Assembly (NCBI RefSeq): GCF_907164915.1
Contig: NC_061868.1
Coordinates: 49,413,689-49,477,688 of the forward strand
Origin: Impatiens glandulifera
Taxonomy: Eukaryota; Streptophyta; Magnoliopsida; Ericales; Balsaminaceae
Direction: 5' to 3'
DNA: 64,000 bases
The position numbers and the translations under genes were made by a program. Of this stretch, positions 1-64,000 are shown one piece after another (the stretch's first letter is position 1; each line of letters opens with the position of its first letter). The notes beneath the pieces were generated by a model, which was not told the origin of the DNA, ran no database searches, and saw only the letters and a program-made list of their open reading frames with translations.

Positions 1-1725
1 TCCGGTATGTGTTCTATCTTTAATTCAATATTTTTGAGAATTTTAAAAGAAGCTTATATATTTAATGGGCAAATATTTTCAAGGGTGGTTAGTAAATGTC
101 ACCTCTTATCTCCTTTAATGGGTTTTAAGGGAGAAAGGTACATTGAAAATGTACGAAAAATTCTAAGTAGTTTATTCAAAATCTTGACCAGGTTATAGTA
201 GTACAATTTGAGCTAACTTAGGCAATAAGAAATATTAAAAAAATGATGAAATGTTAATTATTCTTAGAGTAACTAGTATGACAGTGCATTTAGCATTTGA
301 AATAAATATTAAACTTGAAAGCTTAAATGCCTTTAATTAGTTTATAAATTATTCAGTGTGAGTTAGGTAGAGATTATTTGAGTAATAGAAAAAGAGTTAC
401 ATATTTAAAACATCTTACTGAAATTTATTTTAACGTATTGTTTGACATTTTATAGACAAAAAAACAAATTTGACAACTTGTCTTAATTTAATCACTTCCT
501 CGTCACCATCCTAATCCATAAAGATTGATAATTAATTATGCTAAAAACTGCTAATCGGATCATTTTGCTTCATGTTAATTTAATAAGTGTAGCTCTTATA
601 GCACTGGGAAACCTCAACATTTGTCCATTTTTTAATTAATATAAAGTATTTCAAGTATAGAAAAGTTGTGTTTTTTTAGTTCTATTATGGTTAAATATTG
701 TCTAATTTAATGGGAGTTTCGTGATAACTAATAATCGGTCTTAATTTAATTTAGAAAATAAACTTTAAAATTCTACAATTTAACATTAATCGCAGTTACA
801 TGTCATCTTAAAAAAATCTAACGTGATTATCCAAACTTTTAAAATCCAATTATAATTTTAAATTTTAATGGGTAATAATGTTTCTTATATATTCAATTAA
901 ATTTAAAATATATTTTTATACATGCTTGGTTTGAATTGCTCCTTATATATTTATTTATTTGAAGTTGTTCTTTAAATATTTTTTTTGTTTGAAATTGTTC
1001 ATTATATATTTATTTTTATTTGAAATTATTTTTTGTACATTTATTTTTATTTGAAATTATTCATTTTACATTTATTTTTATTTAAATTTACGCTATAAAT
1101 ATCTTTAACTATTTATAATGTTATAAAATCGTTAATTTGTATTGAAAATATACACAAATTCTTCTTAGACGTGATATATCAATTTTTAAGTTATATTATG
1201 GACAGAACATTTACCTTCATCTTGAGACAACTTCTTCAATTTAATTCTTAAACAACGATAAATCTGTTAGGTTCTATTTTACAGACAAAAAATCTTATAG
1301 ACTATGACTCCGAGGAGATTGTTACTCATTTATATGTAAATATTGTGTATTTGTATTGTGCTTTCAAAATTATCTCTCAATAATAAAATAATATATATTA
1401 ATATTAAAAATATTTAATATTTTTATAATTAAAATATAAATAATATGATATATATTACAAAATATAAAATATAACAGTGTAATACAAAACTCTAACTGAG
1501 TTGAATGGACTGTTATACCTGATTTACACTCAAATAGTGATTATCCCCTAACGAGAATATAAGAGACTTTATTAGTCAAAATAATAAACTGCAAATCTAA
1601 AAAATACAACATAATTAGGCGATAATTTTAAATTAGTTATAAAAGAAAAATTATGTTACAAATCAGGGTTTGATTTTGACCTAAGAAAAAAAAGACATCA
1701 TTTTTATTTTGTCACCGGCACCTCT
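1..1725. other. AT-rich intergenic DNA
   Basis: No coding region, RNA gene or convincing transposon end is visible. The stretch is strongly AT-rich. Around 900-1090 there is a loose series of TTATATATTTATTT / TTTGAAATTATT units that looks like a degenerate tandem repeat. Short open frames here carry no recognisable protein. Confidence 0.6.
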
Positions 1726-1764
1726 AACTGATATATGGACCGGGTGGAAAACCTAAGGGAGACA

Positions 1765-1805
1765 CACGTGGCTGAAAGTCGAAGCATCTCGTCACTTAGC
1801 ACGTG
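1765..1805 (+). promoter_or_regulatory. two CACGTG G-box cores upstream of the IBA57-like gene
   Basis: CACGTG occurs at 1765-1770 (in ACACGTGGC) and at 1800-1805 (in GCACGTGTCC), about 100-140 bases before the ATG at 1907. Both have ABRE/G-box-like flanks, the type bound by bZIP and bHLH factors. The motif match is visible. Function is inferred. Confidence 0.4.
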
Positions 1806-1906
1806 TCCACAGCACTCCCAGATTGCCGCCGGCGCAAGGAGAAGTCTCATCTTCTTCGTCATAGTTTCTTGTCCGTGGAAGGAATAGACTCAAAATTCTG
1901 ATTTCG

Positions 1907-3629
1907 ATGCACCGATTCAGATTTTCCGTTCAATTGTCATGCAGATACATACGGCGCTTCACTAGCCAAAGTACCCACCTCGAGAATGTAGGTACAATGG
2001 CATCCCTCCTCAAATCTCGCACTGTTCTTCGCTTCAGAGGCCCCGACAACGTCAAATTCCTTCAGGGCCTGTTAACCAACGACCTACGGAAATTCGAGGA
2101 ACCCGTCGTCGGTGAGAAAAGATTACCTATCCCGACGCCTAATATGCCCACATCCACGATTCCCCCTGTCTATGCTGCAATGTTGACACCGCAGGGTAGG
2201 TTTCTATACGATTTCTTCATATATAAGCCATCTCAACCTCATGAGAAGCTTGACAAAACTGGATCCGGACCCGGGACAGACACGCGTGAATTGGAGCTAT
2301 ACGCGGATGTAGATACCGCCGTGCTGGATGAGCTCTTGACATCCTTGAAAAAGTATGTTCTCACTTTCTCATCAGTTAATCGAAACATAATGCAATCTGA
2401 GAAGTTGAATTGTCTCCTGTTCTTGTCTACAAACTGAAAATTAGTATAGTTCTTGTATGTTTCTCAGTTTGCTTGAGCTGATAGCATGTTCAACTGTTGA
2501 TTTGAGATGCTTACTGAACTGAAAAGTGGCAGCTTTTAGTTTAATTTTAAATTTCTGAAATGGGAAATGCAGGTATCGTTTAAGGTCCAAGGTTGACATA
2601 GAGAATGTGGGTGAAGAGTACTCATGCTGGCAACGGTATGGTGAAAACCATCTAGGATCTTCTGAAGAAGAAGAAGAAGAACCAGAGGCTGCTTCTGTTG
2701 GTTCGGGAGGGGGAGTTGATCAGATTGGTGTGGCAGCTTCCCATGGAGATGATCTTGGATGGCAGTGGCATAAAGATCCTAGACTGGACTGTTTGGGATT
2801 CAGAGGAATCTTCCCATCGAATACTACCCGTGAGGTTCCTTGTACTATTTTACTTGTATGTGTCTCTCTAATGTCGAATCGTCTGGATCTTATATCGTAT
2901 GTTGCATTTACAGCACCACTGGTTGAGGCAAATAAGGAAACTGATGAAGGAAATTATCGTCTCTGGAGGGTAGAAAGGGGAGTAGCTGAAGGCTCGACTG
3001 ACATCCCAAAAGGTACAAATATATACACATTTAGTATCATTCACCAAGTTTCTTTATCCTAAACTGTGTTAATACCTGGTTTTCCAATTGAAAATGAATA
3101 TTTAGGTGAGGCAATACCACTAGAGTACAACCTTGCAGGTTTAAATGCAATAAGTTTTGATAAAGGGTGCTATATTGGCCAAGAACTCATTGCTCGCACC
3201 CATCACCGTGGAGTGATTCGAAAGCGGTTGCTCCCTTTGAAGTTTGTCGATAATGAAGGGAAAGGTACAATCTTTATCAAACAGGACTGGCCAATATTTT
3301 CTTTTTGCGAGATCATCAGTTTCCGGATCTAGGCCTAGCCATTTAAAATGTTTGGTTTGTTAATCTCTTATTTTTCAGAAGTTGGAGAGAAGATAGCTCC
3401 TGGTGCAGAAGTCATTGATACATCAACATCGACTGGAAGGAAAACTGGGAATGTAACAACTTCCATTGGATGTCGTGGTCTGGGCATTTTGCGTTTAGAT
3501 GAAGCACTCAAAGGGTCAAACTCTCTTGCCATACAAGGACTGGAAAACATAAAAGTTCAGGCCATTATACCCGAATGGTGGCCTTCTGAATGGTATTCAG
3601 AATATCAAACACAAGCAGCAGTTTCTTGA
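1907..3629 (+). CDS. IBA57-like mitochondrial Fe-S cluster assembly factor (YgfZ/GcvT-like)
   Basis: Five exons join in frame: 1907-2352, 2573-2829, 2914-3012, 3106-3264 and 3379-3629, all with GT-AG introns, giving 403 residues. The signature KGCYIGQE lies at residues 287-294 and is followed by ARTHHRG, the hallmark of the folate-binding YgfZ/IBA57 family (COG0354). IBA57 works with the A-type ISCA proteins to mature mitochondrial [4Fe-4S] proteins. The N-terminus is basic, has few acidic residues and is rich in Ser/Thr/Arg, as expected for a mitochondrial presequence. The body starts near residue 31 with the family pattern ([11 protein letters not shown], then FLQGLLTND). An acidic insert (runs of Glu) at about residue 165 is probably a surface loop. 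The gene is convergent with the receptor kinase, whose stop codon is 131 bases away. It looks intact. The best Arabidopsis match I recall is At4g12130. Confidence 0.9.
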
Positions 3630-3759
3630 GCGTTTTTGTAGACAGCATACCACTGTTTCTTTTTATTTATTTCTTAAGTTAAAAGTCGAATAATTGTAAT
3701 TTTACAAAATCACAGCTTCAATCATCTATGTCACTTAAACTTAGTACAATGTATGGAAT

Positions 3760-5873
3760 TTACTTAGAATAAAGCTCTTGAATAACAGTATGGATACTTG
3801 GTCTTTGATCAGGAACCTCATGTGTGCAGAAAAGAGCAATTTCTGTTAGTTTAGCAGCTTCGGAATTCAAAAGGCTGGTTTTGAGATTCGGGTCAACAAA
3901 GTCTTCCAATCTACTTGATTCGGCTGCAACCCGCATCATATTTGTAAGTTTACGTTTCCCCGAAAGAATCTGAAGGATGATTACCCCAAAAGCATAAACG
4001 TCGCTCTTCTCTGTAAAACGACCTGTAGTTACATATTCAGGGGCCATATATCCAAGAGCCGCGCTAGCCTTAAGAGCTGAAAAGATAACATCATCGGCTA
4101 GGAGTTTCAAAAGACCAGAATCCATTATCAACGGATTAAAGCTCCCATCAAGGAGAATTTTTTCCACTGAAATGTTTTGATGGACTATAGCTGATTTATG
4201 CAAATACCCAATGCCTGAAATTCAGTTGAAGAAAAGACAGATAAGAGAATTGAAGAAAAGACATGTGAATATGATTAAAGCAATACAAGTACTGACCCTT
4301 GGCAATTCCATTGATGATATGAACCCTAGTTGGCCAATCAAGAATAAATCTGCTTCCATCGAGATAATTTGAGAGATTTCCATTGGCGGCAAAATCGTAG
4401 ATAAGGAAACACTGAACCCTACCCTTTGAATAGCAAAAGCCTCTCAGCCTAACAAGATTGTCATTTCTTAAAGATGTTAACAAGCTTAAACCTTTCATCA
4501 ACTCGGCCTCCTCTGACTTACAGCAGTTACCGCTAATACTCTTGATCGCCACATTTGATCCATTTTTCAACGTTCCTTTGTAAACAGTCGAGAAACTCGA
4601 CTTTCCCAACAAATTTAAGTCTGAGAAATACTGGGTTGCTGATTCAACATCTTCTAAATTGAACTTAAACCCATTCAGGACCTCTTCTTCGGCTGGCGGC
4701 TGAGTTCTCGAGAATTCTCGAGATCCATTGGAAATGTTTTCAATCTTCTGTTTCTTCCTTTGGAATTTAAGGAAAACCAGGAAGCCGGCTACTACCAAGG
4801 AGACAGTTACAAAACTGACGCAGGATATGACAATAATTTGCGAAATCTTAAGAGAGTGTCTACAATGTGTTTGGTTGTTGCAGTCAACATGGAAACTTGG
4901 ATCATCGACATTCCCTGCAATAGGATCTTCTGGTTTGTGATCCAATGAAGTGCAAACTCTCAATCCTATGCCACAGAGTCTTGGATTGTTCTCAACGTGA
5001 AGTCCTCCTCCATTTACGAGTCTCTTCAAAGCTTTGAAAGAGTTAAAACCATCACAGAAGTCAAAATCGCGTTTATGTTCAGCTTGTTTAGTTATATGAC
5101 AAAAGAAACCTACTTACCAAGAGGGACAGCGCCAGAAAGAGTGTTGTTTTCGACATTCAATAATTTCAAAGGTAAAATATTAGCCAATGTTGCTGGAATT
5201 GGACCGGAGAAATTGTTAAAGCTTAGATCCAACCTTTCAAGCAATACCAACTTCCCTAGACTTGAAGGAATTGATCCGTTCAATCTATTATGTTGCAAAG
5301 CAAGAACATTTAGCTTCTTGATTGATCCAATGTTTGTGGGTATGATTCCAGTCAAGTGATTACAACATAGCTGAAAAACTGGTAACAAAATAACTAGTTA
5401 ATAATCATGTCATTCGATAAAGATAGGGAATAAAGAGATTAACCTTGAAGACTAGCCATGTTACCAATCTCGGTCGGTATTGAGCCAGAAAGATTATTTA
5501 CATTCAAATAAAGATCAACCAATTCAGTAAGATTTGCTATTTCCTTTGGTATTTCTCCAGATAGAGAATTGTAATGCAAGTAAAGACCAGACAAACACTT
5601 TAGCTCCGCCACCGCCGGTGAAATCTTCCCGGAGAGACCCTTTCCCTGTAAGGAAATATTGGCTACCTTCCTGTGCTCATTACAAGCCACTCCCTCGAAA
5701 GAACCGCTACATGGGTCTCCTTCCATGATCCAGGAAGTTAAGTGTTTGTTCTCTGGATCGAGAGAGGTCTTTATCTCCATTAGAGCTCTCAGCTCCGCAT
5801 TTCCACAAACAGTTGGAGTCCTGTAAAACGCCAAAGTAAGAAGGACAGCAGTCAGATACTTGAGTAAGCCCAT
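3760..5873 (-). CDS. LRR receptor-like kinase, probably a pseudokinase
   Basis: Four exons (5873-5444, 5378-5118, 5031-4297, 4214-3760) join in frame to 626 residues. An in-frame ATG at 5909 would add 12 residues; I prefer 5873 because a hydrophobic signal peptide follows directly (MGLLKYLTAVLLTLAF). Order: signal peptide; LRR N-terminal domain with a CxGSFxGVxC motif; about five LRRs (LxGxIP type); a Cys-containing juxtamembrane stretch; a membrane helix at about 296-318; and a kinase-like domain from about 358. The VAIK lysine is present. The catalytic loop reads HQN (487-489) instead of HRD, and DFG is replaced by DSG (507-509), so phosphotransfer is unlikely. Known plant relatives such as the At4g22730/At5g51560 type share these changes, so this is probably family character rather than damage. 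The ligand and partner are unknown. Confidence 0.87.
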
Positions 5874-7460
5874 TTCGCCGCTTCTTCGGATCCAAATGCT
5901 CGAATGCAACTCTAGCTAAACCCCCTTTTTCTTTCTTAGAATGATTTCAATTCCATGAATTTACAGACGAAATGAAATGTAAATTGCAGAGTGTGTGTTG
6001 TGTGTGAGAGAGAAGGAGCTATTGCAAATCTCAATTCTTAAGCTTTATGTGTAAAAGGAGGACTTTGAATACAAGACCTTTTAGCTGTCTATTTTCAAAT
6101 CTAATTATTGTGCACAAAAACCAAACAATTATTATTTATTAATGCCAGATAAACATTATTTTGACTAATTAATTGTTAAATGATAATATAATAAAACTAA
6201 TTATTAATTCTCTATTAGTCTACTAATAACAAACTGATCTTCTTCATTTATGACATTACTAAGAGCGTGAGTTCTCCTAAAGATACATCAACAAATGTAG
6301 CCAACTTTTAGGTCAAATTGATGGAATGAAATTCTAACAATAATATCGCAATGACTAAAAATCAATTTATCTCATCATGTGGTGGATGATTTGAAAATAG
6401 AAAAAATTTTGAAGAGAAAAATTATAAATATGTTTGTTTCAAAATTTTAATGTTACACGTGTTTCAATCTGAAAAAAAGGTAAATACGAGATGATATTAT
6501 TTTATCTAATTGTTATTTAAAATTCTTACATTATTATTTTTTTTTCATTTTTAATTTGTAAACGCATTTTTACACTATTTTTAATATAAAATGATATTTT
6601 ATAAAAAGAAAATGTTTTTTTATTAAACATTTAATAATGTAAAAAGGACATGCATATTAATTTCTCAACCCATTAATAATAACACAAGTTTGAGTTGAAT
6701 TATTAACTATAAAACCCTAATCCCAACACTTCCCATAGCCTTATCTTAGGTAAGTAATAATTTATAATTAGTGAAAATAATAAAATATTAACTAAAGAAA
6801 ATACTTTAATTACAAGGCAAGTCAAGTCAAAATTCTCATATTCCTCCACCATTCACGATCACAAGTGGAGGGAAATACATTAGTAAAAATGTAAATTAAC
6901 TATTACTTAATTATCAACAACAACCCATTTGTTAAAGTATTTATAAATAGTGATGATTTAATTGTCCGTTTGTTAAAGTAGTTAGACCTAAATTTGGAGT
7001 CTATATATAGGGCATATAAATATAAATATATGAAAAAACAGGTGAGAGGAAGGGAAAGCTAACATTAATTATTATCTGCCCTTAAATAGAAAAAAAAAAA
7101 GGACAGAAGAATACCAAACATTAAATGTAAACCGTGTGATACATTTAAAACATGACCCGACCAGTGTCCAATTGTGTGTGTGTGTGTGTGAAGATTACCA
7201 TAAAGTCTTACATGTCTAAAAGTATTATTATTTTTGAATTGATTGAAGTAAGTATTACAAAATCTACTTTATAAAGTAGATGTAAAAAAACTAATTTATT
7301 GAAGTTATTTAACAACTTACTGCCCCCTAACAAAGTAATTATTCTTCTTCTAGATGGGTAGTAGTTATTATTTTGTTTCATGGCATGTTTGTCTAAAAAT
7401 ATGATATACCAACCAACCTTGCTTAGCCGGCAATTGTCTGTCTGTCTGTATGCGAGATGC

Positions 7461-7507
7461 GAGAGTTCAATTAAGAGACGAAACCAACGAGAAAGATTAC
7501 ACTTAAA
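7461..7507 (+). repeat. direct repeat, copy 1
   Basis: A stretch of about 47 bases starting GAGAGTTCAATTAAGAGACG and ending in AAAGATTACACTTAAA recurs at 9085-9135 with a few changes and a 4-base insertion. The two copies bracket about 1.6 kb of AT-rich DNA. Origin unknown: either a local duplication or traces of a repeat family. Confidence 0.7.
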
Positions 7508-9084
7508 CGGTTGGAAATTGAGTCATCAAGATTCAAAAATAAATCTTTCATACATGTGATGTGAAAAATAACAAATTAAAGAAAGACAGGGAAAAACAAC
7601 TATATATAAATTTTTCATTACCAGGAGATAGACAGTGAATAAAATTACTCTATATGACATGACCAGTTATTACAGAATAGTGTTTTGCTTTACTTTATTT
7701 TTCATATCATATTTTAGCAGACAAATAATTAGAATCATATCAGTTCAAATATACTATGATGTTTTAAAAGATCATTAATATGAGATTTGTTTAACTTTTT
7801 TTAGGGATTAATTGAAGTCTATCAAGTTATTATAAAAAAGATAGATTTTTCATAGACTAATTTTGTTTGCTTCCAATTTTTTTTTTTGGTTGTTAGTGTA
7901 CCTTGTTGCCCTTCTTCAATTTAGTACCTTTTTTAAGAATTGAATATCTATATATTGTATATTGTTGTTGTAATGAAATTTGTTCTTTTTTTTTTTTTAA
8001 AGAAAACTTAGAACAAATCTCTTAGTGGCTCTCTTTAGAACAATAATGTATTTATTTAAAGACATTTATAAAATATTAATAAAAATATTGGTTCATTTGT
8101 GTGAGACTTGATCATGAAAAAAAATATAATAAATTTATGAATATATTTATTTAATTTATGTTGTAAATTAATATTTGAATAATATATTTATCTTTCAAAA
8201 TTGATCATTAATTAAATATTTAAAAAATAAATATTAATTAAATATCTCACTTGTGTACTTACCTTCTAAGTTATGCATTTTTTTAGTTTCTTCTAAGTCA
8301 CGGCTTTTTAGTTTTTAGTAAGAATCAAACAAATATCTTGTATGAGCTATAGCCTAAAGGGGATGAACCCGTGATATAGTTCACAAAAACTCAATTGTTA
8401 TGAAGTTTTGCAGACCAACAGGCAACAATAAATGATGGGATTTCAATCCGAATAATGCAATTCCTTAAAATGCCAACCAGAATTAATTACAAAACCCAAC
8501 AAAATGTACTACATATTGAAACTGAGTTGAAAAATAATGTGATTTTCTATGAACTTGAGGTTCTGTTTGTTTGAAGAAAGTTATTATATATATATATATT
8601 ATATATGATGAGAAATTCAATAATCTCAATCAAATAATGTAGGAATGTGTCAAAATCTCACTTATTATAAGCTTCGAGAAATCCTTTGTCCTCCGAATAA
8701 GTATTGGTGCACTTTATGCCCATCAAAGAATCTCGAGATGCTAATCCACGAAGATAGGATAAATTCGAAAGAACTCATATACGGCAGGTATCATTAACTG
8801 TCCTGTAAATGTTTTTGAATATATTTCCGATCATAGATTCTTTCTGATCTGGCCAACCTGGTCAAGAGTAGACCCCTCAAGTCCTGGAAAGAGACTCTTG
8901 CTCTAATTTGCTCTGTAAGTTGTTTCAATCCAAAAATGATACAAGATTTCTTGAATTCCTACTCTCCTCTATGCACTTATATTTAGCTTGTTTTTAGAGA
9001 ACATTTCTATGCTTCTACAACTGGTGTACAAATTTTAATTTAGCATAAAACTTTCACATATATTGATGTCAAAACTTGTACAAT

Positions 9085-9135
9085 GAGAGTTCAATTTAGA
9101 GACGAACGAAACCAACGAGAAAGATTACACTCAAA
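9085..9135 (+). repeat. direct repeat, copy 2
   Basis: Second copy of the repeat at 7461-7507, reading GAGAGTTCAATTTAGAGACG at its start. It lies about 100 bases beyond the stop codon of the minus-strand hydrolase gene, possibly within its 3' UTR. Confidence 0.7.
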
Positions 9136-9232
9136 GGCAAAAATATACTTGTACAACATCATGTAGCAGCTAATAAGCTAATGGAAATTAATGTTTACGA
9201 AAATCAAGGGGATAAAAATCTACACAAATTGA

Positions 9233-12200
9233 TTATATGTCCAACAGAAGTTGATAATTGACGAGGCTTCTGTATAGGATGAAAATAGATAGATAATAGT
9301 ATAAGTAGTAGTAGTAGACAACTCCAACACAAACTTGAGGCAAAGTATTTACCAGTTGGAATCTACTACTGTTGTTCATCGTGAGCTGTTCATCTCTATT
9401 TTCTGCTGAATCAACACCAGCATCATCTGGAGGCAGAGCTGGTGATGACGATGATGATGAAGATGAAGGGTGGTTGCTCTTTGGAGGGACTCCTCCAGAG
9501 CTGTCTGCGTTATTCTCTTTGGAAGAAGACTCGTCTTCATCTCTTTCATCCCGGTTTTGTTTGCTAGAATTTCCATCCCTACCATCTTTTGATTTGCCAT
9601 GTACCAAATCTGGCCGAGCTTCCACACCCACACGTCTCAGGTGCAGCTGTCGCTCATAAATATAACAGAGATTATTAATTAATTAATAATTTTAAGGAAA
9701 ATCCTGCTCAAATGGGAAACGTGTTTATTTACCTGAAGATGGAGATTCACTTCGTCTGGTCGCGAAAGAAATGGGAAGTCACCTCCACTCTTCAACTCTG
9801 CTCTTCTTGCTCCCGGGTATCTTTCAATCACCTCGTCTTTCAGTTTTTGAGGAATTGCGCAGTAGTCATTCGTCTTCATAACCCAACACCAACATAATAA
9901 GTATGAGAATTACGCACCAACAGCTTCTACTTTTCATATAATAATAATAATAATTAAGCTGGAAATATAGTGATGCAAACGAGACAGTGATAGATAAAAT
10001 TGAGAAGGCTATTGAGAATATCGAGAAAAGTGGAAAGAAGAAGAAAGCAAAGGAAAATAAATCCAGAAAGACATAAACTTCATAGTGATGTGAACTATGA
10101 TACGAGGGAAGACGAATTTAAGCACTAAGAACAACATTGACTTTAGCATATACTGTCTTGATAATTTCTTGTTCTTCTCTCTAGCTTTGTGAGTTTTGAT
10201 GTTTAATTACTCTCTGTAGTCTTATTCTAAAGAACTTGTGGCAATTTGTGTCACGAGTTGGCCAATGGCACATATGATCTTCGTGGGTCGTGACTTATTG
10301 GAAAAGAGACTCACTTTTTCTAAAATAATAATATTTAAGCTATAAATCTGGTGATGGATAATTGGAGAGATATACATGAAAATTTACTCCACAATTCAGT
10401 ATAAAATTTTCATGCTTGGGTAGCTCAATTAATAAGAGTATTAAACTAAGAAGCTAATGTCTCTAAAAAAGGGTTGTCTATGTCTATCTATGCATATTAG
10501 CATAAGGCTGCAAGAATTAACAAAATGTGCTTTGACAAATACATGTATTTAAGAGCCGAATCAAATTTCAGTATATCCAACTAGCATATGCATCCTATAC
10601 TGTCAAGTCGATCTACTTATAATCGAGGTATTTTTTTAAATATTTCCAGCCCAGTACTATGCATTTAGACATCAGGATCATAAAATTTCACACAACAGAT
10701 GGTTTTATCACATACGTCAATGATTGTGATGTTAGAATCTGTAAGCAGCAGTGATCCAACCGAAGCTGAATTAGTGGTTAAGGTCAATCTGGCTGCCAAA
10801 TCATCCTTCGATAAAGTTTCTACCTGCAAAATCGAATGCTAAACGAACTTAGAAAACAGATAAGAGAAACCCATAGCTATTATATTCATGGGTTACTTGA
10901 ACATTCTTTTTTGTAAGTTTAGTGGGCTATTCCAGCTTTTCAAGCAAGTTCAGTGGACTATTTAATCTTTATTTTCAAATAAAAATAAAAGAAGGGACCA
11001 AACATCTTTAGTGATTCTCCTAGGTCATTGAGACTTATAACCTGGGCAACAACAAAATCCACAGAATCAGCAATGAATGGTTCATGAGGCCCATCTCGGA
11101 TTCCTGTAAGGACATATCTCTTCAGCAAAAAGGAAGGGCTCCATCCAACACTGAGACAAAATTAACAAAGTTAGTACCTAAGCTCCAATATAGAATTTGA
11201 AGTGACCAGGTTAGCTCTTAAGCATTCAACATAGTGGAAAAGATAAATTTTACTACAAGGCCCAAGAAAACTACTAGGCATTAATGATAATAATACGATT
11301 GAAGCATTAAAGTAAAAAGTGTTTACTTCAGAATATTTTGATACCCCAAATGGTGTTTCAAAGGAACAGCCTAATAAATATTCACATCTACCTTCAAAAT
11401 CAAGAGTCTTTTGATTAAAAGCACATCCATATCTAGGTAAGCCAATAACCTCTCCTATCTATGGGAAGTCAGACCTAATTTCACAAAGGTATCATAGTTT
11501 GTATGTCACCAACATAGCACTTCTCTTGCAGCAAAGGACAGATGGAAATATTATACAGTAATACCTATAATAATCTCTTTATTACTTCCATAGAAAATGC
11601 AACCCTCCTTCTCATAGCAACTTACTATATTACTTATACGAACCATAAATACTTGTTTTCCAGTATAAGTAACTAGGGGCTTTCTCCTATGGTTTCTACT
11701 ATGCAAATTGAAGCTTTTGTTTTCTCAATTCACCAATAGCATCTTGAATTTCAATCAGGTGGCAGTACTTCAGTTAACTACATATTAACTTTGATCGACC
11801 ATCTCACCAATAAATGAAATTTCTTTTAACTGCGGAAAATTCATCTACAGAATACAAAAACTTAAGTTGAATAGGTAATAAAAGTGATCAAGACAATATA
11901 GAAGGCACATAAGTAACTAGGAAGATCGACATAAAATATAATTATAGAACCGTACATTGGAGCCCAAGGCATTGCAGTTGAGAAACTTTGTGTCTCCAAG
12001 AATGAATTTGAGAGGATCAATGACCTAACTCGACGAGGACGATGCTGTGCAAAGAGTTGTGCTAGGAATCCTCCAAGTGATGTACCATAAAGATGTACCT
12101 GTTAGATTTAAGCTGGTATATGACATGTACCTTGAACTTTTATGAAGATAAACACACAAAATTTATGTCAGAGGAATGAAAAATAAAACTGTTTCCTTGC

Positions 12201-12729
12201 AAATGACATGATATTGGAAGCTGTAATATTGATGCACATGTAAATAACAGTAATATTACATGATGGACATCAATGGCATCAAGAAACTTCTCAAATGCTT
12301 GAATCCACTCATGATGGTCCCAGACACGTGGAATATCAACCGATATGATTCGGTATCCCTGATATTTAAAATAAGAAAAAGAAGTCAATTTTCATATTTG
12401 CGTTTGTGATGTGGTGCACATTCTACTAATTCAGAATATATGAGAGTACCTTTGTAGACAATGACATGATCTGCTTGTAGTAAACCTCAGCAGTTCCGGC
12501 AATGCTAGGAAGACAGATAAGCGGAGGCACAAGTTTTGGACCAAAGTCATAATAACGCCACTGCTTTGTGCCGATCTATAAAATATTATAAATTCAACAA
12601 GATCAGAACAAGAAGTAGATAGATACAGAAACAGCAATAGCAATAGCATTAACTTACTGGGATCTTGTGAAGCGGGACCTGAGACTTAAAGTAGATGAAA
12701 TCACCAGGCGCCGAGAAGACGCCTCTCAT
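9233..12729 (-). CDS. maspardin (SPG21)-type alpha/beta hydrolase
   Basis: Eight exons join in frame: 12729-12658, 12575-12450, 12358-12260, 12098-11956, 11150-11042, 10823-10716, 9873-9733 and 9646-9233, giving 403 residues. The start [17 protein letters not shown], the GTSLGG nucleophile elbow (Ser106) and the end of the core ([17 protein letters not shown]) are characteristic of plant maspardin homologues. Human maspardin is a cytosolic/endosomal protein linked to CD4; the plant substrate is unknown. After the core there is a charged, Ser-rich, low-complexity tail (Ser tract coded near 9465) and then a Tyr/Leu-rich end that reads like non-coding sequence. A GT donor at 9351 would splice that end away into an unidentified ninth exon, so the extreme C-terminus is uncertain. 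The catalytic core looks intact. The Arabidopsis counterpart I recall is At4g12230. Confidence 0.88.
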
Positions 12730-12937
12730 CGTTGATTTCAGATGACAGCCAAAACGAACTCATCAACAATTTGACTTCTCATTGATCCATTCAAAATGGC
12801 CCTTTCTCTCTCCAGATAGCTTGATCAAGCAGGATCTTCCAGGCTGTTCAATTATTTCTCTCTCTCTCTAGAGTGTAACTGTAACCTGCAACCTCGACGA
12901 CTCCAATGGCGAGCGCGCCGTAGAGAAGAAGAGATCA

Positions 12938-13032
12938 CACGTGCCTGCCTGGTTACCCACACGTGACCTGTCTTTCTCTCACTAATCCGACTCATCATCT
13001 TAGTTAATATTTACTGCGCGCGCGCGCAGTAA
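12938..13032 (-). promoter_or_regulatory. two G-boxes and a 22-base GC palindrome upstream of maspardin
   Basis: CACGTG cores lie at 12938-12943 and 12960-12965, both in ACACGTG contexts, about 210-235 bases upstream of the ATG. At 13011-13032 sits a perfect 22-base palindrome with half-site TTACTGCGCGC. It is the only run of alternating CG in an AT-rich setting. Motifs are visible; regulatory function is inferred. Confidence 0.45.
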
Positions 13033-14438
13033 CTATTTCTTTATCATTTCTACTTCCAATGTGTAACTTTTTCGTAAATATAATTAATAAGATTATTATT
13101 ATTATTATTATTCAAAACCTCTTTAGCTTCTAATTGTTTGTTTATCTATATTTCTGAATTATAAACTTAGGACCTTTGATGAAGGCTTATTTTAATTTAA
13201 TCAAAATAATATTTTTATTTGATTATCAATTCAATTTTACTTAACTCTTGTTACTTTTTAAGTTATTCATTATCAATGCAACAAATCTTTCAATTGTTTG
13301 TGGTGATGGTAACAAAATACTCTGTTTTCAAAACAAAAAGACCAAACAACATAAGTAAGCGTTTTAGTTAGAATTTCCAAGAAAAGAGGAATATTCTGAT
13401 CGGATATTTGAACAACTTTTTTTTACTGTATGTGTTATTCTATTCAAATGCCCAAATTCCCTCTTTGGATTGTCATGACATGCAAAAGATAATCTTGATG
13501 AACATTTCAGGCAATGAAATGATTTGAATAAGTGTGACAAACAAAACTGTCATTTTAGTAATTTTCAGTAGTAGTTAATAACAAGCTTGTTTTTGCTCCA
13601 AATCAAAAGTCAGTTATGGAAAGACATTGCTGTCATGATTCAAAACCTAAATTTGAGATTATCAAGGACGACGGAATGAAAATCGGGCAATGTTGTTCAA
13701 GAACATGCCCAAAACATATAACAAACGGAAAATGAAAACCTGGATGAACCAAGGAAAAAGGAGAATTGGTGATAAACATGCAAGCAAATATGATATGGAA
13801 TTCTCTAGGTCAAGGAAAACACCTCTTCTCTTCTGATACTTTCTAGAGAAAACGCCTAACCACGTCGATTCAATCTAAGATCAAAGATTGATGAAAACCA
13901 ACTTCTAATCCAGACAGACAGATGGAAATCATTCTCTATATTTCAGATATTGAATAAAGACGACACACAAGTCTTGAACACAATCAAACATGACAAATAT
14001 ATTTATGTAATCAGTAGAGCTTCATATATATATATATATATACTCAAAAACATACAACAAAGGAAATAGGAAGGAAAGGAAGTTGGTCTATATAATTCCA
14101 AGTCAGTCAGTCAAGACAGAATCATTCCAGCAGGAATATGCAGATAGTGTCTATAAGCTAGGAAAATAAGACGACTGCGCTCTAAAACAGAGACCGCCTA
14201 CATCTATATGTCAAAGACAAACAAGATTATTTGCAGAAAAAAAAGAAGTAATCAAATGGGTGATAGCATACTACTTCCTTCCTCCCTCCCTCCCTCCCTG
14301 CATGATGACCACCATACAAAAACACTAGAAGAAAGAAACTGAGTGGTTCAATAAAAACACAATCTGGATTAGATCATGCATGTTGCTGTATCTGCAGAAG
14401 AAACATCGAAAAACAAAACAACAAAAAGGACAAGAAAT
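13033..14438. other. intergenic region, includes 3' region of the epimerase gene
   Basis: No coding region. An (ATT)n run at 13095-13112, an (AT)n run at about 14030-14042 and a (TCCC)n run at 14281-14298 are visible. The last 200 or so bases before 14439 probably hold the 3' UTR of the minus-strand GAE gene. Confidence 0.55.
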
Positions 14439-15755
14439 TCACCAGGCACTTTTTTTCTTGTAGTAACTCAGATACCATTTCACAAACTTCTTCAATCCCC
14501 CTTCTAAATCAGTAGTAGGCTTATATCCAAGTTCTATTTCTGCCAAGCTTATGTTTGCATGTGTGAATGGTACATCCCCATTCCTTGGCAAAGCCATGAA
14601 CTTCTTTCTAGCCTTCACTTTCAGAAGCTTCTCCAGTATGCTAACAAGATTGCTCACGGGCACAGGCGATGTGTTACCCAGATTGAAGATTCTCAATTGT
14701 GCAGCACCCTTCTTCTTCCCACCACTTCCAGTGCTCTTCTTTGATGTGTCAACAGCTGCCAAACAACCCTTCACTACATCATCAATGTATGTAAAATCTC
14801 TTGCAACTGTTTGATGATTTGAACCTTCAAAGATTGTAATTGCTTTCCCCTTTAATATATCCCTAGTGAAGAAGAAGTAAGCCATGTCTGGCCTCCCCCA
14901 TGGCCCATAAACTGTGAAGAACCTCAAACCAGTAATTGAAAGACCATAAATATGATTGTACGAATGAGCAATTCCTTCAGCAGCCTTCTTCGTCGCAGCA
15001 TATAAGCTGGCTGGGTGGTCAGTTCGATCCTTCTCCGAAAAGGGTACCTTCGAGTTTAATCCATATACCGAGCTCGAAGAAGCCCAAACAATTGCTGGTT
15101 GTGGATTTGCAGATTTACATACATCAAGAAGAGTAACGAATCCAGCAACGTTACTATGAATATACGAATTTGGGTTCTGCATTGCGTACCTCACACCAGC
15201 CTGAGCCGCCAGATGCATCACATGCGTAAATGCGACAACATCGAATAGCTTCTGCAGAAGGAGATGATCGTTAATGTCACCTTCAACTATGAAAACACCA
15301 GAGCGATTAAGAAGGTTCCGACGAGACTTCTTCAGTCCAACGTCGTAGTAGCTATTGAAATTGTCGAGTCCCACGACGCCATCGCCGCGCTGTTTAAGGG
15401 AAATGGAGACGTGACTACCAACAAAGCCGGCTGCACCGGTGACGAGCACAGTAAGACCGGAGCGTGAACGTACGCGAGCAGATGAGCGAACGCGGCGCTC
15501 CCAGGCGGGTCCACCCCAATTTGTAGTCTGGATGCTGTGGCGAGTGGAATCGACGGAGGAGGTGGGTAGAGAAGATGGGGATAGGAGGAAGACGAGGATA
15601 ATGAGGGTGAGGAAACAAAGGGACCAAATAGTGAGTCTGTTTAGAGATGCTTGGAAACGGAGACGATGAATGTAAGGCTGTGATTTCTCCGGCTTGAATT
15701 TTCCGGCGATCGATGGAACGTCGAGATGGGAAGGTACCGGTTTATACTGAGTCAT
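14439..15755 (-). CDS. GAE: UDP-glucuronate 4-epimerase (GAE family), type II membrane protein
   Basis: Single-exon gene of 438 residues. It converts UDP-glucuronate to UDP-galacturonate, the donor for pectin synthesis in the Golgi. The start at 15755 (MTQYKPVPSHLDVPSI) is preferred over the in-frame ATG at 15791 because known GAE proteins begin this way. A short basic cytosolic tail is followed by a membrane anchor at 41-60, then a short-chain dehydrogenase fold: NAD-binding GAAGFVG (107-113), a Ser-rich active-site strand (227-229) and the catalytic YxxxK (Tyr252, Lys256). Length and motifs match the family, and nothing is missing. The protein ends in KKKSAW. By position it corresponds to the Arabidopsis GAE5 locus (At4g12250), though sequence alone does not settle which of the six paralogues it is closest to. 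Most plant GAE genes are intronless, as here. Confidence 0.94.
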   Translation of the reverse strand: MTQYKPVPSHLDVPSIAGKFKPEKSQPYIHRLRFQASLNRLTIWSLCFLTLIILVFLLSPSSLPTSSVDSTRHSIQTTNWGGPAWERRVRSSARVRSRSGLTVLVTGAAGFVGSHVSISLKQRGDGVVGLDNFNSYYDVGLKKSRRNLLNRSGVFIVEGDINDHLLLQKLFDVVAFTHVMHLAAQAGVRYAMQNPNSYIHSNVAGFVTLLDVCKSANPQPAIVWASSSSVYGLNSKVPFSEKDRTDHPASLYAATKKAAEGIAHSYNHIYGLSITGLRFFTVYGPWGRPDMAYFFFTRDILKGKAITIFEGSNHQTVARDFTYIDDVVKGCLAAVDTSKKSTGSGGKKKGAAQLRIFNLGNTSPVPVSNLVSILEKLLKVKARKKFMALPRNGDVPFTHANISLAEIELGYKPTTDLEGGLKKFVKWYLSYYKKKSAW

Positions 15756-15759
15756 CGTG

Positions 15760-17748
15760 GGTGGTATTTGGTGGGTTCGATCAAAACCCAATTAAAACCC
15801 TTTCCTTTCCTTTCCTTTCTTTGTTGTTATATTTCCGTGAAAATCGAAGATATCTCTCTGAATCTCTCTCGGCCCTCTTCCTTAATATGAAATGCAGAAA
15901 CAATCGATCAAATGGCCATGCGAATTCTCTCACCTCTCACTTTGATGATTCTGCAATACTTGAGCGAAGAAAGCAAAGCAACATCTTCTTTCTTTCTTTC
16001 TATCTGATGATTCTTTCCTTCACAATATTTACTGGAAAAAGGAACCATTTCTTCAATATTAAATTCAGTCGTCGGTTTTATTTTGTTGATTAATTAATTA
16101 TTTTCTTTTTAAAACCAATTATTTCTTAATTTTTAATTGAAGGTCCCATATATACATTGCTAATAAATCATTTTTACATTTTTTTAAGGTAAATATATAT
16201 GTGTAAGTCAAAATGAGATTTATTTTTGCCTGGCAAATCTCCTTTGGATTTTTCCTCTATTTGTTTGCTTATATGGTATGGTTAATTCTATTATAAACAT
16301 TACCCTAAGCTATCTAATTAACATTATTACCCTTTATTTAAAAAAAAATAAACTTGTATTATTAAATAATAGGGATATACAAATAAATATATTATATATA
16401 TATATATATATGTGATATATTTAATCTATTAGATAAAAATTTTACATTAGGATAATTTAAGAGAGAATTAATGTCTAACATATTAAAAGTTACTAATTTA
16501 ATTTTCAGGTTGTCTAGATTTTTGATATTCGGTTGAATGATGCTTGATTTCATTGGTAATTGTAGAAAAAATTGAATTGATATGACTTATAGGATATGAT
16601 ATTTTTTTATTTTGATTAATTATGTACTAAAAAAAATAAACTTTAGGGTTTAGGGTTAACAAAAAAAATAAAGTTTGATAATATGTTGATGGATGTATTT
16701 TATTTTTTCTTATTTCGATTATTTTGTAGTTTGAAAAAAATATGATTTTGTGAATTTTGTGCTACTATTTTTTTTTATGTGCGAAAGCTCTATTAGTGTT
16801 GGATTTTTTTATTTGACAACTTTAGGAAGTGATTGGTCTTTTCGATTATCACTTCTTTGTATTTTGTATTTTTTTTAGTTTTTCAAGTTATTTTATTTGA
16901 TGTTTATGAATTCTTGTAATTTAATTTAATGGGTTGAAATTAACAATTTCAAAGAACTAGGATGATCAAAATTTCAGGTCTATAACAGTACTATTTTCCT
17001 CTTACAATTAAGCTCTAATTTTAAAAAATGGAAGAACCCATCCTAGAGTTTTTTATTCGTTATATTATTATTATTTTTCCTTTTTCATAGTGGAGTTAAA
17101 TGGAAATGAAATGAAGCCATAAATTGTTAGTTTTTTAGTTAACTTTTCCAACATTTTCAGATTCTATTAATCAGATTTCTAAAACCCTTCGTTTATTTAG
17201 TAATATAGGCCTCATTTGAATTTTGAAAATACATTTTATTTCTCTTTTATATCTGAATATAGATTGTCTACATATAAACTTAGATAGATATAAATTCATA
17301 AATTTATTTATATAGAAATATTTCATATAGTATTTCCAAACAGGACTAATAATAATACCTGGTCAAGATATAATTAAGCTCTATGTTTGAGTTGGACCCT
17401 ATATGTTTTTTTTTTTAAGTTTGAATCGGATTAATATTATTATTTATAATTAAAGTTAATGTTAAAAAATTATACTATATAAAATAAGAATAAACTATTT
17501 GAATATTATAATGTTATGATAAAAAATAATAATAAACTATATTTGTGGATAATGCTTCAAGAAAGAAAAAGGTGAAAATGAAAAAGAAACATCTGAAATA
17601 AATGCTCTTTTAGGTAAGTAGATGGCACACTAATTAAAGTCTGCAATTTTACTTTACCTTAAAGTACAAGAAAAACATGATAATCAAATACAAATAGTTA
17701 CAAATGAGATCTATTTTTTTTTTTACCCACATAATTGTCCACGTTTAG
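15760..17748. other. GAE promoter region and AT-rich intergenic DNA
   Basis: The first few hundred bases contain pyrimidine-rich CTTTCCTTT repeats (15796-15825) and CTCTCT tracts typical of a 5' UTR and core promoter for the minus-strand GAE gene. Beyond about 16.1 kb the DNA is AT-rich with (AT)n at 16391-16411 and no supported gene. Confidence 0.5.
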
Positions 17749-17757
17749 ATGGGAAAT
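17749..17757 (+). repeat. probable 9-base target-site duplication, left
   Basis: ATGGGAAAT here matches ATGGCAAAT at 20459-20467 in 8 of 9 positions, directly outside the inverted repeats of the element at 17758-20458. Nine-base duplications are the hallmark of Mutator-like insertion. Confidence 0.6.
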
Positions 17758-17860
17758 TTGACGAAATGACCTTAAAGACTGGGTTATTTGACCTGGTGGT
17801 AATTTGATAATTTAATTGCGCTCGTGGTGATTTTATTTTTTTTGGACGATTTTGCCCTTG

Positions 17861-17893
17861 TCGCGAAACGCTAAGTCACTTAGCGTTTCGCGA
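17861..17893. repeat. 33-base perfect palindrome in the left arm
   Basis: The half-site TCGCGAAACGCTAAGT is followed by one spacer base and its exact inverse complement. The identical 33 bases recur at 20324-20356 in the right arm. The sequence would form a 16-bp hairpin in single-stranded DNA or RNA. Confidence 0.95.
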
Positions 17894-18162
17894 AGTGAAA
17901 ATGTGTGAAATGTCAAAATTACCCTTACTATTTAATATAACTTCCCTCATTTTTTTTCATTTCTTTTCTTCTCCTTCTCTCTCTTCCCGTTCTTCTCCTC
18001 CTTCTCTCTATACTGGGCGGCGGCGATCGGCGGCGAAACGACAATGAGTTTCACGACGAGCACGAGCACTGTTCCACTTGGTACGTTTATCTTATGATAT
18101 TTCAAGTTTATTGATGTTTGGTTTATGCATCTTCGAATCACTGTTGTTTAGGGTTTACTTCC

Positions 18163-18212
18163 CGTTTCGCTAAGGACTTACCGTTTCGCTAAGGACTTAT
18201 CGTTTCGCTAAA
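18163..18212 (+). repeat. direct repeats of the GTTTCGCTAAG motif
   Basis: CGTTTCGCTAAGGACTTA occurs twice in tandem, followed by a third, shorter CGTTTCGCTAAAT. The inverse form (TAAGTCCTTAGCGAA) recurs near 19793-19807, extending the inverted symmetry of the element inward. Confidence 0.85.
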
Positions 18213-18225
18213 TATTTTAACATGA

Positions 18226-18297
18226 GTTGTCTTAGCTCAGCTGGTAGAGTGCGTGGCTTTTAACCATGTGGTTGTGGGTTCAATTCCCACAAATGGT
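18226..18297 (+). tRNA. tRNA-Lys(UUU)-like sequence, probably a pseudogene
   Basis: A 72-base cloverleaf can be drawn. The D stem is GCTC/GAGT. The anticodon stem CGTGG/CCATG encloses CTTTTAA with anticodon TTT at 18259-18261. The T stem is GTGGG/CCCAC around TTCAATT. Internal A box (TAGCTCAGCTGGTAGAG) and B box (GGTTCAATTCC) are well kept. The acceptor stem is poor: one mismatch and four wobble pairs out of seven. It lies inside the Mutator-like element, so it was probably captured, or is the head of a tRNA-derived SINE. A T run follows at 18308-18324 and could terminate Pol III. Confidence 0.6.
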
Positions 18298-18360
18298 GTT
18301 TTTATAGTTTTTTTTTTTTTTTTTACTTTTGCATAAATCAAATGCTCATTTGTAGAGAAA

Positions 18361-18607
18361 TGGTTATGTTTTAATTTGATACATAAATGAAATGGTATAG
18401 AAAATGTTTGTTATGGTTATGTTTTAATTTGATACATAAATGAAATGGTATAGAAAATGTTTGTTATGGTTATGTTTTAATTTGATGCATAAATGAAATG
18501 GTATAGAAAATGTTTGTTTGTTTTTTTTTACTTTTGAATAAATCAAATGTTCATTTGTAGAGAAATGGTTATGTTTTAGTTTGATGCATAAATGAAATGG
18601 TATAGAA
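18361..18607 (+). repeat. 53-base minisatellite with a displaced fourth copy
   Basis: Three head-to-tail 53-base units begin TGGTTATGTTTTAATTTGAT at 18361, 18414 and 18467. A fourth partial unit begins at 18566, preceded by the same leader (ATAAATCAAATGYTCATTTG) that precedes the first unit. The array therefore grew by both unit and block duplication. It lies in the Mutator-like element next to the tRNA-like sequence. Confidence 0.9.
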
Positions 18608-18738
18608 AGAAATGAAACAAAATCAGCTTAAACATTCATTAACAAATACCAAAAGCAGCTTAAACATTCATTAACAAATACCAAAGAAAGTAGTTCACTT
18701 TTTACATATTATTATTTTCTTAATTAGAATTAATTTAT

Positions 18739-19196
18739 TTATTTACTGAAGTAATCTTCAGTCCTGCCCTTGAATCCAATTTGTCCAAAAGTCAATGCCA
18801 AGAACAATCTCAAGTGTCAAGTAACCAGCCTAACCTGTTTGTTTACTTGTTTATGTATATTAATATTAGAAAGAAACAGAAATATATTTTAATTGCTCAG
18901 TCCCAATGCTGGAAAGAGTCCGTTGATCGCCAGAAAACTGGAAGGTGCTAACCATCCGATCAACCCAAACCCAATCACGTTCAGATCTTTCCGTAGCCAA
19001 TCCCTCTCGAAACTACAATCAATCAAACAAACAAATTTCAATTATACTCTTATTTTCTTACATTACATACATACATGATACATACCACGTAAGCTTTCCA
19101 CCTAAGGCTTTTGCAACCATCAAAGGATTCATGGCTCTAACTGGAGCCTTTAGGAATCCTGAGCTCAGTCTCACCGGTGATGAAGACAGACAAGAT
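18739..19196 (-). pseudogene. captured photosystem I subunit O (PSAO) pseudogene
   Basis: Reading the minus strand, 19196-19086 codes for the end of a transit peptide (SSGFLKAPVRAMNPLMVAKA). A GT-AG intron at 19085-19013 joins in frame to FERDWLRKDLNVIGFGLIGW, and the stretch to about 18890 continues through APSS and AING. A frameshifted SIGTE follows. After a gap, 18834-18739 reads LTFGQIGFKGRTEDYFSK and a stop. This is the order of PSAO, a small thylakoid membrane subunit of photosystem I involved in light-harvesting balance. The gene is broken: an in-frame TGA (18817-18819) replaces a conserved Trp codon, there is a frameshift, and the middle segment is lost. Retention of the intron shows capture from genomic DNA rather than from cDNA. 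It sits inside the Mutator-like element. Confidence 0.85.
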
Positions 19197-20067
19197 CCGT
19201 TTCGCTAAGTGCTTAGCACTTAGCGAAACGCTAAGCACTACGGTAAATCCTTAGCGGGAAGATGAAACGGAACTCATATGATCCAAGATTATATGCAAAA
19301 CCCATTAATGAACCATACTTAACGAAATGGTCAAATATGAACCAAATAACAAATATGAACCCACAAATATGAACAAATATGAACCAAATATGAACCAAAT
19401 ATGAACGAAATATGAAAAGGTTTTGAAATGAAGAAAATGTAAACATGAACATAACTGTTTATCAGATCTGAAATGAACATCTACCTCGACGACCTTCAAA
19501 TCCTTAGAATCGGAGATCTGCATACCCTCTCGAAACTACAATCAATCAAACAAACAAATTTCAATTATACTCTTATTTTCTTACATTACATACATACATG
19601 ATACATACCATGTAAGCTTTCCACCTAAGGCTTTTGCAACCATCAAAGGATTCATGGCTCTAACTGGAGCCTTTAGGAATCCTGAGCTCAGTCTCACCGG
19701 TGATGAAGATAGACAAGATCCGTTTCGCTAAGTGCTTAGCACTTAGCAAAACGCTAAGCACTTAGTGAAACGCTAAGCACTTAGCGAAACGGTAAGTCCT
19801 TAGCGAATCTTCCCTAAAACGGAACTCATATGATCCAAGATTATATGCAAAACCCATTAATGAACCACACTTAACGAAATGGTCAAATATGAACCAAATA
19901 ACAAATATGAACCCACAAATATGAACCAAATATGAACCAAATATGAACGAAATATGAAAAGGTTTTGAAATGAAGAAAATGTAAACATGAACATAACTGT
20001 TTATCAGATCTGAAATGAACATCTACCTCGACGACCTTCAAATCCTTAGAATCGGAGATCTGCATAC
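19003..20067 (-). repeat. tandem duplication of about 525 bases inside the Mutator-like element
   Basis: Unit 1 runs 19003-19526 and unit 2 from 19527 to about 20067. Each contains the PSAO intron and first-exon fragment (second copy about 19527-19722), a cluster of GTTTCGCTAAG palindromes, a run of CAAATATGAAC repeats, and a stretch whose minus strand reads MQISDSKDLKVVEVDVHFRS. Unit 2 has an expanded palindrome cluster (19720-19807). The duplicated PSAO exon carries no extra coding potential. The source of the MQISDSK sequence is not recognised and may be a second captured fragment. Confidence 0.85.
19199..19229. repeat. 31-base internal palindrome
   Basis: The half-site GTTTCGCTAAGTGCT is followed by one base and its exact inverse complement. 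A related, partly mutated and expanded set lies at 19720-19807. Confidence 0.9.
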
Positions 20068-20323
20068 CCTAAACCCTAGAATCGAAAACCTGCATACAAA
20101 ATAGATTTAGGGTTATAAATCTTGTAAATCTGTATAGATAAAAACATAAATGAATTATGTTAGAAGATCTTGTAAATCTGTATAGATCTGTATAGATAAC
20201 CGCCGCCGTCCGTCGCCGTCCGTCGTCGCCGCTGGCCGCCGTGAAGGAGAGAACGGGAGAAGAGAGAGAAAGAAAACTAAGAAAATGAAAATATTTGAGT
20301 ATTTATACTAACCCTAATCCACT

Positions 20324-20356
20324 TCGCGAAACGCTAAGTCACTTAGCGTTTCGCGA
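20324..20356. repeat. 33-base perfect palindrome in the right arm
   Basis: Base-for-base identical to the palindrome at 17861-17893. It lies at the mirror position in the right inverted repeat, about 100 bases in from the end of the element. Confidence 0.95.
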
Positions 20357-20467
20357 CAAGGGCAAAATCGTATAAAAAAAAATATAGAACCACGAGCGCA
20401 AAAAAATTATAATATTACCATCAGATCAAATAACCTCATCTTTGAGGTTATTTGATCGATGGCAAAT

Positions 20468-21370
20468 ACTTATTATATTTAGTTAATACTTTTGATTGGG
20501 TGCATGAAATAGCAAATCTTATATAAATTTATAACACTATTATTTTGTATAGACTATTTAATTAAAAAAAAATATTTTATCAAATATATAGTGAATGATC
20601 ATACACATCATAACATTTAAATATCAAAATCAAAATATACCGTGAATGATAAGCCCAACAAATTATAAGACTAGGACAGACACATATACAAAGCAGCCCA
20701 ATATAATATCCTAAAAATAATATATATATTAACTAAAACATAATGTATTTTTTTTATTAATTTTTTTAATTAAAAGATTGTAGGACTAGGCAGTCCAGAA
20801 GCCATGAATGGCATGAATTTATCAGTACAAAGTAAGATGTTAGATCAAAAAAAATTGTTAATTCATTTGGGATTGTTTTTCTCGATTACTCTCTAGCCAA
20901 TTAATTATATATTTTTTAATAAATTTTTTCTACTTTGAATTCTATTTTTTATATTATTGTACTTAAATTACTTTTTTTTTTTTTTTTTAATTTACATTGA
21001 TTAAAAATTAAAAAAAAAAAAAGTCTCTCAGTACCTACAAAATTTACTTTTTTTTTTTGTAATGCACTCCATATAATTATTTTTTTCATGTAACAAATCT
21101 TAATTACCACCAACATATTACCATTCCCTAAATTATTAACACCATTACAAACCCCCCATATTAAAAACAACATCAAAATTAACTAACAAAGCAGGATTAT
21201 CAATCCAAAATTCATGTTTAAATTACCAACATTATAACATTGCAGCCATACCTAAGCACATAAGAACAGTATCATCATGTTTAAATTTGCTCACATATGA
21301 TTGTAGATTCAGTTGTGTTCTTGACCTTGGTCAAACTAATTTTTGAGCTAATATATAATATAAGAATGTA
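20468..21370. other. AT-rich intergenic DNA between the element and the first CYP706 fragment
   Basis: A/T homopolymers are frequent (for example 20971-20990 and 21009-21022). The missing second exon of the neighbouring P450 fragment should lie here if it existed, but no trace of it is visible. Confidence 0.5.
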
Positions 21371-21797
21371 GCATTTCTCTTACAAATAGTTTGCGAATGT
21401 TTCTCCAATAAGGGCCTGAGGAGGACCAAGTAATGTCCATAGCATTGTGGGTGAGTGTCAAAGCCGCGATTGTTGGGTCCCGGTTGGAGAAGACCACATC
21501 TAAGTCGCGGCAAACTTGTTTAGCCAGAGATGGTGAGCTAACCACAATACAGAGTTTGCTCCCGAGCCAGAGTTTGTAGATGGGGCCATATTCTTCGGCC
21601 AGTTTTGAGAATTCGTGATGCAAGTTTTTGCCAAGAAATGGGAGGTAACCCACAATTGGGAGGCCTCTTGGACCGGGTGGCAAAGGTGCTACCACTAACT
21701 TGTTCCCTTTTCTCATCCATAGCCAACACAAAATTGCTTCTATCAGTAGTAGTAGAAGAACTTGATAGAGATAATTTTGTGATAGATTTGCAGACAT
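21371..21797 (-). pseudogene. CYP706-like P450 fragment (copy A), first part of exon 1 only
   Basis: From the ATG at 21797 the minus strand codes for about 140 residues nearly identical to the start of the other three copies: membrane anchor, PPGPRGLP hinge, and the helix-C region ending RKLFVREML. Homology stops abruptly at about 21371, where the others continue SNSNIDACYHLR; a few unrelated residues and a stop follow. The rest of exon 1 and all of exon 2, including the heme site, are absent, so no functional P450 can be made. The 5' flank and TATA box resemble those of copy C (37.6-39.3 kb), so A is the counterpart of C in a duplicated two-gene block. Confidence 0.93.
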
Positions 21798-21902
21798 TTT
21801 TTGTTTTGTTTTGTTTTGTTTTGCAACAGACTGCAAAGGTTGATCTAAAAGACAAATGAGACTTGTCTGCAATACCCAAACTAAGCTTTGTCTTGGAGAT
21901 TT

Positions 21903-21910
21903 TATTTATA
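21903..21910 (-). promoter_or_regulatory. TATA box of CYP706 copy A
   Basis: TATAAATA on the minus strand, about 105 bases upstream of the ATG. The same box lies at matching distance before copies B and D. Confidence 0.55.
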
Positions 21911-23391
21911 CTTCAATATGTAACAAAATCTAGAAAATTTGTGATAGACATTCATCTGTTTCTGGCCTAGTCATCTTCAGATATAAGAAAACCAAATTCT
22001 AATGACAAAGGCCTTTTTGTGTGGCGAATGATCTTTTGAATTAATATCAAAGAAAATTAAAAGAGAAATTATTTGCTTAAGTCATTAATATCCATAGATT
22101 TAGATGTCAAATACGGCACAATAAATTCATTCCTTTTATAAGCTATTAAGTTGGATATAAGAAAAACAAAAACATATTTTAATGTTTAATAAGTTGAAAT
22201 GATTGATCGCAAAAATTAACATGTATAAATCCACTATAAAATTTGGTCAAAGTTAACATCAACTTTTCGATATGAATTTTGTTTTAAATTTCATACAAAT
22301 CAAACATTATTTCATTCCCCTTTTATCAAATGATTAAATCAATTAACTCATTATCTAAAATATTAAAATATCTTTTATTTTAAATTATTATTTTTTAATT
22401 TTATCTTATTTATATATATCAATCCCTTTTAAATTTTTTTATTAAAAATAATCATTACCTCCTCAAAATTATCATCATCACTCAATTTTTTCTCTCTTAA
22501 TTTTTTTTTTTAAAAAAAAACACTGCTACCAAACAATGCCAACCTTCTCTTTGTGACTAATTAAACTCTTTGAGGTCAAGCCTATAATACCTAATAGGAT
22601 AAGAATCAAAATAAGTGTAATGACCTAAAAAAAATGATATAGTACATACTTAAATTGTCAATAAAAACATTAATTTAATAATTTTCAAACATTTAACCTA
22701 AAGTTTAAATAAGTTCATAAAAGTTAAGGAGATAAAGTTAAAAAATAAGATTTGGATTGACATTAAACTTCAGAAATTGCACTATTCACATATGAAGAAG
22801 GGTCTCAATATGTTCCCAACAATTGATTATTTTTAGGAATGAATATTAATATGAATGTTTATCTTCTCAGCCATAAGATTAGAAATGAAAGTCTTTTAGA
22901 ATTATTTTTATTTAAAATTTTATTTTAATAATTGTTAACACGTTTGATCAATTTTGTTCTTACTTAAAAGAAATATATATTTGACATCTATATATTTTTT
23001 TTTATGTTATCACTTATTTATATATATAACCAACCGGTATAAAGATAAACCATTTGCTATAGTCATTAAATGTGGACCAACCAAATAAGATAAATTAATA
23101 TTTTGATTTATATATTCTCTAAGTAAATTAAAACGACGGCTAATTAGATAAAAGATAAAAGGTAGGAAGATATATAAAATTTGTTAATTTTCATACAAAT
23201 TGAATTATAATAATAGTTTATATATTAAAAATAAAGATGAAAAGTCATTTTTAATGACGTGATATACATACTTATAAAATTATTTTAAGAAATGTCTCAA
23301 TTTGGGAAGTTTGAATGAAGATCCTGATAGCCTAAGCTGCAAATTTATTTACTTAAAAAAGAAAAGAAAAAACATTAACATTTCAGGTAAA
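21911..23391. other. 5' flank of copy A, then spacer to copy B
   Basis: AT-rich. From 22540 to about 23330 this sequence is collinear with 39.9-41.8 kb between copies C and D (for example GTGACTAATTAAA, CTTTGAGGTCAAGCCTATA and AAAGTCATTTTTAATGACGT). It lacks the roughly 1 kb of inserted sequence present there. No gene is visible. Confidence 0.7.
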
Positions 23392-23640
23392 AAAGGGATG
23401 GAACAGCCTTATCCCAACGATATACCGATGTGGGATGAGTTCCAGCTGAAGGTTAAAACAAGATAAGCCCGACCAGGCTTCCAGGCGCTCGGTCGCATGG
23501 AGGCCGGGCGTCTGCTTTTCTCGCTGTGGCCATCTACTCTTTCTCGGTTACGAGATAGGCATACAGCTCGGTCGCGTGGCTAAGGGTTTATCGGTCACGT
23601 CCGAAAACCCTCAGTCCAGCCATTAACCTGAATATATATT
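23392..23640. repeat. GC-rich block in the 3' flank of CYP706 copy B
   Basis: About 250 bases of much higher GC than the surroundings, with GCTCGGTCGC occurring twice and an inverted CGACC/GGTCG pair. It is repeated, about 90% alike by eye, at 41852-42100 downstream of copy D. No long open frame. CCCACATCGG on the minus strand (about 23429-23438) resembles the plant snRNA upstream element, but no snRNA follows. Nature unknown; possibly an old transposon remnant carried along by the P450 duplication. Confidence 0.6.
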
Positions 23641-23913
23641 TTTTTTCTTCTGTTTTTCTCAATTCCAATCAAACAATCATCATTAACATCATTCAAAATC
23701 AACTCATTTATGACCAGATTATACCAGTTGGGGTGGAAATCCATCCATCACCCAATTTTCAAATATCCCTTATCTGGAAATTAGGCATTCAACATATACC
23801 TTTTGCATAATCATTAAATTGGATTTTAAAAGGAAGGGTTGATACCTTATACAAGCTATTGACATTTTCTTAATTAATTATTGCCAATTTGAAAGAAGAA
23901 AAAAGTTTGAAAA

Positions 23914-25539
23914 TCATACATGATCAAGAACCTCATCCGAAAGCCTTTGCATTGGCACTGCAAGTAGAGGCATCTTCTTCTTCACCACTATCCCAAATTC
24001 CTCTGTAAAATCGACTGCTTCCCCTCCTTGGGGCAAATGCCAATCGAATGAGTGCAAAAGCGAAGCCAATATATAACTTACCATCTTTTCAGCCAAAGGA
24101 ATCCCTGCACAAACCCTTCTTCCAGATCCAAACGGAAAGTAGTGAAGATTGTTTCCATTGTAATCCCATTTACTTCCTTCTTCCCCACCCAAGAATCTCT
24201 CAGGCCTGAACTCAAGTGGGTTTTCCCAAACATCTGGGTCCCTTTGAATTGCTGAAGTGTTCAGAAAGACCTTACAATCCTTGGGAATGGAGTATCCTCC
24301 GACGATGCAGGTCTCGCTTGGACGACGCGGAACGTTCAATGGAAGAGGAGGATGCAATCGCAAGGTTTCCTTCACAACAGCATCCAAATACCTAAACTTT
24401 GGTAAATGGGTTTCTTCAACTAAGCTCTTATCTCCAACAACTTGCGTTATCTCTTCTTGAACCCTCTTCATCATTTCTGGGTTGTGCAAAAGTTCTGCCA
24501 TCGCCCACTCCACCGCCGTCGCGGACGTGTCTGTTCCGCCCACCAATATGTCCTGCAGGTAATAGATTGAATTAGTTTCTAATACTATAGATTGAATAGA
24601 AGAGAAGTTAGCTTACCATTATCAATGCCGTCATCTGAGTTTTATTAATTGATATATCAGAATCTTGACAGTTTTTAAGTCCAGTAGAATCTGCAGGAAG
24701 TCCTTTTTACCAATATCACCATCTCCATTTTTAGCCGCCTTCTCTTTCTCTCGTGTATCTATAAGAGGATTCAAGAAACCATCAAGTTCCGCAATAATTT
24801 CGTTTGCTTGCTTTTTCACGCCCTGAAAATCGTATCTCGCTAGAATGGGGAAGAAATCAGAGATGTTAGGAAATTCCAGTAATTTAACGAATTTAGAGGC
24901 TATGGCTTGAAACTCAGCTCCATGTCCATCATGATCCCCTCCTTTAAATGTGCTGCTGCCACCCCATATCATGCTAATAAAAGCATTGAATTCAGTCAAG
25001 AAAGCGATCTTGCCAATCTCAACAGGCAAGCCACAGTTATCATGCAAATGCTTGATTGTTTTCATAACTTGTTGTTTTCTAAGATGATAACAAGCATCAA
25101 TATTTGAGTTACTAAGCATTTCTCTTACAAATAGTTTGCGAATGTTTCGCCAGTAAGGGCCTGAGGAGGACCAAGCAATGTCCATGGCGTTGTGGGTTAG
25201 TGTCAAAGCCGCGATTGTTGGGTCCCGGTTGGAGAAGACCACATCAAAGTCGCGGCAAACTTGTTTAGCCAGAGATGGTGAGCTAACCACAATACAGAGT
25301 TTGCTCCCGAGCCAGAGTTTGTAGATGGGGCCATATTCTTCGGCCAGTTTTGAGAATTCGTGATGCAAGTTTTTGCCAAGAAATGGGAGGTAACCCACAA
25401 TTGGGAGGCCTCTTGGACCGGGTGGCAAAGGTGCTACTACTAACTTGTTCCCTTTTCTCATCCATAGCCAACACAAAATTGCTACTATCAGTAATAGAAG
25501 AACTTGATAAACATAATTTCCTGATAGATTTGCAGACAT
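23914..25539 (-). pseudogene. CYP706-like cytochrome P450 (copy B) with a one-base frameshift
   Basis: Exon 1 is 25539-24617 and exon 2 is 24552-23914, with a GT-AG intron. The product would be about 520 residues, with N-terminal anchor, PPGPRGLP hinge, oxygen-binding GGTDTS, ETLR, PERF and heme loop FGSGRRVCAG. Exon 1 is 923 bases long, one short of a whole number of codons. The lost base lies at about 24676-24680: copy D has CCTTT preceded by an extra T and copy C has TACTTT, where B has only TTTTT. Reading then runs out of frame to a stop at 24631, before the I-helix, ExxR and heme site. Exon 2 shows no damage, so the lesion is recent or is a sequencing error in a T run. CYP706 enzymes are ER-bound monooxygenases, some acting on terpenoids; the substrate here is unknown. 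Confidence 0.85.
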
Positions 25540-25603
25540 TATTTTGCTGCAGTAGGAAAGTTTAGCTAAAAAGAGATATTAGATTTGTGTGTCTGGAAGG
25601 TTT

Positions 25604-25611
25604 TATTTATA
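25604..25611 (-). promoter_or_regulatory. TATA box of CYP706 copy B
   Basis: TATAAATA on the minus strand about 65 bases upstream of the ATG at 25539. The flanking sequence GGTATAAATAAAACCTTCC is shared with copy D. Confidence 0.6.
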
Positions 25612-25639
25612 CCTCATAATATTGTGAAACGAGTCATCA

Positions 25640-26940
25640 GAAAATCAATTATTTCTTGTTTAAGTGGTGATCATATCAAAGAATAGAATAATAAAAATGG
25701 ATCTCCTTTACTAGACATGTAATCTCCTTTAATATATATTGAATCATATCCTAATGATTCACTTTATATAATAATAGACTGTAGGCGGATTTGGTCAGAA
25801 ATGAATGGTTTAAACTTTAAATAATAGTTTTAGGGCCCAATTACCATTTAGGGATCGAACTTGGAACAAATTTATCAAATAGATCTCGAACTTTGAGTTG
25901 AGCTATTTGGGGCTCGAGTTATCAAAGATTTTACCATTCGAGGCTTTTACACAAACAGTATATTATATTTTTTTAATTTTACCTAGCTAGCATATTAGTT
26001 ACATTCAAACAAAACCCTTTTCTCATCTCCACATTATACCTTCTCCTCCGTTACCCATCTTCTTCTTCCATAACAAGCAAGAAGATTATTGAACCTCTTA
26101 TATATGTTTGTTCTCAGCTGAATCATTTTGCGTGATGCATCAGTTCTTTCTCAAGCTAGGCATCAATAGTATATTTTGTATCTCATATGTGTGCAACTGA
26201 AATTTGAGCCAATCAGGGTTAAAAGGCTTCCGATTTGTATGGGAAGTTTGCATGGAAAATAGACAACTTTTTGCAGATTAACAAGAGGGATCTTCGAAGT
26301 AAAGTTTTTCAAATTGGGTGGGGGCTATGAATGGTTTGTTCAACATTCTTCATGACTATGATTTATAGACTGCTTATTCTTAGTCACAGTAATCATAAAT
26401 CTTCAGAAACCAACAAAACTGGAAAGCAAAAAAGCATCCATATGGGAATCAGGTTTATAAACAAAAAAAAATGAAATTATTAGTCTTTTCTTTTAATTTT
26501 TAATCAGGTTTATAATAGCTATTATTTTTTTCTATAATATTTTTTTTAATGTTTTATTTATTATGTTAGTTCAATAAATTACATTATGTAATTAAAAAAT
26601 AAATTCAATTACACATTCTTGTTATATAATCAAGCAATGTAATATTCATACTTGTTTTAGATATATTTTACTAATTTAATTTATTCACTTTTCTTGTTAT
26701 TAATGATTTGAAATATATAAATAAATAAATTAAAATTAATATATTTAAAAACTAATGGATAAGAAAAATAAATCATTAAAATTAGAATTTGTATGTTTAG
26801 TCAATGCTAAACATATGGTTTAGTCATACTAAACACCATTTCAAGCCTAATATAATGGAAAATTATTAGCTCCTCCCCTGATTAATTATAATTATATATT
26901 CACGATCATAATATCTCATTTTCCCTAACCCTAGAAAGAA
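25640..26940. other. intergenic region between copy B and the F-box gene
   Basis: No gene seen. The stretch 25830-25965 (GGGATCGAACTTGGAAC and similar) has the look of a dispersed plant repeat, but no ends can be fixed. 26460-26580 is AT-rich and resembles 35430-35530. Confidence 0.45.
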
Positions 26941-26944
26941 AAAG

Positions 26945-28084
26945 TTGTTGAAGGAGATGATGATGATTGATCTTCCTGAAGATGTGTGTTATTTAATTTT
27001 GATCAAACTATCCATGAAGTCTTTACTGCGTTTACGTTGCGTATGCAAGTTGTTTCGTTCAATGATCGACGATCCTTACTTCATCAAACTTCACCATTCA
27101 CGGTCCCTGGCTTGTCCTGAAATCAGCACGCGCATCCTCTTTTACACCCTCCACGGCCAGGAGAAGGAGAATGTGGATTTCTTCTCCGTGGAAATCGGAG
27201 GAGGAGGAAACCAACAAGCGGTTCACTGCGCTACGTTTCCTATAGATTATTTGTTTTCAGTTCCCTACCCAAAGAGTGACAACAACAACGTTCGTTTTGA
27301 TATTCATTGTGCAGAAGTGAATTTAAAGCTCTTTACCACCGAACACCCGATGAATAGGGTTCCCATCTTTCCCCAGGTTGTGAAAGGCCTGGTTCTCCTT
27401 AAGGATCGAATCTGGAATCCGCTAACCGGTCATGTAACCAGTCTTCCGCCTGCAGAGGAGGATCTTCCCGAATGGCACCAAACTTATAGTTTCTTGGGTT
27501 TCGATCCACATGCAAACCAGTACAAAGTGCTCTGCATAAGTTCACTTTCTGTTTGCAAAATACTGACAATTGGAATAGACGGCATAATTGGCTCATGGAG
27601 ATTCATCAAAACCTATAAGGAGATGCCAATACTCCATACCCCTGTGCTAATGGGTTGCGGCCACGATATGTTGTACCTGAGCAATCGAGACTACTACCCC
27701 GGCTGCATCCAGGCCCTGGACCTTCATACGGAGATGTTTCATACTCCCTCTTTACCTGTGGACGACAACATCAACAGGGGATGGTGGTCTATATACAATC
27801 CGTTCCCAGGGAGAACGTTATTCAAGAAAATGAAAACGATTTGGCTATCCGACGGCAAAGGCGGATGGGACCAGAGATTATTAGACATTCCGAGACCCTC
27901 TAAGGTGTTGGGCACTTTGGGCAAAGTTGAGATACTTCGTTGGCACAGGGGAGATAATGATTTAATATTGGTAGGGTTTAACCTGGAGACTGGATTCTTA
28001 AGAGAGATTCATATTCCTAATTTTCAAAATTTATTTTTTGAAGGTATAATTAGAACCTATGTAGAATGCTTGATTCGATTTTGA
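26945..28084 (+). CDS. F-box protein with F-box-associated (FBA/kelch-like) C-terminus
   Basis: Single exon, 379 residues. The N-terminus has an F-box at about residues 9-50 (IDLPEDVCYLILIKLSMKSL, then LRCVCKLFRSMIDDPYFIKL), the part that binds SKP1 in SCF ubiquitin ligases. The rest has the FBA-type pattern: VKGLVLLKDR, WNPLTGHVTSLPP, FLGFDPHANQYKVLCI. The C-terminus probably selects the substrate, which cannot be predicted. The ATG at 26945 gives MLKEMMMIDLPEDV; a later Met in the MMM run would do equally well. The frame is fully open, which is typical of this large, fast-evolving plant family. I do not recall an F-box gene at the matching Arabidopsis position between CYP706 and MYB42, so it is probably a lineage-specific insertion. 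Confidence 0.88.
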   Translation: MLKEMMMIDLPEDVCYLILIKLSMKSLLRLRCVCKLFRSMIDDPYFIKLHHSRSLACPEISTRILFYTLHGQEKENVDFFSVEIGGGGNQQAVHCATFPIDYLFSVPYPKSDNNNVRFDIHCAEVNLKLFTTEHPMNRVPIFPQVVKGLVLLKDRIWNPLTGHVTSLPPAEEDLPEWHQTYSFLGFDPHANQYKVLCISSLSVCKILTIGIDGIIGSWRFIKTYKEMPILHTPVLMGCGHDMLYLSNRDYYPGCIQALDLHTEMFHTPSLPVDDNINRGWWSIYNPFPGRTLFKKMKTIWLSDGKGGWDQRLLDIPRPSKVLGTLGKVEILRWHRGDNDLILVGFNLETGFLREIHIPNFQNLFFEGIIRTYVECLIRF

Positions 28085-28089
28085 ATTAT

Positions 28090-29230
28090 ACATAATAACC
28101 CGTTTTTTTGATGAAATAAAAAAAAAAAAAAAGAAGTCTTTGTCCTAATTGCTTTGCTTCACTTACTTTTGTTTTGATCAATAGAATTATCATATATGTT
28201 TTGAAAAATCTTAACATGATCATTACTACTTATATGTTAAACATTACTTATATGTTAAACATGATAATCTTAATTATACCTATCTCAAAAACTAAAATGG
28301 ATTGATTCAAGATTTTCAATTAAGGACTTTAGTGAATCAAAATTCTTGATTGGTTTAGAAACTGTCCACCATTATTATGTCACTGACTAATAATGTTATT
28401 TATAACAAGCTTGTTAAGTATTTAAAGATATCATCTCCTTGGGAATGTTATATCAAAGTTCATGATGTATTTTCTGATCCAATAACTTACTAAAACTGAC
28501 TGATGCTTTATATATAATTTTCAAGGATCTTTATACAAATAAAATGTATGAATTTGAGTCAAAATTGATTTGGTGGTTGAGAGAGTGCCTTGTTATAGTT
28601 TAACCGAAAACATAACAAAATAAATCTTATTTAATAAAAATGTTCTTGTTATTCAAACAAAGAGTCAAAGAGTCGATAAATAATAAACTTAGAAAACAAG
28701 GGGAAGATGATGTTATCTCCAAATCCAACAACAGATAACAACACAACAATTCATTCTATTAGAAAAATTAATTTATTTTTTATAAGAAAATTTTAATCAC
28801 ACCAAATAAACATATATCTATCAAATTAATTCACATAACTAATTTTTTATACTAATTTATGTTATAATCTTTTAACTTTAACTAATTGACTAATCCATAT
28901 GAATACCATTTAAAAAGGGATATATAAAAGTGATGATTTGATTAAATATATGAATGACCAAATAACACTAATAAGTTTAAAAAAAAATACAATATCATAT
29001 ATATATATATATTATAAATGATAGTCGTTTATAATATAAATACAAAAATACAAGTATTCATATTGTCACTATAAACACCCGAAACATAACGAGAATAACA
29101 ATTTGGAACAACAATAAAACATAAACAAAAAATGATTATCCACGAACAATTCACGACCGATTTCCAGAAACATACATTACTAGTCCTACATGCGCTCATT
29201 CATTACTCATAAAAATAAATTATAATTTTT
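28090..29230. other. AT-rich intergenic DNA after the F-box gene
   Basis: 28105-28131 looks like an A-rich 3' flank. There is a short tandem repeat of CATTACTTATATGTTAAA at 28222-28261. No gene or transposon end is identified. Confidence 0.45.
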
Positions 29231-29231
29231 T

Positions 29232-29319
29232 ATTTTCTTTAATAAATAAAAATAAATATGTAGTCTTTCTACCTAATTTATATTAGGTTTATAAAAATAG
29301 TAAAGAAAATAATTGAGAT

Positions 29320-29371
<52 letters not shown>

Positions 29372-31049
29372 TTAATTTTTTTTGTATAATCTTGATTACA
29401 ACTCTTTTGGTATTCCGGTCAAACAACCAAAGTTGGGAATCTAGGATCGAATAGATAGATACCAGGAAAGATCAGAATGAATTAATACTAATTATTATTT
29501 AATTTAATTATCTTGGTTGAAGGAATAAGTCAATGTAATATTCAAGTATTATCTTTAAAAGAGACTAAATAATTATAAAATAATAAAATGTTAATGTTAA
29601 TATAGAAATAACACTATTAGAGAAATAAAATTAAAATAATCAAAGATCAAATGCTAATATATTAATAGAGAAATGATTAGGTGAGGGAATTTGGTGAGGG
29701 AATGACGTGGCATAATTTTATTCGCTGAAAAAATCAAATAATTTCTCTATTTTCTCTCTTTCCTCTTACTTTTACATTTTCCAAGGTGATGCCACGTCAT
29801 TCCCTCACCAAATTCCCTCACTAAATTCCCTCACTCTATCACTTCTCATATTAATAAATTAGTGAAAATAAAATAGATAAATTGTGATTAATTAATTAAT
29901 AAAAAAATAAAATTTTGATTAATTAATTAATAAATAAAAGAGGTGTGAAAAAAAATAAATATTTAATTAATAAATATATAAATTAAAAAGAAATTAATTA
30001 GGTTTATTAACATGGACTGAGCCAATTTTTTTTTATGATATATATACTTTCAAATAATTTTTATTAATTGATACATTTAGTTGTATAAATACATATTTTT
30101 AAATGAGTTTTTTTTATAAATAATTTAAGCACTTGTTTGATATGGGTTATTTGAGGATTTATTATGTTTTCTGGAAAAATAAATTATTTTAATTGAAAAA
30201 TTTTAATTTTATAAAATTAATTTAAAATATTTTAATAATTGAATAAGATGATTTAGAAAAAATATAATAAAATATCAAAATCTAACTATTACGGTGATTA
30301 GCTTAAGCACATATGCAAGGTATAACTTAACAACAAACATGTGGAGCTGATTTGATTTTGGTTATTTAAAAATTTTAATTATATTTTTTTTATATAAATA
30401 TGTTATTTAAGGATAATGTCGAAAGTTAGATCGGAAAAATGTATTGATTCGTTTTTGGAGATTTCATTTTTCTTTTACGAATCTTATAACCAAGTAATTG
30501 TATTTTTTTTTTTTAATTATGTTTTTGTGTTGTTTTTAATCATTTTTATTTAGTTTGTATGAATTTAAAAATAAATTGTTTAAGTTTTTAGTTAGGTAAA
30601 TTTTTATAATGATTTTTTTTATTTAAAATTTTAAAAAAATATGGTTAGGATGTTTATGTTTTAATTAATAAATTAAATGATTTAAAATTAAAAATAGATT
30701 ATAATTTATATATGGATTTTAAATAAAATTTAAAAAAAAGTGTAAGAACCAACATAACCAACCTTTTTATTTTTTTAATTTTTTTTGGAAGTAAGAGCCA
30801 CTTATTGCTTCTTTGGTAAAAGGTTATTGAAATAATTAGTAATTCTTTTTAATAATTTGGTTTTGGTATAATTAAAAAAAATATTAAAAGAAACTTAAAT
30901 GATAAAATAAAATAAGATAGTGAGTCCTTTATTATTTTAATTAATTAATTGACAAATCTTGATATACATATGAAAGAAGCTCAGCTTCTATTGGCTGGTG
31001 AGGAGACTTTTAGTTAGGTTGTAGGTATACATAGAGATTAGTTTCTTTT
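29232..31049 (+). repeat. 1.6-kb direct duplication, copy 1 (contains a MITE)
   Basis: Collinear with 35543-37168 from TTTTCTTTAATAAATAAAAA to GGTGAGGAGACTTTTAG, with many small indels. The extra length in copy 1 is a 180-base MITE and a longer (AT)n run (29333-29368). No coding potential is visible. The copies are in direct orientation, about 4.5 kb apart. The flanks show no TG...CA ends and there is no gag-pol between them, so this is a duplication or a repeat family rather than a proven LTR pair. Confidence 0.85.
29668..29847. mobile_element. 180-base MITE with 9-base target duplication (Mutator-type)
   Basis: Left end GAGAAATGATTAGGTGAGGG. Inverse complement of the right end GAGAAGTGATAGAGTGAGGG. 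Both arms continue through TGAGGGAATGACGTGGCA, and the right arm has an extra copy of the TGAGGGAATTT unit. ATATTAATA is present on both sides (29659-29667 and 29848-29856). The uninterrupted duplicate near 35942-35953 carries a single TATATTAATAAA at the same place, confirming the boundaries. No coding capacity. Confidence 0.93.
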
Positions 31050-31053
31050 AAAC

Positions 31054-31600
31054 CCGACAATCCGGACACTTTAAAAATTAAGTATGATTATATATATAGA
31101 TTAGTTAGTTAAAAAATTGAACTTATATTAATATTAAAACGTCTTGCATTTATTAAATTTTGTGTTGAATTTAAAATATATATATAATGTCTTTGTAGCC
31201 TAGTTGCTTAAAGAGTTGTATTTGTTTTGTTAGGTTGTAAATTCGAAACATACCTCTAACATTTTTAATTTTATTTTTAACCGTTTTAAATTTAAAGGCG
31301 GGTCAACCCACAATCCGACCCAAGTATCCAAATTAACCACAGCTCTCGACCCGGCAATTCAGACACTTTAAAAATTAAGCATCATTATATATATATTAGT
31401 TAGTTAAAAAGTTGAACTTATATTAATATTAAAACGTCCCGCGTTTATCAAATTTGGTGTTAAATTTAAAATATAAAGTCTTTGTAGCCTAGTTGGTTAA
31501 AAAGTTGTACTTGTTTTGTTACGTCATACTTCTAGCATTTTTAATTTTATTTTTAATCGTTTTAAATTTAAAAATGAGTTGATTTAATATATATATATAT
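31054..31600 (+). repeat. tandem duplication of about 300 bases with Pol III-like boxes
   Basis: Unit 1 begins CCCGACAATCCGGACACTTT (about 31053) and unit 2 CCCGGCAATTCAGACACTTT (about 31350). Both continue through AAAAATTAAGYAT, GAACTTATATTAATATTAAA, TCTTTGTAGCCTAGTTG and TTTTAATTTTATTTTTAA. GTAGCCTAGTTGGTTAAAAAG resembles a tRNA A box, and GGTTGTAAATTCGAAAC in unit 1 resembles a B box about 35 bases later. This suggests a tRNA-derived SINE-like source. Unit 2 has lost the B box by deletion. Confidence 0.65.
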
Positions 31601-31800
31601 ATATATATTATAAAGAACATTGAAGTATGTATCCAAAAGACATATATTCTTATCCCAAACCTCTAATGTTGCAGCAACAATAATATTTGTATCAAACTAA
31701 AAAAGAAGAATTAAAGAAAATTTAAAACGGGTTCAAGAAGAAATGAATAGACACAATTCATGTATGTAGCTTTTGAACAACTACAAAATTCATCAACCTT

Positions 31801-32864
31801 TCAGACAGGTGGAAGATCATCAACCGTTGGATCAACAGAGGAGGGTGGAATATTATTATTATCATCATCATCATGAGTATCAGTCTCATCCTTCTCACTA
31901 ATCTGCTCCACAGGCGGCGGCGCACGGGCAAATTGCTCGACATGGTCTGATCAAGAAATTAATAATAATATAATTTATTTACTTATTTTGTGATATATAT
32001 ATATATATATGAAATAGTTTTTCTTAGCAATTTAAAAGAATTGATGATTACATTTCACCATTCGATCATAGGCAGGTTTGTCAGAATCCATCAATTTAGC
32101 CGCATCCACATTAAACGGATCTGCTGAGTTAGGATTCTCAAGCAGTTCCGGTAGAAACTTTTCCATTACATCAATGAGGTCTACAGACACGTAATTCAAA
32201 ATCGATATTATTATTATTTATTAGATTATAATATATTATAATAATAATAATAAACTCACCAAATTCGGGTGACCATTTATCACTAATCGCATTTAAGCAG
32301 ACTGTACCGGACCTGAAATTCATATTTGTTATTAATTTTGATAGAAAATTAACAAATAAAAAATAAATACTCACTTAAAATTTATATTCGGATGGTAAAT
32401 CTTGTTTACAAAGACGACCGTAGGACCCGATTTAGGATAATCAAATGGCAACTCTAAACTAATCTTCCATACGCCTCCTTCGTATAGACCTGATCAAGGG
32501 AAAATAACAATAATCAAAAACAGAATATTATAATCAAGAATGAACTAATGAACTAATGAATTAATGAATATATATATATACTTTCTTTTGCTCCATGCAA
32601 ATCCGCATATAGTTCATTCATCGCATTTTCATTCTCTATTTCAACATTAAACTTTTTGATCCCAGTCCTATGTATTGAAAATGCAAATCTCATAAGAAAT
32701 TAAAGATTAATTACATTAGATGATATGGAGAGTGATTTTAAGCTTAATTTGAAGAATGCTTACAGTTTAGTTACGTCCTTATGGAGGCGCTTGCTTGGGG
32801 AAGGCGTCACGGGTTCTTTTTGTTTGTTTAACGACGTGGATGATGAAGAAGAAGACCCCGCCAT
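31801..32864 (-). CDS. E2 ubiquitin-conjugating enzyme, UBE2H/UBC4-like
   Basis: Six exons join in frame: 32864-32764, 32667-32582, 32489-32375, 32312-32260, 32180-32052 and 31946-31801, giving 209 residues. A Ser-rich N-terminal extension ([11 protein letters not shown]) precedes the UBC fold: [18 protein letters not shown], then HPN (95-97), with active-site Cys106 in [14 protein letters not shown], then [16 protein letters not shown]. The end is an acidic tail with Asp and Asn runs. The C-terminal part and the GTVCL context resemble the UBE2H class (Arabidopsis UBC4/5/6), but many positions differ, for example the sequence around SDKWSPEF. It could be a diverged paralogue with altered partners. 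HPN and Cys are both kept, so catalysis remains possible. The last intron uses the donor at 32051; using the nearer GT at 32058 breaks the frame. It probably inserted into the P450 cluster. Confidence 0.85.
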
Positions 32865-33137
32865 GATTGATTCAGAGAAAGGATGAAAAAAGAGGCTTCT
32901 ATAACTAGTGTTCTTTACTTCTTTATCGAGGTTTATTTATACATGTACATTACAGACTATCAACTGATTATTTAACCAACAGATCAAATAAAACTGCTAT
33001 TAGTTAATGAGTTAGTTATAAAATAAAACTGTTATTAGTTATAACTTATAAAACAAAAAATATATTATTTGGTTTGTTAATTAAGTTTGCATTTAGTGTT
33101 TTGCCTTGCTCCTTCAAACATAAGATGGTTTAAGGTC

Positions 33138-33188
33138 GTCCCACATCGGAGAATTAGACTAGGGAAAGAAGATGAGACCAATATAAAA
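33138..33188 (+). promoter_or_regulatory. plant snRNA promoter: USE and TATA box
   Basis: GTCCCACATCG at 33138-33148 matches the plant snRNA upstream sequence element RTCCCACATCG exactly. TATAAAA follows at 33182-33188, 33 bases beyond the USE and about 25 bases before the U2-like start. In plants a spacing of about 33-34 bases is the Pol II type and about 23-24 the Pol III type, so this is Pol II-like, as expected for U2. Confidence 0.85.
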
Positions 33189-33213
33189 TTGGTGGCCTGC
33201 ATCTTAATTAAGC

Positions 33214-33298
33214 ATACTTTTCTCGGCCCTTTGGCTAAAAAATATCAGTTTAAGCTATTGGAGTTACTCACGTGTGTCGCCACCAAGATTTAGTTTAA
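33214..33298 (+). pseudogene. U2 snRNA pseudogene, internally deleted, with 3' box
   Basis: The sequence starts ATACTTTTCTCGGCCCTTTG followed by GCTAA, one or two bases different from the conserved 5' end of U2. It then jumps to TATCAGTTTAA, so about 20 bases are missing, including the branch-point-pairing GUAGUA. The following GCTATTGGAGTTACTCACG and GTGTCGCC resemble, as far as I recall, the 3' half of plant U2, so a second, larger internal deletion is likely. AGTTTAA at 33292-33298 with CA upstream fits the plant snRNA 3' box (CA-N3-10-AGTNNAA). The transcription signals are complete but the RNA cannot work in splicing. It lies about 270 bases upstream of, and divergent from, the E2 gene. 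Confidence 0.82.
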
Positions 33299-33299
33299 T

Positions 33300-35542
33300 T
33301 ATTACTGTTCTTATTTTCATTAAGATTAAAGGTTATTTTATAATTTACCATTCATTTACTTTTAATTTTTTTTATTGGTTGTGTTTCTGTTTATTGATTT
33401 TCTTGAAATCTATGTACTAAATCATTTGAATGGATAATTAGTTTTTAAAAATTGAAATTCTATTTTAATTTTTATGTTTGTTTGAAAACTTGTTGAAATT
33501 AAAATTATAATGAATTTTATTTATCTTTTGTTTCACTTATAAATGTTTGGCATAACTAAAAATAGAATTCAAAATTCTATTGTATTAGGAATGAATAAAA
33601 ATTATGCTAAATATAATATCATATTTACAAATGCACATAATGTCTTAATTTAATTTTGGAGCATGTTATGGATTGAAAATATACAAAGAGAAATTAAATA
33701 TCCCATACAAAATGATGCGCAAAAAAAAAAAAGCATTATAAAATAGGGAAAAACTGTGGAACGAACTTTTAGTAGTACTATAACATTTACCATTATTTGA
33801 TTGCGATTCAAGAATATTGTGTTAGCTAGAATGACGAAATTAGTAATTCAACTAGATTTTGTAACAAGTTAATAGATTTTAATGAAATTTAATGAATACT
33901 ATGATAATTGAATACAAGAAATCATTTTAATAGATCTTAAATCGAGTTTATACAAGGTACATTGATTGATGATGGATCAAACAATTTTATGTCACGGTCA
34001 AATAATGATAGAAATACAAAAGGGGAGGGAGAATACAACCCAAAAAAAAATGTGAAAGATAAATTGTCATGAACACTGTATTGCACACATGGTAAAATTG
34101 AAAGAGAAAATTCAAAAAGGGTATTTTAAACTCATAGGATACGAAAGGAAATTGTGACTCAAAAACTAAAGTTTCTATTAACGCAACAAATACTCCATTT
34201 TGTTTTGGTGGAGAACAAAAAAAAAATATTTTTCTTCTAAGAAATTCAGTAACTCTAAGATTGCTATATTCTTTAAAAACTAATGAGAATACTTTATTGA
34301 GATGAAAAAGGAAAAGACAAAGCAAATTAGAAGTATTGAGAAGATATGTAATCTATTAATTTCACTGATGCATGATTAGATTATAGATTGTGGAGTTAAT
34401 TACCATATTTGTACAAACTTAAACTGCATGACTTGAAATTATAAAATTACTAAAATTCATTTATTTTATTTTTGTCAATTTTCCTCTACTAGTTGTTATT
34501 GTAGTTAATTAAAATCCAGCAGCAAAAAGAGATCTTAGATAGAATATATATATATGTATGGTGTGTGGTTCCTTAAAAAGGAGATGAAAGAAGAAGATGA
34601 TGGGTAATGGAGGAGGACGGAGAGGGTGTAGATCGAATAGAGAAGGGGTTGGGTTTGAAATTTCGAATGTAACTAATATGCAAAGTGTAATTATGAAACG
34701 GTCAAATAAACATCCGTATGTATAAAAGCCTCCGGACAAAATTATGGATAGTAATGGTTCAACTCAAAGTTTGAGCCCAATTAAATAATATCGTCTCAAG
34801 TTTGAACCATAATTGGTAATTCGATAATAGTTTTTTGGTATTTATATATTGTGATATTTGATGAAACAAAAATTATATTAGAATATTATGATTGATGAAT
34901 TATGGATGAAAAAAATATAAGTAAGAATATTGTAAAAAGAGAAAACCCTTCTGAAATAAGCTTAATAACTTGTTTGAAATTGATTATTTTAATTTTTTTA
35001 TCCAAAATTTATATGTTATATTTTTTTTTTTAGCATACATTGATTTTATTTTTTAATAATAATATTAAAATAATTCAATAAATTAAAATTTTAAATAACT
35101 ATCTTTCCATTAAAAAAATTTCAAATACAATAAAAAACCTTAAATAATATGACATAAAAAATAAAAATAAAAATAATAAATTATATAACTAATAAAAGTT
35201 TGCTTAAAGGTAACTACAAAAATTGGCTATTTTAGCGTTAATAAACTAATTTAATTTTTTAAAAATTTATATATTTTATTAATTAAATATTTATTTTTTC
35301 TCTTTTTATTAATTAATTTCTCTCCTTTTTATTTATTTATTTTTATTTTTTCTTAGTTATTTATCTTTTATTATAATATTTTTTTAATTTTTGTTTTTGT
35401 TTTTGTTTTTTTTAATATAAATAAAAATAAAATTAATAGTCTTTTCTTTTAATTTTTATTTAGATTTATAATAATACTAAACAAAAATAGTTACTATTTT
35501 TTTTCTATGTTTTACGGTAATGTTTTTGTGAATGTTTTTTTT
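33300..35542. other. AT-rich intergenic DNA
   Basis: No gene is supported. There is a possible old inverted-repeat element around 34735-34830 (TGGTTCAACTCAAAGTTTGA against TCAAGTTTGAACCATAATTG). 35300-35540 is very AT-rich and resembles 26460-26580. Confidence 0.45.
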
Positions 35543-37168
35543 TGTTTTCTTTAATAAATAAAAATAAATATGTAGTCTTCCTATGTAATTTCTATTCAGG
35601 TTTATAAAAATAGGAATGAAAATAATTGAGAAATATTATTATTATTAATATTATTATTTTTTTTATATAATCTTGATTATTACTCTTTTGGTGTTCCGGT
35701 GAAACAAACAGGGAACCTAGGATGGAATAGATCAAGAAAGATCTTAATAAGAAAGATCAGAATGAATTAATACAAATTATTATGCAATTCAATTATCTTT
35801 TATTGAAAGAATAACTCAACTTAATATTCAAGTATTAACCTTAAAAGAGACTAAATAATTATAAAATAATAAAATGTTAATGTTAATATAGAAAGAACAC
35901 TATTAGAGAAATAAAATTAAAATAATTAAAGATCAAACGCTAATATATTAATAAACTATTGAAGAAAAATAGATAAATTATGATTAATTAATAAAAACAA
36001 GATTTTTTTTGATTAATTAATTAATAAATAAATGAAGTGTGAAAAAAAATAAATATTTAATTAATAAATATATAAATTAAAAAGAAATTAATTAGGTTTA
36101 TTAACATGGCTGAGCCAATTTTTTTTTTTATGATATATATACTTTCAAATAATTTTTATTAATTCATACTTTAGTTGTAAAAATACGTACATTTAAATGA
36201 GTTTTTTTTCTAAAAAACTAATTTAAGCATTTGTTTGATATGGGTTATTTGAGGATTTATTATGTTTTCTGGAAAAATAAATTATTTTAATTGAAAATTT
36301 TAAATTTTATAAAGTTAATTTAAAATATTTTAATAATTGAATAAGATGATTTAGAAAAAATATAATAAAATATCAAAATCTAACTATTACGTGATTAGCG
36401 TAAGCACATATGCAAGGTATAACTTAACAACAAACATGTAGAGCTGGTTTGATTTTGGTTATTTAAAATTTTAATTATAATTTTTTTTTTTTATAAATAT
36501 GTTATTTAAGGATAATGTCGAAAGTTAGATTGGAAAAATGTATTAATTCGTTTTTGGAGATCTCTTTTTTTTTTTACAAATCTTATAACCAAGTAATTGT
36601 ATTATTTTTTTTGAATTATGTTTTTGTGTTGTTTTTAATCATTTTTATTTAGTTTGTATGAATTTAAAAATAAATTGTTTAAGTTTTTAGTTAGGTAAAT
36701 TTTTATAATGATTTTTTTTATTTAAAATTTTAAAAAATATGGTTAGAATGTTTATGTTTTAATTAATAAATTAAATGATTTAAAATTAAAAAGAGATTAT
36801 AATTTATATATGGATTTGAATAAAATTTAAAAAAAAAATACATATCAAAGAGCCCGTGTAAGAACTAACATAACCAAACTTTTTTTTTTTTTTTTTAAGT
36901 AAGAGCCAGTTATTGCTTCTTTGGTAAAAGGTTATTGAAATAATTAGTAATTCTTTTTAATAATTTGGTTTTGGTATAATTAAAAAAAAATAGTAAAAGA
37001 AACTTAAATGATAAAATAAAATAAGATAGTGAGTCCTTTATTATTTTAATTAATTAATTGACAAATCTTGAGATACATATGAAAGAAGCTCAGCTTCTAT
37101 TGGCTGGTGAGGAGACTTTTAGGTAGGTAGGTAGTAGGTATATATACCTATAGATTAGTTTCTTTTGT
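35543..37168 (+). repeat. 1.6-kb direct duplication, copy 2 (no MITE)
   Basis: Counterpart of 29232-31049. The point matching the MITE insertion (near 35942-35953) reads continuously through TATATTAATAAACTATTGAA, so it preserves the empty site. Confidence 0.85.
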
Positions 37169-37582
37169 TTATATGTGGTAATCATTTAATTTATTTACTG
37201 AAATATATTTATAATAAACATTATTATAATAATTGACAATTAAAATTTTAAATAACTTATTTTTAAAATAATAAAATCTCAAAAATTTCCTAACATCAAA
37301 CAAGTTTAGGATGAAAATGTATGTTATTTGGTTTCTAATTAATTAAATTATTATAATATTTTAATGAGATTAATAAAGTTATTTAAAATATATAATATTT
37401 TTTTAATATTATGAAATTATTCTAATAAATAAATAAAAATATTAAATATATTTTAAAATAACAATATATTATAAATTAAATTATATATATATATATATAT
37501 AATTTGTTAATATTATTAAAAAATTTAAAAAATCATTATTTGAAATGATTATATTGTGATTACTAATTATGTAATAAATTAG

Positions 37583-39270
37583 CTAAATCATACATAATAA
37601 ATTAGCTAAATCATCCGATAACCTTTGCATTGGCACAGCAAGTAGAGGCGTACTCTTCTTCACCACAATCCCAAATTCTTCTGTAAAATCGACTGCTTCC
37701 CCTCCTTGGGGCAAATGCCAATCGAATGAGTGCAAAAGTGAAGCTAATATATAACTTACCATCTTTTCAGCCAAGGGAATTCCGGCACAAACCCTTCTTC
37801 CCGATCCAAATGGAAAGAAGTGAAGATTGTTTCCATTGTAATCCCATTTACTTCCTTCTTCCCCACCCAAGAATCTCTCAGGCCTGAACTCAAGTGGGTT
37901 TTCCCAAACATTTGGGTCCCTTTGAATTGCGGATATGTTCAGAAAGACCTTACAATCCTTGGGAATGGAGTATCCTCCGACGATGCAGGTCTCGCTTGGA
38001 CGACGCGGAACGTTCAAAGGAAGAGGAGGATGCAATCGCAAGGTTTCCTTCACAATAGCATCCAAATACCTAAACTTTGGTAAATGGGTTTCTTCAACTA
38101 AGCTCTTATCTCCAACAACTTGCGTTATCTCTTCTTGAACCCTCCTCATCATTTCTGGGTTGTGCAAAAGTTCTGCCATCGCCCACTCCACAGCCGTCGC
38201 TGACGTATCTGTTCCGCCCAACAATATGTCCTGCAACAGGTACATAGAATGGATTATTTATCATAAGGCAATTAAAGAAGTCAACTGATCAGTTTATACA
38301 TTATTATTTTAGGATAGAAGAGAAGTTAAATTACCATTATCAATGCCTTCATCTGAGTTTTATTGATTGGTATATCAGAATCTGGACAGTACTTTAAATC
38401 CAGTAGAATCTGCAGGAAGTCCTTTTTACCAATATCACCATCTCCATTTTTAGCCTTTTCTTTCTCTCGTGTATCTATAAGAGAATTCAAGAAAGCATCG
38501 AGTTCCGCAAGAATTTCGTTTGCTTGCCTTTGCACACCCTGCAAATCGAATCTTGCGAGAATGGGGAAGAAATCAGAGATGTTAGGCAATTCCAATAACT
38601 TTAGGAATTTAGAGGATATGACATGAAACTCAGCTCCATGTCCATCATCATCATGATCCCCTCCTTTAAATGTGCTGCTGCTGGTGGTGCCACCCCATAT
38701 CATGCTAATAAAAGCATTGAATTCAGTCATGAAAGCAATCTTCCCAATCTCAACAGGGAAGCCACAGTTATCATGTAAATGCTTGATTGTTTTCATAACT
38801 TGTTGTCTTCTAAGATGGTAGCAAGCATCAATATTTGAGTTACTAAGCATTTCTCTTACAAATAGTTTGCGAATGTTTCTCCAGTAAGGGCCTGAGGAGG
38901 ACCAAGCAATGTCCATGGCGTTGTGGGTGAGTGTCAAAGCAGCGATTGTTGGGTCCCGGTTGGAGAAGACCACATCAAGGTCGCGGCAAACTTGTTTAGC
39001 CAGAGATGGTGAGCTAACCACAATACAGAGTTTGCTCCCGAGCCAGAGTTTGTAGATGGGGCCATATTCTTCGGCCAGTTTCGTGAATTGGTGATGCAGG
39101 TTTTTACCAAGAAATGGGAGGTAACCTGCGATTGGGAGGCCTCTTGGCCCGGGTGGCAGCGATGCTGTTACTAACTTGTTCCCTTTTCTCATCCATAGCC
39201 AACACAAAATTGCTACTATCAGTAATAAAAGAACTTGATAAAGATAATTTTCTGATAGATTTGCAGACAT
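37583..39270 (-). CDS. CYP706-like cytochrome P450 (copy C), intact
   Basis: Exon 1 is 39270-38335 (312 codons) and exon 2 is 38230-37583, giving 527 residues. Start MSANLSENYLYQ leads a membrane anchor, then the hinge PPGPRGLPIAG, I-helix LLGGTDTS, ExxR (KETLR), PERF and the heme loop FGSGRRVCAG with Cys near 460. All P450 signatures are present. Compared with B and D it has a small insert in exon 1 (TTSSST and an extra run of Asp) and a different C-terminus: RLSDDLANLLCMI instead of RLSDEVLDH. The altered end comes from a short tandem repeat of AAATTAGCTAAATCAT at the stop. The upstream TATA is altered to TGTAAATA, so expression may differ. An ER-bound monooxygenase is expected; substrate unknown. 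Confidence 0.92.
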
Positions 39271-39364
39271 TTTTTTTGTTTTGTTATTGCAACAGACTGC
39301 TAAGGTTGATCTAAAAGACAGATGAAACTTGTCTGCAATACCCAAACTAAGATTATGAAGATTT

Positions 39365-39372
39365 TATTTACA
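39365..39372 (-). promoter_or_regulatory. altered TATA box of CYP706 copy C
   Basis: TGTAAATA on the minus strand at the position where copies A, B and D have TATAAATA. A small deletion just upstream removed the last A/T bases. Confidence 0.5.
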
Positions 39373-40590
39373 TTATGTAACAAAAAAAGGCCATCAGAGA
39401 ATAGCTAGAAAATTAGTGGTAGACATTCATCTGTTTCTGGCCTAGTAATCTTGAGATATAAGAAAACCAAAATGTAATGACAATTAATTCTAAAAAGGGT
39501 GCTGTGATATTTGTCTTTTTTGTGTGGTGAATGATCATCTGAATTAATATCAAAGAACATTAAAAGATAAATGATTGGCTTAAGTCATTAATATCCATAG
39601 ATTTAGCTGTCAATTACGGCACCGAAAGGTCATTTTATATATTTAAAATTTATTCACACTTAGCAATAGATTCATTCCGTTTCTAATTGAGTAAGTTGGA
39701 TATAAAAAAAATTAAACAAATTTTAACGTTTAATAAATTGAAACGACTAAACGTATAAATCCACTTTGTGTTAATTTTTCGTTATTCAAATAAGATAAAA
39801 ATTTTCAAACAAACTTATAGGAGAGTTTGAATGAATAAGTTGAATGAAACGAGAGCTTAATATAAAAGTTTGGTCAAAGTTAACATCAACTCTTAATAAA
39901 TCTTCCCTTTGTGACTAATTAAATCCTTTGAGGTCAAGCCTATACCTAATAGAATTAGAATCAAAATAAGTGTAATGACCTAAAAAAATGATATAGTACA
40001 TACTTAAATTGTCAATAAAAACTTGAATTTAAATGAGATTTGGATTGACATTCTTTGATACTATTTTTTAGAAGGGTCTCAATATGTCCCCAGCAATTGA
40101 TTTATTTTTTAGGGATGAAATATTAGTATAATGTGTCACGAAAAAGTTATGAAAAGAAGATTTTAAGATTATATGATAAGAAGAATAAAAGATGTGAAAA
40201 AAAATACTGCTAGTACATAACTAATTGTTCAAGACAAATAGCCAAATTAAAAAGTACAACTAGGATTAAGAAAATTCACAAGCTTTTTTATATATTAATG
40301 TCCCATTAGGAAGTGTGTTCAGAATATATCAGAATATAACAGCTGAATTCCCCATAATATTCAATTACAATTGTTATAATTATCAGAGAATTAACTAAAA
40401 TTAATTTTGTGAATAACTGTACAAATAAAAAAATACGCAATTTTAGAATTGGAAACAGAAATCTCACAACAATATCTAACCCAAGTGCTCAATTGGACCT
40501 TGAAAGGTGTTGGGTTTGTTCTAGGACCGTAACATTTATTTGGGGACGTAACATTTATTTGGGGACCCTAACTCAATGTTTATCTTCTAA
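39373..40590. other. 5' flank of copy C and start of inserted DNA
   Basis: 39373-40135 is collinear with the 5' flank of copy A (21.9-22.9 kb). From about 40136 to 40570 there is sequence absent from the A-B block, including a tandem GGGGAC(G)TAACATTTATTT repeat at 40526-40566. No gene visible. Confidence 0.6.
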
Positions 40591-41111
40591 GACCATCTCC
40601 AACCCAACGACATACCCAAACCATTTTGGATTTGGAAATTTTAACACACCATCAAACTCATACTCATAATGAGTATTTGATCAATTTATTTCTCCTAAAA
40701 ACGCATACTATTCATCCACCAAAAGACAATTTCATATATATTTCAGTCCTCAATGTATTTTAATATTTAGAGTTTAAATTATAGGCTTATTTTATATATA
40801 TAATTTATTTATATATTATTCTTGTTTATATAATTTATTTTTAGTAATGTTTATTTTGTTGTATATGAATTATTTATATATAATTAATTTATCGTCATTT
40901 TATTAAATGATGAATGAGAAAAGATTGAGTTAAATATGCAAAGTTGATAAATATATAGATAATATTAATAAGGTTAAAAAATTAGTGTAAGAAATAAATA
41001 TTCTAATTTTTGAATTTGAAAATGAGTTTTTGGGTTGGAGATGAATTGCTGTTTTATATAATATTTACTATATTTTGGGTTTGAGAATGAATTTGTAGGT
41101 TAGAAATGATC
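40591..41111. mobile_element. MITE-like element, 521 bases, TAA target duplication
   Basis: The left end GACCATCTCCAACCCA pairs with the inverse of the right end GATCATTTCTAACCTA (12 of 16). TAA flanks both ends (40588-40590, 41112-41114). A second inner copy of TGGGTTGGAGATGAA at 41032-41046 matches the left end better, suggesting a nested or repaired end. The A-B block reads TATCTTCTCAGCCATAA here without the insert, which supports insertion. Three-base TAA/TTA duplications suggest the PIF/Harbinger group. Confidence 0.7.
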
Positions 41112-41267
41112 TAAACCATAAACAAATGAAACTTTTTTAGAATTATTTTTGTTTAAAAATTTATTTTAATAGTTGTTAAAATGTTTTATCAATTTTTTTT
41201 ACTTAAAAAAATATCTATTTAACATCTATTTTTGTTTATGTTATCTATTATTTTCTCTTGAAACCCT

Positions 41268-41475
41268 TTATATATATATATATATATATGCCCCTGAGTT
41301 GTGCAAGACGGACGTTTGCCTGCTGCGAAGATATGCATATTCTCATGCATTACGCATTCTTTCGCCATTTTATTTTCAACTCTTCCCGCTTGCGAGAGCT
41401 ACCTTTAGCTGGCTATTTTAACTAGATATTATTAACTCAAGTGCCAATAGGTGTCCAAACTCATATGAGCAGGAC
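41268..41475. other. unidentified, more GC-rich insertion between copies C and D
   Basis: Absent from the otherwise collinear A-B spacer. After an (AT)n run it begins GCCCCTGAGTTGTGCAAGAC and stays markedly less AT-rich to about 41420. One plus-strand frame is open and reads CKTDVCLLRRYAYSHALRIL near its middle. I do not recognise it. Organelle-derived filler DNA or a transposon piece are possible. Confidence 0.5.
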
Positions 41476-41851
41476 CAACCAGTTTAAAGATGAACCATTT
41501 GCTATAGTCATTAGATTGGGGACCAACCAAATAAGATAATTAATGTTTTGATTTATATATTCTCAAATTTGACCGTTTGCACCATTAACATTCATAGGAG
41601 GCTAATTAGAGTGTCGAATTGAAAAATTCGGACACTTAGGCAGACTTTACATAAAGGGGAAGGGTACATTTCAATTATAATAATAGTTTATATTAAAAAT
41701 AAAGATGAAAAGTCATTTTTAATGACGTGACATACATATAAAATTATTTTACGACATGTCTCTATTTGGAAAGTTTGAATGAAGATCCGATAGCCCTAAT
41801 TTGATGCAAATTTATTTACTTAAAAAGAAAGAAAAAAAAAATGAACATTTC

Positions 41852-42100
41852 AGGTAAAGAAAGGAGGATGGAACAGCCTTATCCCAACGATGTACCGATG
41901 TGGGATGAGTGCCAGCTGAAAGTTAAAACAAGATAAGCGCGACCAGGCGCTCGGTCGCGGGGAGGCTGGGTGTCTGCTTTTCTAGTTGTGGCCATCTCCT
42001 CTTTATCGGTTGCGAGATAGGCATACAGCTCGGTCGCGTGGCTAAGGGTTTATCGGTCACGTCCGAGAACCCTCAGTTCAGCTATGAACCTGAATATATA
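41852..42100. repeat. GC-rich block in the 3' flank of CYP706 copy D
   Basis: Counterpart of 23392-23640. Here GCGACC and GGTCGC flank AGGCGCTC as a perfect short hairpin, and GCTCGGTCGCG occurs twice. The GC-rich character is preserved in both copies. Confidence 0.65.
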
Positions 42101-42365
42101 TTACTTTTTCTTCTTTTTTCTCAATTCCAATCAAACAATCATCATTAACATCAACTCATTTATGACCAGATTATACCAGTTGAGGTGGAAATTCATCCAT
42201 CACCCAATTTTCAAATAACTCTTATCTGGAAATTAGGCATTCAACATATACCTTTTGCATAATCATTAAACTGGATTTTAAAAGGAAGGGTTGATACCTT
42301 ATACAAGCTATTGACATTTTCTTGATTAATTATTGCCAATTTGAAAGAAGAAAAAAGTTTGAAAA

Positions 42366-44000
42366 TCATGCATGATCAAGAACCTCATCCGAAAGCCTTT
42401 GCATTGGCACTGCAAGTAGAGGCGTCTTCTTCTTCACCACTATCCCAAATTCCTCTGTTAAATCGACTTCTTCCCCTCCTTTGGGCAAATGCCAATCGAA
42501 TGAGTGCAAAAGAGAAGCCAATATATAACTCACCATCTTTTCGGCCAAGGGAATCCCGGGACAAACCCTTCTTCCAGATCCAAATGGAAAGTAGTGAAGA
42601 TTGTTTCCACTGAAATCCCATTTATTTCCTTCTTCCCCGCCCAAGAATCTCTCAGGCCTGAACTCAAGTGGGTTTTCCCAAACATCTGGGTCCCTTTGAA
42701 TTGCTGAAGTGTTCAGAAAGACCTTACAATCCTTGGGAATGGAGTATCCTCCGACGATGCAGGTCTCGCTTGGACGACGCGGAACGTTCAAAGGAAGAGG
42801 AGGATGCAGTCGCAAGGTTTCCTTCACAATAGCATCCAAATACCTAAGCTTTGGCAAATGGGTTTCTTCAACTAAGCTTTTATTTCCAACAACTTGGGAT
42901 ATCTCTTCTTGAACCCTCTTCATCATTTCTGGGTTGTGCAAAAGTTCTGCCATCGCCCACTCCACCGCCGTCGCGGACGTGTCTGTTCCGCCCACCAATA
43001 TGTCCTATAGGTGGTATTAAAGAAGGCGACTGAATTAGTTTCTAATACTAAAGATTGAATAGAAGAGAAGTTAACTTACCATTATCAATGCCTTCATCTG
43101 AGTTTTATTGATTGATTTATCAGAATCTTGACAGTCCTTTAAGTCCAGTAGAATCTGCAGGAAGTCCCTTTTACCAAAATCACCAACTCCATTTTTAGCC
43201 CTCTCTTTCTCTCGTGTATCTATAAGAGAATTCAAGAAACCATCAGCTTCCGCAAGAATTTCGTTTGCTTGCCTTTTTACTCCCTGAAAATCGAATCTCG
43301 CTAGAATGGGCAAGAAATCAGAGATGTTAGGAAGTTCCAGTAATCTAAGTAATTTAGAGGATATGGCATGAAACTCAGCTCCAACTCCATCATGATCCCC
43401 TCCTTTAAATGTGCTGCTGCCACCCCATATCATGCTAATAAAAGCATTGAATTCAGTCAAAAAAGCAATCTTGCCAATCTCAACAGGCAAGCCGCAGTTA
43501 GTACGCAAATGCTTGATAGTGTTCATAACTTGTTGTCTTCTAAGATGGTAGCAAGCATCAATATTTGAGTTACTAAGCATTTCTCTTACAAATAGTTTGC
43601 GAATGTTTCGCCAATAAGGGCCTGAGGAGGACCAAGCAATATCCATGGCGTTGTAGGTGAGTATCGAAGCAGCGATTGTTGGGTCCCGGTTGGAGAAGAC
43701 CACATCAAGGTCACGGCAAACTTGTTTAGCAAGAGTTGGTGAGCTAACCACGATACAGAGTTTGCTCCCGAGCCAGAGTTTGTAGATGGGGCCATATTCT
43801 TGGGCCAGTTTTGTGAATTCGTGATGCAGGTTTTTACCAAGAAATGGGAGGTAACCCGCAATTGGGAGGCCTCTTGGACCGGGTGGCAAAGGTGCTACCA
43901 CTAACTTGTTCCCTTTTCTCATCCATAGCCAACACAAAATTGCTACTATCAGTAGTAGAAGAACTTGATAAAGATAATTTTCTGATAGATTTGCAGACAT
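42366..44000 (-). CDS. CYP706-like cytochrome P450 (copy D), intact
   Basis: Exon 1 is 44000-43080 (307 codons) and exon 2 is 43004-42366, giving 519 residues. Motifs: N-terminal membrane anchor (YQVLLLLIVAILCWLW), hinge PPGPRGLPIAG, I-helix GGTDTS (312-317), ExxR (369-372), PERF (424-427) and heme loop FGSGRRVCPG with Cys455. Length and intron position are normal for CYP706. It differs from B most visibly in exon 2 (VVGNK, KWDFSGNN and VCPG). The 3' flank, including the GC-rich block, matches that of B, so D and B are counterparts in a duplicated two-gene block. TATAAATA lies 94 bases upstream. The Arabidopsis counterparts by position are the CYP706A4-A7 tandem array (At4g12300-At4g12330). 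Substrate unknown. Confidence 0.94.
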
Positions 44001-44093
44001 TTTTTGCTTTTGTTTTTTGCAGCAGACTGCAAAAGCTGAGCTAAAAGAGATGAGACTTGTCTGCAATACCAAACTATGCTGGCTGGAAGGTTT

Positions 44094-44101
44094 TATTTAT
44101 A
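44094..44101 (-). promoter_or_regulatory. TATA box of CYP706 copy D
   Basis: TATAAATA on the minus strand in the context GGTATAAATAAAACCTTCC shared with copy B. Confidence 0.6.
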
Positions 44102-44719
44102 CCTCAATATGTAAAAAAGAAGTCATCAGAATAGCAAGAAAATTTGTGTTCACAGCAGCAACACTTGTCAAGTAGGAGAATGAGGACCATGGGATCGAAT
44201 GCATGAAGGGTTAAAGAAAATCAAAATGTATTACAAACAGTTCTCAAAAGACATGTGATATTTTTGTTCTTATGTGGTGAATGATTTTCTGAAGTAATAT
44301 CAAAGAGAAATTATTGTATCATCCATAGATGAGATACCAAATCATTGGTTAATATGGGCTAGCTGTCATTCTATCTCAAATTAAAATTTCTCACCATCTT
44401 TTTCTGGAAAACAAAGTAGGATACATCTTTTGACCTGCATCTTCCAAGTTGCATTTTAATAATATAAAGCTTTGTTTGGATTGGAATTTTTGAAAAAAAA
44501 TTAGAGGGACAAAAATATAATAATCGAGGATATGATAATTATTTTTGATAAAATGACTTAAAGGTATTGATATATATAAATAAAATAAAAATTAATAATT
44601 TAAAATAAAGAGTATTTTAGTATTTTGGTTAATGAAATGAGTGATATGATTGTTTAAAAATGATTTATTGAAAAAGTGATTTTGTGTGAATTATTTTTTT
44701 TTTAAAAAAAACCCTTTAA

Positions 44720-45000
44720 GGGCTTGTTTGAGGAAAGAGTTTTTTTATGTTTTATCCTAAAAACCATTGTTTAGTAAAAACTAGGAAAAACTGGTTTTTT
44801 AAATTTGAAACTAATTTACCTTTTGATTTTAGAGAATATGGTATTGGTGAGAGAACGTTGATTTAGAGAGAGAGGATAAAATTATAGGATAATTTTAATA
44901 TTTAAATGATAAAATTATTTGATTTGATGGCGGATAAAATATTTAAATTTTGGGATAAAAACTGAATTTTATACCCAAAACTCTTTCATCAAACGAGCTC
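44720..45000. mobile_element. MITE, 281 bases, PIF/Harbinger-like
   Basis: Left end GGGCTTGTTTGAGGAAAGAG. Inverse of the right end GAGCTCGTTTGATGAAAGAG (17 of 20). TAA flanks both sides (44717-44719, 45001-45003). AT-rich interior without coding capacity. Confidence 0.82.
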
Positions 45001-45453
45001 TAAGAGAATAAAGCCAATCGATTGTAGAGGTGTCAACTGTCAAGTGATTGGCAAATCGTGTATGTATGGACAGTAATGATATGCCAGTAAGGCATCGAAT
45101 TCTTCAAATTTCGAGAAGTTATCGTGAGAAAAATAGACTACAAATATTCTCGAGTAACTTCCATGCCACGTAGTCTTGTTATTGTTCTTATGCCCAACAA
45201 TATTGGATCTTGCAAGAAGGGCATAAGAGAAATCAGAACCATGGTAGTAGAATACAGTAATACACACCAACAATCATATAAAGGATAAAGCAAACCAAAT
45301 GAATTTGTATATATTTAAACTCTGGTGGCAAAAAGTAAATTAAAAATAATAGTAATATTAATCACAAAGATTGGGAGATCCATTAGGTTGATATTTCTTC
45401 AAGTAGACATATGCAGAATGTAGGATAATAAAAAATGCAAGCTCAATTAATCA

Positions 45454-45707
45454 GGGCTTGTTTGATCTGGGGATTTTTTTAGGAATTTTGAAAAAAGTTT
45501 TTGTTGATAAAAAAAGTTATATTATTTCGGATTCTTTATAAAAAATATTATCAAAAGTGTTTTTTTTTATATTATTTTTTTAATAAAAGTAAAAGTAATA
45601 TTTTGATCTTTTATTAGATGAATTAAGTGATTTTGATTATTAAAATAATAGTAATTTAATATAATAAGATTTTTTAAAAACTTATAATTATTTTTTTGAC
45701 AAACTCC
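45454..45707. mobile_element. probable MITE of the same family, 254 bases
   Basis: Left end GGGCTTGTTTGATCTGGGG. Inverse of the right end GGAGTTTGTCAAAAAAATAA. Flanks TCA and TTA are an imperfect three-base duplication. The interior has the TTTTGATCTTTTATTAGATG/TTAAGTGATTTTGATT type of sequence seen in related elements at 44.5 and 53.1 kb. Confidence 0.55.
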
Positions 45708-47644
45708 TTAAGTTACCGTGATAAGTTTTAATTTTATTGAATAAATATTAGATATGATTTTTACATATTATTTTTTTATATTAAATTATCTATGTATGTA
45801 TTTTGATAGTGAAAATAATGTGATTTTAAAATGAGTTCAAACAAATAAATTAAATAAATCGGTGTCTTATCTTTTTTAGAATTTTCAAACTCGTTAACGT
45901 TAGATTTATGTTACTTCGTTATTGAATATTTTGCCTTATATTTTAAATATTGTTATTTAAATAGTTAAATCTATTTGTATTTTGGTTTTGGGTGTGTTTT
46001 TGTGATATATTGAACCTTTATAATTTTATATTGTCTTTTTATTAGATTTAAATTATTCTCATTTATAGTATAAAAAAAATTGTATTATTTCTCAAAATTA
46101 ATAAATAATAATAACAACTCTTAAACAAAAGCTAAAAAAAATCTGTTTCTTTGTCTTGATGGGTTGTCTCGTGGGGGTGGACCTGGGCTGTTTTTGGATT
46201 TAAGTAGCAAATAATAATAAGCACCCGCCTTGGCCCAAAAATCTATTCCTTTTTTAATTAGGTATAATTAGTGTCCCTTATTATATCCTTATTATATGCA
46301 CTTCTTATAATTCTGTCGTTAAAAGTATTCAACCACTGTAACCTTAAAGTCGTTAAAACCTTGAAGAAGGTAATATAAAATGTCGGTAAATTATTTAACG
46401 ACGGTAAATATCCTCCGTCGCTATTATGCATGACATAAAATGAGCTGGGCTATATTTCTCAACATTAAGACTTACTTTAATGACCGTTCTATAAAAAAAA
46501 AAACTGTCGGTCAAAATAAGACAATTTTAATGAATAAATGTCATTGGATATATAAATTAGTAGCATTATAGTTCCTCCATTCCATTCCAAATATATAATT
46601 ATATCATCTAAGTTAGCTTTAGAATTAAATTTATAGAATATATATATACCTATGACTGGAGACTGGACACGGACAAATGTAGGAGCTCGAATGGAATAAA
46701 GTCAGAATTTTTTTATTTTTTTTTTACGGTTAAAATTTGACATTATTCTTAATTTTTTTTAAAAATTCAATAGAATTCACTATTTTATTTATTTAATTAT
46801 TAAAAGAATAGTAAAATTTAAATTTATTTACCTGTTTTATTCAATTTTTTTTATTTTTTATTTTGTTCCACCATAATTTTTTTTTTAAATTCATCCATCA
46901 TCGAATTCTGGGTCCTGATATGAGAGTTTTAAATTATAACTAACGAAAACGGACTCCACCCAAGACGTGGTCCATCTAGGTCCATCTATTATGACCAAAT
47001 TAAGCCCAAAATAGGCATTTTGTTGTTTCAAAATTAACACACCCATTACCATTAGAAAGATGCTGCAAATCTTAATGTGGGGTCTTTCATCTTTCTCTTC
47101 CATTCCCTCCTTGCACATGGAAATGGATTGGACCCTCCCCACTCATCATACTATTAATTAATGTCACTCATTTTTTTTTTAAAATCTTTTATTTATTTAT
47201 GTAAATAAAATATGCATATTATTTATTTATCTAAGCAAAATCAAATTCATATCCATAATCACTTTTGTTTGGTTCTTATTGCATTCCATTCTCATGTCCT
47301 TGTCATATCACACATTAAGACTATTTGTTTTTTCTAGGAATTATTATAATTTATATACAAAAAAAATAAACATGAAATAAAACTTAGTTAAAAATAATAA
47401 ATAACGATTTGCTCACGTTTGCAAGTACATTTATTTTAAAACAACAACCATGGATGCAAGTAAATAGACATAGCTAAGATAGAAAGTATTATTCTAGACA
47501 AATGTTATAATAAATGCATGGTGTTTCTAGTTCTATTGTGCAAGTCTCATACCTAAAGAATTCACAAGAAATTAGTCCCCTCTAAACATATTTCATAAAT
47601 ATAATCCATTCCAACTCCACCACTTTCTAACAATTATCGAAAGA
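45708..47644. other. AT-rich intergenic DNA
   Basis: 46310-46510 contains GTCGTTAAAA, AACGACGG and TCCGTCG-type motifs common in CACTA-like plant elements, but no pair of termini can be fixed. 47550-47644 is probably the 3' UTR of the MYB gene. No other gene seen. Confidence 0.45.
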
Positions 47645-48538
47645 TCATAGATGGTTCCACGACTCTATCATATTTCCATCAATATTGTTGAAGAAGTCAA
47701 TCCCGAAATCATGGACTCCAAAATCTTCGCAATCCGATAGCAAAGGAAAACTTTCGTCCCAAATTGGTAATACATTCATGTTGGTATTATTTTTGGTTGA
47801 ACCATCTTCATCATGACCTACTAGGAATAAGTCCCATGATGACGTTGGATCATTCTCTAACGCCGACAAACAACTCATTAGTGGATCATGAACGTCGGTC
47901 AAATCATGATGCGACGATTCATCCGTGCCAGAACCAGAACCAACATGATCGGGTGGTGAGCATGAGTTGATCTCGTCCGAGGCAGAGATCACGGCGACCC
48001 GTTTAGCTTCTCCTGAATTAATCATGTGGTCATGATCATTAGGTAGTCCTTGATCTTCTTTCCCAATTATTGGTTCGTGGGTAATGGGATCAATACCCAT
48101 CTTAAGAAGTTTCTTCTTAATATGGGTATTCCAATGATTCTTGATCTCGTTATCTGTCCTTCCTGGTAATCTTGCAGCAATCTTCGACCATCTGTACAAA
48201 TTAAAATCAAATTATATATAACCAAATTATGTCTCAAGTTTGAATATCGATAAGTATATACCATATATATATTACCTGTTGCCTAGACGAGAATGGAGGT
48301 CAATAACAAGTTGTTCTTCGGCTTGGCTAAGGAGGCCTCGTTTAAGGTCAGGGCGAAGATAGTTGGTCCATCGAAGCCTACAACTCTTGCCACATCTTCG
48401 AAGGCCCGCGAGCTTAGGGAGGGCTCGCCAACAACATTGGCCATTAGTGATGATGAAATTGATGAGCTTTTTGTCTTCCTCAGAAGTCCATGGCCCTTTC
48501 TTCACCCCAAGCTTGTCACAACAAGGTTGTCTTCCCAT
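47645..48538 (-). CDS. R2R3-MYB transcription factor, MYB42/MYB85 type
   Basis: Two exons (48538-48276, 48191-47645) give 269 residues. The start [18 protein letters not shown] is typical of R2R3-MYBs; an upstream in-frame ATG at 48577 adds 13 non-conserved residues. The R2 repeat (about 14-61) and R3 repeat (about 67-112) have the regular Trp spacing. After them come [17 protein letters not shown], shared by subgroup-8-type MYBs (MYB20/42/43/85), and an acidic, Asp/Ser-rich probable activation region. In Arabidopsis these factors promote lignin and phenylalanine production during secondary-wall formation. Only the second of the two usual R2R3-MYB introns is present (after GNR); R2 and the start of R3 lie in one exon. 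The position corresponds to MYB42 (At4g12350), which follows the CYP706 array in Arabidopsis as it does here. Confidence 0.93.
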
Positions 48539-48607
48539 CTCTTTTCCCTTATCTCTAAGTAAGTAAAGTCTCACCAAACACTATGACTCTAAAGCCCCAC
48601 AACCACC

Positions 48608-48615
48608 TTTTTATA
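48608..48615 (-). promoter_or_regulatory. TATA box of the MYB gene
   Basis: TATAAAAA on the minus strand, 70 bases upstream of the ATG. Confidence 0.55.
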
Positions 48616-51365
48616 CTCATAAAGTTTGAGCCTTGTACTACAAGTGTTCAAACGCCTTATCTACCTATATTTACAATATTGTATTCCCCAATTTCACACA
48701 AAGTACACGTATTGATTTCCCAAATTAAACTATTCACACAATCGGGTTCAAAACTCGCAATACAAATCACATGTTCAACGGAAAAAAAGAAGAAAAACAT
48801 CTACAATAAAACGATTCTAAACAGGATAATTCTCTACTTTAATTATTTTAAAAAAAATATTAATTTTGGAATGTGGAGGGCAAAGGACCCTACATATTGG
48901 TTCGGTGAAAGGTGCCCATGAACAACTACTACTAGTACTATTTACTAATGATCTGATCTGTCTAATACTCTATTATATGGTATGTCAGCTGCACAAAGGA
49001 TTTGTGTTTGTGTTTGATGTTGACTTATACAAGGCACAAAAGCTAATGATCATCATTATAATGTTGTGGATCCTTCACAATTTCATATAAATAAATATAT
49101 TTATTTCACACATAATCATTCCATCAATCATATCATGTTATAGGTTTATTGCTATGTGACTCATGAATTCCATCAGCCCTATCGTCATTCTCATGACCTT
49201 AATTCATAAAGCCGCGTAAAATCGTGAGACTTAATGAACTTAAAGTGGCTGAAAATAATAAAATATATCGACAAAATCCAACTATTGTGGCGAAGAATCA
49301 AGCTATTACATGCATGTTGGAACAAAAGAAACAAATAATAATAAAGAGTACATGAGAGCTAGCTAGGGCTTATTTAATGTAATTATCTTCAATATAATAA
49401 AAGTAGCAAATTAAATAGAGTGAAATGAAATTAATAGTGGAAGGATGAATTAATTAAATTGATCACATTGAATGCTAATAACCATTAATTCATGCAACCT
49501 TTTGACAAGATCACACAACATGGGATGAATAGTGACATTACAATAGAGGAAAATATATGATTAATCATGGACACTATCAGTGCAATTTGATTTTTTATTA
49601 TTCATCATGCCCATTATTGTTTGTGCCACTTGTTTTTATCACATTCTTCAATTACTCATTATTTTTATTTTTTCACCTACCTTATATTATTGTGTCTTTA
49701 CTTATATATATATTTGAGAATCAATGCAAGTTATTATTTGAAACTTCGAGTTTAATCTTTTTAATTAGATTAAATATTATGTTAAATGATGTATTTTATT
49801 AACCAGAGTTTTCTAAGCTCCCATGGGCATGCATGTATATATTTAACTTATAATTAATTACTATTTGTTGGAAGAAAGGTTCATGAACACATCAACTACT
49901 TGTTTGCAGGAGATCGACAAACTATATAATATTTACTAATTAATATGGTTGGAATATTAATTAACACTTAATTAATTATGGGAAATTAATTACTTGTCGC
50001 AATGTTAAATGCACGTGTCTTCATAAGCCAAGCTCTAGTGTATGAACACTATAAGATATATTAATTAATTATAATATTATTTTAATTATATGGCACAAAA
50101 GAGTACAAACGTTATTGTTGGAGAAGTCAACAGTGGTATTATCGAAAATAATTAAGATCTCCAAAATAAAAAAAAATAAAAAAAAAAGAGTGAGAGGGTG
50201 CTTAGAACTTGATAAGGTTGAAAATGAAGAATTAGGATTTATCGATACAAGATATTAGTTGGAGTATTTAAATTCATGTAATCAAACTAATTAGTAAAAT
50301 TGTATCATTGTGTGGTAACCTAAATACTTAGAACTTTGACTTGGAGGTCTTGGGTTAGGTTTATGTGGACCTAATTTGATCAACCTTCTAACATGACTAA
50401 TCATTTTTATTTTGTGTGTACTGTGATCATAGTATCTAGAGAAAAAAAACACAATCTAGAAATTGTTTATTAAAGATGGTGATGATAACGTGTATTACAG
50501 TATTTTTAAGAATTTATTTGAGTAGTTTAAGGGAAAAAAATATTAATGTTTAAGAAAAAAAGTATCATGATTAAATTTTGATTTTAATTAAAAATATCTT
50601 AAATTGAGTTGTGCTTTATTGCTAACTTTTTTTTACAATAATATAAAATTATATATATTAAAGTTTTGTAGTTATTTTGAACTTTTTCATAAAAAAAAAT
50701 TACATATATAATATTAATTTACAAATAATAAAAAATAATATCTATAAAAATCAAACTTAATAAAGTTATTAATTTACAAATAATAAAAAATAATATCTAT
50801 AAAAATCAAACTTAATAAAGTTGTAGACGTTAAATAATATACAAATTTGCAAGGATTAAATTTTAATAAATCTATCCATCACCATTTTTGTAGGAGAACT
50901 CTAAAGAGAAATTTATTTTGAATTTAATAATAATGAGTGATTAATGAGAATAAATCAAACATACCAATTGGTGTTTCGACCCAAATTATGAACGATAATG
51001 AAAATAATAATTACTCATTTACAAATGTTGTCAAAATAACGAGAAATACAAAAATAAAATTAAAAAAAAATCATAAAAAATAATGAAAAAGACATCTAAA
51101 TGAAAGTTAAATTCAAAAAACTCTTTACTAAAAATATATATAAAAAAACTCTAGATTCGATAATATTATTTCCTTTTGCGGAAAATAATGAAACAAACAC
51201 ATACTCAATAAATTATCACCCTCTATTTTTTTTTACCGATTCGGATTCTTCTCCTACATGTATTGAATTGAACATACCGTTTCAAATCTTTTTCATGGAA
51301 AATCTAGATGATTTAGAACGTGAAAATCAAAATCATGTGTTTCTAATAGGGACAGTTGACTATTG
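48616..51365. other. MYB promoter and AT-rich intergenic DNA
   Basis: No supported gene. Open frames here are short and of biased composition. Confidence 0.45.
50712..50821 (+). repeat. perfect tandem duplication, 55-base unit
   Basis: Two adjacent copies of a unit starting TATTAATTTACAAATAATAA and ending TTAATAAAGT (50712-50766 and 50767-50821), without visible mismatches, so recent. Confidence 0.92.
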
Positions 51366-51394
51366 AATTTGATTTTTCCAATTATTTTCATATA

Positions 51395-51590
51395 CATCGT
51401 AGTGCGAAAAGAAAGGATGGCTCCAAGTTGTTCAAGAATAGTGGTGGTGTTGAATTTCTCAACGAATTAGTCAGGTTTTATTTCTTGATGGATGCAGGGA
51501 AGAGATCTTTCCTATAGCCCTTGGTGGGGCTTAGTCTTGATCTCCTAGGTGCGAAATCTAAGTTTGTGTTGGGTAACCCTAAAATTGTTA
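51395..51590 (+). other. unidentified gene-like scrap
   Basis: A less AT-rich patch in which one plus-strand frame reads SAKRKDGSKLFKNSGGVEFL, then NELVRFYFLMDAGKRSFL and a stop. There is no plausible start. It looks like an exon fragment of some gene or transposon, but I do not recognise the family. Confidence 0.35.
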
Positions 51591-51893
51591 TTAAAATTAA
51601 AATTGGAGGGACTAATTTCAATTCTTAAATTTGGTCGACCCATTAATATTAAGATTAGAATTAAAATTTCAATAAAATTCAATCTAGTGAAATTTTATAG
51701 TTCAAGTCCAATTATTTTAGTTCGAAATTTTAATTTTAATTATTTTTTTATGTTTTTCAAACAAATTAACTTATTATTTTATTTTTAAAATACGATTAAA
51801 GTCTTTAATAGATGTTTTTTTTTTTTTTTAAATTTAGGATGTTTAAATATCGATATTTTTTTCTTTTATAATTTAGTAAATTAACATTTTGAA

Positions 51894-54912
<3,019 letters not shown>

Positions 54913-54979
<67 letters not shown>
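54913..54979. repeat. (AT)n microsatellite
   Basis: About 67 bases of uninterrupted AT ending in ACACGAG. Confidence 0.95.
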
Positions 54980-54982
<3 letters not shown>

Positions 54983-55439
54983 GAGATGCAAAATGCTTAT
55001 ACAATTATTACTTAAATGATAATATATTTTTAATTTAATAAGCTATAAAATAAATAATATCATACGAAAACTTTAAGAACGTCGATTTAAATTTTATAAA
55101 GTTATTTTAGGAGCTAATTTATTTTCTTTGAAATTTTAGGAGCTAATAATTTAATATTGTTTGTGGGTCAAGAAAAAACCTTGATGGGCCTTGGGATTAT
55201 GTTTTGGACAACTGTACACTCTATAGGCCCATTTCCACCCAAATGTTAACCCTGTTGGGCTGAACAATTACAGCTAGTTGCTAGTTGGTTTCTTGTTCTT
55301 TAGAAAAATGAAGGATTTTAGGAAATAAACTATAGTTTTCAGAAGAAAAAACGTAGTATTAAAAGTAACATATTGAGATATTTCATATAAACTTCTTGCA
55401 AGCTTCTATTTTTCTTTTTGTCTTTCATGAGAATCATTT

Positions 55440-55795
55440 CCATTAGAGGAAGATGGTGGAGCTGAATCTTGAGTAGTTATCTTGAATTCAACATCTCATC
55501 TTTGAACTTTGGTAGAATCTCCAATAGACACATTTTTCAAACTCAAAATCTTAATCTGGCATGAAACACTAGGTTGGCTATCAAACTCAATAAAGATAAT
55601 GTCATCAACCTAATAGAGAAGTATGCCAATTCTTGCTCGTGCTTGATCATCCCTTCATCCATGACCTCAAACATTTTACCTTGTTTTCGGTAGACAGAAG
55701 TTCGCTCGCAAAGGGCATCGTTTTTAGGTACTTGGCTCATGATGTCTTTTGTCATTTTTAAAGAACACAAATTAGCAACCACCATCTTCTACTAG
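55440..55795 (-). pseudogene. unidentified degenerate coding remnant
   Basis: The minus strand shows protein-like stretches in different frames. One frame (55785-55543) reads VPKNDALCERTSVYRKQGKM, while an overlapping frame reads DDIIFIEFDSQPSVSCQIKI and then LSLKNVSIGDSTKVQ. The change of frame and the stops suggest a decayed exon. Amino-acid composition is less biased than in the flanking AT-rich DNA. Family not recognised. Confidence 0.35.
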
Positions 55796-55799
55796 GCCT

Positions 55800-58056
55800 A
55801 ACAACTCTCAAATGATCTCATCATCAACAACATTGTGAATATGACATTTATGTTGTCATATTCACATGCACTTTTCTTCTTCTTTTTCTTTTATTATAGT
55901 CCTAAACTAACACAGATTTGGTGGGTTAAAATGCTATGCCGGCGTTACTAATCATGATACAAAATTATTATTATTAATATAATATAATATATATATATAT
56001 TAAAAAAAATTCACAAAATATGATATAAATGATACTTGTCTAAACATAACGATAAAAATAATACAAAAACACGAGTATTCACCTCACCAAATATATCTGA
56101 AACATAACGAGATTAACTATTTATGAACAATAATGAAAACATAACATAAAATTTAGTGTTAACGAGCTCAAAAATTCTCAAAAAGATCAATGAGTTCGTC
56201 GACCGCGCGCCTTCACCAATTTTCAAGAAGAGATCTCACATATCGTATAATATTAACGTTATTGGGTAATGTATTGGTCGACCGCGATCATATATAAAGT
56301 CTTACAATTTTTTCGAGCCAAATAGTCCACCATAAAATAATTGGAATAGAGACTCATCGACTCAATTCAATCAAACTTTCGGTTTCTGTCCAAAAATCTC
56401 AACAACCGATGATTAACTCAGATATCACCCACTTAATGTCAATAATATTCCAGAGTAAACTTCAAAACGCAACCACTCATTTACATTGCAAGAGCAAGTG
56501 ATATGTTGTCTTCACCTATTATCAACACATTCTGAAGTGACTAACCATAATGCACATTTTTTAAATGTATTTGTCATTAGTCAAATCCCTCAATGCATTA
56601 CATTTCATCCAAAAAAAATGAAATTTTTGAAGAAAATTAAGAATCTCACAACTTCTCTCATAAGAAGGAAACACTACCTTGCTTCTCACGAAGATTAACA
56701 TTGTTTCATGTAATCTCTATCCTTAAATATTCTCTAATATTAGATTTTATTTATGAAACTATTTAAACGTCGATCAAATATGTTTTTGATCAAAACTTTT
56801 ATATATATATATTACGACGGAGACAATGATTAAGAATGACCAAACAAGATAATCTAAAATATATATTAATATTTGGAGTTAATTGAACTCAAAAGGAAGT
56901 TGCGTTTAGTATAACAACTGCATGCCCCATATTAATGAATCGATCAAGCTCTCGTGATGATGGTGCGTGTAGTATCAATCGGTATGGATTAAAATAATAA
57001 ATTTTATTATATGAAAACCCCAAAATGATTAGGCCCCATTACCCATTAATAATTAATCATATTTCGATTTAAGATACGTGCACGAATTTTATTGCATTGC
57101 GTTACCCTTACCAGTTACTTACTACCCATAATATTTCCATCGTAAAATGCCATTGTCATGACCCCATCTCTTTTGGCTTTATTCAAAATGTCTTTTTCCT
57201 TCTTTTTTTTTTTCTTTCTTTATAACTAATAATAACGATAAATTTACTTTTTAGAAATTTTTTATTTTATTTTATTATGAATTTGGTAATTAAATGTTTC
57301 AATGAAAACCCATATATAATATATACATAAAAACAGATATTTGCACATGTTTATGTTCACCTTATAATTGAAACATATAAAAATAGTATAATTAGTTAGT
57401 TAGAGAAATTATTGAATTGATATTATATATTTAATCGATTGGTATCGTCCTACATGATTTTGCTTCAAGAAAATCACATTTTTTATATATAAAATAAAGT
57501 ACATAATTATTAACATATATACATCTTGTATAACAAAATATAATTAAAAGATTTTGTCAGAAATCAAACCAATTTTATTTGTTAAAAATGGTTAATCAAA
57601 GCCTTTTTCAATAACTTAGTTTAAAAATTATTTTGTCATTCATTTTTTTTAAAATTGTTTAATTTAATTACATATTTCGTATTAAATAAAATCCAAATTA
57701 ATTCCATCCTTTTATATTTGAATTTTCAAAAATAATTATGATTGTGACAGAGATCAATTATATTAATTTTTAATATAATCCACCCAATAATTAAAACATG
57801 TTTGTCTAGGACAATTTTAAATCTAACTAGCCTCTCAAAGAGACCACTAGCTGACTCGCCAAAAGTTTAGGACCACAAATTTTATTTAAATATTTTCTAT
57901 CCATTGAAAAATAAAATAGTGCTCAACAGTAATTCAAAAATCATATTTTTTAAGAGATAGACTAAAAAGTCACAAACCATTCCTATTTAAAACATTATAA
58001 ATAAAAATCATGAATAATCGCTTCTTAAGTTTAAAAATAATATATATCAGTTAATT

Positions 58057-58094
<38 letters not shown>

Positions 58095-58560
58095 TAATAA
58101 AAAAACTTAAAATATATTAATATATAATGATAACATTATATATATATATATACTTTTTAAATAAAAGATATTTTAATAGTTAATGAATTTAATGATTTAA
58201 TTAATTAAAAAGAAATAACATTATGTTTGAAATTGAATTAAAAAAAACAACTTTACTCAACAAACTCTTAGGGTTTTATTTATTTATTTTAAATTTAATC
58301 CTAATCAAACATTATTGCATAATTATTTTTATTAATCACATCATTAAATTAATTAATCAAAATACTAAAATACCTTTAAAACAAAATTATTTTATCATTA
58401 TATATTAATAACTTTAAAGTCATTTTACAAACAAAAAATACCCAAAAAATACAAATACTTTCTTAAAATCATCACCCATAAACTCTTATCAAACAAGCTC
58501 TAAGATGTTTCTACACACTCGAGTCGAGTTGCTTTCAAATATAAGCTACAGATAACCTAA
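55800..58560. other. AT-rich intergenic DNA upstream of the PMEI gene
   Basis: No gene is supported. (AT)n lies at 58061-58090. 58040-58500 has sequence related to the MITE family above, ending in ATAAACTCTTATCAAACAAG, but a clean pair of ends is not visible. Confidence 0.45.
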
Positions 58561-58633
58561 GCCCCATATATATATATATATGGACATCTCAATTTCATAC
58601 TTAATTTTCTCAACACCCAAATAAAAAAGAAAG

Positions 58634-59257
58634 ATGGAAAGTTGTTCAACCATTTTCCCTTCATTAACCAAACTCATGATCACAATATTTCTCATCCTCC
58701 AACTACTACTCATGATCAACACCACAGCCCAATTACATATCAACAACACAAACATGGACTACGTTTACAAGTCGTGCAACACCACCATGTACCCTAGTCT
58801 ATGTTACACCTCCCTTTCTCCATACGCCGATTCCATCCAATCGGAACCTAAACTCTTAGCCAACGCATCCCTTTTCGCCGCTCTCTCCGCCACCAAATCC
58901 TCTTCCAAGTTCTTGAAATGGCTCGCAAAGCGCAAAGAGCTCACGACTAGAGAGGCTCACTCAATCGTAGACTGCATCGAGGAGGTCGGTGACTCAATTG
59001 ATGAACTTAAACAATCCATGCATGAAATTACTCGAGATCTTGAGGTGGGATCGTCGGCGTTCGAATTCCAAATGTCGGATATTCAAACATGGGTGAGCGC
59101 TGCTTTGACAGATGATGATACTTGTTTGGATGGATTGGATGAAGTCAAAGTAAACCCTAGGACAAAAAACCTAGTTCGACAACATATGGTTAGGGTGGCT
59201 CAATTGACTAGTAATGCATTGGCACTTGTCAATAATTATGCCAAATCTCGAGCTTAA
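58634..59257 (+). CDS. pectin methylesterase / invertase inhibitor (PMEI)-like protein
   Basis: Single exon, 207 residues. A signal peptide (about 1-32, ending near TTAQ) sends it to the cell wall. The mature part is a four-helix bundle with the family's four cysteines, Cys48, Cys57, Cys114 and Cys154. The contexts are typical: YKSCNTTMYPSLC, IVDCIEEVGDSIDEL and DDDTCLDG. PMEIs bind pectin methylesterases one-to-one and keep pectin methyl-esterified; some members inhibit invertase instead, and sequence alone does not decide which. Several N-glycosylation sequons (NTT, NAS) are present. A TATA-like (AT)n stretch lies at 58566-58580. The gene is intact. By position it corresponds to Arabidopsis At4g12390 (PME1, an inhibitor-domain protein). 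Confidence 0.93.
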   Translation: MESCSTIFPSLTKLMITIFLILQLLLMINTTAQLHINNTNMDYVYKSCNTTMYPSLCYTSLSPYADSIQSEPKLLANASLFAALSATKSSSKFLKWLAKRKELTTREAHSIVDCIEEVGDSIDELKQSMHEITRDLEVGSSAFEFQMSDIQTWVSAALTDDDTCLDGLDEVKVNPRTKNLVRQHMVRVAQLTSNALALVNNYAKSRA

Positions 59258-60482
59258 GTTTTTTCTTTACCATGGTTTGTAAAATAATTTGTGAATATAT
59301 ATATATACTTGTAATAGTGTGAAATGTGTGTAACAAATATTGATATTTTTTTATTTAATATTTTGAATATTTATAAAAATTGGGATTACGAGTTTGATAA
59401 CTTCTTGTGTAATTAATTAACTTGGATTATTTATTTTTTTTATGCATTTTTTTAATTTTTTTTATAATGTCATATTTTGTTGTTGTGTAAATGATTTTTA
59501 TCATTTTTATTGTAATTAACTATTTAAAATAACTATATTATTTATAAAAATGGAGATAGACAGTTACCCATTGTTTATTACACTTTTTTACCATCATTGA
59601 AAGAGTATAATAATTGAAGAGTGTTTATGTTAAATTTTATGTTATGTTTGTTAGTTGATGAATATTTTTTTTTTATATTTTATTATTAGTCTCAATTAGT
59701 TAATCTCATTTTGTTTTTTTTATGTTCGATAAAAATGTGAACACTCATGTTTTTTGTATTGTCAACTATCATTTACATCATATATATTGCATTGACCTTT
59801 TAAAAAAAAGTATGAGTACAATAATTAATTTCATTTCCATATCAATTAAATGTGACTAACACATCTCTAATTAATAAGTTTATAGGTAGGTGCAATTTCT
59901 TTTTCTTTCATTATTTTTCAATGAATTGAAAGTGTTTTTTTAATAGGGTCCAAACTCAGATTTTTATCCTTTATGCACACAAAAAATTGTCACTTAAGTT
60001 ATTTTATTTTATTGGCCGATTTATAAAATTTATCTCTTTTTATTTATCCTATCTTGTTTATTTATTAAATTATTTTATTTTTTTTATGTAGAAGTTTATA
60101 TTTCTATTTAGTACTAATTAGTTGTAGGTATATCAATTAATTTTGTTTATAGTATTCAATGTTTAGTTATCACTTTAATTTTGAGTACTTGTAATCATTT
60201 TATATGGACAATGATATCTTCATATTAATTTATATATGATTTTTGTTATTAGATAATATATATATAGATATATACATTGAGTGGTCATGCATGCATCATG
60301 GATGGGGCGGGTGATGGGGACGGGGCACTAAGGCATGGGCAGGGCTGATGAGAAATGGGGTCCATGTTTTATGCCCAATTTTAAGGCAGTCTAATCTAAA
60401 TCTAATCACTGCCCATATTTTATCAATCAACTTGAACAATTGAATTAAAACACATTTACTTGACGCAACTTTATAAATATAA

Positions 60483-60618
60483 TTACAAACTTGTATCAAC
60501 TTATCAATCAATTCTGACATTATTCGGGGATGATCTAAGAATTTGAGTTGTTACAAACTTGTATCAACTTATCAATGAATTCTGACATTATTCGAGGATA
60601 AATCTAAGAATCTGAGTT
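60483..60618 (+). repeat. tandem duplication, 68-base unit
   Basis: TTACAAACTTGTATCAACTT begins at 60483 and again at 60551. Both units run through AATTCTGACATTATTCG and ATCTAAGAAT(T/C)TGAGTT with a few substitutions. Confidence 0.88.
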
Positions 60619-60767
60619 AAAGTGGGTTTAAAAATATAATGAGAAAATTATAGATAAAACGAAATATAAATATAAGTTTTGTCATTTTTTTTAAGAATTA
60701 GATAAAAATAATAAAACAAATTATTATTTTTTTAAATTATATTGTCACAGTTTTACCGTTAAAATAA

Positions 60768-60812
<45 letters not shown>

Positions 60813-62559
60813 GAATTAACTTCAAACCCACCCGAACCTACCTAAATTCACATTTTCATCGCCATCTGATCCTTGAGGTAGCAACCATATTGATAAAGGG
60901 AATAATAATTACCTGCAAAAATAAATAATAATATCTAACGTATCCCTTTTTTTCCTTAATTAGAAAATCAAAAGGACAATAATTAATCTTTAACTTTTAA
61001 TTGGCCAGACCAATTACTCAAATATGAAATAGCCCCATTCATCTAGGGATTTATTATATATTTATTCAGCTAGTAAGAATGAATTAATTAAATCTTATCT
61101 AATGAGATGATGGGCTGGGTATATATCGTTACCATGCATGCATCATTCATAGCCATTGTATGCAGACATGGATAAGGTCATGGTTGAGAGCCAGACAAAA
61201 ACAAGGTCACGGTCGAGACTCTGTAATGGGCCACCTACGTTATTAAAATAGAAATAAAAAGATAGAACAAATGAAGTTTCAGCAAATGAAGTTTCAGCAG
61301 GTACGTTTTGGGAGTGTACTCATTCCTTGTAATGCGGAAAATAATAATTATGGTTAACGTTAGAGTAAATCGTTTTATAATAGAGTTTTATTTTTGAAAG
61401 GACGCAGAAAAATATTTTCGTCTGAACAACACGTTATGCATCGACAAGATATGAATAGTTATGTTAGCATCGCTAAAAGTTGTTTGGATGAGTTCATATC
61501 ATTTTTGTTGAGAGAAATTTTTGGAGTCAAAATGTAAAGTTTTGTCTTTATTATAGGATTTAATATCAACCATCAATTGTTTGTGGTTTATATTAATTTC
61601 AGTTGATATTGATTTTAGTTACATCACAATTATCTTATAGTTAGGCTTAATTAAGTTATGTGTTTATGTTTTCTGAATTTAATAATAGTTGTAGTCTTTT
61701 TTCTTTTGCTGTAATCTTTTTATCTTTGACAGTAAGAAATCTCCTTTCATCTGTTTTTCTATACTTTATTGTTCATCACTTTCTTGCATTCCGCACAAAG
61801 ATTTCATCCACTATCTTCTTCTTTGGATGAAACGTTATTCACGGTGGAATTCTTACATATGATATATGAAATTTATTATTATTATGGTTATATAGTCGTA
61901 TGTGTCACAATGAGGTTGAATTCGCAACTCACTTATTTTTGCATTGTGGAGGGTGTTTAGTATTTGAAGTCTTTTACGGAGTATCACTGAGATTAATTAA
62001 GTGATGCCCGAGTCTTTGGTAGTTGTTGTGAGATTTGGATTGTTGCGACTAATATGACAGATCTACATAATTGAGTTATCACCCCAATTATTTTTTGGTG
62101 GACTATCTATCTGGTTTGAGAGAAATTGTCGAACTTTCACTGATTGTAGTTGTCCGATACGTATCATTCATAATGTTATTATTATGATATTTTCTGAAAT
62201 TCATTTCGGAAAATCGGTAGAGTCCGTCAAGGAGTTAATCGTTTTCTCGAGAACTTACGAACTCAATAACTTAATTATTGAGTAACGTTTTTTAATTTTA
62301 ATTTTTATTTATTTTTTGTTCTTTTTTTTTCGTTACGTTCAAACGATATATTTTCATCATTTTAATATACATGGACCTTTTTAAAAAAAGAAAAATTAGA
62401 TAAAAAAAAGAAAATATATTTTTTTCCGCTATGAATGATATTTAAATTTATAACTAAATAAAAATTAAAAAAATCTTCTTCCAGAAACATTCTACTGTAC
62501 ACTGTTATATTTGAAAATGTCAATAATTTTAACCAAATATCAATTTTCAAGCCCTCGAC

Positions 62560-62880
62560 TTATCAGGTCGACGTGATAGAATGACTAATTAGTATCCTAA
62601 TTATGAATATAGACTATAATTATAACGCAGCGGAAGCGTACTTGAAGATGATCTCATTGTAGATCCAGATTGATCTGTTCTTGAAAAGAACGGCTAGGTC
62701 TTCCAAGACTAAGTATTATCCGTTCTTCTCTGATATTGACGGGGGAAATCAAAGGACAGGACAACGGAGGAGAGTTGAGAGAGAGAAGGCGTGAGAGTTC
62801 TTCTTTGAATCTCCCTCTCATGTTTCTTAAATAATACTTGTCTCAGAGACCTAACCCTAGTTGAAACCCATATATTGTTA
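62560..62880. mobile_element. possible LTR or other transposon remnant
   Basis: An isolated, less AT-rich block containing ATAACGCAGCGGAAGCGTAC, GAACGGCTAGGTCTTCCAAG and a purine-rich stretch (GGAGAGTTGAGAGAGAGAAG). Sequences with CGCAGCGGAAGC are common at internal junctions of plant Copia elements as I recall them, but no TG...CA ends or target duplication could be fixed here. Confidence 0.3.
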
Positions 62881-64000
62881 AAGCTCACAATATAAGAAGG
62901 CCCACCATATTATTAATACTTGTTTTGTCACGTCACCAAATAAACAAATACTAAACGGGTATCTACAATTATTCATTTCATAATTATTAAGCCCATGACT
63001 TTAATCTAATAATATGTTCTACATATATATTTAAATCCAAAATCAAACATGACGCCCTAGCCAGAGTTATGTTAGTTTAACAAAAAAATATAGTTGCTTA
63101 GAAACCAATTGAACAACTAATTTCATAGCCTAACGTACTTCTTAATTTGTATTATGGGTACACATTCTGAATTTGTCTTCTATATTGACTACGTTAAATG
63201 TAATATCTGGAATGTCGCAGTTTTGATTGGCTGTCAAACCAAACATGCCTCTTAGATAAGTTCAAAGATTCACACATTTAATCCACCACAAAATAAATAT
63301 ATATATGAAGATTTGAATTAAGCTAGGTATATATTCAAATACATGTCTCTCGTTCGGATTAAAGTTTTTCAAATTGTTGGGTTATTTTTGTAAAAAAAAA
63401 AATTATTGGTAATGATTTTAAGTAAGTGGATTTAAAAAAAAAAAACTTAAAAGATATTAATATATAATAATAAAATAATAATTTAAAATAAAATACATTT
63501 TAGTATTCTTATTAATAAATTGAGTGATTAATAAATAAAAGAAATTGTTAAATAATATTTTTTAGTTTTAGTTATTATAATCTAAATCTAATATTTAGGA
63601 GGAAAAAAAAAAAAATAAAGTAAGTGATATACTGAAATATTTGTTTTATAAATTTTCAATCTTGGACACTTTTAATTGTATGTAATCGAACCTGAAAAAT
63701 CTCAAAGGCAATATTTTTTTCTAATGAATTACCCTGTTAATTTTGATATACAAGAGACATACATATGTATAAATTTAAAAGTATGGTTTGAAATTTGAAA
63801 TATAATTCAAATCAAGAACAATATTGTTTCATCTTTTAGCTAAAACACTTGGAAGCGTTTGGATCTCTAAAAAGGGCCTAAAATTTCACTTTAAATTATC
63901 ATAGATAATTGATTCTCAATCTTCTACAATTTCATTGAAATTTAGATTTGGTAGATACTTTACAATAACTTTCTATATAAATGAAATTTTGAATAAAAAT

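Follow-up and report, generated by a model that had tools for sequence, protein, structure and literature searches.

The feature at 17751–20457 (right limit about 20457) of the analysed stretch of DNA from Impatiens glandulifera (Himalayan balsam, Balsaminaceae; 64,000 nucleotides, here referred to as the window; positions without a locus name are window positions) is a non-autonomous Mutator-like element (MULE) of the kind known as Pack-MULE. It very probably belongs to a Pack-MULE family that acquired a piece of PSAO, the gene for photosystem I subunit O, together with a tRNA-Lys gene, in which PSAO was broken before most copies arose and in which changes private to the window copy followed later; the host as donor and movement in trans are part of this reading. 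The family itself, its superfamily, the target duplications of the siblings, the lesions common to them and the double cargo are established by the comparisons described below.

In the proposed model, an ancestral element would have taken up, perhaps by repair or template switching, a tRNA-Lys gene and a PSAO piece that began in the middle of exon 1, reached the 3' end and retained its introns. On either side of the acquired DNA are palindromic 19-bp arrays, and arrays of this type also separate the main frames of a relative that encodes a transposase. PSAO would then have gained a deletion across exon 2 and intron 2 with a frameshift, as well as a nonsense change, before most copies arose; the cargo copies would be moved in trans by the MURA transposase of full-length relatives whose ends match; and the window copy would afterwards have lost its right tip and duplicated a unit containing exon 1. 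The family is a recent natural example (~2% divergence among copies) of a mobile element amplifying a damaged fragment of a nuclear gene for photosynthesis along with a tRNA gene. Its copies help to order the damage to PSAO, and with its arrays it can be tested directly whether, outside Arabidopsis, host cargo can benefit from the anti-silencing system of the element that carries it.

Termini and dispersed siblings of the element

The element is bounded by terminal inverted repeats (TIRs) at 17751–17897 (plus strand) and 20320–20457 (minus strand, without its tip), which were delimited by self-comparison of the arms and by the ends of sibling copies; each contains an identical 33-nt palindrome (17861–17893 and 20324–20356). 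The long inverted arms reported in a first-pass annotation of this DNA, made from the sequence alone, hold up: 17764–17897 and 20320–20453 are 86% complementary over 134 nt, with a local score of 179 compared to maxima of 32 in 500 shuffles and 76 in 910 control pairs of the same spacing from the window. This length lies within the 100–500 bp usual for MULE TIRs, and MULE target duplications measure 8–11 bp (PMC4858842, PMC3903597 and PMC9168764, in the parts of these papers available). As expected for a Pack-MULE, no transposase of its own is found: the open-reading-frame list contains no frame at all of at least 110 aa within 17751–20457, and the matched segments of the copies include no transposase.

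A genome search with the left arm gave 1895 first-look candidates, which is not a copy number, and 40 places were scored, namely the window copy and 39 siblings with 89–99% identity. The cargo of these siblings, which the annotation had proposed to search for, includes PSAO in 36 of 39 (determined by segment comparison for the short loci, 30 including the window, and in fetched stretches; L059 lacks exon 3), a proportion that applies to the top-scoring left-arm places and not to the genome as a whole. These 36 copies are spread over eight numbered contigs (C1–C4 and C6–C9) of the 653.9-Mb assembly, in which the window itself is on C7, and have the same ends. The left end is exactly GGGAAATTTGAC in 31 of the 39 siblings, seven others have 1–4 mismatches to the 21-base end pattern, and the remaining one, L063, is altered (8 mismatches). 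On the right, CAAATTTCCC was present in the searched right part of 32 of the 36 PSAO siblings. L056 (3.4 kb) and L065 contain about 1.2–1.7 kb of other sequence between the left arm and the remainder, likely as nested insertions, and the flank of L050, outside the element, contains a Rfam group II intron match (556–689, 52.8 bits), perhaps an organellar insertion.

Since 31 of 39 siblings begin with GGGAAATTTGAC, seven of the nine letters of the left 'target duplication' are part of the element itself, whose start is 17751. This undoes the near-identical 9-base flanking duplication that had been proposed for the window copy, ATGGGAAAT/ATGGCAAAT: 17751–17757 (GGGAAAT) is the element terminus, and at the right end the AAATTTCCC of the siblings has been lost. 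Chance pairs of 9-mers with at most one mismatch, allowing ±3 bases of slack at both ends, occurred at 127 of 8692 control positions (1.5%). The true left flank was not re-found near the right end of the window copy (best match 6 of 8 bases, 80 start positions). The right end and adjoining bases form an imperfect palindrome (20424–20480, detected as a self-match), which may bear on the loss of the right tip.

No target duplication was found in the window copy, and the family is characterized in this respect by its siblings, of which 31 of 36 have perfect duplications of 8–10 bp. In a first batch, tested with sibling-type ends and a slack of one base, the count was 19 of 20, and in a second it was 12 of 16. 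The first batch comprised twelve duplications of 8 bp, six of 9 bp and one of 10 bp, all perfect, and one of 9 bp with mismatches allowed; those of L032, L037 and L048 are A- or T-runs and hence weak evidence. When ends of different copies from this batch were paired as a control, only 1 of 380 pairs had a perfect duplication. The misses in the second batch were L054, L063, L065 and L067, where L063 and L065 say little because their ends are uncertain (8 and 6 mismatches for L063; a right end inside the copy for L065). Transposition of the family follows from these individual duplications. That a PSAO pseudogene locus with unrelated inverted repeats was instead multiplied within larger duplicated blocks would fit the broken PSAO and a window copy without target duplication, yet is next to impossible for 36 copies that have the same ends on eight contigs, 31 of them with a perfect duplication of their own. 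Duplications of 8 bp are also made by hAT elements, and a hAT identity was rejected on account of the MURA-type transposase encoded by copies with the same left end.

The surroundings of the window copy include a UDP-glucuronate 4-epimerase gene about 2 kb away (14439–15791, minus strand) and several closely similar minus-strand frames (21348–25578, 37583–39363 and 42366–44096), which we take to be tandem cytochrome P450 genes.

Two cargoes and the order of damage

The PSAO piece lies on the minus strand, where the annotation had described the end of exon 1, a correctly bounded GT-AG intron, exon 2 and the PSAO C-terminus, and all of these were located: the 3' part of exon 1 (19086–19196), the 73-bp GT-AG intron 1 (19013–19085), an exon 2 remnant with an internal deletion and a frameshift (18895–19012), and exon 3 (18739–18834), which encodes a native-like C-terminus and contains an in-frame TGA (18819–18817) upstream of a native-like stop (18741–18739). 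A non-coding stretch ending in AG (18835–18894) is probably the 3' part of intron 2 left after internal deletion. The conceptual product matches PsaO_TMD (PF22832, E=1.1e-17), PsaO chains in the PDB (top chain 8wgh_O, E=1.6e-39) and 310 proteins at E≤0.001 (the best 120 of 310 listed), and on these sequence grounds the identity of the cargo piece as PSAO is certain. A retrocopy was rejected as its source, since intron 1 is retained; the donor was presumably the host's own gene. Judged from its sequence, the copy in the window is dead, with deletions and a frameshift in exon 2, a deletion that extends into what is presumed to be intron 2, and the TGA, where these lesions are named relative to the native gene from protein alignments and not from host DNA.

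The second cargo is a tRNA-Lys (TTT) gene or pseudogene at 18226–18298 (plus strand; Rfam 53.7 bits), followed by a 53-bp tandem repeat (18360–18608). A tRNA was called by ARAGORN in 33 of the 36 PSAO siblings (not in L059, L063 and L065) and in none of the three other siblings, with sibling Rfam scores of 44.7–58.3 bits in the 20 loci searched. The earlier reading as a Pack-MULE with an intron-containing PSAO stands as regards an acquired piece in a Mutator-like element, and was incomplete as regards this tRNA. Carried by the element, the tRNA-Lys (TTT) occurs at dozens of sites scattered over the genome; both it and the palindromic arrays described below had been overlooked.

The window copy contains a duplicated unit of ~530 bp that includes exon 1. 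Its inner (19002–19528) and outer (19525–20070) copies, both on the minus strand, have four bases (CCCT) in common at the joint, and the outer copy brings a second exon 1 part (19609–19719, minus strand) and an array of its own (19720–19807). When the arrays are set aside, the inner and outer copies show 3 substitutions over 449 aligned bases and 10 gap columns, and the duplication is young on account of this small number. The re-duplication of part of PSAO inside the element, as first described, is thus borne out; it is present in one of the 21 full copies and looks private to the window copy. Some other copies (L002 and L024) have a short tandem duplication of ~20 bases within exon 1.

Deletion, frameshift and nonsense change, which had been attributed to events in this copy, do exist, while their origin in it is contradicted by the siblings. 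Counting the window copy, 36 of 37 copies have the deletion join across exon 2 and intron 2 (the deletion is larger there in L043), and 32 of 37 have a stop codon in exon 3; lesions private to the window copy were rejected for this reason. The string with the TGA occurs in 30 of 37 copies, L043 has TGA with an altered neighbour, L061 has TAA, exon 3 is missing from L059, and four have TGG (L063, L065 and L067 read directly, L064 by elimination). Aligned PSAO proteins have Trp at this position, which argues that TGG is the older state and that the nonsense change came after the deletion. This order is favoured by the cargo, in which L064, L065 and L067 have diverged more than any other copies; the cargo tree is midpoint-rooted only. 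An arm tree rooted with the three transposase-type copies speaks against it, as L063–L065 and L067 fall within the family on long branches and are not basal; recombination between copies could reconcile the two. With the TGG copies nested in the arm tree, the order of the lesions rests on TGG as the state of PSAO in other plants.

The 21 full copies, including that in the window, have a median difference of 2.0% (range 1.2–3.6%). With T=k/2r and r=1.3e-8, a rice rate that may not be that of Impatiens (quoted in PMC4858842, in the part available), their age comes to about 0.8 million years. The congener I. noli-tangere separated from I. glandulifera about 26 Mya (PMC12598466).

Three I. glandulifera proteins named PSAO-like (P0018, P0043 and P0241) keep a stretch lost from the present family and lack others, and their first residues are not PSAO. 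In P0241, residues 4–26 agree with the translation of 19851–19783 at 18 of 23 positions (score 81, compared to a maximum of 53 in 200 shuffles). The start of P0018 resembles a translated palindromic array (score 40, reached by 0 of 5000 shuffles, best 39; 136 other short proteins score at most 28), and P0043 begins with the same letters as P0018. An AlphaFold model of P0018 (pLDDT 50.5, pTM 0.25) was left unused. On account of these array- or element-like N-termini the three proteins are probably cargo of related elements, representing a second, less broken PSAO lineage linked to such elements, and they call for caution when gene families are counted. An effect of the dead cargo on the host, by which hairpin or read-through RNA would give rise to siRNAs matching PSAO, is improbable in our estimate; palindromes and duplicated exons are present, and captured genes are described as siRNA reservoirs in maize (PMC13317346, available text).

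Transposase-bearing relatives and palindromic arrays

Three of the 39 siblings (L066, L068 and L069) have the left arm in common and a different interior without PSAO cargo. In a domain scan that covered the L066 frames and the long frame of L069, both L066 and L069 were found to encode PF10551, PF03108, PF00872 and a SWIM domain (PF04434), so that related copies with a MuDR-type transposase exist. L066 also has a matching right TIR, ~9.2 kb from the left end, near 9513, with its tip lost; this end was located by alignment and was not detected with the 21-base end pattern. That the element is Mutator-like, as had been claimed from the sequence alone, is thereby backed: L066 and L069, which have its left arm, encode MURA-type transposases, and L066 has the matching right TIR as well. 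In the segment comparison, the PSAO and tRNA segments were unmatched in the transposase-encoding left-arm copies. Relatives of this full-length type would presumably supply the MURA that moves the cargo copies in trans. In one copy, L066, the transposase is accompanied, in separate frames, by an Ulp1 C48 frame (E=5.5e-24) and by DUF1985, with one frame above the curated cut-off (E=6.6e-10) and a second below it (2.4e-07).

Palindromic arrays of a 19-bp motif flank the cargo, one on the left (18157–18211) and one adjoining PSAO exon 1 (19197–19264), and are also found between the main frames of L066. With at most one mismatch, TTAGCGAAACG occurs 11 times in the window, always within the element (0.66 expected), and the motif occurs 49 times in the L066 element (at most 2 in 50 base shuffles). 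In L066, no motif falls in the four frames taken as genes, and the seven clusters with several motifs avoid the frames (equalled in 59 of 20000 random placements), a test that used frames chosen by the analyst; a further plus-strand frame of 215 aa (5057–5704) overlaps an array. Subject to this overlap, L066 has short-motif tandem repeats in non-coding parts, as VANDAL/KIU elements do. The arrays are predicted to fold into strong hairpins, and those upstream of exon 1 have 1 to 8 units (35 exon-1 starts).

Three functions may be considered for the arrays. They recall the targets of VANC/KIU anti-silencing, a link we draw by analogy: according to the available text of PMC5735166, the DUF1985-containing VANC proteins of Arabidopsis recognise and bind short motifs tandemly repeated in non-coding parts of VANDAL elements and strip methylation, and KIU versions carry Ulp1 (PMC13317346, likewise in part). 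The TIR-MULE family may thus run a similar system at its 19-bp arrays, and a cargo derivative that kept them would have used it in trans, spreading a dead PSAO and a tRNA-Lys despite the small-RNA risk to host genes; we regard this as doubtful. That the arrays serve capture rather than escape from silencing, with perfect hairpins stalling replication and template switching importing host DNA (FoSTeST model), is possible, if on balance not expected. The strong hairpins adjoining PSAO exon 1 (24-base upstream strings), the variation from 1 to 8 repeats and the window duplication with its 4-base joint suit such a role, as does the association of repetitive TIRs and microhomology with capture in animals (PMC8277862, available part), whereas the arrays between the element's own genes in L066 do not; nor are capture and anti-silencing mutually exclusive. 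Subterminal or internal binding sites for the transposase, suggested by the same core in both TIRs and by the binding of a TIR motif by maize MURA (PMC3310237, in part), seem rather unlikely with so many L066 arrays lying kilobases from the ends.

Relation to known elements

The literature searched, in which subscription journals are thinly covered, contained no report of an Impatiens element with PSAO and tRNA-Lys, nor any on Mutator-like elements of Impatiens or on capture of tRNA-Lys by a Mutator-like element; matches for PSAO together with transposable elements concern maize, as far as their available text goes. The comparisons below likewise follow the accessible parts of the papers cited.

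Long TIRs, duplications of 8–11 bp, an acquired gene piece and the lack of a transposase are features in common with the Pack-MULEs of rice, tomato and other plants, including PM-ZIBP of tomato, which has 14 copies with one gene piece (PMC3310237). In contrast to these, the Impatiens family has at least 37 copies including that in the window, bears two unrelated cargoes (one of them a tRNA gene) and has palindromic arrays next to them. The barley MULE Hvu_Abermu has similar GGG...CCC ends, TIRs of ~140 bp and duplications mostly of 9 bp and in some cases of 8 or 10 bp, but is 8.2 kb long, encodes its own transposase and accounts for about 10,000 repeats (PMC9168764), whereas the window element measures 2.7 kb, contains cargo and belongs to a family in which 8-bp duplications are commonest. 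In the Ssk-FB4 Pack-TIR family of Drosophila, a host gene likewise lies inside a multicopy element with repetitive TIRs and tandem duplications; Ssk-FB4 is, however, an animal element of the Foldback type with a young protein family, unlike the dead PSAO frame of Impatiens (PMC8277862).

L066 resembles the VANDAL/KIU (VANC) MULEs of Arabidopsis in its MURA-type, Ulp1 and DUF1985 frames with short-motif tandem repeats between them (PMC5735166, PMC13317346), and Ulp1-bearing MULEs of melon, grapevine and rice are also named (PMC13317346). The likeness is close, but VANDALs are called non-TIR MULEs, whereas the Impatiens family has TIRs of ~140 bp and a motif that is a 19-bp palindromic unit, and its anti-silencing activity is putative. 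The window element belongs to a known kind, the Pack-MULEs, and is unusual in bearing two unrelated cargoes, one of them a tRNA gene, in having spread after the death of PSAO, and in its arrays, which may link it to anti-silencing.
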